A stretch of DNA of 40,476 bases from positions 1 to 40,476 of IMG/VR virus record IMGVR_UViG_3300049433_000085; one strand, written 5' to 3'. Position numbers and translations under genes: made by a program. The first letter of the stretch is position 1. Every line of letters begins with the position of its first letter. The notes under the pieces were generated by a model. That model was not told the DNA's origin. It saw nothing but the letters and a program-made list of their open reading frames with translations, and did not search any database. Source of the DNA: a virus. Positions 1-40,476 of the stretch are shown here, piece by piece.

Positions 1-162
1 CCGCCGCGCCGAAGCCCAATGCCCCGAACGCAGTGAAGATCACCGTGACCGTGAGTGCGCCGTGATTGCGTATCCGCCTGTCCCGCTCAAAGGTGACAAC
101 TGCCAATGCAGGTCATGTGGTGAGCTGTTTCGGCGGACTTCGACCTTTGCCGCCCATAGGGT
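1..162. repeat. terminal direct repeat, left copy (circular overlap)
   Basis: Bases 1-162 match 40315-40476 with one difference: G at 127 against A at 40441. The repeat starts inside the FN3-like gene and ends inside the zinc-finger gene. It is therefore best explained as sequence read past the circle junction, not as a dedicated terminal repeat. The difference is synonymous (CTG to CTA, Leu22 of the zinc-finger protein), which suggests a mixed phage population. Confidence 0.9.
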
Positions 163-301
163 AGGGGTCATAACCGATCGCCGCTGTTTGACCCAGTTGC
201 AGATGCTAGCGAAGGGCTGGGCGAAGGACCCCCGGGGATTTTGGAAGCGCGGGGGCCGATTTGTTCCGATGGTGCCTGTTGTGAGTGGGATCAGCCCATG
301 A
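62..301 (+). CDS. small CCHC zinc-finger phage protein
   Basis: 79 residues. Its GTG start overlaps the TGA of the FN3-like gene when the circle is closed (GTGA at 62-65). Residues 16-42 hold a C-x2-C-x12-H-x9-C pattern (Cys16, Cys19, His32, Cys42), followed by a basic, Trp/Gly-rich segment (FWKRGG). I recognise this as a type of small Cys/His protein common in phages, of unknown role, probably zinc-binding and possibly nucleic-acid-binding. Its stop overlaps the next start (ATGA at 298-301). Confidence 0.75.
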   Translation: MIAYPPVPLKGDNCQCRSCGELFRRTSTFAAHRVGVITDRRCLTQLQMLAKGWAKDPRGFWKRGGRFVPMVPVVSGISP

Positions 302-450
302 GACGCCGCAGCTTCCGCCGCTGGTGGGTGAAGGCAGGACCTGAGTTCACTGTGGGCGGTCGTGCCGTCTTTGGCCTGACGCCCGAGCAGCTGGCCGAGT
401 GGGACCAGTGGCTGACCGACCGCCGCCCGAGAGCACAAATTTACCTTTGA
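298..450 (+). CDS. small hypothetical protein
   Basis: 50 residues, starting at the ATG that overlaps the previous stop. The frame stays open further upstream to a TTG at 241, but the ATGA coupling favours 298. The protein is Arg/Trp-rich at the N-terminus (RRRSFRRWW) and then has a short helix-like stretch (LTPEQLAEWDQWL). No function is recognised. Confidence 0.6.
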   Translation: MRRRSFRRWWVKAGPEFTVGGRAVFGLTPEQLAEWDQWLTDRRPRAQIYL

Positions 451-475
451 ACCCAACACTCTACGGAGTACGAAC

Positions 476-796
476 ATGACCCAGATCACCGTGACCGTCA
501 CCAAAACGGTGGGCTCGCAGTCCCCCGATGCCAAAGCCTTCAGCAACACCCGCGTGACGGTGACGGACAACGCCGGCAACAAGCTCGACCCGGTCCTGCT
601 CTCCGGCTCCGAAGCCACGCCGTGGACGGCCACCGTGACCGGCATTGTCGGCGATCAGGAAGCCACGGCCCTGATCGAAGATCTGGACACCGACGGCAAT
701 CTCATCGGCGATCCCATCACCCTCACCGAGACCGGTACGGGCGGACAAGGCCAGGCATTCCCCCAATCCACCGGTGGCACGATCACGGTCGTGTGA
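476..796 (+). CDS. Ig-like beta-sandwich protein, possible virion or accessory protein
   Basis: 106 residues, preceded by GGAG about 8 nt before the ATG. The sequence is Thr/Val-rich with alternating beta-strand patterns (ITVTVTKT, RVTVTDNAGN, TATVTG, GTITVV) and has no signal peptide or membrane segment. This looks like a single Ig-like domain, often a capsid decoration or adhesin module in phages. Its first strand shares the 16-mer AGATCACCGTGACCGT with the 3' end of the FN3-like gene (37-52 and 483-498). The fold is inferred; the role is unknown. Confidence 0.7.
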   Translation: MTQITVTVTKTVGSQSPDAKAFSNTRVTVTDNAGNKLDPVLLSGSEATPWTATVTGIVGDQEATALIEDLDTDGNLIGDPITLTETGTGGQGQAFPQSTGGTITVV

Positions 797-957
797 TGGA
801 CTACCGGGCGTGGATGAACCGCAACTGGGTCCGACTGGAAATCAAACGCCTGGAGCACCTGATCCAGTGGGCCCAGCGCGAGATCGAACGCCTGCGCCCC
901 CACGCTCACCATCCCTACCCCAAGAGCACCGGCGGTCACATCCACGTGAAGAGTTGA
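796..957 (+). CDS. small helical hypothetical protein
   Basis: 53 residues. The ATG overlaps the previous TGA (TGATG at 794-798). The N-terminal two thirds is a likely amphipathic helix (RLEIKRLEHLIQWAQREIERLR), followed by a His-rich tail (HAHHPYP, GGHIHVK) that could bind metal. No family recognised. Reality is supported mainly by coupling to both neighbours. Confidence 0.5.
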   Translation: MDYRAWMNRNWVRLEIKRLEHLIQWAQREIERLRPHAHHPYPKSTGGHIHVKS

Positions 958-1289
958 ACTATCTGGCCGAATTGCAGCGGTTGGTCGACAACGCTCCTGG
1001 AACGGGCAATCACCGCTGTGCTCTGTGCCTGCATCGTTTCGAAACTCATCCCGAAAAGACGCAGCACATGGAGTCAATCCATGGCTATACAACGTTGGAC
1101 ATTAAACACATGCACTCCGTCTACCTCATTCCGCAGGTGCAATGCGCTGACTGTCTGAGCGTCATGTCAGTCAGCCGCGGAAAAGACACATTGCTGCAAG
1201 CCTGGTGCGCTCGCTGCGATATTACCGTCAAACTTCCCATTGCCCCGCTCGCATGTGAGGTCGTGGATCCGGGTTTGAAAAGAGATTGA
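954..1289 (+). CDS. C2H2 zinc-finger protein
   Basis: 111 residues from a TTG at 954, which overlaps the previous stop (TTGA) and has GAAGAG just upstream. Residues around 21-45 hold a C2H2 finger (CALCLHRF...HMESIHG). A second pair of CxxC motifs follows (CADC, CARC), so at least two zinc sites are likely. It sits just before the terminase genes. It may bind DNA, but no specific role can be assigned. The TTG start is inferred. Confidence 0.6.
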   Translation: MNYLAELQRLVDNAPGTGNHRCALCLHRFETHPEKTQHMESIHGYTTLDIKHMHSVYLIPQVQCADCLSVMSVSRGKDTLLQAWCARCDITVKLPIAPLACEVVDPGLKRD

Positions 1290-1318
1290 TTGCGTGATTG
1301 CAATCAAAGGATTCAATC

Positions 1319-1675
1319 GTGTCGCGGGGGGGTAAACGCCCTGGAGCCGGCCGTAAGGCACGTAAGGACACCCCCGCCGGCAAACTGCAGGAGGAAATCA
1401 AACTCCAGGCTTTGAAAGAAGGCACGACGCCGCTCGAAGTCATGCTGGAGGGAATGCGTGAGGCCTATAAGACCGGGGGTGCGAAAGCCGCCATGCCCTA
1501 CGCCAAGGAAGCGGCCCCCTATCTGCATCCGAAGTTGGCCAGCGTCGAGGCGAAAGTAGATGGCGTTCTCGGCACCTATGCAGCTCAACCCATCCCCGTC
1601 GAAGAGCGTCATTCCGATGTGCTTAGACGAGAAAAAGAACGTATGAACGGAAACGGCCATGCCCCAGATTCGTGA
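1319..1675 (+). CDS. terS: putative small terminase subunit
   Basis: 118 residues. I chose the GTG at 1319 because AAAGG lies 8 nt upstream; a TTG at 1298 has no such site. The N-terminus is an AT-hook-like basic motif (RGGKRPGAGRKARK). A helical core follows (TPLEVMLEGMREAY, AAAPYLHPKLASVEAK). This layout directly before terL is typical of small terminase or terminase-associated proteins, which recognise the packaging site. The call rests on position and these motifs. The 3' end overlaps the HNH gene by 17 nt. Confidence 0.6.
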   Translation: MSRGGKRPGAGRKARKDTPAGKLQEEIKLQALKEGTTPLEVMLEGMREAYKTGGAKAAMPYAKEAAPYLHPKLASVEAKVDGVLGTYAAQPIPVEERHSDVLRREKERMNGNGHAPDS

Positions 1676-2195
1676 GCTTTTCGGCCAGCGATTTGGACGA
1701 TTGGTGGCCAATGAGATTGTGGGCCGTTCTGCCGATCGTAAAGTGCTGTGGCGCTGCCAATGCGACTGTGGGCAGGCCGTTATCGTCCGCAGCAGCAAGC
1801 TAACTACCGGACATACGGAATCCTGCGGCTGTCTCGTGGGAGATCAGTTGCGGGAAAGAAAGCTCGTTCACGGCCATAAACGGCGCGCGAAAGTGGGCGG
1901 TCAATCGCGCACGTATACGACATGGAGTTGCATGAAGAGGCGCTGTCAGAGCGTTGAAAATTCGAACTACCGCTTTTATGGCGGCCGCGGAATCAAGGTA
2001 TGCGAGCGATGGCAGACCTTCGAGAATTTTTTGGCCGACATGGGCGAACGACCGGCCGGCAAAACTTTGGATCGTATCGAGGTCAATGGCAACTATGAAC
2101 CCGGTAATTGCAAATGGTCCACACATAGCGAACAAGTCCGCAATCGTCGGCTGGTCCGCTCAGCCAGGCCCTCAGTTGACAGCAATCCAACATGA
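1659..2195 (+). CDS. free-standing AP2/HNH-type homing endonuclease-like protein
   Basis: 178 residues. The N-terminal part has a CxCDCG and SCGCL zinc-like region (about residues 33-60). The C-terminal half has the signature of phage AP2/HNH-family proteins: YTTW, MKRRC, NYRFYGGRGIKVCERW, FLADMGERP, LDRIEVNGNYEPGNCKW. Proteins of this family are generally selfish DNA endonucleases. It lies between terS and terL. Its 3' end (2086-2195) overlaps the terL N-terminal coding sequence in another frame, and the terL frame is broken about 50 bp downstream of its stop. That makes it a recent intruder. Confidence 0.8.
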   Translation: MPQIRELFGQRFGRLVANEIVGRSADRKVLWRCQCDCGQAVIVRSSKLTTGHTESCGCLVGDQLRERKLVHGHKRRAKVGGQSRTYTTWSCMKRRCQSVENSNYRFYGGRGIKVCERWQTFENFLADMGERPAGKTLDRIEVNGNYEPGNCKWSTHSEQVRNRRLVRSARPSVDSNPT

Positions 2196-3638
2196 TCTAG
2201 TAGACGAATTACTTTACGGAGGCGCTGTCTTCGGGGGCAAATCGGATTTTTGCTTGGGGACTTCGCGCAAGACGTGCCAAGTCCCTACGGCAAGCATTGG
2301 CACGGCATCCTCTTTCGCAAGACCTACAAACAGCTCGAAGAACTCATCAGCCGCAGCAAAGAGATCTACCCGCCCTGGTTTCCCGGCGCCAAGTGGAGCA
2401 ACTCGGATGTCATGTGGAGTTGGCCCAATGGCGCCATGCTCAAAATGCGACACATGGATTCCGATGACGACTGGCTCGAATACTGGGGCCATTCGTACAC
2501 GTGGATGGGATGGGACGAGCTCGGGAACTGGGCCTCCTCCATTCCTTACCTGCGGATGAAAGCCCGATTGCGCTGCGCTCAACATCCCATCCCCAACATG
2601 CGCATCCGCTCGAGCGCCAATCCCGGCGGCCCGGGTCATCAGTGGGTGAAGGCGTACTTTCGTATCGATCAATACCCCATGGGCGGGGTGATCTTCGATG
2701 CGCCGGATGATTCCGGGACGAAGCGCTTGTACGTCAAATCGCGCCTCACCGACAACAAGATCGGAATGGTGAATGACCCGAAGTACGCCGCACGGCTGAA
2801 TGGGTTGGGATCAGAGCAGTATGTCCGGGCACTCAAAGACGGCGACTGGAACGTCATTGCCGGTGCGTTCTTTCCTGAATTCAGCGTCGATCGACATCTC
2901 ATCGAGCCATTCGAGATTCCGGCGCATTGGGCGCGCATCCGCATGGGCGATTGGGGATCCGCCAAGCCGTTTGCCATCCTATGGGCTGCCGTGAGCGATG
3001 GCTCGCTCGAGCATATTGCACGCGGAGCACTGGTGATCTATCGCGAGTGGTACGGCTGGAATGGTGAGCCGAATGTGGGCTGCAAACTCACCTCCCAGGA
3101 GATCGGACTCGGAATCAAACTCATCGAGCGCGGCCAATCGTTGCAATTGAAGTTCGACCAACCGCCGAACCCGGCCCTGTGGCCCGCGCTGGACATCACC
3201 CGACCGCTGGAACCCATGGCCGATGAAGTACTCGACCCCTCCGCGTTTACCCGGGATGGCGGTCCCAGTCATGCCGAGCGCATGGACCTGAATTGGCGTC
3301 GCGCCGATAACAGCCGCGTACCCAAAGCGGGCGCTGCCAGCGGTTGGGACGAGCTGCGTAACCGACTCAAGGGTGATGAAGACGGCCCGCAACTGTTGAT
3401 CTTCCTGACCTGCCCGCACCTCATTCGAACACTGCCGGCCCTGCAGCACGACCCGCACAAGGCCGAAGACGTCGACACGAATGGCGAGGATCACGCACCC
3501 GATGCGCTGCGCTACGGCTGCATGTCTCGTCCCATGGTGCGGGACAAACCCTCGAACAAGCCGGTGCTCTTCGAGACGGATCTCACCATCAACGATCTGA
3601 TCAAGCGGGCGAAGCAAAAACGCCTGGCGGAGAGCTAA
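2086..3638 (+). CDS. terL: large terminase subunit (apparent frameshift)
   Basis: ATPase/nuclease that drives DNA packaging. The N-terminus reads in one frame from ATG 2086 (or 2095): QPGPQLTAIQHD, then the P-loop region YGGAVFGGKSDF. The rest reads in the -1 frame from 2250, continuing as LLGDFAQDV through GILFRKTYKQLEEL, the Walker B/catalytic YTWMGWDEL (DE about residue 90 of that part), SANPGG, and a nuclease domain (RMGDWGSAKPF, DHAPDALRYG). One extra T in the run at 2247-2251 would join both parts into a protein of about 517 residues. The break is an assembly error, a real mutation or a recoding event. Confidence 0.85.
2247..2251 (+). other. frame break in terL at a run of five T
   Basis: Upstream codons are GAT-TTT-TGC. 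The conserved continuation (F-L-L-G-D-F) needs TTT-TTG-CTT, which is a -1 shift on the T run. P-site TTT can re-pair with TTT after slipping, but the A-site codon changes TGC to TTG, so this is not a classic X-XXY-YYZ heptamer. The unshifted frame stays open to 2559. Confidence 0.6.
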
Positions 3639-3962
3639 ATGAGCCAATCAGCCTATTGGGCAGACAAGCCCCGTGGATATGCGCAGTCCGCGGCCGTCGA
3701 TGCAGCGACGCTCGTTTCCTCGCTCACGTTTACGCCACCGGGTGAGAACGCGCAGGCCGGTATCCCGAAAGGCACTCAGCTGCTGTTGATTCAGCCGCAG
3801 ACGCAGGCCATTCGCTGGCGTGATGACGGGATTGCACCTACTGCCGCGGTGGGCTATCCGCTCGCAGTCGGAGCAGAGCTGCGCTATACGGGCGCCATGG
3901 CCGCCCTGCAGGTCATCAGTCAGACCGCCGGCGCCATCATCAATGTCGTGGCCTACGGCTAA
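3639..3962 (+). CDS. conserved phage structural-type protein
   Basis: 107 residues, starting directly after the terL stop (TAA then ATG). It contains an all-beta segment of the type seen in small phage head proteins (TQLLLIQPQTQAIRWRDDGIAPTAAVGYPLAVGAELRYTG), ending in a Val/Ile-rich strand. Probably a small virion protein such as a decoration or completion protein. This is inferred from position and beta pattern. No catalytic motif is visible. Confidence 0.7.
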   Translation: MSQSAYWADKPRGYAQSAAVDAATLVSSLTFTPPGENAQAGIPKGTQLLLIQPQTQAIRWRDDGIAPTAAVGYPLAVGAELRYTGAMAALQVISQTAGAIINVVAYG

Positions 3963-3973
3963 GGAGAACGACT

Positions 3974-5278
3974 ATGGGTATGGAAAGCAGTTCTGGTCTG
4001 GCGACTGCGCCGCAAAGACCGAGCTACATCGAAAGCGGCTCCATGGCCGTCAGTCTCAACGCCCTGATCTTCACTGAACAGGTGGATGGCGCGGCGCTCA
4101 ATACGAACCTGTGGATGACTTCGGTCCTCACCCAGGCTATCGCACAAGCATCCGGCTTCATCACGCTCAATTCCGCCCTGAGCACGGTCGTCAACACGTA
4201 CGCGATCCTCACCTCCATCAAGGCGATGCAGCTCTACGGGCATCTGCCCTTCACGGTCGTGATCCGGGCGAAGGTCAATATCACGCCCATCGCCAATGCC
4301 ACGATCGAGCTGGGCATCGGAGCGGCTGCCACCAATGCGGCACCCACCGATGGTGCGTTCTACCGCTGGCAAGGCTCGGACCAGACCTTCCGCTGTGTGA
4401 TCAACAACAACGGGGTGGAGACTGTCTCAGCCGCCCTGACGGCGCCTGCCATCAATGTCGAGCACATCTTCGAGATCGATGTGGTGGAGGACAACGTCTT
4501 CTTCACGCTCGATGATGTAGTGATCGCCACCATCAATGTGCCCGCCACCCAGGCGTATCCAGTCAACAATGGCCGCCAGACCGTTTTCGCACGCACGTAT
4601 AACGGGGCCGGCGTGCCGGCCACCGCCCCTCAGTTGGGCATCGGCCAAGTCAACATCGTTCAGGAGGATCTGAACCAGAACAAGCTGTGGAAAGAGATTC
4701 TGGTCTCGCTGGGTCGTGGCAGCTATCAACAGCCCATCACGCCCTACACTCAGAGCGCCAATCACGCCAACTCCACTGATCCGTCTTCCGCCACGCTCTC
4801 CAACACGGCGGCCGGCTATACCACCTTGGGCGGACGCTGGCAGTTCGCGGCCGTCGCCGGGGCGGCGACCGACTATGCGCTGTTTGGTTTCCAGGTCCCG
4901 GCGACCTACCAACTCAACCTCAGCAGCATCGCCATTACGGCCATGCTCTTGGGAGCCGCCATTGCCACGAGCGCGACGGTCCTCGACTGGAGTCTGGGCA
5001 TCAACGGTTCTGCAGTCTCATTGGCCACGGCTGAATCCCCACCGGCCACCTATGCAGCCCGTCGCATTCCGCTGGGCATGCAGAGCTTCATTCTCACGGC
5101 TCCCAACGGACCGATGCAGATTGGGGATGTGGCACCGGACATCGTGCGCACCTTCGATCCGCCGCTGGTGGTGGATGGCGGTCGGTTCGTGCACGTCATT
5201 CTCGAGATCCCGCTCGGGACTGCCACGGCATCGCAGGTGTTTCGTGGTGATGTGCAATTCAACGGCTATCACGAGTAG
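3974..5278 (+). CDS. large beta-rich virion protein between terL and portal
   Basis: 434 residues with AAGGAG about 7 nt before the ATG. The sequence is almost entirely beta-type, with few charged residues. The first half resembles a lectin/concanavalin-like jelly roll (FTVVIRAKVNITP, YRWQGSDQTFRCVINNNG, EIDVVEDNVFFTLDDVVIATINVP). The second half is another beta domain (ATSATVLDWSLGINGS, QVFRGDVQFNGY). A head fibre, decoration or receptor-related protein is likely. It is unusual for so large a protein to lie between terL and the portal gene. The fold is inferred by eye. Confidence 0.75.
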   Translation: MGMESSSGLATAPQRPSYIESGSMAVSLNALIFTEQVDGAALNTNLWMTSVLTQAIAQASGFITLNSALSTVVNTYAILTSIKAMQLYGHLPFTVVIRAKVNITPIANATIELGIGAAATNAAPTDGAFYRWQGSDQTFRCVINNNGVETVSAALTAPAINVEHIFEIDVVEDNVFFTLDDVVIATINVPATQAYPVNNGRQTVFARTYNGAGVPATAPQLGIGQVNIVQEDLNQNKLWKEILVSLGRGSYQQPITPYTQSANHANSTDPSSATLSNTAAGYTTLGGRWQFAAVAGAATDYALFGFQVPATYQLNLSSIAITAMLLGAAIATSATVLDWSLGINGSAVSLATAESPPATYAARRIPLGMQSFILTAPNGPMQIGDVAPDIVRTFDPPLVVDGGRFVHVILEIPLGTATASQVFRGDVQFNGYHE

Positions 5279-7480
5279 ATGGCCGCTGCCCGCAAATCAC
5301 TCATTTCCGAAGCGGATCAGTCCGAGAAGGACGCGCGCATCTGGAAAAAGGAACTGCAACTCGCGGACAAGCGCGAGAAGGAGTGGCGTACCGATTCCGA
5401 GAAAGTCATCAAGCGTTACCGGGCCGAGGAGCGCAAGAAGGACCGCGTCGCCGTTCTGTGGAGCAACACCGAGACCCTGCGACCTGCGATCTACAACTCC
5501 CGTCCTTCCCCGGATGTGCGTCGGCGATTCCGGGATGCGGATCCCACCGGCAAAGCGGTCGCTGAAATCCTCGAGCGCAGTCTCACCGTCATGGTGGACT
5601 ACGAATGTACGGATGAATCACTGAAGAACGATTGCCTCGATGGTCTTTTGACCGGTCGCGGCTGCTCGCGCATTCGCTATATCCCCAGTCTCAAGCAGGC
5701 CGGAGAGACCAACAAAATCGCAGGATCTGCGCCCACATCCACGGATGCGGATTCGGATGCCCCGGATGGCGGAGCCGGAGAAGAGCAGGAAGAGATCGAG
5801 TACGAACAGGTACTGCCCGAGCACGTTGACTGGCGGGACCTGCGCATCGGCTATGGACGTACATGGGAGGAGGTACCCAGCTGTTTCTTTCGTCACAAGC
5901 TCAGCCGGCCCGATGCCGAGAAACTGTTGGGCAAAGAGCAGCTGACCGGCATCAAGTTCGCCACCCCGCAGGAGGATGACCCGAAGAAGCCCGGCGAGCA
6001 GGTGAACGAAACGCAAAAGGTCGCAGAATTCTGGGAAGTCTGGGACAAAATCGGCCAACGGGTGTTCTTCATCCAGGAAGAGGCCCAGAGGCTGCTGTTC
6101 CCGGTCGACAATCCCGATGGCGCGCCGCCCTTTGAGACCAGTGGATTCTTCCCGATCCCATGTCCGTTATATCTGATCGAAAATACCGGATCACTGCTGC
6201 CGATCATTCCGTTTCATCAGTACGAGCAGCAAGCGAACCAACTCGACAAGATCTCTCGGCGTATCGACAAGATCACCGACGGCATGCGCTTGCGGGCGAT
6301 GTACGACGCCAAGCTGGTCGAGCTCGGCGACATGATGACCGGGGACGACAACGAGATGATCGCGGTGCAGAACGCCCAACAGTGGGCGGACGGCGGTCTG
6401 GACAAGGCCATCAGCTGGTTCCCCACCGAGAAGGCCGTTGAGCTGTTGGAAGGGCTCTATAAGGCCCGCACCGAGCAGAAGGCGATCATCGATGAGATCA
6501 CGGGCATTGCCGACATCATGCGCGGCGCTACGGATCCGAATGAGACCGCGCACGCACAGGACCTGAAAGCGACCTTTGGCTCCATCCGTCTGCAGCGCAT
6601 GCAGAAGGAAGTGCAGCGCTATGCGCGGGACCTGATGCGCCTGGCGACCGAAGTGATGGCGAGCAAATTCGGACCCGACACATTCGCGAGCATGACTGAG
6701 CTGCAGTTCCCCACTGCCCAGCAAAAGCAAATGATGCAGATGCAGGCGCAGATGGCCCAACAACCCCCGCAGCCGGGTCAACCGCCTCCACAGCCCCCGC
6801 CAGACCCGGCCTTACTGAAGGTGCCCAGTTGGGACGAGATCCTGCAGCTGATGCGCTCGAGCGCCATGCGGCGCTTCAAGGTGGATGTAGAGACCGATTC
6901 CACGGTCGCCGGCACGCTCAATTCCGACATGCAGGGACTGAGCCAAGTCCTCACGGCCGTGCACGAAGCGCTGACCGGGCTTACGCCGATCGTGCAGTCC
7001 GGAATGCTGCCGGTCGATGCCGCCAAAGAGTTGGTGATGACCATCATCCGGCGGGCGCGGATGGGCATTGCGGTAGAGGACGTGTTCGAGAAGATGCAGG
7101 CGCCCAAGCCCCCGCCGGATCCCAACGCGGGCAAGGCGCAGGCGGAAGTGGCCAAGGCGCAAGCCGGAGCCCAAGCGGACATCCAGAAAGCTCAAGCCGA
7201 TGGGCAAGTGAAGATTCAGGTTGCGCAGGCCGGTGCTCAAGCGCAGGTCGCCAAGACGCATGCGGAAGGGCAGATCCAGGTGCAGATCACGCAGTTGCGT
7301 GAGGAAGCCGAGACCCAGCGTCAACTGACCGCGCAGGCACATGAAGCGCAGATCGCCTCCATGCAGGAGAAGTACGACGCGGCGGTGAAGATCATCGTGG
7401 CCCAGATATCCGCGACCGCCGCCGCGGACCCGGAAGCCGGTCCCGAAGCCGAACGAACGTATGAAGGAGGGATGCAGTGA
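5279..7480 (+). CDS. portal protein (podovirus type)
   Basis: 733 residues. The portal is the dodecameric ring at the capsid vertex through which DNA enters and leaves. Support: size, place after terminase and before scaffold/capsid, a charged helical N-terminus, the conserved region LWSNTETLRPAIYNSRPSPDVRRRF, EQQANQLDKISRRIDKITDGM, and an ITGIADIMRGA helix followed by HAQDLKATFGSIRLQRMQKEVQRYARDL, typical of large podoviral portals. The C-terminus has a Pro/Gln linker and a long Ala/Gln coiled coil (about 600-700), consistent with a barrel extending into the head. It starts directly after the previous TAG. Confidence 0.9.
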   Translation: MAAARKSLISEADQSEKDARIWKKELQLADKREKEWRTDSEKVIKRYRAEERKKDRVAVLWSNTETLRPAIYNSRPSPDVRRRFRDADPTGKAVAEILERSLTVMVDYECTDESLKNDCLDGLLTGRGCSRIRYIPSLKQAGETNKIAGSAPTSTDADSDAPDGGAGEEQEEIEYEQVLPEHVDWRDLRIGYGRTWEEVPSCFFRHKLSRPDAEKLLGKEQLTGIKFATPQEDDPKKPGEQVNETQKVAEFWEVWDKIGQRVFFIQEEAQRLLFPVDNPDGAPPFETSGFFPIPCPLYLIENTGSLLPIIPFHQYEQQANQLDKISRRIDKITDGMRLRAMYDAKLVELGDMMTGDDNEMIAVQNAQQWADGGLDKAISWFPTEKAVELLEGLYKARTEQKAIIDEITGIADIMRGATDPNETAHAQDLKATFGSIRLQRMQKEVQRYARDLMRLATEVMASKFGPDTFASMTELQFPTAQQKQMMQMQAQMAQQPPQPGQPPPQPPPDPALLKVPSWDEILQLMRSSAMRRFKVDVETDSTVAGTLNSDMQGLSQVLTAVHEALTGLTPIVQSGMLPVDAAKELVMTIIRRARMGIAVEDVFEKMQAPKPPPDPNAGKAQAEVAKAQAGAQADIQKAQADGQVKIQVAQAGAQAQVAKTHAEGQIQVQITQLREEAETQRQLTAQAHEAQIASMQEKYDAAVKIIVAQISATAAADPEAGPEAERTYEGGMQ

Positions 7481-7812
7481 AGCGTCGATATCGATACGAC
7501 CCGGCTACGAAGAGGCTGATCGAAGTGGGTTTGCCAGTTCCGCGTGAATCCGTAGCGCCCGCGGTCTGGGATGACCTGCCGGCCTACGAATCCCCCATTG
7601 ATGGCCGGATCGTGGATGGCCGGCGACAGCGGCGCAATGACCTGCAGCGCTCGAACAGCCGGCCGTACGAAGGACGCGAACAGGAGATGAAGGAAGCGGC
7701 CAAGGTGCGCGACGCGCAGGACCGCAAGACGGACGAACTCGCCACCCGGATGGCGCACAGCCTTTGGAATGACGCGCCCGAGAGCGCCCGCAAACTGTTT
7801 CGCAGCAAGTAG
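7477..7812 (+). CDS. small conserved phage head-region protein
   Basis: 111 residues, overlapping the portal stop by 4 nt (GTGA). It begins KRRYRYDPATKRLIEV and contains YESPIDGRIVDGRRQRRNDLQRS and a charged helical C-terminus. This pattern recurs in small proteins between portal and scaffold in podoviruses. Its role is unknown, possibly in head assembly. No zinc or catalytic motif is visible. Confidence 0.75.
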   Translation: MKRRYRYDPATKRLIEVGLPVPRESVAPAVWDDLPAYESPIDGRIVDGRRQRRNDLQRSNSRPYEGREQEMKEAAKVRDAQDRKTDELATRMAHSLWNDAPESARKLFRSK

Positions 7813-7821
7813 GAAAACCCT

Positions 7822-8973
7822 ATGTCCATTCTGGCCGACAAAGACATCGATACCACCATGGCCGCGGACTGGGCTGCGATCATGGACAAGCACGCCGTCG
7901 AGCCGGACGAGGTGGAAGCGCCCGCAGTCGAGCCCGAGACTCCCGCGGCTGAATCTGTCGTGGACCGGGGTGATGGCCGCCGGCCTGATGGCAAGTTTGC
8001 TCCCAAGGTTAAGGAGATTGCGCCTGAGAAAGAACCGGCGGCGCGAACCGAAGCCAAAGCGCCGCCCAAGGAAGGGGCATCCCCTGACCCGCAAGCAGCT
8101 GCTCAGCCTGATCAACCGATTCCAGAGCGCGACGTCACCCGACCGCCCAGCACCTGGAAGCCCACCGCCCGGGCCGAGTGGGAAAAGCTCCCGCCGACGG
8201 TAAAGGCCGAGATCCACCGCCGTGAATCAGACTTCATGAACGGCCAGAGCCAACTGCTGCCGGATGCGAAGTTCGGCAAGTCCGTGGGCGAGATCGTGGC
8301 TCCCTATCGCATGCTGATCGAGTCTGAAGGCGGTACGCCCGAGCGGGCCATTCACGATTTGCTGCGCACGGCCGCCGCCTTGCGTTTAGGCACCCAGGAA
8401 CAGAAAGCCCAGACCCTGCTGGGGGTGATCAAGCAGTACGGGGTGGATCTCTCCCGGTATCTGCCGCAGCCAGGCCAGATCGGCCAACCGCCCGCCCAGC
8501 CCGGTCCCGTAGCCGATCCGCGGGTCGATCAGCTGATCGGGCAATTGAATTATGAACGCCAGCAGCGCGCCCAACAGGAGCAGTCGCAGCTGGAAGGAAC
8601 CGTCACCGGTTGGATGAACCAGCAGGATGCGCAAGGCCAACCCTTGCGGCCCTATCTGGGGGATGTCATGAGCGAGATGGGCGCGTTGGTGCCGCAGATC
8701 CGGCAGGCCAACCCTAGCCTCGGCCATGATCAAGTGTTACAACAGGCTTATGAAACGGCGACTTGGGGCAACCCCGAGATTCGCCAGCTGCTTTTGCAGG
8801 CCCAAGGGACTGGGCAAGTCCGCGTGGCTGACAACCAGAACCGCGTACGTGACGCTCGGCGAGCCGCTTCCGTCAATGTGCCGCGAAGGGCCTCTGTTCC
8901 ATCGGCCGGTAAACCCGGCACTCTGGAAGAGACCATCACGAACACCGCACGGGAGTTGGGACTCATCACGTAA
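7822..8973 (+). CDS. putative capsid scaffolding protein
   Basis: 383 residues. The N-terminal 110 residues are acidic, Pro/Ala-rich and disordered-looking, with the marker GDGRRPDGKFAPK. A conserved middle follows (WKPTARAEWEKLPPTVKAEIHRRESDF, YRMLIESEGGTPERAIHDLLRTAAALRLG), then a helical Gln-rich C-terminus. It precedes the major capsid gene, as scaffold genes usually do. Scaffold proteins template procapsid assembly and are then lost. Assignment is by composition, motif and position. Confidence 0.8.
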   Translation: MSILADKDIDTTMAADWAAIMDKHAVEPDEVEAPAVEPETPAAESVVDRGDGRRPDGKFAPKVKEIAPEKEPAARTEAKAPPKEGASPDPQAAAQPDQPIPERDVTRPPSTWKPTARAEWEKLPPTVKAEIHRRESDFMNGQSQLLPDAKFGKSVGEIVAPYRMLIESEGGTPERAIHDLLRTAAALRLGTQEQKAQTLLGVIKQYGVDLSRYLPQPGQIGQPPAQPGPVADPRVDQLIGQLNYERQQRAQQEQSQLEGTVTGWMNQQDAQGQPLRPYLGDVMSEMGALVPQIRQANPSLGHDQVLQQAYETATWGNPEIRQLLLQAQGTGQVRVADNQNRVRDARRAASVNVPRRASVPSAGKPGTLEETITNTARELGLIT

Positions 8974-8996
8974 CCGCGTTTTGAGGAGTCACCACC

Positions 8997-9995
8997 ATGC
9001 CCGCGGGCATTACTTCCATCTTCACGGCGTGGAGCGAACTCGCATCCACGACCTTTCGCAAGCACGACACCCAGGTCGCTGACAACGTCAGCAAACACAA
9101 CGCTTTCTTTCGCAAGCTGACGGCCAAGGGCCGCATCCGCATGGAAGATGGCGGTCTGTCGCTCGTCATGCCGCTGGAATACGCCAGCAACTCGACCTAC
9201 CAGCGCTATTCGGGTTTCGACACCCTGAACATCGCCGCCGTCGACGTCCTCACCTCGGCGGAATACCCCTGGCAGCAGGTCGCAGTGAACATCGCCGCCA
9301 GTGGTCGCGAACTGCGCACCAACATGGGTGAGAGCCGGATCATCAACTTCACGAAAGCGAAGATCCGCAACGGCATGAACTCGTTCAAGAACGGCATGTC
9401 GACGGATATCTACTCGGACGGAACTGCGTCAAATCAGATCAACGGTGTGCAGGCCCTGATCGCCGATGCGGGCACGGGCACGGTCGGACAGATCAACTCG
9501 AGCACCTTTCCGTTCTGGCAGAACGTAGTGCAGTCCGCGGCCGCACCGCTGCAGGGTGGCTCCGCCCTGACCTTGGGGCCATCGACCATCGAGAGCCTGA
9601 TGCTGACGCTCTACATCAAGCTCACCCGCGGTGATGACCAGCCGGACATCATTGTCGCCTCGGACGATCTCTTCACGTTCTTCGAGCAGAGCCAGACCTC
9701 CCTGAAGCGCTACACCAGCAACGGCGGAGACCCGGAGACGGATGCGAACGCCGGCTTCGTCAGCATGAAGTACAAGAACGCGAGCGTGTTCTTTGATTCG
9801 AGCGGCGGCATTCCCGCAGCGCACATGTACTTCGTCAACACGGATTATTTCGAGCTCGGTGTGCACCGGGACGCGAACATGACCGTGATGGACGAACTGC
9901 GCAGCGTGAACCAGGACGCAGTGGTGGTGCCGATCCTGTGGATGGGCAACCTGCTGTGCTCGAACCGGTCCCTCCAGGGCGTGCTCAAGGCTTAA
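8997..9995 (+). CDS. major capsid protein
   Basis: 332 residues, after a GAGGAG-type ribosome site. It shows HK97-fold-like features of podoviral capsid proteins: a helical N-terminal arm (WSELASTTFRKHDTQVADNVSKHNAFFRKL), a strand-rich extended region (LVMPLEYASNSTYQRYSGFDTLN), a spine-like helix (TKAKIRNGMNSFKNGMSTDIYSDG), and a C-terminal domain ending VVPILWMGNLLCSNRSLQGVL. Position after scaffold and the strong ribosome site fit a highly made protein. Confidence 0.88.
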   Translation: MPAGITSIFTAWSELASTTFRKHDTQVADNVSKHNAFFRKLTAKGRIRMEDGGLSLVMPLEYASNSTYQRYSGFDTLNIAAVDVLTSAEYPWQQVAVNIAASGRELRTNMGESRIINFTKAKIRNGMNSFKNGMSTDIYSDGTASNQINGVQALIADAGTGTVGQINSSTFPFWQNVVQSAAAPLQGGSALTLGPSTIESLMLTLYIKLTRGDDQPDIIVASDDLFTFFEQSQTSLKRYTSNGGDPETDANAGFVSMKYKNASVFFDSSGGIPAAHMYFVNTDYFELGVHRDANMTVMDELRSVNQDAVVVPILWMGNLLCSNRSLQGVLKA

Positions 9996-10007
9996 AGGAA
10001 AACAAAC

Positions 10008-10724
10008 ATGTTCGCAGCAATTACTCCGACCTTGGGCACGCAGCCGTTCAACGATTGGTTCGCGCCCGACACCACGCAGCGCCAGGCGCTGGGGATGGAA
10101 GTCACCGCCGTCGACCCATATTGGGGGACGGGCGTGTTTGTATATCTCAAGTCCAATGATGCCGTCCTCAAAGGTTCGGCCGTCATGTGGGATGAGATCT
10201 ATCAGGCGGCACTGTTGCCTTCGGCTGTCACGCAGGGCTTTCCCTTCGCCATTGCCATGGCGCCAGCGGCTTCCGGCACCTACTTCTGGGCCCAACACAC
10301 GGGCCGAGCGGTATACAAAACCAATGCGACCGTGGCCGCGGATGGCGTGTTGGCTGTAGCGGCCGCAGGAATTCTGGGGGCGACTGCCACCGGCAAGCAG
10401 GTGCTGGGCATTCGCAACCGCATCTCTGCAACGGGCACGGTCACCGCATCGGTTCTGACGACCAACGGCACCAACGTGTTGCTGGCACAGAAGGGCTATG
10501 ACGGCTTCTTCCTCGGTGCGGTACTCACGGGCACCGGGATCGGTGCATCGGCTGTGGTGGCCGGACTCGACCCGGATGGCAAGCGCATCTACACCGGGAC
10601 CGCCATCGGTACGTTGAGCGGCGCGAACCAGACGGCCAGCGGTCAGGTGACATTGACCGGGACCTACACCGGTTACGGCTCAGGGATTCTCAATCGCCCG
10701 TCCTGCATGCAGATCGTGACCTGA
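10008..10724 (+). CDS. capsid-associated or decoration-type protein
   Basis: 238 residues, following the capsid gene by 12 nt with an AAAGGAAA ribosome site. The N-terminal part has mixed strands (GTGVFVYLKSNDAVLKGSAVMW) and includes a hydrophobic region (AVAAAGILGATATGKQVLGI). The C-terminal part is Gly/Thr-rich beta (LTGTGIGASAVVAGLDPDGKRIYTG, QVTLTGTYTGYGSG) and resembles a short module in the tailspike. A head decoration role is inferred from position. Confidence 0.7.
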   Translation: MFAAITPTLGTQPFNDWFAPDTTQRQALGMEVTAVDPYWGTGVFVYLKSNDAVLKGSAVMWDEIYQAALLPSAVTQGFPFAIAMAPAASGTYFWAQHTGRAVYKTNATVAADGVLAVAAAGILGATATGKQVLGIRNRISATGTVTASVLTTNGTNVLLAQKGYDGFFLGAVLTGTGIGASAVVAGLDPDGKRIYTGTAIGTLSGANQTASGQVTLTGTYTGYGSGILNRPSCMQIVT

Positions 10725-10734
10725 AGGAGATTCC

Positions 10735-11103
10735 ATGCCACTCGCACAACGCCTCGTAACTGCAGGGCTCTCGGCCCTGCAGGCCAGTGCTATTCAAGGC
10801 ACTGTTGAATCCGCAGCGACGGCTACGGGGACGACTCAGGCTACCGCTTATCCGTTGAAAGCGGATGTCACTTACTTCTCGACAGTCACGGGTACGACGG
10901 GCGCGATCCTGCCGATCATGAACGGGGGTGACTCACTCACCGTCTTCAATGGATCAGCCCAAGCGCTATTGATTTATCCGCCCGTCGGAGCCGCTTTGAA
11001 CAAACTCAGCGCCAATGCCAGCTATTCCGTCGCGGCGGCAACGCCGTATGTCGACGTGTATTGCGTGACACCCACGCTGTACATCGTATCCCAGTCCGCT
11101 TGA
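10735..11103 (+). CDS. small beta-rich head protein
   Basis: 122 residues, with AAGGAG upstream. After a helical start (LAQRLVTAGLSALQASA) the rest is beta-rich and Thr/Ala/Val-dominated (AILPIMNGGDSLTVFNGSAQALLIYPPVGAALN), similar in look to small trimeric capsid decoration proteins. It is the last gene before a terminator, so it belongs to the capsid transcript. Function is inferred from position only. Confidence 0.65.
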   Translation: MPLAQRLVTAGLSALQASAIQGTVESAATATGTTQATAYPLKADVTYFSTVTGTTGAILPIMNGGDSLTVFNGSAQALLIYPPVGAALNKLSANASYSVAAATPYVDVYCVTPTLYIVSQSA

Positions 11104-11108
11104 TCACC

Positions 11109-11139
11109 CACCGGCGGGATTCCCCTGCCGGTGCCTTTT
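11109..11139 (+). terminator. rho-independent terminator after the capsid genes
   Basis: Stem CACCGGC (11109-11115) pairs with GCCGGTG (11127-11133). The loop can extend the stem through GGG/CCC, and the hairpin is followed by CCTTTT. It lies in a 55-bp gap, one of the few on this strand, and would raise capsid relative to tail mRNA. Confidence 0.75.
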
Positions 11140-11158
11140 ACGAAGGAGACAACCTCCC

Positions 11159-11773
11159 ATGTCGATGATTCCGACCTTGATGGACAAGCGTCCGCCCTTC
11201 ATCCAGTTCCGCGATCAGGAATATGGAATCAACCGGGATGCATCCGAAGCGGCGGGACGGCCCGTGCCCGCCATGGTCACCATGGCCTGCATCACGCCTC
11301 ACGGCAGTAAGGATGAGTTTATAAAGCCGGCTGAGGAGTGGCTGGCGCAGACCAAGGCCAAAGCGTTGAGGGGTGACTACCCGGTGGAGTGGTACAACCA
11401 CTTCGACCTGCAGTTCACCGAGTGGAAGAAGGGCAACGAGCTGCCGCGCGAAGGCACACCGATTCAAACCTGGCAGGCCGTCAGCAACGAACAGCGTTCG
11501 CGTCTGAAGGCGATCGGCATTCCCACGGTCGAGGACCTGGCGCAGTTCCCGGATAGCAGTCTGGCGATGGTCGGGCTCGATGGCCGGTATCTGCGTGATC
11601 TTGCGCGCGGATGGTTGGATGAAGGCAAAGACAAGGGCATCAATGCCAAAGCGCTTGCGGATGCGAACGCGAAGATTGCCGACCAACAGGTCGTGATCGA
11701 TCGACAGGAAGCGCGCCTGGCGGCCCTCGAAGCTCGTCTGGACGATGAAAAGCCCAAACGCCAACGAGCCTAA
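11159..11773 (+). CDS. conserved phage neck/head-region protein
   Basis: 204 residues, with AAGGAG before the ATG. It carries the block seen in a widespread uncharacterised phage family: TPHGSKDEFIKPAEEWL, YPVEWYNHFDLQFTEWKKGNELPREGTPIQTW, then a helix-hairpin-helix-like IPTVEDLAQFPDSSLAMVGLDGRYLRDLA. It ends in a coiled coil (ANAKIADQQVVIDRQEARLAALEARL). Role unknown; probably head completion or assembly. Confidence 0.75.
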   Translation: MSMIPTLMDKRPPFIQFRDQEYGINRDASEAAGRPVPAMVTMACITPHGSKDEFIKPAEEWLAQTKAKALRGDYPVEWYNHFDLQFTEWKKGNELPREGTPIQTWQAVSNEQRSRLKAIGIPTVEDLAQFPDSSLAMVGLDGRYLRDLARGWLDEGKDKGINAKALADANAKIADQQVVIDRQEARLAALEARLDDEKPKRQRA

Positions 11774-12478
11774 ATGTCGTTACTCACCATAGTTCAATCG
11801 CTCACGACCAAGGTTGTTTCCAACAAGCCCACGGTGGCGGTCGCTTCGGCCGACCCGAAGGTGCTGCAGGCGATTGAGTACATCAATGAGGCAGGTCAGG
11901 AGCTCGGTGCGCGTTACTCCTGGCAGGCACTCACGACCGAGTCGAGCTTTGTCACCCTCGCTGCGGAAGTGCAGGGGACTATCCAGACCCTCGCCGGACC
12001 GGGCTTCAGTTTCATCGTCAATGAGTCGATGTGGAACCGCACCCAGCGCCGACCCTTGTTTGGTCCCAAATCCCCCAGCGAGTGGCAGAATCTGAAGGCC
12101 CGGTTCAGTTCCGGACCCTGGATCTCCTATCGCGTACGCGGAAATCAACTGCTGTTCTTTCCGGTCCCCGCAGTCGGGCAGAGCGTGTTTTTCGAGTGGT
12201 GCACCAAGTTCTGGGCCACTGACACCACCGGGGTGACGCAAAAGAGCAGCATGACCGTGGATACGGATGTGGCATTGCTCGATGAGCGGGTGATCACACT
12301 CGATGCGCTGTGGCGCTTCAAACGCGCGAACAAGTTCTCTTACGATGAGGACTATCAGAAGGCGCAGGATGCGATCAACGATCTGATGAGCCGCGACGGC
12401 AGCAAGCCGCGGCTGAACCTGCAGGGGCCGCCGGCTGAGTTCGGACCCGGGATCTTCGTTAGCGCCGGGAATTGGTAA
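11774..12478 (+). CDS. head-to-tail adaptor (tail tubular A-like)
   Basis: 234 residues, starting directly after the previous TAA. It has a helical N-terminus (VLQAIEYINEAGQELGARYSWQAL), a central strand region (MWNRTQRRPLFGPKSPSEWQNLKA, YRVRGNQLLFFPVPAVGQSVFFEWCTKFW), and a C-terminal helical part (LDERVITLDALWRFKRAN). This matches the layout of podoviral adaptor proteins that bind under the portal. Called from domain order and position. Confidence 0.8.
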   Translation: MSLLTIVQSLTTKVVSNKPTVAVASADPKVLQAIEYINEAGQELGARYSWQALTTESSFVTLAAEVQGTIQTLAGPGFSFIVNESMWNRTQRRPLFGPKSPSEWQNLKARFSSGPWISYRVRGNQLLFFPVPAVGQSVFFEWCTKFWATDTTGVTQKSSMTVDTDVALLDERVITLDALWRFKRANKFSYDEDYQKAQDAINDLMSRDGSKPRLNLQGPPAEFGPGIFVSAGNW

Positions 12479-14295
12479 TGGGCTTCGGGCGCTCCCAGCG
12501 TCGCGCCATCCCTCAACAGGATGGGGATCCGCTCACCGTCTCCGTGCCGGCCCCAGTAGGTGGCGTGAACGCTCGGGATGCCTTGGCGGCCATGCCGCCG
12601 ACGGATGCGATCACCGCGTCCAACTGCTTTGGCACGCCCTCGTATGTGCAGTTTCGCAACGGTTCCTCCTTGTGGGCGTCGGGCCTGCCGAGCAATGTCG
12701 AAACCGTCATGGCCTACAACGGCCTCACCGTGCGCAAACTGTATGGTGTCAGCGGCAACAGTATTTACGACATCACGAGTCTAGGCGCCGTGGGTGCACC
12801 GCTCGTCACCGGCCTGGTCAACTCCCGCCTGCAACACCAGATGTTCAATGCTGGCGGCGGCAATGTGCTGGTCTGGGCCAATGGGGCAGTGACCCCGCAA
12901 CGCTATGACGGTGGCGTTCAAGGCTCCCTGATCCTCATGGGAACGATCACGCCTGGCACCGGCTATGCCACGCCCGGCACCTACATGGCCGTCCCGTTAA
13001 CCGGGGGAACCGGGACTGCGGGCAAGGCCACGATCGTGGTCGCTGGGGGTGGGGTGACCTCGGTGACGATCACGACGCCCGGCAGTGGCTACGTGGTGGG
13101 GGACACGCTCTCGGCAAGCAATGCCAACCTGGGCGGCTCGGGGTCCGGCTTTTCGATTCCCGTGACTCAGGTGGGCGGCTGGTCGGTGATGGTGATCTCC
13201 GGGGTGGGACTCACGGTCACGAACCTGATCACCACGACCGTCTTCAAGCAGCGCATGTGGTACATCGAGAACAACTCGATGAATGTCTGGTATGCGGGCA
13301 TTTTGAGTTTTCAAGGTGTCCTCACCCAACTGCCGCTGGGCCAGATCTTCAAAAAGGGTGGCACGTTGGTACAGATGGCCACATGGACCATCGACAACGT
13401 GTCGGGGATCGATGACTACGCCGTCTTCATCACCACCGAAGGCGAGGTCGCGATCTACCAAGGATACGATCCTGCGCAGATCTCCACCTGGAGCCTCGTG
13501 GGCGTATTCAACATCGGTCGCCCCATCGGACGACGCTGCTATGCCAAGTATGCCTCTGACATCGTCGTCATTACCGCGGATGGGCTCACGCCATTATCCA
13601 AGGCCATGTTGACAGATCGCACGCAGGCGAATGCGCAGCTGACGGACAAGATCGCTAATGCCATTGGTGATGATGTGCAGAGCTTCAATGCCAACTTCGG
13701 CTGGCAGGTAATCGACTACCCGCTGGGAAGCAAGTTGATTATCAATATCCCGGATCAGACCAACGTGCTCATGCATCAATGGGTCATGAATTCGATCGCC
13801 AAGTCATGGTGGCGCTTTGATGCCTGGAATGCCAACTGTTGGGAACTGCAGCAGGACGCTTTGTATTACGGCGGTAGTACCAAGGTGTTTTTGGCCGATG
13901 TGGGTACCGCCGATGCAGGCAGCGCCATCACGGTGGACTGCAAGCCTGCGTTTTCCTACTTCGACTTGCCGGGGAAGCTCAAGAATTTCCGCATGGCACG
14001 CGGGATTTTCCAGGCCAATGCCGTGATCAATCCCACCATTACATTGAATGTTGATTTCAATGACGTGCTCAATTCCTCCCCCTTGTTGGTCTCGGGAGCC
14101 GTGGCTCCATGGGATACGAGCCTGTGGGATGTGACTTCCTGGGGAGACTCGGGCGCATCCATCAGCAACAAGAACTGGCAAGGCATCAGCGGAATAGGGT
14201 ATGTCGCAAGTGGTCGCATCAGCCAACAGGTCTCCGGCGTCATCGTGCAATGGTACTCAACCGACTATCTGTTTGAAGAAGGAGGGCCCCTCTAG
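12478..14295 (+). CDS. large tail/nozzle-like structural protein
   Basis: 605 residues from the ATG that overlaps the adaptor stop (TAATG). A TTG two codons upstream is also possible. It begins with a motif common to podoviral tail hub or nozzle proteins (VPAPVGGVNARDALAAMPPTDAITASNCFGTPSYVQFRNG), followed by repeated strand blocks consistent with a beta-propeller (YNGLTVRKLYGVSGNSIYDI, GGNVLVWANGAVTPQRYDG, VSGIDDYAVFITTEGEVAIYQGYDP). A Gly-rich insert occupies about residues 165-230. Role inferred from position after the adaptor. Confidence 0.78.
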   Translation: MGFGRSQRRAIPQQDGDPLTVSVPAPVGGVNARDALAAMPPTDAITASNCFGTPSYVQFRNGSSLWASGLPSNVETVMAYNGLTVRKLYGVSGNSIYDITSLGAVGAPLVTGLVNSRLQHQMFNAGGGNVLVWANGAVTPQRYDGGVQGSLILMGTITPGTGYATPGTYMAVPLTGGTGTAGKATIVVAGGGVTSVTITTPGSGYVVGDTLSASNANLGGSGSGFSIPVTQVGGWSVMVISGVGLTVTNLITTTVFKQRMWYIENNSMNVWYAGILSFQGVLTQLPLGQIFKKGGTLVQMATWTIDNVSGIDDYAVFITTEGEVAIYQGYDPAQISTWSLVGVFNIGRPIGRRCYAKYASDIVVITADGLTPLSKAMLTDRTQANAQLTDKIANAIGDDVQSFNANFGWQVIDYPLGSKLIINIPDQTNVLMHQWVMNSIAKSWWRFDAWNANCWELQQDALYYGGSTKVFLADVGTADAGSAITVDCKPAFSYFDLPGKLKNFRMARGIFQANAVINPTITLNVDFNDVLNSSPLLVSGAVAPWDTSLWDVTSWGDSGASISNKNWQGISGIGYVASGRISQQVSGVIVQWYSTDYLFEEGGPL

Positions 14296-14299
14296 GCTC

Positions 14300-14716
14300 G
14301 TGTTTGGAGAAGATCAACGGGTGGCCGAATGGGCCGCGCGTCACAGTGCAACCGGTCGATTATGGGATGGGCAATACGTGGGAATTGGACTGGAACGTAA
14401 CGGCGAACTCGTCGCAGCACTCGGATTCACCGAATGGCTGCCGGGCGGTTCCGTGCGCGGTCACATCCAGAGTGTGGGCACGCACTGGCTCACGAAGCCG
14501 TTCCTGCGGATGATTTTCATCTATCCGTTCGTACAGTTGCGCGTGCAGCGCTTTAACGCTCTGATTCCGGCCAGCAACCTGAAAGTGAAGCGCTTTGTCG
14601 AGCGTTTAGGATTCACGTTGGAATCGAGAATGGAACGGGCGCTGGCACACGATGATGTATTGGTCTATCGCATGTTCATAGAGGAGCCGGTCTGGCACCG
14701 GTGGGTCAAACCATGA
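14300..14716 (+). CDS. GNAT-family acetyltransferase-like protein
   Basis: 138 residues from GTG 14300, with AAGGAGG 15 nt upstream (long spacing; a TTG at 14273 is the alternative). It has the small GNAT pattern seen in phage virion operons: IGLERNGELVAALGFTEWLPGGSVRGHI (beta2-beta4), IFIYPFVQLRVQRFNALIPASNLKVKRFVERLGFTLESRMERAL (beta5, helix, beta6). GNAT enzymes use acetyl-CoA to acetylate amines or proteins. A substrate here is unknown. It sits between the nozzle-like and internal protein genes. Confidence 0.75.
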   Translation: MFGEDQRVAEWAARHSATGRLWDGQYVGIGLERNGELVAALGFTEWLPGGSVRGHIQSVGTHWLTKPFLRMIFIYPFVQLRVQRFNALIPASNLKVKRFVERLGFTLESRMERALAHDDVLVYRMFIEEPVWHRWVKP

Positions 14717-15735
14717 GTGATTCCCCGAGTACGCCCCAGCCGGTTGATCCCTACGCGCAAGCCGCAGCCCAATATGGGTTATCCACCGGTACAGCCCTGT
14801 TCAATGCGGGCCTGAATCGTACGAATGTCGCCAATCCCATGGGAGGTTCGTACTGGAAGGCGAGTTATCCCACCGATGGGGTGCCGATGTCCGGGGGAGG
14901 TCTGACAGGGCCGTCCGCGTCGGGACCCGGAGCGCAGGTCAGCAATGGACCGGCTGCTCCGCCTACATATACCGGTAATCATGGCACCCCGAGTTACGGC
15001 TCCATCGGTAACAACGGGATGAGCCTGGGTCAAATGCCTTCCTACGGACTGGGCGCCGGGGGGAGTCCCTCGATGGGTCAGGTGCAGATGCCCGGAGCCG
15101 GAAGCCCGTACAACGGCAGTCCTAGCGGCTCTCCTACGGGCGGCGCGCCGACCTACACCCAATTCACCAGTTTGGCTCCGCAGTTTCAGGACGTGCTGAA
15201 TAAGCCGATTGATACCAGCGGATTGGCGGGTATGCCGGGCGGCCCGAGCACCACCCAGGACCTGCAGAACACCCAGGACGCGTTGTATCAAAAGCAGATG
15301 CAGTATCTGCAGCCTGAGCAGAAACTGCAGAGCGATCAGGAGCAGGCGCAACTGGCCAATATGGGCGCCACCATCGGATCTCCGGCCTACAACAATGAGA
15401 TGGCCCGAGTGGGCCGGCAGCAGCAGGCCCAGACCTCGGATGCACGAACCCAGGCGATCACCGGTGCGGGCGCGGAGCAATCGCGCCTCTTTGGATTGGG
15501 AACGCAAGGACTGCAGAACCAGATCACGGTGAGAAATGCCCCGCTGAACGAATACGAAACCCTCGCGGGCAACGGTTCGGGCGCACAGGCCACCGCACAG
15601 ACCCCGGATATTTCCGGCGCCTTCAACTCCAACTATCAGGGAGCTGTGAATTCTGCCAATGCGCAGTCGGCCAGTAACAATGCAACGGAAACCTCGGTGG
15701 CTTCACTGGCCGCCATGGCCGCGCTGTACTTCTGA
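14713..15735 (+). CDS. virion protein, Gly/Gln-rich (internal or tail)
   Basis: 340 residues. The ATG at 14713 overlaps the previous TGA (ATGA); a GTG at 14701 is also in frame. N-terminal motif DPYAQAAAQYGLSTGTALFNAGLNRTNVANPMGGSYWKAS belongs to a type found beside tail genes in many podoviruses. A Gly/Ser/Pro-rich low-complexity stretch (about 60-150) follows, then a Gln-rich helical region (LYQKQMQYLQPEQKLQSDQEQAQLANMG, NNEMARVGRQQQAQTSDARTQAI). Probably an ejected or tail-associated protein. Confidence 0.72.
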   Translation: MSDSPSTPQPVDPYAQAAAQYGLSTGTALFNAGLNRTNVANPMGGSYWKASYPTDGVPMSGGGLTGPSASGPGAQVSNGPAAPPTYTGNHGTPSYGSIGNNGMSLGQMPSYGLGAGGSPSMGQVQMPGAGSPYNGSPSGSPTGGAPTYTQFTSLAPQFQDVLNKPIDTSGLAGMPGGPSTTQDLQNTQDALYQKQMQYLQPEQKLQSDQEQAQLANMGATIGSPAYNNEMARVGRQQQAQTSDARTQAITGAGAEQSRLFGLGTQGLQNQITVRNAPLNEYETLAGNGSGAQATAQTPDISGAFNSNYQGAVNSANAQSASNNATETSVASLAAMAALYF

Positions 15736-16430
15736 TGCACGTGTTGCAATTCAGTGGCGGTCGAGATTCGTTGGCATGTCTGTATCTGCTCGAGCCGCGC
15801 TGGGAGCAGATCACGGTCGCCTGGTGTAATCCAGGCATGGCCTTTCCCGAGACGCTCGCGCAGATGGAGCAGATCCGGCAGACGGTTCCCCACTTTCTGG
15901 AGATCCATAGCCATCAGTCAATCGAGACTCAGGGATATCCGGTGGACATTCTGCCGATCGCCTCCACGGCTTTGGGCCAACATTGCGAGGGACACCGAGG
16001 ACTGATGTTCCAATCGCGCTATGACTGCTGCAAATCCGCGCTGTGGGAGCCGACGCAGGCGGCCATGAAGCAGATGGGCGCCACGCGGATCATCCGCGGG
16101 GAGAAGTACTGCGATCCCAAAAAGAGCGGCCTGCCCAACTGGGCCGTGGTGGAAGGCGTCACTTATGAGTTCCCGCTGTACGACTGGACCGATGTCGAGG
16201 TCGCAAGCTATCTGCACGACCGCGGTATCGAGTTGCCGGCCAACTATCGCTACATGGACACGGGTCTGGATTGTTGGAATTGTTCTGCATATCTAGATGA
16301 AAACTCCGGTAAAATGCGTTATATGCAACAATTTCATCCGGAAAAATACATGGTGGTTAAGGGCGTTTTACAGGAATTGTTGGAGGCAACTCACAAGGGT
16401 TCTTTCATGCTCGAGGAAGCGCTCAAATGA
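15735..16430 (+). CDS. PAPS-reductase-family PP-loop protein
   Basis: 231 residues, coupled to the gene before (TGATG). An N-terminal PP-loop, SGGRDSL (residues 7-13), binds ATP or an adenylyl nucleotide. A CC pair (98-99, in YDCCKSALW) and C-terminal CWNC (180-183) resemble the cysteines that hold an iron-sulfur cluster in APS reductases and DndC-like proteins. Reactions in the family include sulfate reduction, sulfur transfer to DNA and nucleotide modification; which applies is not visible. The last 165 bp are noticeably AT-richer than the rest, like the next gene. Confidence 0.82.
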   Translation: MHVLQFSGGRDSLACLYLLEPRWEQITVAWCNPGMAFPETLAQMEQIRQTVPHFLEIHSHQSIETQGYPVDILPIASTALGQHCEGHRGLMFQSRYDCCKSALWEPTQAAMKQMGATRIIRGEKYCDPKKSGLPNWAVVEGVTYEFPLYDWTDVEVASYLHDRGIELPANYRYMDTGLDCWNCSAYLDENSGKMRYMQQFHPEKYMVVKGVLQELLEATHKGSFMLEEALK

Positions 16431-16900
16431 GCATAGATAGCAAAATCTATCAGCGGGAATACTTTCAAAGAAATAAAGAAAGAACATCCGCTAGGCGATC
16501 ACTGGCTTCCAAAAGATTTTACAAAGAGAATCGAGAAGCTCGACTTGCTTATCACAGAGTATATGAATCAACACGCGTTCCGGCTTGGAAGATTGCATTT
16601 AAGGCGGCGAAACAAAGGGCTTTGAAAAAGAAGATCGAATTTGGCCTCACAAAAGAATGGGCATTAGTGAGATGGACTGGACGTTGCGAACTCACTGGTA
16701 TTGAGTTTGTTAGATCGGTTGGAAAAGGTGGTGGGCCAGGTATCTACTCGTGTAGTTTGGATCGAATAGACCATGCACTTGGATATGTCGAGTCTAATTG
16801 TAGGTTTGTTTTGGCATCAGTTAACGCATTCCGCGGAAGCGGATCCGATGATGAAATGTTGGCTATCGCAAAGAAATTAATTGCACAGGTGACTTCATGA
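16427..16900 (+). CDS. HNH endonuclease-like protein, AT-rich import
   Basis: 157 residues, overlapping both neighbours by 4 nt (ATGA at each end). The N-terminal 75 residues are very basic and Lys/Arg-rich (YFQRNKERTSARR, KAAKQRALKKK). The C-terminal half has the zinc/HNH pattern of phage homing nucleases: CELTGIEF, SLDRIDHALGYVESNCRFVLASVNAFRG. Base use is strikingly AT-rich beside its GC-rich neighbours, a sign of recent transfer. The HNH His may be supplied by DRIDH. The call is good; activity is not proven. Confidence 0.78.
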   Translation: MSIDSKIYQREYFQRNKERTSARRSLASKRFYKENREARLAYHRVYESTRVPAWKIAFKAAKQRALKKKIEFGLTKEWALVRWTGRCELTGIEFVRSVGKGGGPGIYSCSLDRIDHALGYVESNCRFVLASVNAFRGSGSDDEMLAIAKKLIAQVTS

Positions 16901-17175
16901 GTGCAGATCCGCAACAGATGGCCCAGATGCTGGCATCCCAACTGGGTAACGGTCAGCAACCGGGTGCGGCTCCCCAAGGCGGCAATCCGCTGGCCGGCGG
17001 GGCAGCCCAACTCGCCCAGAAAATCATGTTGATGCGCGCGCTGCAGCAGGGCCAGCCGCCGCCGCAACCGGGACAGCCTCCCAATCCTACCGCCATGGGT
17101 GCACCGGGCCTGCCGGGTCAGGCGCTGCCGCAGGGCTTGAATCAAGCGCCGCTGCCGGGAGCGGTCAATGGCTGA
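16897..17175 (+). CDS. small Pro/Gln/Gly-rich hypothetical protein
   Basis: 92 residues, ATGA-coupled to the HNH gene. Low complexity: a helix (DPQQMAQMLASQLGNGQQ), a central Leu/Met/Gln helix (QLAQKIMLMRALQQGQPP), then Pro/Gly-rich sequence. It looks like a small virion-associated protein in the internal-protein block. No family is recognised. Confidence 0.6.
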   Translation: MSADPQQMAQMLASQLGNGQQPGAAPQGGNPLAGGAAQLAQKIMLMRALQQGQPPPQPGQPPNPTAMGAPGLPGQALPQGLNQAPLPGAVNG

Positions 17176-18742
17176 CATGCCAGCCATCCCGCCGCCGTAC
17201 CTGGATCCTTCCCAGTATCCGGCCTATACGGATCTGTTGCGCAAGCAGCAGCTGGCGCAGATGTTGGCCCAGAATACGATGCAGTCCGCGCAGACCCCGC
17301 AGGACTGGAACTCCATGCGAATCGTCCCGCGGCGCTCGGCCCTGAGTAATGTCGCGACCCTGGCCTCTGCGTTGATGGCCGGCAAGGTCGGCAAGGACGC
17401 CTTGGGCGCTCAACAGAGCTACATGCAGGGCATGATGGGTGGGGCTGCACCTTCGTCCGTGCCCGCGACTAGCCAGGCGCCGGGTGCTGCGCCACCCAAC
17501 GGCGTCGACGGTTCCCAAGGCCCCCCAGGACCGGCTCCCCAGGCGCCGTCGGGCTTACTGGCGCCCGCTCCCGCGCCCAACCCCATGATCATCCCCGGCA
17601 TGACGCCGCGCCAGGCGCAGGGCGTTCTGACCATGGCCGGTCCGCAGGAGTACGGCAAGGCACTAATGGCGCAGTACGCGCCCACGGATATGGAGAAGAT
17701 CCTCAGAGCTGCGGGCATTGATCCCACTTCTGGCTTGGGGCGTCAGATCCTGCAGCAGACCGTCGCCAAGCAGAACTACATCGCGCCGATCGAGCAGCGA
17801 CCGGGTGCCGTTGAGCGCGATCCGCTTACGAACGCGGTCATCGGCCAGAATCCCAGCGCACCTACCGGTGGCGTCAACTTCTACGACAAAGGCGGAAACC
17901 TCACCGGCCAGGGTTTGGCGCCCGGGGCTGCGAGCGCGATCTCAGCCAGTTCCGCCGCGGACACGGCCGGTAAAGTCAGCCAGACACCCCTCGAGGCGGG
18001 CGTAGATGCCAGTGGGCGCAAGGTCTATGAATTCCCCACACCACCTGCCGTGGCTTCGGGTGCTCCTGGCGGACCGCCGGTGTCCGGCAATACCGCAGGC
18101 GGCACGACAGCCAGTCCTGCGGTCATGGAATCACAGAAGGCCGGTGCTCAAGCGGGTCAGGCCTATGCCAGCGAACTATCCAAGAATGCGGCCGGAGCGA
18201 CCGAAGTGCGTCGCTCGCTATCGGAGCTCACCAGTCTCGCCAAGGATGCCCCGCCGGCCGCCACTAACAACGCCAAGATGAAGACCGGCTCTATGATGAT
18301 TGCCGCAGGCGTCGATCCCGCCACGGTCTCGAAATGGCTCGGCGTGGATATCGGAGCGCTCCAGGCGGCACAGAAGCAAACCGCCACTCTGGCTGTGAAC
18401 ACCATTCACAGCATGACGAGCCGCGGTACCAACTTCGATCTCGAAACTTTCATGGCCAATAACCCCAATCTGGGGATGGCCGACCCGACCGCATTTAAAC
18501 GGGTCGCTGAGTACATGGACAACAAAGCCAAGCAAGAGATCGCCAAACAAAAGGATTTCTCTCAATGGAAGGCGGGAAAGTCTCCGGACGAGTGGGAGAC
18601 CGGCCATACCGCCCATTGGCTGGACCAACAGAATCAGGCCATTGAGAAAGGGCAATCCAACTCTACTGCCGGTACGGCCGTGACTCGGCAGATCGGCGGC
18701 AAGACCTATGTCCAACAGGACGGCAAGTGGTTTGAGCAATAA
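17168..18742 (+). CDS. putative internal/ejection virion protein 1
   Basis: 524 residues, overlapping the previous gene by 8 nt. Motifs: YLDPSQYPAYTDLLRKQQLAQML near the N-terminus, a small-residue hydrophobic helix (LSNVATLASALMAGKVGKDALG, about 60-80), long Pro/Gly/Ala-rich stretches, and helical blocks (ASELSKNAAGATEVRRSLSELTSLAKDA). Large low-complexity proteins in this place in podoviruses are usually internal core or DNA-ejection proteins. It lacks a recognisable transglycosylase motif. Function is inferred from position and composition. Confidence 0.65.
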   Translation: MADMPAIPPPYLDPSQYPAYTDLLRKQQLAQMLAQNTMQSAQTPQDWNSMRIVPRRSALSNVATLASALMAGKVGKDALGAQQSYMQGMMGGAAPSSVPATSQAPGAAPPNGVDGSQGPPGPAPQAPSGLLAPAPAPNPMIIPGMTPRQAQGVLTMAGPQEYGKALMAQYAPTDMEKILRAAGIDPTSGLGRQILQQTVAKQNYIAPIEQRPGAVERDPLTNAVIGQNPSAPTGGVNFYDKGGNLTGQGLAPGAASAISASSAADTAGKVSQTPLEAGVDASGRKVYEFPTPPAVASGAPGGPPVSGNTAGGTTASPAVMESQKAGAQAGQAYASELSKNAAGATEVRRSLSELTSLAKDAPPAATNNAKMKTGSMMIAAGVDPATVSKWLGVDIGALQAAQKQTATLAVNTIHSMTSRGTNFDLETFMANNPNLGMADPTAFKRVAEYMDNKAKQEIAKQKDFSQWKAGKSPDEWETGHTAHWLDQQNQAIEKGQSNSTAGTAVTRQIGGKTYVQQDGKWFEQ

Positions 18743-20232
18743 TGCCCACCGAGGTCACTGATCCGGGATTGCTTGCACAACTGAATGGCTCGCCCCAGCC
18801 AGTCAGTGATCCTGCGATCCTGGCGCAGCTGAACGCTACCGATCCGGGTACGGGCAGCATCAGCCATCAGTTGCTGCGGGGCGCCGGATTATCGGCCAAC
18901 GCTTTGGCCCATGGAGTCGTGGGCGCGGTCGACATGATCCCGGATGCCATGACCGCGGCATACAACTTCGCCAAGAATCCGCACATTCCGAAGTGGGAGG
19001 AAGTGAATCCGTTCTCGGCCAAGGCGTGGCCCAGCAACACTCCCACCGCGTTCGCAGATCGCGCACTGAACAGCGTGTTGCCAACTCCGGTGACGACACC
19101 TGAGAAGGTCGCGAGCTTCGGCCTCGGCATGGAGGGGGGCGCCTTGGTGCCGAACCTGCCGATTCCGGGCGCCAAAGCACCCGATAGTTTCGTATCGCCT
19201 CAGCAGCAACAGGCGCAGCGCCTAGCTGCAGGACTCAAACAGGCGCAGGACAAAGGCTATGTCGTGCCGCCCTCCACGACGAATCCCACGTTGTTCAACA
19301 AAACTCTGGAGACCATCGGGGGCAAGGAGGCGACCCAGAATCAGGCGCGGGTATTGAATCAGACCGCACGCAACACCGGGGCAGCGACAGATCTGGGCCT
19401 GAAGCCGGAAGTATTCACACCTGATGCCGTGGCAGCAGTAAAGCAGGAAGCGGGGCAAGGATTTGAGGCGGCCCGAGCCATTCCGCAGGTGAAGACAGAT
19501 CCGCAATATGCCGCGGCGCTGGATTCCGTGTTGAAGGAGAGCCACGGCTCAAATGCATCGTTTCCAGGGTCTGCGAATCCAGACATTGAGAAACTCGTCG
19601 ATATTTACCGACAGCCCACCTTCACGGGTGATGCGGCAGTGTCGGCTGTGAAAATGCTGCGAAGCAAGGCGAGTGATGCTTACCGCACCGGCAACAGTGA
19701 AACCGGAATGGCCTACAAAGGCTTGTCGAACGCAATTGAAGCCCAGTTGGAAAGAGGCGCTCAGCAAGCCGGGGGTTCTTATTCTGATCTGGTGAGTCAA
19801 CTGCGTCAGGCCCGAAAGACCTACGCGCAGGCTTCGACAGTTGAAGACGTTATGGACCCCAACGGCAATGTTAGCGGACAGAAGTTGGCCGCCGCCTTGC
19901 GTCGAGGGGAACCGCTATCTGGGAACCTGCTTCAAGCCGCAGAGCATGCGGCCAATTATCCGAAAGCCAACTTACCGGCCAATAGTAGCAACATCAGTCA
20001 TCTGAATATGTATGGCGGCCCATTGATTAGTTTGGCGGCCGAACATGCCACGGGGAGTCCATTGGGATTGCTCGCAGGCGCAGCATTGCCAGTAGCACGG
20101 GCAGGTTCACGCGCCTATTTATTGAGCGGGACGGGGCAAGCAGGGGCACGACCCCAGATGACCTCTGAGCTCGTACAGGCGTTGCAGAAGAAATTCCCCA
20201 ATTCAATTGCAGGAACGAGCAACCCGCAATGA
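18742..20232 (+). CDS. putative internal/ejection virion protein 2
   Basis: 496 residues, coupled by TAATG. It opens with two near-repeats (DPGLLAQLNG and DPAILAQLNA). A segment seen in podoviral virion proteins follows (LLRGAGLSANALAHGVVGAVDMIPDAMTAAYNF), then long helical Ala/Gln-rich regions (RLAAGLKQAQDKGYVVPPSTTNPT, AVSAVKMLRSKASDAYRTGN) and a C-terminal hydrophobic patch (PLGLLAGAALPVARAG). Together with the preceding gene it probably forms the ejection apparatus. No enzymatic motif is seen. Confidence 0.65.
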   Translation: MPTEVTDPGLLAQLNGSPQPVSDPAILAQLNATDPGTGSISHQLLRGAGLSANALAHGVVGAVDMIPDAMTAAYNFAKNPHIPKWEEVNPFSAKAWPSNTPTAFADRALNSVLPTPVTTPEKVASFGLGMEGGALVPNLPIPGAKAPDSFVSPQQQQAQRLAAGLKQAQDKGYVVPPSTTNPTLFNKTLETIGGKEATQNQARVLNQTARNTGAATDLGLKPEVFTPDAVAAVKQEAGQGFEAARAIPQVKTDPQYAAALDSVLKESHGSNASFPGSANPDIEKLVDIYRQPTFTGDAAVSAVKMLRSKASDAYRTGNSETGMAYKGLSNAIEAQLERGAQQAGGSYSDLVSQLRQARKTYAQASTVEDVMDPNGNVSGQKLAAALRRGEPLSGNLLQAAEHAANYPKANLPANSSNISHLNMYGGPLISLAAEHATGSPLGLLAGAALPVARAGSRAYLLSGTGQAGARPQMTSELVQALQKKFPNSIAGTSNPQ

Positions 20233-20250
20233 TCAAAACAGGCGGGTTTT
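20221..20250 (+). terminator. probable rho-independent terminator after the internal-protein genes
   Basis: AACCCGC (20221-20227) pairs with GCGGGTT (20242-20248) around a 14-nt loop that includes the stop codon, followed by TTTT. A second overlapping small hairpin (CGGGT-TTT-ACCCG) follows, so the two could be alternative structures. Confidence 0.45.
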
Positions 20251-20266
20251 ACCCGTGACCGCGACG

Positions 20267-20437
20267 ATGCTCATGTATATGGCAAAGAGCGCTATATACG
20301 GCTCTTTATGCCAAGACACGCTGGCGAGAAAGGCCCAAGCGATGAACCAAAATGTTGATTTCATGCCCGGCAACGCTACACCTGTACAGCACTGTACGGG
20401 CAAGCGGATTCGATCACAGAATCGGGAGTATTGCTGA
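20267..20437 (+). CDS. possible small protein before the tail fibre gene
   Basis: 56 codons from ATG 20267 (ATGs at 20273 and 20279 are alternatives), ending in a TGA that overlaps the next ATG (TGATG), the coupling style of this genome. No ribosome site is visible and no family is recognised. The stretch also holds two inverted repeats: AAAGAGC/GCTCTTT (around 20283-20309) and GTACAG-CA-CTGTAC (around 20383-20396). It may therefore be a structured leader instead of a gene. Confidence 0.3.
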   Translation: MLMYMAKSAIYGSLCQDTLARKAQAMNQNVDFMPGNATPVQHCTGKRIRSQNREYC

Positions 20438-21042
20438 TGGCCTACGATGGCAATGGCCTGTTTGTCCGGCTCTTCAACTGGGTCACGGATAAGACCAATG
20501 GGGTTCCCATCACCGCTTCCCGGATGGACGGGGAGGACAATGGGTTTGCCGCTGGACTGAGCCTATGCGTCACCCGGGACGGGCAGGGCAAGATGACCGC
20601 GGACTTCCTGCCCAGCGTCGACAATACGTTAAATCTGGGCAGCGGCGCATTTCGCTGGGCGGGGCTCAACGGCGATTCGGTTTTAAGTGGCACATCGATA
20701 CTCACCCTGACGGGATGCACCACTTCTCCTACGGGGACAGCTTCCTGGGCGCGGGTGGGGAAGATCGGAACGTTGTTTGTTCCGGCGATCAACGCCACGT
20801 CCAACACCACGGCCATGACCCTCACAGGTCTGCCTGCTGCGATGCAGCCTGCGAGCGTGACCGCCATCGTCTCATTGCCCGCCGTACAGAATAATTCGTC
20901 GGCCGTGAACAATGTGGACTGCATCCTGGCACCCGGAAGTGGAACCATCTCCTTTCGGCTGGCCGGCGGCGCGGCGGGATTTACTGGCTCGAACTTGAAA
21001 GGCACGGGCGCCGGTTTCGCCGTGACCTATCCGTTGATCTAA
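20437..21042 (+). CDS. tail fibre / tailspike-adapter protein
   Basis: 201 residues from ATG 20437, with GGGAG 8 nt upstream. The N-terminal block (LFNWVTDKTNGVPITASRMDGEDNGFAAGLSLCVTRDGQGKMTADFLPSVDNTLNLGSGAFRWAGLNGD) is typical of the virion-attachment end of podoviral tail fibre proteins. The remainder is a beta-rich domain (SWARVGKIGTLFVPAINATSN, GTISFRLAGGAAGF). It likely links the tail to the tailspike encoded directly after it. Confidence 0.75.
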   Translation: MAYDGNGLFVRLFNWVTDKTNGVPITASRMDGEDNGFAAGLSLCVTRDGQGKMTADFLPSVDNTLNLGSGAFRWAGLNGDSVLSGTSILTLTGCTTSPTGTASWARVGKIGTLFVPAINATSNTTAMTLTGLPAAMQPASVTAIVSLPAVQNNSSAVNNVDCILAPGSGTISFRLAGGAAGFTGSNLKGTGAGFAVTYPLI

Positions 21043-23136
21043 ATGGCCGTCGTTCGCGACATCCTGGAAGCAATTCACCAGCGGCGGGGAGGCGCCAACT
21101 CCGGCTCGGATCTATTTTCCACCATTGATCCTTATGCCTTGGCGGATGTGGAAACGAGTGCTGCGGTTGTCCCTACCAATTTCAGTTATCCGGTGGGCGA
21201 TCCCCGGCGCTACGGGGGCGATCCTCGAGGCGTAATCAATGCGGATGCCCCCTGGCAGCTGGCTACCAAAGTAGGGATCATTCGCCTGGCCGCCGCCTGC
21301 AGCTACAAGCTCGGTGCCGGGGCCAGCAGGACCGGACAAATCCTGATTCTGGGCGAAGGCAAGAGCAGCAAGATTCTGTGCGACTCAACTGTGCTGACCG
21401 TCACGCAGGGTACGGGATCGGTCGTCGACAACTTCTGGATGGAGAACATCACCGCTCCTTGGGTCATCTCCCGGAATTCCAACTGGGCAGCCCCGAACGC
21501 GACCTTCGCATCCCTGCAGCAATCCAACACGGTGCTCGGCTACCAGCCGACCAGTAACGATGCGGATATCTGGACTGCCAACACCTTCACGGCGAACCAG
21601 ACCGGCGGCACTGACACCATGACCGTCACGGTGGTGCCCGGCGGCAACACTGTTCAGCCAGGGGCGACGTTGAGCGGCACGGGCATCACTGCAGGGACGT
21701 CCATCCTGCGCCAGTTGACCGGCTCGGCCACCTTGGCCGGCACGTATCAGGTCAGTAATACCACAGGCTTTGCGTCCACCGCAGTCACGACTCTCGCCCT
21801 GACCAGCCCCCAACAGAGTCAGCAGATCGGACCCAAGATCCTCTTTCAGGGCGTCGCGACCGCCATCGAGATATCCAGGATCACGGGGCGCTTCGTCCTC
21901 ATTGAAATCCAGGATGCGTCCCACTCGGTGATACGCAACTGCGATGTCATCGGCGGCAAGGGTATCTGGGGCACGTTGATCTTCGACAACGGCGCCAATC
22001 ACATCCAGGGCTTGGGCAATGCCCTGCTGAACAATGTCGTGCGCTACGGGTCTTTCAGCGGCCTGGGCGCCTTCTTCAACGATGGCACCCGGATCGAAGG
22101 CAACCTATGTGAATTCGTCGGCGAGTCGGGCATCAAAGCGGGCGCTAATGCAGGCTCAGGGGGCAAAGTCTTCTCGGTGCGCTCCCAGATCATCGGCAAC
22201 ATCTGTCGATTCGGATATTACGACGGCATCGACACGGTCACAGATGTACCCACATCCAACACGAATCAGGCCTTTCACCTGGTCTCAGGCAATATCTGCA
22301 ACAGCAATAACGGCACGGGTGTCAATCTCGACGGCCTCTACAACACCTGCATCGGGAACACCTTTCAGGGCAACGGCCGTTTTGGCATCTGGTGCACGGG
22401 CGACCAGCAGAACATCATCGGCAACTACTGCAACAACAATAATGTCCTGCGCAATGCCGGCCAGCCGGAGATCCTGGGCGGTGGCAATAACAACGTCATC
22501 CTGGACAACGTGGTCTACATGCTCGGGGATGCGAACTCCGAGTCGATCCGCGCCACGAATACCCACTACATCGCCAACAACCGGACGACCTCAAACGGCT
22601 CCGCGGCAGGGCGCTTTAACTTCGGCAGTCCCATCACCTCGCTTCTGTCGAACAACGTGGACGACAGCACGGGGCTACAGACCGAGCAGTCCTTCATCTG
22701 GGGTATCAATAACAACGCCGGCACGCTTCAGCACACGACCTACGCACAATCCGGAGCGATTATTCTGGGGAACTTTCAGAGCCGCATTCTCAATGCATCC
22801 GGTACACCGGCTAATACTCCCACAGGCGCAGATGCTTCGACGCCGATGGCTGCGGGATGGAAGATTGGGAGTGCTTCCACGAACAATATCTGGGCGGATA
22901 CGAACGATCAGCTGACGGTGGCGAATGCACTGGGAATTACTTCCATTGCCTATAATGACACGGGTACTGAGGTGAGAGTGCGATCCCAGATCGCTTCCAT
23001 CAACATTAACGGCGTGACACGCTTTCGGCTGACATTTCAGTTCTTCACATCAACGGGAGCCGCGTTTGCGCTGACTACCGCGAACATCCCGGCCGGAAAA
23101 ACGATCCAGGTCCAATTTTACGGGAAGATCACTTGA
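21043..23136 (+). CDS. tailspike with right-handed beta-helix
   Basis: 697 residues, starting right after the previous TAA. The N-terminus is a short adapter helix (DILEAIHQRRGG). The region from about 290 to 500 shows pectate-lyase-like coils with regular Asn/Gly/Ile turns (NDGTRIEGNLCEFVGESGIKAG, SQIIGNICRFGYYDGIDT, NTCIGNTFQGNGRFGIWCTG, NIIGNYCNNNN). A Gly/Thr-rich insert (about 190-245) resembles the module in the 10008 protein. The C-terminus is a beta domain (FRLTFQFFTSTGAAF). Tailspikes bind and often cut surface polysaccharide. Catalytic residues cannot be picked out. Confidence 0.85.
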   Translation: MAVVRDILEAIHQRRGGANSGSDLFSTIDPYALADVETSAAVVPTNFSYPVGDPRRYGGDPRGVINADAPWQLATKVGIIRLAAACSYKLGAGASRTGQILILGEGKSSKILCDSTVLTVTQGTGSVVDNFWMENITAPWVISRNSNWAAPNATFASLQQSNTVLGYQPTSNDADIWTANTFTANQTGGTDTMTVTVVPGGNTVQPGATLSGTGITAGTSILRQLTGSATLAGTYQVSNTTGFASTAVTTLALTSPQQSQQIGPKILFQGVATAIEISRITGRFVLIEIQDASHSVIRNCDVIGGKGIWGTLIFDNGANHIQGLGNALLNNVVRYGSFSGLGAFFNDGTRIEGNLCEFVGESGIKAGANAGSGGKVFSVRSQIIGNICRFGYYDGIDTVTDVPTSNTNQAFHLVSGNICNSNNGTGVNLDGLYNTCIGNTFQGNGRFGIWCTGDQQNIIGNYCNNNNVLRNAGQPEILGGGNNNVILDNVVYMLGDANSESIRATNTHYIANNRTTSNGSAAGRFNFGSPITSLLSNNVDDSTGLQTEQSFIWGINNNAGTLQHTTYAQSGAIILGNFQSRILNASGTPANTPTGADASTPMAAGWKIGSASTNNIWADTNDQLTVANALGITSIAYNDTGTEVRVRSQIASININGVTRFRLTFQFFTSTGAAFALTTANIPAGKTIQVQFYGKIT

Positions 23137-23190
23137 CATCATGACAGATACCGAAGAAGGGGATTTCCCGCGGGCGCCGGGTCGATTGAC

Positions 23191-23472
23191 ATGACCGACT
23201 TCGGGGCCATCATCATTGGGTTAGGCGTGTTCGTCGGGCAGATCAGCACGGCCTATGTATTGGTCTCGAAGTCCAATCGGGATGCGCGGGAGAGCCGGGA
23301 AGACCGCGCCCGCAATGCCCAGAGCCTGCAAGCGCATCTGGAAAAGCAGGACACGACGCTCGTGGCACTGCACGCCAGCACCAATGGGTTGTCGAAGCGG
23401 GCTGAGGATCTCGCCAAGGAAGTAGGCAAATTGCAGGGACGGGCTGATGAAAAGGCGAACCCAACACCATGA
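23191..23472 (+). CDS. membrane-anchored coiled-coil lysis-region protein
   Basis: 93 residues. One N-terminal transmembrane segment (about 5-27, FGAIIIGLGVFVGQISTAYVLV) is followed by a long charged helix (SRDARESREDRARNAQ..., LEKQDTTLVALHASTNGLSKRAEDLAKEV). The HASTNG motif recurs in phage proteins from lysis cassettes. Topology would suit an inner-membrane spanin or a holin-associated protein. No Rz1-like lipoprotein is seen nearby. It overlaps the lysozyme start by 4 nt. Confidence 0.7.
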   Translation: MTDFGAIIIGLGVFVGQISTAYVLVSKSNRDARESREDRARNAQSLQAHLEKQDTTLVALHASTNGLSKRAEDLAKEVGKLQGRADEKANPTP

Positions 23473-23876
23473 GCGCTGTCGATCTCGCACTACCCAGGCT
23501 TAAAACAGAGGAGGGCTTCCGTGCCACCAAGTACACCGACACCCAAGGACATCTTTCAATCGGTTATGGATTCAATATTGACGCCGGGATCAGCCAGGGT
23601 GCTGCAGGAGCACTACTCGGGGCTCAGGCCACGGAGCGCCATCAAGCTCTCATGGGATTCAGATGGTATGCGAATCTCGATCCAGTCCGTCAATCCGTAT
23701 GTCTCGACATTGCCTTCAACTCCGGCACTCACGGTCTATTGAACTTCCCCCACATGATCGCAGCGTTAGCCAAAGGTGATTGGGCGACTGCGGCTGCGGA
23801 GTGCAAGGTCACCAATCCCGAGCTCGCCGGCCGCTATGCCGCGCTCGCTCAACTACTCCTGACAGGTGTCCCATGA
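23469..23876 (+). CDS. lysozyme (T4-type, GH24)
   Basis: 135 residues. Cuts the glycan chains of peptidoglycan. The catalytic motif reads KTEEGFRATKYTDTQGHLSIGYGF. Glu15 and Asp24 match E11 and D20 of T4 lysozyme. The third residue, Thr26 in T4, is Ser30 here. No signal peptide or N-terminal membrane anchor, so export would depend on a holin. Coupled to both neighbours by 4-nt overlaps. Confidence 0.85.
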   Translation: MSAVDLALPRLKTEEGFRATKYTDTQGHLSIGYGFNIDAGISQGAAGALLGAQATERHQALMGFRWYANLDPVRQSVCLDIAFNSGTHGLLNFPHMIAALAKGDWATAAAECKVTNPELAGRYAALAQLLLTGVP

Positions 23877-24397
23877 GTTTCGGCTCCAAAGCGCTCCAGA
23901 TCCTGCAGACCGTCGCCCCCACAGTGGCCCTCGCAGTCGGTGGGCCGTTCGGTCCCCTGGCCAGTGCGGCCATCTCTGCGGCTCTAGGTACGCCCAAAGG
24001 GGATGACAAAGCGGCTGAGGCGGCCTTGCTCAGTGCAACCCCGGACCAGCTGCTCGCGCTCACGAAGGAGAACGATGACTTTCAGGTGCAGTTGAAGCAG
24101 CTGGGCATCGAGGAGCAGAAGCTCGTTTTCGATGATGTGGCCAATGCGCGGGCACGGGAGATCGCGGTCAAGGATACGACCCCGCAGATACTGGCGTATG
24201 GCGTGACAGTGGGGTTCTTCGGAGCGCTGGGATACCTGTTGGTCCACGGCACGCCACCCACGGGCGGAGATGCGTTCCTCTTGATGCTCGGCTCACTGGG
24301 AACGGCCTGGGCCGGGATCATGGCGTACTTCTTCGGGAGCTCCACGGGTTCGTCTGCCAAGTCGGACACCATCGCCAAAATCGCCACTACGAAATAG
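23873..24397 (+). CDS. holin, three-TM type (GTA-holin-like)
   Basis: 174 residues from the ATG overlapping the lysozyme stop. An N-terminal hydrophobic helix (TVAPTVALAVGGPFGPLASAAISAAL) precedes a charged amphipathic middle (EAALLSATPDQLLALTKENDDFQVQLKQLGIEEQKL, ANARAREIAVKD). Two further membrane helices follow (QILAYGVTVGFFGALGYLLV and AFLLMLGSLGTAWAGIMAYFFG). This is the pattern of the 3-TM holin family associated with gene-transfer-agent release. It would form the inner-membrane hole. Confidence 0.8.
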   Translation: MSFGSKALQILQTVAPTVALAVGGPFGPLASAAISAALGTPKGDDKAAEAALLSATPDQLLALTKENDDFQVQLKQLGIEEQKLVFDDVANARAREIAVKDTTPQILAYGVTVGFFGALGYLLVHGTPPTGGDAFLLMLGSLGTAWAGIMAYFFGSSTGSSAKSDTIAKIATTK

Positions 24398-24405
24398 GTG
24401 CAACC

Positions 24406-24591
24406 GTGATCACCACGCTACTCGTCTTCTTCATCGTCCTATGCATTATCGGGCTGATCCTGTGGGGCATCAATCAGATTCCCGGTATCCCGCAGATCGT
24501 CAAAGTCGTCATTTACGTCGTCATCGGTGTCGTGCTGCTGCTGTGGTTGTTGCAGTACGTGCAGGGCGGCGCTCATCTGTCACTTCATTAG
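24406..24591 (+). CDS. small two-TM membrane protein
   Basis: 61 residues from GTG 24406. Two membrane helices (TLLVFFIVLCIIGLILWGI and VIYVVIGVVLLLWLLQYV) are joined by a short Pro/Ile loop (NQIPGIPQIVK). It resembles small phage membrane proteins of the Thivi_2564 type. It could be a second holin or an antiholin for the cassette; this is inference from location. Confidence 0.7.
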   Translation: MITTLLVFFIVLCIIGLILWGINQIPGIPQIVKVVIYVVIGVVLLLWLLQYVQGGAHLSLH

Positions 24592-24600
24592 GAGCCTTTC

Positions 24601-25215
24601 ATGGCCATCATTTCTGGAACTGTCACCTTCACTGCTGCTGAACTCGCCGCTCTCGCCAAACAGGTCGCTCCGCTGATTCCTGTGGGCACTACGCCGCCGG
24701 TGGTAATCCCTCCCGTCGTCACTCCACCGGCTGCGGGCGTCTTCTGGCTGTACCACAATGGGGTATCCAGCACCGGGAAGTTGGACTATGACTACGGCTC
24801 TGGCAGTGTGACGTATGACGTCGCGGATCCGCTGGTGGCCGGCGGCAAATGCATCCTGATTGCAGGCGATGAAGGCTTTCAGCCGCGGATGCCGAACGAC
24901 AACTTCAACAGCGCCGGCTTCAACTTCCTGCTGATTTCGATCCTGCCTACGCAAGCCGGATATTCGGGGACTGTCGGGGCGGAAAAGATTGGAGATCAGC
25001 CGATTCCGGGCGCTACTGGCATGATCAACTTCATGAAGTACGGCCCGAATCCTCCTGTGGTGGGTCAGTGGAATGATTACGTGGTTCCGCTGAGTGCGCT
25101 GAGTATCCCGCCCGGTGGGACCAATTTCTACAAGCTCGGAATCCTGGACCAAGGTCAGGAAGCGTCCAAGTCCACGAATAAGGTATACGTCAAGAACTTC
25201 GGCTTCTCACCCTGA
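24601..25215 (+). CDS. beta-sandwich protein with Pro-rich linker, possible carbohydrate-binding
   Basis: 204 residues, with AGGAG about 7 nt before the ATG. After a short helix and a Pro/Val linker (TTPPVVIPPVVTPPA) comes a jelly-roll-like domain (VFWLYHNG, KLDYDYGSGSVTYDVADP, NFNSAGFNFLLISILPTQ, FYKLGILDQGQEASKSTNKVYVKNFGF). The aromatic and Asn-rich strands recall carbohydrate-binding modules. It is the last rightward gene. It may be a virion-surface or released binding protein. No signal peptide is seen. Confidence 0.65.
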   Translation: MAIISGTVTFTAAELAALAKQVAPLIPVGTTPPVVIPPVVTPPAAGVFWLYHNGVSSTGKLDYDYGSGSVTYDVADPLVAGGKCILIAGDEGFQPRMPNDNFNSAGFNFLLISILPTQAGYSGTVGAEKIGDQPIPGATGMINFMKYGPNPPVVGQWNDYVVPLSALSIPPGGTNFYKLGILDQGQEASKSTNKVYVKNFGFSP

Positions 25216-25299
25216 AATATAGTTTCGAATCGCGGCCCTTTTGCCCTGTCTGGAGTGTCTATATAGGTAAGGGAGCAGGGATGACATGGACGTCTACGG

Positions 25300-25467
25300 C
25301 TAACTGCGGGCCGGGTCAGGCTTGATCTCGACCCTCAGCCACATGGTGTCATCGAGTGGGAACTGCACGCTGGCGGGATCCCCCATGTGCTCGAACAGTT
25401 TCAGCAGGGCTTGCTTGGCTTCCTTCTGGAGCTGCTGACGGCGCCGCTCCCAGATCTCGTTGCTCAT
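25300..25467 (-). CDS. small hypothetical protein
   Basis: 55 residues, the last leftward gene. Its ATG overlaps the stop of the gene upstream (ATGA). The first half is a charged helix (EIWERRRQQLQKEAKQALLKLFEHMGD); the second is strand-like (TMWLRVEIKPDP). No function is recognised. The 84 bp between it and the convergent 24601 gene contain only a weak CCCTG/CAGGG inverted repeat and no clear terminator. Confidence 0.6.
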   Translation of the reverse strand: MSNEIWERRRQQLQKEAKQALLKLFEHMGDPASVQFPLDDTMWLRVEIKPDPARS

Positions 25468-25739
25468 CGTTCGACTCCGCTAGACGGTGGCGCTTCTGGC
25501 AGCGGCATCCAATGAGTAACTGAATCTTGAACATGCGTGAATTTGCCGCCATAGGCGTTGTCCCAGTAGAAATCGCGCGCACCTTCGTGGGGAATCAGTC
25601 GAACGAGGGCAGTGACCTTTCGGCTGCCGCGGGGAGTGGCAACAATCACTTCTTGCCCAATTGGTGGGAGACCGTTTTTCACGCTGATCCATTCCCCCTT
25701 GGGGAGTTTTGGGATATCAGCATAGTCGTAGTATTTCAT
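25464..25739 (-). CDS. DUF551-type phage protein
   Basis: 91 residues. It has the DUF551 pattern: WISVKNGLPPIGQEVIVATPRG near the N-terminus and VTHWMPLPEAPP at the C-terminus. These proteins are common in accessory regions of phages of enterobacteria and relatives; their function is unknown. ATGA overlaps at both ends place it firmly in the leftward operon. Confidence 0.85.
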   Translation of the reverse strand: MKYYDYADIPKLPKGEWISVKNGLPPIGQEVIVATPRGSRKVTALVRLIPHEGARDFYWDNAYGGKFTHVQDSVTHWMPLPEAPPSSGVER

Positions 25740-25948
25740 CCGACATCTCCTCGACGCTGCGAACGACGCATGATCTCAAAGATCTCGCGGGCCCGAGCTC
25801 GATATCCTGCGCTCAATTGCTGGCTCAACTCGTCAGCGCCACAATCCCAGTCGGCGGCACTCAGGGCCACGCGCACTGTCATCGCTTGAGCTGAAGTCAG
25901 TTCAGTCCCGTTGATGACGATCGTCGGTTCAGGGTGCTCAACAAGCAT
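25736..25948 (-). CDS. small hypothetical protein
   Basis: 70 residues. I chose the ATG at 25948 because GGGAGG lies 8 nt upstream; a start 14 codons earlier (25990) lacks this. The sequence pairs a short strand region (EPTIVINGTELTSAQAMTVRVALSAA) with a helical end (LSQQLSAGYRARAREIFEIMRR). Small proteins of this shape are common in phage early operons. No function assigned. Confidence 0.65.
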   Translation of the reverse strand: MLVEHPEPTIVINGTELTSAQAMTVRVALSAADWDCGADELSQQLSAGYRARAREIFEIMRRSQRRGDVG

Positions 25949-26132
25949 CGCAGCCGCCTCCCAATTCGTGGACGTCGAACCCGCAGGCACGTCCCATGAT
26001 ATTCCCTTCGCCAGCCTTCTCGGCTTCCTCGCGCGTGCTGAACAGTGACAACTGGAACCCGTCGTCGTCGCAGGTCATCGCAACCGCTCCGCCGTGCTGG
26101 TCATGGAGAATCACGAAGTATTTATCAGTCAT
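25938..26132 (-). CDS. small acidic hypothetical protein, Cys at C-terminus
   Basis: 64 residues, overlapping both neighbours. Starts KYFVILHDQHGGAVAMTCDDDGFQLSLFSTREEAEKAGE, which looks like a small alpha/beta domain, and ends in GGGCDAC, a possible metal-binding tail. No family recognised. Confidence 0.6.
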   Translation of the reverse strand: MTDKYFVILHDQHGGAVAMTCDDDGFQLSLFSTREEAEKAGEGNIMGRACGFDVHELGGGCDAC

Positions 26133-26893
26133 TCGAAGGTTCTCTTCGAAGGCTCATTGGAGAGGGCGCTCTCATGTGAACGTAAAGCGCCTCCCGTTTC
26201 ACCGCGGGCTACCACGGGTTTCTCGTGATCCCTCCCCGATGAACCCTCCATAACTTTGATCGGCAGCCAGAGTGTCGGGCGCAAGCCTCCTTGCCCAGGC
26301 ATGCTCCAACCTGAATATTCGCCAGTCCATTTGATCACGACTGGAATCAGCTCGTTGGGCGTCTCTGTGTCGCGATAGAACTGCACCTCCGTCACGAGCG
26401 CTAGAATGCGTGTTCCATCCTTTGGCGCAAACTCCATCAACAGCCATTCATCGAGTGGGTCTGGCGGATCAGGATGCCAGAAACCACCTTGCCAAACTCC
26501 ATCGCCGTCACGAGTACCGTCTGCCGGACGTTGCTCGCTCGGTTCGTCGGCTGGCTGTTTGTTCCCCAAGGCATCCCGGGCCATCTGCGGAAGTTCCGGA
26601 CATTCGTTGCTGTCAGCAATCTCTTGAAGCGCCACCCGCAACCTGACGTTCTCGGCATGCAGCGATGTTTGCGCTGCATCCTGTGCGTCGATCAGGCTAT
26701 TCTTGCGCTCGACCTCCAGCGCGTAGTTCGCCAAGCCTTCCTCGGCCAGACTCAGGTTGCCGCGCAGTTGGCTGATTTCGTCGCCCAACTCGATCCACTC
26801 GCAGGGATGAATCTCAATTCGCGTAGCTGGCGTGACGCTGGCCGGTATCCGTTCATTCACCCTGCGTATCAGGGTGTCGATCGAATTTGTCAT
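26129..26893 (-). CDS. two-part early protein: coiled coil plus DUF551-like domain
   Basis: 254 residues. The N-terminal half is a coiled coil (GDEISQLRGNLSLAEEGLANYALEVERKNSLIDAQDAAQTSLHAENVRLRVALQEIADSN). A Pro/Asp-rich linker follows. The C-terminal domain (WLLMEFAPKDGTRILALVTEV ... VVIKWTGEYSGWSM ... TLWLPIKVM) is of the APKDGT type found in phage early regions and related in style to DUF551. Role unknown. It may be a fusion of two units that are separate in other phages. Confidence 0.65.
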   Translation of the reverse strand: MTNSIDTLIRRVNERIPASVTPATRIEIHPCEWIELGDEISQLRGNLSLAEEGLANYALEVERKNSLIDAQDAAQTSLHAENVRLRVALQEIADSNECPELPQMARDALGNKQPADEPSEQRPADGTRDGDGVWQGGFWHPDPPDPLDEWLLMEFAPKDGTRILALVTEVQFYRDTETPNELIPVVIKWTGEYSGWSMPGQGGLRPTLWLPIKVMEGSSGRDHEKPVVARGETGGALRSHESALSNEPSKRTFE

Positions 26894-27087
26894 GGCCGTT
26901 CGCCTCGCGCGATCCTGTCAATGATCCGATAGTACTCGCGGCTGAATTGCATCCAGTCACGAGCGTAGCGTCGCAGATTGCGACGAGGTTCCATATAACT
27001 GCCAAAATTCTCCCGCTGGCCTTGGAAAGGCCCATAACCGACCCGCTTCTCAGCCAGTTGTGCGGCCATCATTGCCAAACCATGCAT
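26890..27087 (-). CDS. small basic hypothetical protein
   Basis: 65 residues, with AAGGA about 9 nt before the ATG. Rich in Arg and aromatic residues (RRNLRRYARDWMQFSREYYRIIDRIARG), helical, and possibly nucleic-acid-binding. The stop overlaps the next start (ATGA). No family recognised. Confidence 0.55.
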   Translation of the reverse strand: MHGLAMMAAQLAEKRVGYGPFQGQRENFGSYMEPRRNLRRYARDWMQFSREYYRIIDRIARGERP

Positions 27088-27141
27088 TGTTATGTTTCCT
27101 TCGCGAACAGGTTTGAGTTATGCGAATGACTCACGGCTGAT

Positions 27142-27771
27142 TCAACCGGCATGGGCCAGCGTGGAAAGCGAGAGTGCAGTCTGCGACGTAGCAGGATTTC
27201 CCCACTGACTGGCCATCGCGTAGCCCAGCCCCTCCTTCGTTCGGGACCGCTTCTTCCATCGATCGGGGCAGGGCGACACGAAGTGTACCTTTGGCCGGCG
27301 GCCCTCCACGATGTTCGTGGGCGTCAGTTGAGGAAGATTCTTCAGCCATAAGCAGGTTGCCTTTGTCTCGCCATGGCCGAACCACCATGGATGCACGATT
27401 TGCGACCAGGGCGGTAGTTTGGCGTGCCGATGAGGAATGGGATTCTCAATTGCGATCTTGGGGATTCCGCTTCTCCACAGCTTCGAGAAGAAATGCTCTG
27501 CATCCACCATCTGCGCCCACCTGGCATCGTCAATGACTGTTCCGCGACCGCCGGTGTACAGCCATCGGACCCCGGCGTTTGTCAGGTACGTGCAGGGCGG
27601 ATGAAACACCGCGAGGTCCCAATCCTCGTTCAGATGGTCCAGGACGCTGCCTACGATGTGCTGGCCTGGTCGTTCGGTCTCCAGCAGATCGCAGCTCCAG
27701 GCGTCGTGGCCGAAGCTTGCGAAGGCATCGCGCACCACGCCCGAGAATTCGCAGCCCACGAGAACCTTCAT
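27142..27771 (-). CDS. small DNA cytosine-methyltransferase-like protein
   Basis: 209 residues. Starts MKVLVGCEFSGVVRDAF (SAM-binding type), followed by AWSCDLL (acidic residue after strand 2), HPPCTYLTNAGVRW with the catalytic-type PPC at 58-60, AIENP at 107-111 (the ENV-like motif), and a conserved end (PWWFGHGETKATCLWLKNLP, PDRWKKRSRT). This is a short C5-methyltransferase-like family frequent in phages, with little room for a target-recognition domain. It could modify DNA against restriction. Activity is not shown by sequence alone. Confidence 0.8.
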   Translation of the reverse strand: MKVLVGCEFSGVVRDAFASFGHDAWSCDLLETERPGQHIVGSVLDHLNEDWDLAVFHPPCTYLTNAGVRWLYTGGRGTVIDDARWAQMVDAEHFFSKLWRSGIPKIAIENPIPHRHAKLPPWSQIVHPWWFGHGETKATCLWLKNLPQLTPTNIVEGRRPKVHFVSPCPDRWKKRSRTKEGLGYAMASQWGNPATSQTALSLSTLAHAG

Positions 27772-27953
27772 GCCGGCCTCACTGACTTGACGCCAACCTG
27801 CCGCGGCTTAGGATTCCCATCGATTTGTATGATGCACATCTCACGTCCCGAAGTGATCTGCGAGCGCACGAATGTCGCCGGCAGATCCTTAAATTCCGTC
27901 TCACCACGCTGGCGGTAAATCACCGGGTCGCCTGGTTTGAAGATCTCACTCAC
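27768..27953 (-). CDS. small hypothetical protein, SH3-like
   Basis: 61 residues from GTG 27953, chosen for GGGAG 6 nt upstream; the open frame extends further but overlaps the next gene. Strand-rich sequence (FKPGDPVIYRQRGETEFKDLPATFVRSQ, MCIIQIDGNPKPRQVGVKSVRP) has the look of a small SH3-like barrel. Role unknown. Confidence 0.6.
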   Translation of the reverse strand: MSEIFKPGDPVIYRQRGETEFKDLPATFVRSQITSGREMCIIQIDGNPKPRQVGVKSVRPA

Positions 27954-28236
27954 CGCACGCTCCCACGGTTTGAGAACCACGCTCACTGAGCGGCTGGTTC
28001 CAGCAGTTTTCCAAGGCTGCGTAGAGAGTTTCGGCATCGAGTGACCCCCACACATCCTCCATCCGAGTATTCGTGTCACTGGCTGTAGGATCGAATCCGC
28101 ATGCACAGACCACCCAGACTTCGCAGCAATCCTCGGCTACCTGTTGTGAGCGACCTACAAACTGCTGTTTGTTCTTGCAGTCCGGGCACGGCTCGATTCC
28201 TTCGCCAGTCTTGTGGCTGAAGCTTCGCTTACCCAT
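27946..28236 (-). CDS. Lar-like zinc-ribbon protein
   Basis: 96 residues from ATG 28236, with AGGA 7 nt upstream. Contains a CPDC ... CC ... CACG zinc-ribbon (Cys pairs spaced about 22 residues) followed by DTNTRMEDVWGSLDAETLYAALENCWNQ, ending like Lar (restriction alleviation) family proteins. Lar-type proteins modulate type I restriction. By-eye match only, so the function is tentative. Confidence 0.6.
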   Translation of the reverse strand: MGKRSFSHKTGEGIEPCPDCKNKQQFVGRSQQVAEDCCEVWVVCACGFDPTASDTNTRMEDVWGSLDAETLYAALENCWNQPLSERGSQTVGACGE

Positions 28237-28549
28237 CGACAGATCCTGCGCTGTCCGATGGTTGTATCCAGTCGTGATCAATGCCCTCACACCCGTCCTC
28301 TACTGCCTTCTTAATCGCTGCATCCCACATATCCGTCAGCAGCGAACTGCCATCTTCGCGTTCGGCATTGATTGCATTGACGAACTCGCGCTGGAATGCG
28401 GATATGTCGTCTATCTTGAGATACGGTCCGTCAGCGCTCGCAGACGACCCGTTCCAGAACTCGGGATGGTGCTCAGTCGCAAACTTTAGATTGCGCTTGC
28501 CGACCACTATGATGATCTGGCCTTTGACGATCCTGCAGCACTCAGTCAT
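28229..28549 (-). CDS. hypothetical early protein
   Basis: 106 residues, with GAAGGG upstream and an ATGA overlap with the next gene upstream. Begins with strands (GQIIIVVGKRNLKFATEHHPEFW) and then a helix (ISAFQREFVNAINAEREDGSSLLTDMWDAAIKKAVEDG). No family or motif recognised. Confidence 0.6.
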   Translation of the reverse strand: MTECCRIVKGQIIIVVGKRNLKFATEHHPEFWNGSSASADGPYLKIDDISAFQREFVNAINAEREDGSSLLTDMWDAAIKKAVEDGCEGIDHDWIQPSDSAGSVDG

Positions 28550-28806
28550 GACTGCCCTTCGCCTCCATTGTCCGAATACCTGTTGATCTGCAGCAGCATT
28601 GCCTCGTAGATCGTGCGTTTCTGCTTGACGTTCATCTGTGCAATGATCTCGTCAGGGATCGCCTTGAAAAACGTATGGGCGTTGTTGATGCCATACAATA
28701 CGGTCGAGAGAGCATGGGTATCCTCGGCTATCGCGCAAGCGATATCCTCCAAGCTGATATGAACCTCGACGTCCACGCAAGTCTCAACCTGCTTTTCGAT
28801 CTTCAC
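28546..28806 (-). CDS. hypothetical early protein
   Basis: 86 residues from GTG 28806, overlapping the upstream stop (GTGA). Mixed strand and helix (VDVEVHISLEDIACAIAEDTHALSTVLYGINNAHTFFKAIPDEIIAQMNVKQKRTIYEAMLLQI). Appears to be a compact globular domain. Unrecognised. Confidence 0.6.
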   Translation of the reverse strand: MKIEKQVETCVDVEVHISLEDIACAIAEDTHALSTVLYGINNAHTFFKAIPDEIIAQMNVKQKRTIYEAMLLQINRYSDNGGEGQS

Positions 28807-28982
28807 TTGTGTTGCTCGCTGGATGTAGGCGAAGGCGGTTCAGGCGGCACGCACCTCAGCCGCTCGTCGTCAGTAACCAGGTGCATCCCGCCGGTTTCGT
28901 TGCAATGGATACACCTTGGGGATGCGTTCCACCACGGCTGCGTGGCCGGCTCAGGGGTGTAGTAGGTGACTTCCGCGCTCAT
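28803..28982 (-). CDS. small Cys-rich hypothetical protein
   Basis: 59 residues, ATG overlapping the upstream stop (ATGA), GGGAG 5 nt upstream. Contains CIHC and a later Cys (CIHCNETGGMHLV ... RLRCVPPEPP), a likely partial zinc knuckle of the HCNETGG type seen in small phage proteins. Function unknown. Confidence 0.6.
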   Translation of the reverse strand: MSAEVTYYTPEPATQPWWNASPRCIHCNETGGMHLVTDDERLRCVPPEPPSPTSSEQHK

Positions 28983-29185
28983 GACTGCTCCCGTGGTTGG
29001 TTGTGCTGTGGAGTGTTCGCCGTCGTAAAAAGGTTGCAGCGCTCATCGGCGTACTTCCAGCGCTTACATGCTTGGCACTGCACTTGAGTTTCCTTCGGTC
29101 GTCTGCCGTGGCCGTAGGGGACCTTCCAGACCTTGGCTTCGAGGTCTTTGATACATTCGCGCGCGGTCTGGAAGGTGAGTCTCAT
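28979..29185 (-). CDS. small zinc-finger-like protein
   Basis: 68 residues. Helical N-terminus (FQTARECIKDLEAKVWKVPYG) then CQACKRWKYADERC, a compact CxxC...C group. The rest is Asn/Gln-rich. ATGA overlaps at both ends. No named family. Confidence 0.6.
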   Translation of the reverse strand: MRLTFQTARECIKDLEAKVWKVPYGHGRRPKETQVQCQACKRWKYADERCNLFTTANTPQHNQPREQS

Positions 29186-29460
29186 CGGGCTACCGCAGCC
29201 TCAAGCGCCTCAGTCTTGGCTGCCTGCCCTTTCTGATACGGCATCCAACACGCGAAGTTGCCTTCCGGCTTCGGCTCATCGTCCTGCACGAGCGCAAGCG
29301 AGGTGAGCTTGAAAGGATTGCCGTTGTGGTCGAAGCCGGCCACGTTGATCATATGGTCGTTCCAGACGTAGGCCACGAGGCCCACTTCCGGCTGCTTGAT
29401 ATCCGTGGTATCGCTGGGTCGAACCACCCAAACTACTCGGCCAATGGTCGGTGTTATCAC
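29182..29460 (-). CDS. hypothetical early protein with WMPYQKGQ end
   Basis: 92 residues from GTG 29460, with GAGGAG 7 nt upstream. Strand-rich (GRVVWVVRPSDTTDIKQPEVGLVAYVWNDHMINVAGFDHNGNPFKL) ending in CWMPYQKGQAAKTE, a motif I recognise from small phage early proteins of unknown role. The 73 bp upstream carry no clear promoter. Confidence 0.65.
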   Translation of the reverse strand: MITPTIGRVVWVVRPSDTTDIKQPEVGLVAYVWNDHMINVAGFDHNGNPFKLTSLALVQDDEPKPEGNFACWMPYQKGQAAKTEALEAAVAR

Positions 29461-29533
29461 ATCACATCTCCTCTGTTGTAAACCGTTGCTATAACTTGCC
29501 CACTGATGTCGGATATAACCCCGTCACGTTAAT

Positions 29534-29734
29534 TCAGCCCGGAGTCGGCGGATACGGACCGGGTAATTCCTTTGCCCCAGGCTCGTCAGTCAACTCAGGC
29601 AGATGGCACGGCTCTATCACGTGGTAAGCGCCCTCTGCATATCGCTCACAGCCCTCGAGGGTCGCGAAATACAGCGTTGCCTGGTGATCGGTGCAATAGC
29701 CGGCGCAGGCCAATATCAGTACATATATGGTCAT
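29534..29734 (-). CDS. small hypothetical protein with hydrophobic N-terminus
   Basis: 66 residues from ATG 29734, with GGGAG 7 nt upstream; the frame is open further upstream but the ribosome site and ATGA overlap fix this start. A short hydrophobic N-terminus (TIYVLILACAGYC) could be a weak signal or membrane anchor. Cys at 13, 28 and 43 may form disulfides if exported. Pro-rich C-terminus. Function unknown. Confidence 0.6.
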   Translation of the reverse strand: MTIYVLILACAGYCTDHQATLYFATLEGCERYAEGAYHVIEPCHLPELTDEPGAKELPGPYPPTPG

Positions 29735-30258
29735 GGTGTTTCTCCCTCGCTCACTGTTGGGCACTGATGCGCAAGCTTGCCGGTCAGGTCCTGGCCGCAC
29801 TTCCCGCACCGTGGTTCTAAGGCTTTCAACTCGTTCGCTCCAGCCAACTGAAGCTGCGCGAATTCAATACGCGCGATCAGCTCCGCATCTTCCGGCAACT
29901 TGATCGACCTGGGACGAGTGAAGGACTCCATACTCGCCAGGCGCTCCAGCGCGACGCGGAACGGATCGACCGCTGGCGTCTCGTGAGTGGGGCGTGGAAT
30001 GCAATCGCTCACTCGATACCTCCGCACCTCCCGCTCACTCACTCCGCAGCAGATCGCGGCGACAACCGGAACAACTTCGTCGTGATTGCGCTCGGTGCAC
30101 CCTCCATCAGCGGCGTCGACCGGGACATCGACCCATGCGCTTGATTCCAATCGCCCAATCACCTTATGGACATACATCTCGTTGGGGACGCTGTACCGTT
30201 TCTGCTCGATAAGGCAGTAATCCCCGAAGTCCATCTCCTTTGAGGTGGGCGTGCTCAT
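29731..30258 (-). CDS. hypothetical early protein with zinc-ribbon end
   Basis: 175 residues. Begins STPTSKEMDFGDYCLIEQKRYSVPNEMYVHKVIGRLESSAWVDVPV (strands, SH3-like). The middle has HTH-like VAAICCGVSEREVRRYRVSDCI. It ends with CGKCGQDLTGKLAHQC, a zinc ribbon. Perhaps a DNA-binding regulator. Unrecognised overall. Confidence 0.6.
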   Translation of the reverse strand: MSTPTSKEMDFGDYCLIEQKRYSVPNEMYVHKVIGRLESSAWVDVPVDAADGGCTERNHDEVVPVVAAICCGVSEREVRRYRVSDCIPRPTHETPAVDPFRVALERLASMESFTRPRSIKLPEDAELIARIEFAQLQLAGANELKALEPRCGKCGQDLTGKLAHQCPTVSEGETP

Positions 30259-30479
30259 TCTTCAACTCCCACGTCAATCCAGAACGTCGAGCCTCTGGCA
30301 TCGCTGCAAAGTTGCTGGAGCTTGAAGTACTCCGGACTGTTCTCCTGATACCCCGGAATGATCCCGCGGACCACATCGTCTCTGCTGCGATCCCACGAGC
30401 GCAATTTCACCCAGCGCAACCGCGCGTGGTATTCGAGCGGCACAGGCTCGTTGTCCTCATCTTCGGTGTGCGTACTCAT
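30255..30479 (-). CDS. small hypothetical protein
   Basis: 74 residues from ATG 30479, with GGGAGG 4-5 nt upstream. Acidic start, then strand/helix (ARLRWVKLRSWDRSRDDVVRGIIPGYQENSPEYFKLQQLCSDARGSTFWIDVGVEE). The open frame continues far upstream but is noncoding there because it overlaps other genes. Function unknown. Confidence 0.55.
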   Translation of the reverse strand: MSTHTEDEDNEPVPLEYHARLRWVKLRSWDRSRDDVVRGIIPGYQENSPEYFKLQQLCSDARGSTFWIDVGVEE

Positions 30480-30664
30480 GTGCCCTCCCGGCAAGCGGCG
30501 CAGATATCGCCCTTGACCGCCACGCGCGATGATGTGCATGTGCGGCAGTGATAAGGCAGTTGCGAGGCCGGCGGGGGATTGCTGGGAGGGGTGTCCCAGG
30601 TGGTCATGACACGGTCGGACCAGACGGATGAACGGATGCTCAGGTCCGATGTGGGAGTGCTCAT
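30476..30664 (-). CDS. small Cys-rich hypothetical protein
   Basis: 62 residues from ATG 30664, overlapping the upstream stop (ATGA). The C-terminus holds CRTC and CAAC pairs (HCRTCTSSRVAVKGDICAACREG), likely one zinc site. It starts with the same residues (MSTPTS) as the protein at 29731-30258. Unrecognised. Confidence 0.55.
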   Translation of the reverse strand: MSTPTSDLSIRSSVWSDRVMTTWDTPPSNPPPASQLPYHCRTCTSSRVAVKGDICAACREGT

Positions 30665-30990
30665 CGAAACCACCAGTTACGTTCGTCTCTACGACGGTCA
30701 ATGATGTAGGCGGCGAGTTCCTCGTTCGGGGCGTCACAGTCGGCGCACACAAAGGGATTGCCACCAGCGCCGGGGATGTTGTTCGTGAACACCCAGCGAA
30801 CCGTCTCGCCTGGCGTAAACTTGTGACCGCACTTGAAACAGCGGAACATCTCGCCCGGCTTCCGAGCGCACCAACGGGTTTTGCAATGGTCCTCGGTGGC
30901 AACGAACGGCTCGCCGCTCGTCCATTTAACGGGGATCGCCTCTGCAGTGCGAATAACGGATTCATTCGTGGACACAGGTATCTTCTCCAC
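30661..30990 (-). CDS. zinc-ribbon hypothetical protein
   Basis: 109 residues from GTG 30990, chosen for AAAGGA 8 nt upstream. Contains CFKCGHKFTPGETVRWVFTNNIPGAGGNPFVCADCD, a four-Cys zinc ribbon, then a helical end (EELAAYIIDRRRDERNWWF). This shape is common in small phage early proteins. Start is a choice; the frame is open further upstream. Confidence 0.6.
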   Translation of the reverse strand: MEKIPVSTNESVIRTAEAIPVKWTSGEPFVATEDHCKTRWCARKPGEMFRCFKCGHKFTPGETVRWVFTNNIPGAGGNPFVCADCDAPNEELAAYIIDRRRDERNWWFR

Positions 30991-31117
30991 AGTCGTGATC
31001 CTTTTCGAAGTCCTCTTCCTGTTCGATGACACCGCGCAACTCATCGATATAGCCACAGGTGCAGCAGACCGAATCGCATCCGCAGCGGGGACACTCACGC
31101 GGGATTTTGTCGCTCAT
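30962..31117 (-). CDS. very small Cys-rich protein
   Basis: 51 residues. ATG overlaps the upstream stop (ATGA). Eight Cys residues, mostly as CPRCGC and CCTC, then an acidic helix and a Cys-containing end (HDCGEDTCVHE). Probable zinc binder. It overlaps the next gene by 29 nt, more than usual here. Confidence 0.55.
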   Translation of the reverse strand: MSDKIPRECPRCGCDSVCCTCGYIDELRGVIEQEEDFEKDHDCGEDTCVHE

Positions 31118-31389
31118 TTGAGTTCCCGCTGAATGCGCGCCTGCTCCTCAGCCAAGGCGCTGGCGTACTCGCTGCCGCGGTAGCACTCGCCGTCGGGCTC
31201 GGGCGGCTCGTCATTGTCGTCTTGCGATATCCTCTCTTTGAATCGCTCCCACGAGTCCGCAAGCCGCGGCACTTCCACCTTGTGGAGTTCAGGGATATCA
31301 GCCGATAGCCAGCCAATGAACTGGCGCACTTCCGATTCGAGGAAGGTGTTCTCTTCAGTGGTGAGCGTTGGCTCTGTTCCTGTGGTCAT
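31114..31389 (-). CDS. hypothetical early protein
   Basis: 91 residues from ATG 31389, overlapping the upstream stop. Helical and acidic (TEENTFLESEVRQFIGWLSADIPELHKVEVPRLADSWERFKERISQDDNDEPPEPDGEC), with a helical charged tail (SALAEEQARIQREL). No motif recognised. Confidence 0.55.
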   Translation of the reverse strand: MTTGTEPTLTTEENTFLESEVRQFIGWLSADIPELHKVEVPRLADSWERFKERISQDDNDEPPEPDGECYRGSEYASALAEEQARIQRELK

Positions 31390-31652
31390 GACAGCATGTC
31401 CTCGATCAGCCAATCGCGGATCTCCTGCGGCAGTGGATTGACGGCATGACTGGCTTGCGCTCGTTCCAACAGGAGTTTCGCTTCATCAAGCTTTTGTCGT
31501 TTGATGACCAGCTCCTGCGCAATCCAGATCAGGTTCATCGGATCCCAATAGGGCGACAGAGTGCCGTGGGTCGCGATGTCCTTCAGACAATCGAGACCGA
31601 TGCCACCCCGCGCACGCTTCTCGGCCATGAGCATTCGTTCACTCGATGTCAT
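31386..31652 (-). CDS. helical hypothetical early protein
   Basis: 88 residues, GGAG 8 nt before the ATG. Helices throughout (MLMAEKRARGG, LDCLKDIATHG, MNLIWIAQELVIKRQKLDEAKLLLERAQAS, LPQEIRDWLIEDML). Overlaps the PurA/PurZ-like gene by 14 nt and so belongs to its transcript. Function unknown. Confidence 0.6.
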   Translation of the reverse strand: MTSSERMLMAEKRARGGIGLDCLKDIATHGTLSPYWDPMNLIWIAQELVIKRQKLDEAKLLLERAQASHAVNPLPQEIRDWLIEDMLS

Positions 31653-32682
31653 TGCGGGTGCTCCCGTAGCTTTTCATTGCCGACATGCACGGTGGCTCGA
31701 GTTGGTCACAGTGGGTGAGCACAATCCGTGGAGTTAGAGGAGATGTGCCGAAGTCCTCAGCGCACCGTTTGTGTAGCGCGCTCACATCCAATGGCGCAAA
31801 GCGGAGCCGTCCCTGCCACGGATGGTCGAGATTCGTGTTGTCCTCGAATCGTAACCGCGTGCTTTCTCCCGGCAGCGGACCCGCTCCGTGGCGCGTCAGA
31901 TACGTGCGGGACATGTAGTAAGGCTCGATATCGGTGATACCGGCCTGCGCACATAGCACCCGGACATTCTTCATGCCGGTGTTCGAACTCGTTACATGCG
32001 GGAAGAATTCCTTATTGCTCTGGTCGAGCAGCAGCCCTTGTGCGCCCTCGAAGACCGGCTCTTTGCACTGGGCAATGCCGAGCGGGTGAACGGCATCGGC
32101 GAACGCCCAGCAGCCTTCAATGAATTTCACGATCATCGCCGGTTCAACAATCGGCTTACCGGTACGGAACTCGGCGTACTTGCCGCAGATCTGCCGCAAG
32201 CGCTCTTCCAAATTCGAGACCTTGTTCCACAGGTCGCTCATCGTGATCTTGAGGCCGGGGATCTGGGAGCGTTCGATGGTCTCCCGGAACCCCACGCCAA
32301 CGCTGCCATGGCGGCCGGCGCCGCGCTTTTCCTCCAGCGCCTGGTTGATCATCATGTCCGCGAACGTCGTCACCAGACAGTCCGGGTGCGCGTACAGGAC
32401 CGGATCGAAACCCAGCGCCAGCAACTCGGTTCGCTCTTTGAAGAAGACGATGGGATTACAGACGAAGAACTGAGACAGGAACGTCGGCACCCCGAGAAAT
32501 GAACCCGAGCCAAAGTGCTGGAAAACATGCCGGTCGCCCTCGGGCGTGACGACCGTATGCCCCGCCTGTGCGCCGCCATTGAATCGAACCACCATCCCCG
32601 CGCCTTGGGCACACAGGTAGTCCGTCATGAGGCCTTTCCCCTCATCGCCGAAGTTGGCTCCAATGACGACGCGCGCGCGCAT
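31639..32682 (-). CDS. adenylosuccinate-synthetase-family enzyme (PurA/PurZ-like)
   Basis: 347 residues against about 430 for bacterial PurA. The short form matches phage PurZ and archaeal PurA. Motifs: GDEGKG (12-17), RFNGGAQAGHT with catalytic-type His42, FEGAQG (211-216), HVTSSNTG (229-236), TRHGAGP (263-269), GRLRFAPLD (291-299), THCD (323-326). PurA joins Asp to IMP; PurZ joins Asp to dGMP on the way to 2-aminoadenine DNA. Asp13 and the guanine-type Asp326 look PurA-like; characterised PurZ replaces the former. The start overlaps the VWA stop (TAATG) with GGAGG upstream. Confidence 0.9.
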   Translation of the reverse strand: MRARVVIGANFGDEGKGLMTDYLCAQGAGMVVRFNGGAQAGHTVVTPEGDRHVFQHFGSGSFLGVPTFLSQFFVCNPIVFFKERTELLALGFDPVLYAHPDCLVTTFADMMINQALEEKRGAGRHGSVGVGFRETIERSQIPGLKITMSDLWNKVSNLEERLRQICGKYAEFRTGKPIVEPAMIVKFIEGCWAFADAVHPLGIAQCKEPVFEGAQGLLLDQSNKEFFPHVTSSNTGMKNVRVLCAQAGITDIEPYYMSRTYLTRHGAGPLPGESTRLRFEDNTNLDHPWQGRLRFAPLDVSALHKRCAEDFGTSPLTPRIVLTHCDQLEPPCMSAMKSYGSTRNDIE

Positions 32683-33593
32683 TAGGCCGGACCTCCGATC
32701 AGGCGAGGGGAGCGGCCTTTCGGGAGGTTCTTGACCGCCTCATGGACCACGCGGGAGCCCGAGCCCCAACCGGCCGCGGAGTCTCCGGCATCGCGGCCTT
32801 CGGCGACCTCGATAGCGGATACGATGGTCTCGGCAAGCTTTTTGTGATCCGCCAGCTTGATCACGCGCTGACCCAGCAACTTCTCCCAGCTGTTGACGAC
32901 GGCGTTCAACTCCCGGCGGGCATAGTCGCCTTCCTGAATGACGACGTGATAGACGTCGTACATTCGTTGGGCCAGTTGCAGTGTGTCGAGTGGTGATAGA
33001 TCAGCCTCGATATCATCCCCGATGAATCGCTTGATCTGGTCGCGAGTGAGGGCGTGAGGGGCTTCCTCGTCGCCGACCGTGAACAGATACCCGCGCTTGC
33101 CGCGCTTCTCCAAGCTGTCGTGCGCCGTGTGGAATGCCCCGAAGTACCAAGGCAGGTTGTAGCTTTCGAACTTGTTTCCACCGCCCCCGTGCTCGAGGTA
33201 GATCTGTGTCAACTGTTCGATGATTCGCTTATCAGCTTCGAACTGTGAGACCTGCAATGGCGCCTGATCGCAGTTCGCATCTCCAATCGCCATGAACATC
33301 ACGTGCGGGTCGCTGATTGGCTTGCGGTCCAGGATGCCCGTGAACAGAGTTCCGAGCCCTTCTCGGGCGATCACATCGGCCAGCATGCCCATACTGCCGG
33401 TCACATCGAGCCCGACAATCACGGGTGTCGAGTTGGGATTGTCCACGCTGTCGCGTGACTCGCGGACCTTCACACCCAGCGGATCGAGGTTCCTGTGCAT
33501 CCCGCGCGAGGTATAGATCTTGTCAGTCGTCTTCCCCACGGTTGAAGCCGTGAAGGTCCGGTATGCACCGGGATCAAATGTTCCACCACCCAT
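32682..33593 (-). CDS. von Willebrand factor A (MIDAS) protein
   Basis: 303 residues, with AAGGAG before the ATG. The VWA domain covers about 55-215: strand then DVTGSMG (63-69, MIDAS variant DxTxS), a second motif around GDANCD (103-108), GGGGNKFESYNLPWYFGAFHTAHD, and GYLFTVGDEEAP. VWA domains bind a metal ion and a partner protein. No signal peptide or extra domain. A family of such stand-alone proteins is known to me from phages, but its role is not. Coupling to the PurA/PurZ-like gene suggests joint function. Confidence 0.85.
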   Translation of the reverse strand: MGGGTFDPGAYRTFTASTVGKTTDKIYTSRGMHRNLDPLGVKVRESRDSVDNPNSTPVIVGLDVTGSMGMLADVIAREGLGTLFTGILDRKPISDPHVMFMAIGDANCDQAPLQVSQFEADKRIIEQLTQIYLEHGGGGNKFESYNLPWYFGAFHTAHDSLEKRGKRGYLFTVGDEEAPHALTRDQIKRFIGDDIEADLSPLDTLQLAQRMYDVYHVVIQEGDYARRELNAVVNSWEKLLGQRVIKLADHKKLAETIVSAIEVAEGRDAGDSAAGWGSGSRVVHEAVKNLPKGRSPRLIGGPA

Positions 33594-33645
33594 CTTTATC
33601 TCCTTACTCGTTGAAAACTAGGAACAAAAGAGATTCGAATTCGTC

Positions 33646-33873
33646 CTACTGACGCCGAAGTCTGAGCGTTGGCTTTCTCACCGGCGATGGCACCAACACC
33701 ACGTATTCCGGCTCGGGCGAAAACTCCAACGTGTCCAGAAGCCAATAAAGCCAACGCTTGGACGAGCGTGTACGTGCGAACCGAGTGCGAGCTTTCTCGC
33801 GCAGGCGTTCCTTGTTTCGGGCACGCCATGCACGGTGATACGCGAGTGCGTCTTGTGGGTTTGCGTAGCTCAT
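33646..33873 (-). CDS. small basic hypothetical protein
   Basis: 75 residues from ATG 33873 (ATGA overlap with the TM peptide). Begins SYANPQDALAYHRAWRARNKERLREKARTRFARTR, the YHRAWRAKNKERLREK type seen at the N-terminus of phage HNH-like proteins, but no HNH motif follows. It may be a remnant or a small DNA-binding protein. The frame extends upstream to 33933. Confidence 0.55.
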   Translation of the reverse strand: MSYANPQDALAYHRAWRARNKERLREKARTRFARTRSSKRWLYWLLDTLEFSPEPEYVVLVPSPVRKPTLRLRRQ

Positions 33874-33980
33874 TTCCAATGCAACACCGCATATAGCGGC
33901 CACACCCAGATCACCAACAGCGTTCCAATCCATCCCAGCACGTTCAGTGCGAACTCAACTCGACGCTTCACGATGGCCAT
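33870..33980 (-). CDS. tiny single-TM peptide
   Basis: 36 residues, ATGA-coupled to the next gene. One hydrophobic helix (FALNVLGWIGTLLVIWVWPLYAVL) after a basic start (MAIVKRRVE), the layout of a membrane peptide. No good ribosome site (GGGA is only 2 nt away). Overlaps the integrase fragment by 26 nt. Provisional. Confidence 0.4.
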   Translation of the reverse strand: MAIVKRRVEFALNVLGWIGTLLVIWVWPLYAVLHWK

Positions 33981-34281
33981 TTCCCAGAACGGCGACGAGC
34001 GGCATCGAATTCAAGTATTCGGCAAACCATGTCAGCCGTTCCTTTTCGCGCTCTTTGTCGCGTCCACCAGCCTCGGCGTACCAGCGCTCGACCGTTTGGG
34101 CCCAGGTGTATTTGGGTCGTTCTCCGAGTCGGACTTGCCGCCACAGATCAGACCTAAGACGGGCTTCGAATTCGTTCGCGGCTTCGCGGTCAGTTGTCTC
34201 AGTCGTTCGTCTAATTTTGATACCGCCGACCGAGAATCGGACCCACCAGTACGGGCTCTTTGGATGGCGATAGAGTGGCAT
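33955..34281 (-). pseudogene. truncated tyrosine-recombinase integrase (N-terminal part only)
   Basis: 108 residues from ATG 34281. Recognisable arm-binding domain and start of the core-binding domain of phage integrases: LYRHPKSPYWWVRFSVGGIKIRRTTETTDREAANEFEARLRSDLWRQV, TWAQTVERWYAEAGGRDKEREKERLTWFAEYLN. The catalytic domain (Arg...HxxR...Tyr) is absent; the frame ends a few codons after the core-binding start, and no such domain is seen downstream. The phage has therefore lost site-specific integration by this enzyme. The fragment overlaps the excisionase-like gene in another frame. Confidence 0.8.
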
Positions 34282-34451
34282 GCGCGAGCCCTTTGTCGTT
34301 CTCGAAGCCATGCAAGCAGGTCCTCTTCGATGAAGACCCACTGCCGCCCCGGCTTATCGGCAGGCACGATACCTGCGCGCGCTTTGCGCATCAACGCATC
34401 CTCGCTCATGCGAAGCAACGCCGCTGCCGCCTGGGTACCGATCGTGCTCAT
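34032..34451 (-). CDS. excisionase-like MerR-type HTH protein
   Basis: 139 residues from ATG 34451 (ATGA overlap upstream). Residues 1-52 form a winged HTH of excisionase type (STIGTQAAAALLRMSEDALMRKARAGIVPADKPGRQWVFIEEDLLAWLRER). A conserved-looking tail follows (ACHSIAIQRARTGGSDSRSAVSKLDERLRQL). The 3' part runs through the integrase fragment in a different frame for 250 nt. Because the tail resembles that of related phage HTH proteins, I think both frames were once used. Confidence 0.7.
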   Translation of the reverse strand: MSTIGTQAAAALLRMSEDALMRKARAGIVPADKPGRQWVFIEEDLLAWLRERQRARACHSIAIQRARTGGSDSRSAVSKLDERLRQLTAKPRTNSKPVLGLICGGKSDSENDPNTPGPKRSSAGTPRLVDATKSAKRNG

Positions 34452-34639
34452 ATCCTCACCTGCGCCCGCTGGCACCCGGCAAAAGAGCCGCCCCCGATCC
34501 CGCCAGCTTTGCGCTGCCAGTCGATAGCCGCGGCACTCCAGTCCCTCAATCGCACCACGCACTGCGCTTCGGTAGGGAAGTACTCGTACTCCACGGGTGG
34601 GGTTTCGCGCACCAGCAGGATCATGATGAGGACCCACAT
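34448..34639 (-). CDS. small protein with hydrophobic N-terminus
   Basis: 63 residues from ATG 34639, with AGGGGAAG 5 nt upstream; an internal ATG at 34624 is an alternative. Short hydrophobic N-terminus (MWVLIMILLV) then YEYFPTEAQCVVRLRDW, a pattern of small phage membrane or secreted proteins of unknown role. Stop overlaps the next start (ATGA). Confidence 0.6.
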   Translation of the reverse strand: MWVLIMILLVRETPPVEYEYFPTEAQCVVRLRDWSAAAIDWQRKAGGIGGGSFAGCQRAQVRI

Positions 34640-34920
34640 GTTAACTTCCCCTGTTCAAACAATCGCAGGATGGTCAAGAGCACGTAGTACTCGAATTCCT
34701 CGGAGTGTTCCCATTTCTTGGCTTTGTCCCGGGAGAGTTGATCCATCTCCTGATGACACGTGCCACACATATGCGCGCCAACGATGTCCGGTACTTTGAT
34801 CCCAAATCCGCCCCCAAAGGACAGGCGGCGAACGCCGGTGTAATGGCACAACACCACGCCATTGGTAGAGGCGCAACGTACGCATGCTTGGTCCTTCGCG
34901 AGTTTGGTCAAGTCTTTCAC
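34621..34920 (-). CDS. DUF1364/Ref-like HNH-type protein
   Basis: 99 residues. I chose GTG 34920 because GAAGG lies 5 nt upstream and it overlaps the upstream stop (GTGA); an earlier GTG at 34953 would overlap by 37 nt. CVRC...LCHYTGVRRLSFGGGFGIKVPDIVGAHMCGTCHQEMD is the zinc-binding pattern of phage DUF1364-type proteins, related to HNH nucleases such as Ref. Placed next to Bet, a role in recombination is plausible. Confidence 0.7.
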   Translation of the reverse strand: MKDLTKLAKDQACVRCASTNGVVLCHYTGVRRLSFGGGFGIKVPDIVGAHMCGTCHQEMDQLSRDKAKKWEHSEEFEYYVLLTILRLFEQGKLTCGSSS

Positions 34921-35231
34921 GAGCGCCTTCGATTGGCCGATTCGGTGCGCCACACATCCAACGCAATGGTTTCGATGTCACGCTTCGCCCGGAGAGTCTC
35001 GAATGCGACAACCGCCTCAATGTATTGATCGTCGATATTGATCACATCCTCGTGGATTTCGGCTAATGCCTCGCGCTGAGCGACTGAACCTTCGGAACCA
35101 ACAAAGATCCGTTTGCGAACGCGCTTGCGCATGATCTCAGCACGTTCATATGCTCCTCGAGCAGAACCGATCCTTTCCGTGGAGTCACGTAGGAATTCGA
35201 ACGCTTCCTCGGCTCGTTGCTCGGTGATCAT
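34917..35231 (-). CDS. helical recombination-cassette protein
   Basis: 104 residues, 5 nt after bet. Long charged helices (EQRAEEAFEFLRDSTERIGSARGAYERAEIMRKRVRKRIFVGSE, DDQYIEAVVAFETLRAKRDIETIALDVWRTESANRRRS). Proteins of this shape often accompany RecT or Bet recombinases in phages; function unknown, perhaps DNA or partner binding. No catalytic motif. Confidence 0.7.
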   Translation of the reverse strand: MITEQRAEEAFEFLRDSTERIGSARGAYERAEIMRKRVRKRIFVGSEGSVAQREALAEIHEDVINIDDQYIEAVVAFETLRAKRDIETIALDVWRTESANRRRS

Positions 35232-35235
35232 CGTC

Positions 35236-36057
35236 TCAGTGCTCGTCTCTGGCCATCAACAACGCCGTCAGTTTCTTGAAATTCTTCTTCGTGATGATGT
35301 CGCGCTTCGCCAGCTCATCGAGCACGCAGATATACAACTCTTGATGCTTGTTGAGTTCCACCGCGACCTCACGCATCTCGGCGGCGATGGCTTCCTCCTC
35401 CTTGTCTTGATCGAGAATCGACTTGATGTCATCGACCCATTTGTCGCGCAATGACATATCAACCTCGGACAGATCCCCGCGCGGGTCGATCTTCGGCAGG
35501 ACTTTGGCCTCCACCTCAATTACACGCTCGGCCTCGTCCTGGTCGTAGATCCCGACAAATCCGAAAGCCAATCGCGCGGCTTGGATCATCGCTTTGTGAC
35601 GCAGCATGCGGCGCGGATGTGTCTTCCAAGGTCCGACGTTTCGATCAACCTCCTTGAAGTATTCCTTCGTGGCAATCGCATGCGATCGGTCTTTGCGATA
35701 CATGCGGCATTCGATCCACACAGGAATCTGGTTCTGATCCAACTCGCCTTCCGTGAAGTCCATGCCGTCAAACTGGGGATCAGAGTTGATGATCCGAGAC
35801 CAACCATCCACTCCCACGATAGGGACAATGGCGCCCCCTTGGCTGGGAAACGCATAGATTTCCTTCGTCCACGGGTTGAGCTTGTACTGGTCAGCGACCA
35901 CGCACAAAGCCATGAGTTGCTCGTTGCTCACATCTCCACGAAAAGCAGTTGCTTTCAGCGTGGCGACCATCTTCTCAGGATCCACCCCATAGCGCTGGGC
36001 CATGCGCACGAGTACGGAATTAGACGCCTGCGGGGTGTGTTGGACAATTGCGTTCAT
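35236..36057 (-). CDS. bet: Bet/RecT-family single-strand annealing recombinase
   Basis: 273 residues. Anneals complementary strands in phage recombination. Conserved Bet block at about 40-110: SNEQLMALCVVADQYKLNPWTKEIYAFPSQGGAIVPIVGVDGWSRIINSDPQFDGMDF, then MLRHKAMIQAARLAFGFVGIYDQDEA. Length fits the family. No lambda Exo-type gene is recognised beside it, although a PD-(D/E)XK-type nuclease exists at 39458. Ribosome site GGAG 8 nt upstream. Its leader carries a strong hairpin. Confidence 0.9.
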   Translation of the reverse strand: MNAIVQHTPQASNSVLVRMAQRYGVDPEKMVATLKATAFRGDVSNEQLMALCVVADQYKLNPWTKEIYAFPSQGGAIVPIVGVDGWSRIINSDPQFDGMDFTEGELDQNQIPVWIECRMYRKDRSHAIATKEYFKEVDRNVGPWKTHPRRMLRHKAMIQAARLAFGFVGIYDQDEAERVIEVEAKVLPKIDPRGDLSEVDMSLRDKWVDDIKSILDQDKEEEAIAAEMREVAVELNKHQELYICVLDELAKRDIITKKNFKKLTALLMARDEH

Positions 36058-36071
36058 CTTTCTACTCCAGT

Positions 36072-36135
36072 CCCCGGCGGGATGACTTGGGCTGCTCGGT
36101 TGGTGTACGTCGTCCCACTTGAGAGCCCGCCGGGG
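36072..36135 (-). promoter_or_regulatory. long GC-rich hairpin in the bet leader
   Basis: A perfect 10-bp inverted repeat, CCCCGGCGGG (36072-36081) and CCCGCCGGGG (36126-36135), encloses 44 nt. It lies between the 40-residue gene and bet, with the 3' arm (on the minus strand) ending 2 nt before GGAG of bet. There is no T tail, so control of translation or mRNA processing is more likely than termination. Confidence 0.5.
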
Positions 36136-36145
36136 GTTGCTAAAA

Positions 36146-36268
36146 TTACTTGGTCACTTTGAGACACTCGCGCAAACGCCTGTATTTCAAGGCCCGGCGC
36201 GGATCGCGGATGTCCCGAAAAGGCTGTGGCCATACGGCCAGTCGCACGTGTTTGTTGAGCAGACTCAT
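36146..36268 (-). CDS. very small basic protein
   Basis: 40 residues, ATG overlapping the upstream stop (ATGA). Basic (RLAVWPQPFRDIRDPRRALKYRRLRECLKVTK); helical and Arg-rich, perhaps nucleic-acid-binding. Followed by the bet leader hairpin. Low information, but the coupling supports it. Confidence 0.45.
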   Translation of the reverse strand: MSLLNKHVRLAVWPQPFRDIRDPRRALKYRRLRECLKVTK

Positions 36269-36486
36269 ATGCGCTCCAACTTGCCGACTTTCGCCACGCA
36301 CTTCAGGAAGCTGTGATGATCGTCACGGGCCATACCAACAAAGAAGCGACGAATGCCCGGCTCAGGCGTACTCCGGGCGCGGGACATGTTGGTTACGCGC
36401 GATTGCAAATGTCTGCCCGCCATGAAACTCTCGAACGCATCGCCTGCAAACATGAGTTTCTTCACGCGAGTGCTTTTGATACTCAT
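36265..36486 (-). CDS. small basic hypothetical protein
   Basis: 73 residues from ATG 36486 (ATGA overlap). Lys/Arg-rich with a mixed pattern (STRVKKLMFAGDAFESFMAGRHLQSRVTNMSRARSTPEPGIRRFFVGMARDDHHSFLKCVAKVGKLERI). Unrecognised. Confidence 0.55.
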   Translation of the reverse strand: MSIKSTRVKKLMFAGDAFESFMAGRHLQSRVTNMSRARSTPEPGIRRFFVGMARDDHHSFLKCVAKVGKLERI

Positions 36487-36659
36487 GAGTGGATCACTCC
36501 GGCCAATGAAGCCTCCGCCATCAGAGCGGCTCGACACAAATCCCACTCTTTGCGTTTGAGCACTTCCAACGTGCGCTCAGCGCGGATGCGATCCTCTGTG
36601 GCCGCACGGGCAAGCCCGCGAGCACGCAAGGTGTGTTGGACTTTCTGTTCTTCGCTCAT
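36483..36659 (-). CDS. small helical hypothetical protein
   Basis: 58 residues, coupled at both ends (ATGA). A single long charged helix (EEQKVQHTLRARGLARAATEDRIRAERTLEVLKRKEWDLCRAALMAEASLAG). Unrecognised. Confidence 0.55.
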   Translation of the reverse strand: MSEEQKVQHTLRARGLARAATEDRIRAERTLEVLKRKEWDLCRAALMAEASLAGVIHS

Positions 36660-36853
36660 GCGTCTTTCCCCCAGATGCTTTGAGCGTAGCGGCGCAGCGA
36701 GAAGTACACACTCGGCTCAAGGGCAATCTGTTGGTCATGGCCGTCGCCCGTCTTCAGCCAGATGTGATAGCCGTCGAAGGAGGCGTACACGCCGTCTCCT
36801 AAATAGGTTGGTTCAACAGGGGACTTCGTACTGACATCAACGGGCTCGTTCAT
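36656..36853 (-). CDS. small conserved early protein
   Basis: 65 residues from ATG 36853, with AGGCGAAG upstream; the frame is open upstream to 36925. Pattern TYLGDGVYASFDGYHIWLKTGDGHDQQIALEPSVYFSLRRYAQ is one I recognise from many phage early operons (function unknown). Coupled to both neighbours. Confidence 0.7.
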   Translation of the reverse strand: MNEPVDVSTKSPVEPTYLGDGVYASFDGYHIWLKTGDGHDQQIALEPSVYFSLRRYAQSIWGKDA

Positions 36854-36990
36854 GTTGACTTCGCCTGACTCGCCAACCAGCGATGCGCGGCATCTGCATC
36901 CCTGCGCACCTGCTCGAGCAGCCACGGATGGATGGGCTCGATCATGGAGGCGGCATAGGCCTTGGCGCGGGCGGCGAGATCGTTCTTCAC
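36850..36990 (-). CDS. first gene of the leftward operon, small helical protein
   Basis: 46 residues from GTG 36990, with AGGAG 7 nt upstream; the frame extends to 37077 but that end has no ribosome site. Sequence KNDLAARAKAYAASMIEPIHPWLLEQVRRDADAAHRWLASQAK. Lies about 90 bp downstream of the leftward promoter. Function unknown. Confidence 0.55.
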   Translation of the reverse strand: MKNDLAARAKAYAASMIEPIHPWLLEQVRRDADAAHRWLASQAKST

Positions 36991-37077
36991 GTGAGTTCTC
37001 CTGGGTGTGAGAGCTGCCGCCGCAAATCGCCCCGCCGAAGAACCTGACGTGTGCGGGTTGTTCACGGGGCAGCTCAT

Positions 37078-37093
37078 GTGTAGTACACTACAC
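37078..37093. promoter_or_regulatory. operator O1 (16-bp inverted repeat)
   Basis: GTGTAGTACACTACAC: perfect 7-bp arms (GTGTAGT/ACTACAC) around a 2-bp centre. It contains the -10 box of the leftward promoter. Likely bound by the HTH repressor or the Cro-like protein. Confidence 0.75.
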
Positions 37094-37114
37094 GGCAGTA
37101 TCAGGACGTGTCAA
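37087..37114 (-). promoter_or_regulatory. leftward early promoter
   Basis: On the minus strand, a perfect consensus -35 TTGACA (37114-37109) is followed after 16 nt by -10 TGTAGT (37092-37087, 4 of 6). Each box lies inside one of the two operators, so a bound repressor would block it. It would drive the leftward operon starting at 36990. Confidence 0.7.
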
Positions 37115-37123
37115 TAGCTACAC
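37108..37123. promoter_or_regulatory. operator O2 (16-bp inverted repeat)
   Basis: GTGTCAATAGCTACAC: outer arms GTGT/ACAC match O1 and O3, with a degenerate middle. Its start is exactly 30 bp from that of O1, about three helix turns, suited to cooperative binding. It contains the -35 box. Confidence 0.65.
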
Positions 37124-37149
37124 AGGCGATTTGTGCACGCAGCGAATCG

Positions 37150-37166
37150 GTAGGGGAAACCCCTAC
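37150..37166. promoter_or_regulatory. GTAGGGG-AAA-CCCCTAC hairpin near the repressor 3' end
   Basis: A perfect 7-bp inverted repeat with a 3-nt loop, 22 bp beyond the repressor stop. No T tail follows on the minus strand. It ends in CTACAC like the operators, so it may be a variant operator or a weak terminator for the repressor mRNA. Confidence 0.4.
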
Positions 37167-37188
37167 ACGGTCAATGGGTTAGCAAGGC

Positions 37189-37626
37189 TTAAGTCTGAGC
37201 CGAAATAATTTCTTCGCGGGCGGCGAGGGCTTCGAGCTTGATGGTGCGGCGCACAGATGCGCGGCCCGTCTCAGATAAGTTGAGAATTCCCTCGACTAAT
37301 TCGTGCAGTTCGGGCGTTCCCACGTGAGATGGATCGAATGCTGGGCTCAGTAGCTGCCACAGGGGGACGCGAGTTTGCTGGGCTACGGCCACAAGGTTAT
37401 CGAGCTGAGGGTTGCCTTCGCCGTTGAGCATATTGCTGACGGTCTTGTTCGATATATTCATGCCGGTTCTGGCAAGGGCCCTGGAAACTGAACGAGCACT
37501 AAGACCGCGCTTCTTGAACGCGGCGCTCAAATTACGAGCGAGCACCGTTTTGGGGTCCTGAGTGTGTATTCCAGTACGCATACCTCTTGAAGGTAAGGGA
37601 ACAGCCGTGTAGGCAGTTGCAACCAT
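37189..37626 (-). CDS. HTH transcriptional repressor (CI-like)
   Basis: 145 residues from ATG 37626; ATG 37581 is an alternative, but neither has a good ribosome site. Residues about 30-90 form an HTH (NLSAAFKKRGLSARSVSRALARTGMNISNKTVSNMLNGEGNPQLDNLVAVAQQTRVPLWQLLSP). The C-terminus (PELHELVEGILNLSETGRASVRRTIKLEALAAREE) is a helix of dimerisation type, with no LexA/CI peptidase domain. It lies between the operators and divergent from the Cro-like gene, the classical place for a lysogeny repressor. Confidence 0.75.
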   Translation of the reverse strand: MVATAYTAVPLPSRGMRTGIHTQDPKTVLARNLSAAFKKRGLSARSVSRALARTGMNISNKTVSNMLNGEGNPQLDNLVAVAQQTRVPLWQLLSPAFDPSHVGTPELHELVEGILNLSETGRASVRRTIKLEALAAREEIISAQT

Positions 37627-37646
37627 GCCGTGTCGTTAACTACACT
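37617..37646 (+). promoter_or_regulatory. candidate rightward promoter
   Basis: TTGCAA (37617-37622), 18 nt, then TACACT (37641-37646), each 4 of 6 to consensus. The -10 overlaps operator O3. The predicted start would fall at about 37653, next to ATG 37654, implying a leaderless mRNA. Weak by sequence; placement is the main support. Confidence 0.4.
37630..37645. promoter_or_regulatory. operator O3 (16-bp inverted repeat)
   Basis: GTGTCGTTAACTACAC: arms match O1 except one position (GTGTCGT/ACTACAC). It lies 8 bp before the Cro-like ATG and overlaps the repressor's 5' flank, so it can control both divergent genes. Confidence 0.7.
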
Positions 37647-37653
37647 GTCCGGC

Positions 37654-37914
37654 ATGACTGATGTACCCAATTCGACAGAATCACTGCTGACCCGCACAAA
37701 GAAACTGCTGGATCAGCGCGGTAAGACCTCATTACGTGAAATCGCCACCGGAGCGGATGTCGGGTACGAGTGGCTGCGCTCGGTTGTCTACGACAAAGAC
37801 GGCAATCGTATCGACGATCCCGGCATCAAGCGCATCGAGAAACTTTACAACTACCTGCTCGAGCTCTACGCCGCGCGGCGCTTTCAGGAACGTACTGAAT
37901 CGCGAGCCAGTTGA
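37654..37914 (+). CDS. Cro-like HTH regulatory protein
   Basis: 86 residues from ATG 37654; the frame is open upstream to 37630 but that part is the operator. HTH pattern LLTRTKKLLDQRGKTSLREIATGADVGYEWLRSVVYDKDG followed by a helical end (IDDPGIKRIEKLYNYLLELYAARR). First gene of the rightward operon, opposite the repressor, as Cro is in lambdoid phages. No ribosome site is visible. Its stop overlaps the next ATG (TGATG). Confidence 0.65.
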   Translation: MTDVPNSTESLLTRTKKLLDQRGKTSLREIATGADVGYEWLRSVVYDKDGNRIDDPGIKRIEKLYNYLLELYAARRFQERTESRAS

Positions 37915-38708
37915 TGGCTCGCATTCGAACGATTAAGCCGGAGTTCTGGACGGACAGACGAGTCGGCGAATGTTCCACGAACGCTCGCCTACTCTTCATC
38001 GCCACATGGAACTTCGCAGACGACCATGGGGGGCTTGACCGTTCGGCCAAGCAACTCAAGGCGCAAGCGTTCCCCTACGACGACCTCGACTGTGAGCCCT
38101 TGGTCAAGGAGCTGTTGGAGGTTGGGTTGTTGATCGAATATGAGGTGGCTGGGGATAAGTATCTGCATATCAAGAACTTTCGTAAGCATCAGCGCATCGA
38201 CAAACCTCAGAAAGCTCGCATACCAGTCTACGAACATTCCGAGAACATTCCAAGAACACTCCCAGATTCCTCCAAGACCATTCAACGCTCTAAGGGAATG
38301 GAAGGGAATGGAATGGATAGGAAGGGAGAAGAATCAACCAAGGTCGCTGCGCGACCGCGGGCGGTCGCCGAGCCGCCCGAATTTTTGAAGTTGAAGCTTG
38401 CATATCCACGCCGTGCCGGATCGCAGCCGTGGTCGCGCGCACTGCAGGCCATCAACGCGAGGCTCAGGGAAGGGCACTCATGGGACGAGATTCTCGATGG
38501 CGCTCACCGCTATGCCGATTTTTGCTCAGCCACAGGCAAGGTGGGAACGGAGCATGTTCAGCAAGCGGCGAGGTTCTGCGGGCCGGGCAAGGAGTTCCTT
38601 CAGCCCTGGGGGTTACCGGCAACGAAGGCCGACACGCGACTCAACGCCAACCTTTCGGCAGCCGATGAATTCATGCGCCGCACGGAGCCGCCCGATGATA
38701 CCCACTGA
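37914..38708 (+). CDS. O-type phage replication protein
   Basis: 264 residues from ATG 37914. The N-terminal domain is a winged-helix of the ARIRTIKPEFWTDRRVGECSTNARLLFIATWNFADDHGGLDRSAKQLKAQAFPYDDL type, common in phage replication proteins; then LLIEYEVAGDKYLHIKNFRKHQRIDKPQ. A poorly ordered linker follows. The C-terminal part (FLKLKLAYPRRAGSQPWSRALQAINARLREGHSWDEILDGAHRYADFC) is a DnaD-like helical domain. It probably recruits the helicase loader and binds the origin. An origin would be expected inside the linker, but no iterons are seen. Confidence 0.78.
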   Translation: MARIRTIKPEFWTDRRVGECSTNARLLFIATWNFADDHGGLDRSAKQLKAQAFPYDDLDCEPLVKELLEVGLLIEYEVAGDKYLHIKNFRKHQRIDKPQKARIPVYEHSENIPRTLPDSSKTIQRSKGMEGNGMDRKGEESTKVAARPRAVAEPPEFLKLKLAYPRRAGSQPWSRALQAINARLREGHSWDEILDGAHRYADFCSATGKVGTEHVQQAARFCGPGKEFLQPWGLPATKADTRLNANLSAADEFMRRTEPPDDTH

Positions 38709-39249
38709 TCGCAAGGCGTTTCTCGAAACGGTTGTTGGGTTCGCCGAACTCAAGGGCAAGCAACTGTCGGCTCCGGCGCTGGAGTTGTATTGGCGCTCAC
38801 TTCAACATTGGGACCTTCCTGACTTCCGGCTCGCTGCAGAACAACTCCTGCGTACATGCGAGTTCATGCCGCTGCCCAAAGATTTCGAAGCCTTGCGCAA
38901 GGCAGGGCGGCCCACGGCAGGGGAGGCATGGGCTGAAGTGTTGCAATACGTACGTACGAGTTATTCGCCAAACTTCCCTAACCGCCTAAATGGTTCGGCC
39001 GGAATTCTGTCTGATCCATTGGTTGATCGTGCCGTGAATGCAGTTGGTGGTTACCGGGCAATTGCCATGTCCGATACGGATTCGACGCAATTTCTCGAAC
39101 GACGTTTTTGCGAGCATTTCGAATCGATTCAGGACTCGGAGGATGTGCGGGAAGCTGTTCCGAGCATTGCTTACTCCGGTGAACGTAGACGGCTCAATGG
39201 ACCTACCAGCGCAATGGATGTCCTCAAGGGGCTGGATTTCGAGCCATGA
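38695..39249 (+). CDS. helicase-loader-like replication protein (P-type)
   Basis: 184 residues from ATG 38695, overlapping the O-type gene by 14 nt. Start IPTDRKAFLETVVGFAELKGKQLSAPALELYWRSLQHWDLPDFRLAAEQLLRTCEFMPLPKDFEALRKAG, the pattern of small phage proteins that load the host helicase. The C-terminus (FCEHFESIQDSEDVREAVPSIA) is helical. It relies on the host DnaB; no helicase or polymerase is encoded in the window. Confidence 0.7.
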   Translation: MIPTDRKAFLETVVGFAELKGKQLSAPALELYWRSLQHWDLPDFRLAAEQLLRTCEFMPLPKDFEALRKAGRPTAGEAWAEVLQYVRTSYSPNFPNRLNGSAGILSDPLVDRAVNAVGGYRAIAMSDTDSTQFLERRFCEHFESIQDSEDVREAVPSIAYSGERRRLNGPTSAMDVLKGLDFEP

Positions 39250-39461
39250 ATCTGCACGATGAAGTGTGGCTCGCCAAACGCATGTTGGATCATCGCGGGC
39301 CCGACGTGTTTGATGGGACCACAGATCCAACAGTGCGCAAGCAGCGCATGCGTGAGGCAATCAAACACTGCGGGTTGGAATGCGTGGTGATCGGTGCGAA
39401 GGAGGGCAAGCCTGTTAATTGGCGTGTTGCGTTTGAATCGCTGTATGGGGAGAAGTTATGA
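39246..39461 (+). CDS. small conserved early protein
   Basis: 71 residues, overlapping both neighbours by 4 nt. Pattern QRMREAIKHCGLECVVIGAKEGKPVNWRVAFESLYGEKL recalls a small family (ending FE.LYG..L) seen beside phage replication genes; function unknown. Confidence 0.65.
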   Translation: MNLHDEVWLAKRMLDHRGPDVFDGTTDPTVRKQRMREAIKHCGLECVVIGAKEGKPVNWRVAFESLYGEKL

Positions 39462-39730
39462 GACGCGCAGCTCGCCGTGATACCAACGAGAACGAACTCG
39501 TCTCGCTCGCCGAGCAACTCGGTGGCCTGTGGGAGCAGACACCCCCGCTCGATGGCTGGCTGCTGTGGCGCGGAGTGTGGACGCCGGTGGAAATCAAGCA
39601 CGGCAAGAATCCCTACACCGAAGCGCAGGTGTTATTCCTTGCTCGCTGCAAGGAGCGTAATGCCCCGGTGTGGACGTGGCGCAATCAGCGCGATGTCATG
39701 GCCTGCCTGGGTGCGAGGGTGAGCGCATGA
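39458..39730 (+). CDS. PD-(D/E)XK nuclease (VRR-NUC-like)
   Basis: 90 residues. NENELVSLAEQLGG, then GWLLWRGVWTPVEIKHGKNPYTEAQVLFLARCKERNAPVWTWRNQRDVMACLG. Acidic Asp in the PPLDGW segment (about 31-32), Glu46 and Lys48 (EIK) form the PD-(D/E)XK core. This matches small phage nucleases, perhaps junction resolvases, that act with replication/recombination. ATGA overlap with the next gene. Confidence 0.7.
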   Translation: MRRAARRDTNENELVSLAEQLGGLWEQTPPLDGWLLWRGVWTPVEIKHGKNPYTEAQVLFLARCKERNAPVWTWRNQRDVMACLGARVSA

Positions 39731-39945
39731 CTCGCAAACTCACAGAGCAAATCCTCACGCGCATTCGCGAAGTGGAAATGCTCCGCCGCTCGGTACCCAC
39801 TCGCCGGCAACTGGCGATCGAACTCGGAATCAGCAAACGCTCGGTCGATGAAGCTGCGCGCAATTGCAACGAAGTAACAGTGTCGCGTGGAACTTCAACA
39901 AAGTTGCAACAAGCACTTGTTGAGTTAGGTTTGGCTAAGCCGTAA
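39727..39945 (+). CDS. HTH protein, possible late regulator
   Basis: 72 residues from ATG 39727 (ATGA overlap). Clear HTH: VPTRRQLAIELGISKRSVDEAARNC, flanked by helices. The last regulatory-looking gene before the late genes. It could control late transcription or bind the origin; no direct evidence. Confidence 0.6.
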   Translation: MTRKLTEQILTRIREVEMLRRSVPTRRQLAIELGISKRSVDEAARNCNEVTVSRGTSTKLQQALVELGLAKP

Positions 39946-39956
39946 TCTGGCCGACT

Positions 39957-40379
39957 ATGCGTACGCTCGCTCTCCTGCTGTGCCTGCTCGCCACGCTGGT
40001 CTTTGCCAAGGCGACCCAGGCCGCCGATGTCACCCTGAGCTGGTTGCCCCCCACGGCGAACACAGACGGCTCTACGCCGGCGCGGGTCGGCGGGTACAAC
40101 GTGTACTCAGCCCCCACCGATGCGGCGCTCACAGCCCTTCCCAATTCGTCCCACGGGGGCCATCCGCTGTCGGTCGGCAACGTGCTCAGCACCACGATCA
40201 AGAATCTGGCGCCCGGCACCTACGTGTACGCGGTGACTGCGTGGTACTGCGAAACATCCGCCACCTGTGTCGAGAGCGATCAGTCCGGGCATGCGACGAC
40301 CACGATCGCAGCCACCGCCGCGCCGAAGCCCAATGCCCCGAACGCAGTGAAGATCACCGTGACCGTGAGTGCGCCGTGA
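39957..40379 (+). CDS. secreted fibronectin type III-like protein
   Basis: 140 residues. A signal peptide (RTLALLLCLLATLVFAKATQA, likely cut after AQA) is followed by one FN3-type domain: DVTLSWLPPTANTDGSTPARVGGYNVYSAPT, TTIKNLAPGTYVYAVTAWYCETSATCVESDQSG, ending ITVTVSAP. Two Cys in the last strands (WYCE, TCVE) may form a disulfide after export. It is the only clear Sec-type signal in the genome and lies between the regulators and terS. It may act in the periplasm of the infected cell or lysogen. The frame crosses the circular junction. Confidence 0.75.
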   Translation: MRTLALLLCLLATLVFAKATQAADVTLSWLPPTANTDGSTPARVGGYNVYSAPTDAALTALPNSSHGGHPLSVGNVLSTTIKNLAPGTYVYAVTAWYCETSATCVESDQSGHATTTIAATAAPKPNAPNAVKITVTVSAP

Positions 40380-40476
40380 TTGCGTATCCGCCTGTCCCGC
40401 TCAAAGGTGACAACTGCCAATGCAGGTCATGTGGTGAGCTATTTCGGCGGACTTCGACCTTTGCCGCCCATAGGGT
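40315..40476. repeat. terminal direct repeat, right copy
   Basis: Matches 1-162 with one mismatch (A40441 for G127). See the left copy. Closing the circle here joins the FN3-like gene end and the zinc-finger gene without loss. Confidence 0.9.
40376..40476 (+). CDS. partial second copy of the zinc-finger gene (cut by window end)
   Basis: The first 33 codons of the CCHC zinc-finger gene appear again, starting at GTG 40376, because the window runs past the junction. The complete gene is at 62-301. The synonymous G/A difference lies within it. Not an additional gene. Confidence 0.85.
   Translation, partial: MIAYPPVPLKGDNCQCRSCGELFRRTSTFAAHR

Follow-up and report, generated by a model that had tools for sequence, protein, structure and literature searches.

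The gene pair analyzed here raises the question of what a phage does with a relative of the central purine enzyme adenylosuccinate synthetase (PurA) whose gene overlaps that of a VWA protein. The stretch of DNA under study, hereafter the window, is a 40,476-base IMG/VR virus record, and this contig may be a fragment. A first interpretation drawn from its letters (the sequence-only reading) had seen an arrangement related to 2-aminoadenine (Z) DNA, with an enzyme either ancestral-like or acting on another nucleotide.

The gene pair of the window

The VWA gene comes first (32682..33593, minus strand, 303 aa) and the PurA-like gene lies downstream on the same strand (31639..32682, 347 aa), its product being assigned by Pfam, PHROG, a tree and active-site residues to a VWA-linked clade of the adenylosuccinate-synthetase family. 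Both open reading frames exist as the sequence-only reading had given them and have one base in common, within a TAATG stop/start overlap (32680..32684, minus strand).

The only PHROG match of the VWA protein was PHROG_2971, of unknown function, and a Pfam scan of this protein gave no family above cut-off. Its AlphaFold model (pLDDT 91.8) is similar to integrin/VWA domains (Foldseek E about 1e-5), and the predicted structure has the Rossmann-like fold of VWA proteins. The MIDAS-like motif D63-V-T65-G-S67 (33393..33407, minus strand) was invariant at D63, T65, G66 and S67 in 62 relatives, as was D175. The protein thus fits a DxSxS-type metal motif with a further loop residue, metal binding being predicted, and its earlier identification as a VWA (MIDAS) protein is borne out. 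The N-terminus reads MGGGT (33579..33593, minus strand), and a Met-Gly start was observed in 235 of the 245 rows of the VWA family, repeats and fragments counted.

Other genes of the window are described here for orientation. The VWA gene is closely preceded by an integrase-like N-terminal fragment of 128 aa (33955-34341, minus strand; PHROG_10426), with no recognised catalytic domain after it in the window, and an excisionase-like ORF was found at 34032-34637. Together, they suggest that the phage is temperate and that its integrase is broken or split in a different way. Genes for a DNA methyltransferase-like protein (27142-27771), an HNH endonuclease-like protein (34621-34953) and a RecT/Bet annealing protein (35236-36057) are all on the minus strand, like the pair.

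Pairing of the two genes in phages, plasmids and bacteria

A tblastn search of annotated phages hit 218 records with the enzyme and 207 with the VWA protein, in nearly identical genera, and the hosts or sources of the phages with both included Mycobacterium (cluster C), Rhizobium, Vibrio and a faecal phage. The VWA gene was upstream on the same strand in the four phage records opened. In profile-guided IMG/VR scans, 77 of the 80 loci found through the enzyme and 74 of the 75 found through the VWA protein carried the two genes on one strand, the two locus sets overlapping in contigs; the neighbourhood that the sequence-only reading saw in one phage therefore recurs in others. The exceptions were mostly contig ends, together with one locus with reversed gene order (L047), one with the genes ~6 kb apart (L053) and one without a VWA gene within the 1 kb available upstream (L087).

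Among 84,980 genomes of bacteria and archaea, a VWA profile found 479 loci, and the enzyme gene was directly downstream of the VWA gene in 78 of the best 80 of these. On plasmids, the comparison of two lists showed the enzyme in 20 of the 21 records with a VWA gene. Bacteria had a median intergenic gap of 24 nt and viruses one of 20 nt, with an overlap in 21 of 106 viral pairs; gene calls in the loci are mechanical. We also observed a correlation between the pairwise distances of the VWA proteins and those of the enzymes (r 0.66, against a maximum of 0.10 in 500 permutations, relatedness not being removed). Overall, the unit was seen again in ~100 further phage contigs and, among bacteria, in about ten phyla; its distribution is sparse, with 3 of 289 Alphaproteobacteria having it, the query genome itself included. 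The pairing is far beyond chance, and we infer that the two genes encode a single functional module. No description of a pairing of VWA and adenylosuccinate synthetase was found in the open-licence literature.

Phylogenetic position of the enzyme

The enzyme matched Pfam Adenylsucc_synt (PF00709) above cut-off (E 9.5e-36) and PHROG_1211 (E 9.5e-57), a family labelled '2-aminooxy adenylosuccinate synthetase'. By contrast, it was far under the cut-off of all NCBIfam PurA models (102 bits against 402 for the PurA equivalog) and of the NCBIfam PurZ model (42.8 against 300). In a tree of 82 sequences, made by a quick method and containing long branches, the VWA-linked enzymes formed one branch (SH-aLRT 99), with viral and bacterial members intermixed, apart from PurA (90) and from PurZ plus PurZ0 (99). 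The enzyme of the window groups neither with bacterial PurA nor with PurZ/PurZ0. As far as the tree goes, it belongs to a third, well-supported clade of the family. The earlier distinction from ordinary PurA was therefore upheld and the affinity to PurZ/PurZ0 was not. An ancestral-like PurZ is not supported either, since the clade sits on a long stem and has derived residues.

PHROG_1211 appears to merge PurZ/PurZ0 with the VWA-linked clade. Some 190 genes of cluster C mycobacteriophages carry, or would get, a 2-aminoadenine-type label that their residues do not support.

Active-site residues of the enzyme

Residues were compared in an alignment of 204 sequences, comprising 180 VWA-linked members, 15 PurA and 9 PurZ/PurZ0. 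The clade shares with PurA the fold, the P-loop GDEGKG and, in PurA numbering, Asp13, Lys16, His41, Gln224, Thr239 and Arg305. The window enzyme has its P-loop with catalytic Asp13 and Lys16 at 32632..32649, and a QAGHT motif (32554..32568) in which catalytic His42 is kept and Gln39 stands for PurA Asn38 (these and the following motifs are on the minus strand). GSVG (32296..32307) has Val128 for PurA Thr129, most relatives having Cys, and RHGAG (31879..31893) has His265 for PurA/PurZ Val273 near the ribose, a His found in 100% of the phage and bacterial groups. Further on, QGRLRF (31798..31815) represents a remodelled aspartate loop, and THCD (residues 323-326; 31705..31716) replaces the guanine-specific TKxD, with the Asp kept and the Lys lost. 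The length of the enzyme, its Asp13 within GDEGKG, His42 and THCD are all as the sequence-only reading had described them.

Unlike PurA, nearly all members of the clade have Gln for Asn38, Cys or Val for Thr129, His for Val273 and Gln for Thr301, four positions that were constant across all 24 PurA, PurZ and PurZ0 sequences used. As a result, the pocket signature at positions 13/38/129/273/301/305 was DQCHQR or DQVHQR in 169 of 180 VWA-linked members, DNTVTR in 15/15 PurA and SNTVTR in 9/9 PurZ/PurZ0. In the aspartate loop of the clade, besides the change of Thr301 and the retention of Arg305, residues 298-300 are deleted and Arg306 is replaced by Phe or Tyr. Arg303 is not conserved in the VWA-linked family, the window enzyme itself having Arg in that column, and Arg138 of the window enzyme is invariant in the family and does not align with Arg143. 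The enzyme also differs from PurA by a shorter C-terminus. In the structure of S-2L PurZ, residues equivalent to Asn38, Thr129 and Val273 form the lining of the dGMP pocket and the loop with Thr301 is in contact with aspartate (PMC8342488; the residue correspondence is our own); in PurA, both aspartate and the ribose O2' are bound by Arg303 (PMC8342488). With the catalytic residues retained and the pocket and loop contacts replaced, the activating chemistry appears to be kept and the nucleotide and amine sites rebuilt: judged from the residues, 6-oxopurine activation is preserved with changed contacts to base, ribose and aspartate. To that extent, the earlier proposal of an enzyme acting on another nucleotide gains support, as the pocket residues point to a different substrate.

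These residues bear on the possibility of an ordinary duplicated adenylosuccinate synthetase, in which an IMP/aspartate enzyme would boost the AMP/ATP supply of the phage and the VWA protein would be a folding helper. The Pfam match above cut-off and the six conserved residues from Asp13 to Arg305 are in line with it. However, Asn38, Thr129, Val273 and Thr301 are replaced in nearly all members, every NCBIfam PurA model scores far too low, and a canonical PurA was also present in 15/15 bacterial genomes with the paralog that we checked, which were selected by us for diversity. We consider a plain duplicate unlikely.

The PurZ/PurZ0 enzymes of 2-aminoadenine phages are likewise phage-borne PurA relatives of 340-420 aa, and the label of PHROG_1211 would make the window enzyme one of them. 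Position 13 argues otherwise: Asp was found in 100% of the phage and 99% of the bacterial VWA-linked members, whereas Ser was found in every PurZ/PurZ0 aligned, and the four positions replaced in the VWA-linked clade are kept in PurZ/PurZ0. Asp13 suits hypoxanthine and not guanine, PurZ having Ser at this position (PMC12884076). A 2-aminoadenine DNA is not supported, because its synthesis would start from guanine, a base that Asp13 probably keeps out. The clade is separate in the tree, the NCBIfam PurZ score is low, and its relatives sit in bacterial chromosomes with NAD genes. In addition, PurZ gene clusters contain DatZ/MazZ, and among the window ORFs scanned, in a contig that may be a fragment, no DatZ, MazZ, DpoZ or PrimPol was recognised, nor the companions DutZ and DmtZ. 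Taken together, a PurZ-like enzyme making 2-aminoadenine DNA is almost certainly the wrong explanation, and the Z arrangement of the sequence-only reading is not supported.

In Paenibacillus sp. J5C2022 (L244:10905-13214), an intein-like insertion splits the VWA-linked enzyme gene after ~38 family positions; it matches Pfam Intein_splicing below cut-off.

Bacterial neighbours of the pair

Besides the pair, two families recur at the bacterial loci, a J-domain/kinase-fold protein and an NrtR-type regulator. The J-domain/kinase-fold gene was directly upstream in 57 of 80 bacterial loci. All 16 members of this upstream family that were compared with PF00226 matched the J domain, and the predicted structure (pLDDT 90.4) had a DnaJ-PKA chimera as its top Foldseek match, followed by many kinases; in an alignment by eye, the DFG position seems to read GGW. 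Overall, 43 of 110 viral loci have this gene, which is absent from the window and from its 25 close phage relatives (>55% identity). The phages related to the window carry the minimal pair alone.

Other genes were observed in the same slot. Gene 265 of the cluster C Mycobacterium phage Pleione (L003:7544-8674), directly upstream of the VWA gene, is protein-kinase-like (PF00069) and occupies the place of the bacterial J-domain/kinase-fold gene. In further viral loci (L001:6237-6950, L004:6483-7091 and 20 similar genes), the gene directly upstream of VWA encodes a protein with a Met/Gly-rich C-terminus; these genes form two mutually related families of unknown function (13 and 9 loci). They were considered as divergent kinases and rejected, no similarity being found.

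In MoxR AAA+/vWA pairs and Ter-type systems, too, a vWA protein partners a dedicated machine. Here, by contrast, the partner is a PurA-like enzyme, joined in bacteria by the J-domain/kinase-fold protein, and no AAA family was identified in the conserved core of the loci; a MoxR/vWA or Ter-like system was rejected on that ground. An AAA ATPase was present at the Agrobacterium vitis locus, and in the related plasmid it is followed at some distance by a VWA gene of its own. On plasmid pAtS4e of Allorhizobium ampelinum S4 (L296:10479-19023), a second operon, AAA ATPase/DUF5682/DUF4132/VWA, is directly downstream of the pair.

NAD and ADP-ribose context

An NrtR-type regulator, combining Nudix and winged-helix domains, was found within 3 kb in 36 of 80 bacterial loci and between 3 and 10 kb in only 2 more, about half of the loci having no recognisable NrtR nearby. 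In the whole genomes, an NrtR winged-helix match was at most 6.3 kb from the paralog in 10 of 15 and was the sole one of the genome in 7. On Rhodococcus and Tsukamurella plasmids, a Nudix/winged-helix-like gene is directly downstream of the enzyme gene, with weak Pfam scores in Rhodococcus and a match to Nudix alone in Tsukamurella. Literature cited in PMC9503650 describes NrtR proteins as sensors of ADP-ribose.

Several bacterial pairs adjoin NAD genes. In Caulobacter, the pair is part of an NAD-salvage operon, the gene orders being NrtR/VWA/enzyme/NMNAT-NUDIX/NAPRT (L245) and NrtR/VWA/enzyme/NAPRT (L242). In one Clostridium locus (L192), NAMPT and a ribose-phosphate synthetase-like gene with a weak match lie upstream, and another (L199) has a NAMPT of the same family. 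Among the nearest non-core neighbours, microbial PARG (3/108) and NAPRT (2/108) occurred in small counts. These loci resemble NrtR-regulated NAD-salvage operons, but the VWA and PurA-like genes are additional to such operons and the NAD enzymes are missing at most loci. Since bacterial pairs often adjoin NrtR-type sensors, some of them inside NAD-salvage operons, the metabolite handled is probably tied to NAD/ADP-ribose. On the viral side, NAMPT, NAPRT or NMNAT-NUDIX genes were present in 14 of 111 loci, a link that is weakened because jumbo phages often carry NAD genes. In the window, neither a Nudix regulator nor an NAD gene beside the pair was recognised, so that the NAD link comes to it by way of relatives that are more distant.

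The ADP-ribosylglycohydrolase (ARG)-centred systems of Iyer et al. (2022; PMC9503650) also have a Nudix-winged-helix regulator, a vWA protein and a chaperone theme, and vWA domains were proposed there as peptide-binding chaperones; in the present pair, by contrast, the enzyme is a paralog of PurA, with ARG outside the core, and the text of PMC9503650 does not mention adenylosuccinate synthetase. That proposal, the altered aspartate contacts and the invariant MIDAS would fit a macromolecule-modifying system in which the enzyme puts a purine nucleotide on a protein or nucleic acid and the VWA protein picks the target. The active site of the family is, however, built around small substrates, and we judge such a system improbable. 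To our knowledge, no member of the adenylosuccinate-synthetase family acts on macromolecules. A more specific version, in which the VWA protein supplies the amine through its exposed N-terminal glycine, or a VWA-held target does so, giving an N6-linked purine nucleotide on protein under ADP-ribose control, is a long shot; if true, this type of protein modification would be new.

Immune deaminases offer another role for the phage pair, which would restore adenine nucleotides from inosine nucleotides and so reverse purine deamination. RADAR and Cad1 convert (d)ATP to (d)ITP (PMC11645235, PMC9994260), which documents an immunity of this kind, and the better fit of Asp13 with hypoxanthine than with guanine (PMC12884076), the sparse distribution (3/289 Alphaproteobacteria) and the carriage by plasmids and phages all fit an arms-race role. 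Yet the bacterial operons with an NrtR regulator and a J-domain partner suggest a cellular role first, and PADLOC-DB gave no family for the VWA protein or the enzyme, which also led us to reject a known anti-phage defence family. Counter-defence of this kind seems distinctly unlikely.

Proposed function and significance

Overall, the pair looks like an undescribed nucleotide-chemistry module and not like a 2-aminoadenine DNA system. Our best explanation, to which we give about an even chance, is that the enzyme is a purine-nucleotide ligase linked to NAD/ADP-ribose, that the VWA protein is its dedicated partner and that phages carry the two as an accessory metabolic or counter-defence unit. 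The substrate would be a purine nucleotide of the hypoxanthine type from NAD/ADP-ribose metabolism, e.g., the hypoxanthine form of NAD or ADP-ribose, and its 6-oxo group would be phosphorylated with a nucleoside triphosphate, a step most likely retained because the catalytic residues are kept. An amine, which need not be aspartate, would then attack the activated carbon and displace the phosphate. The conserved Arg305 and the part of the nucleotide site that is kept are compatible with IMP and aspartate; the substrate is probably not this plain combination, because the nucleotide and amine pockets differ from those of PurA and PurZ. The VWA protein, plausibly a chaperone or regulator of the enzyme, would be its obligate, Mg2+-dependent partner and would bind, mature or switch it via the metal site, and in bacteria the J-domain/kinase-fold protein may join or assist the two. 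During infection, the unit might maintain or repair nucleotide/NAD pools; alternatively, the phage may benefit from the reversal of immune deamination such as that of RADAR or Cad1.

Hundreds of phage records, among them those of cluster C mycobacteriophages, currently label members of this clade PurA or '2-aminooxy adenylosuccinate synthetase'. The proposal is testable in cultured bacteria (Caulobacter, Clostridium, Massilia) and in phages (Bxz1-like, Rhizobium, Vibrio). The clade, which is widespread, seems to put a central purine enzyme to another use, together with a dedicated partner. If the NAD/ADP-ribose link is true, it would be a third branch of PurA-type chemistry, where NAD-based immunity meets phage metabolism.
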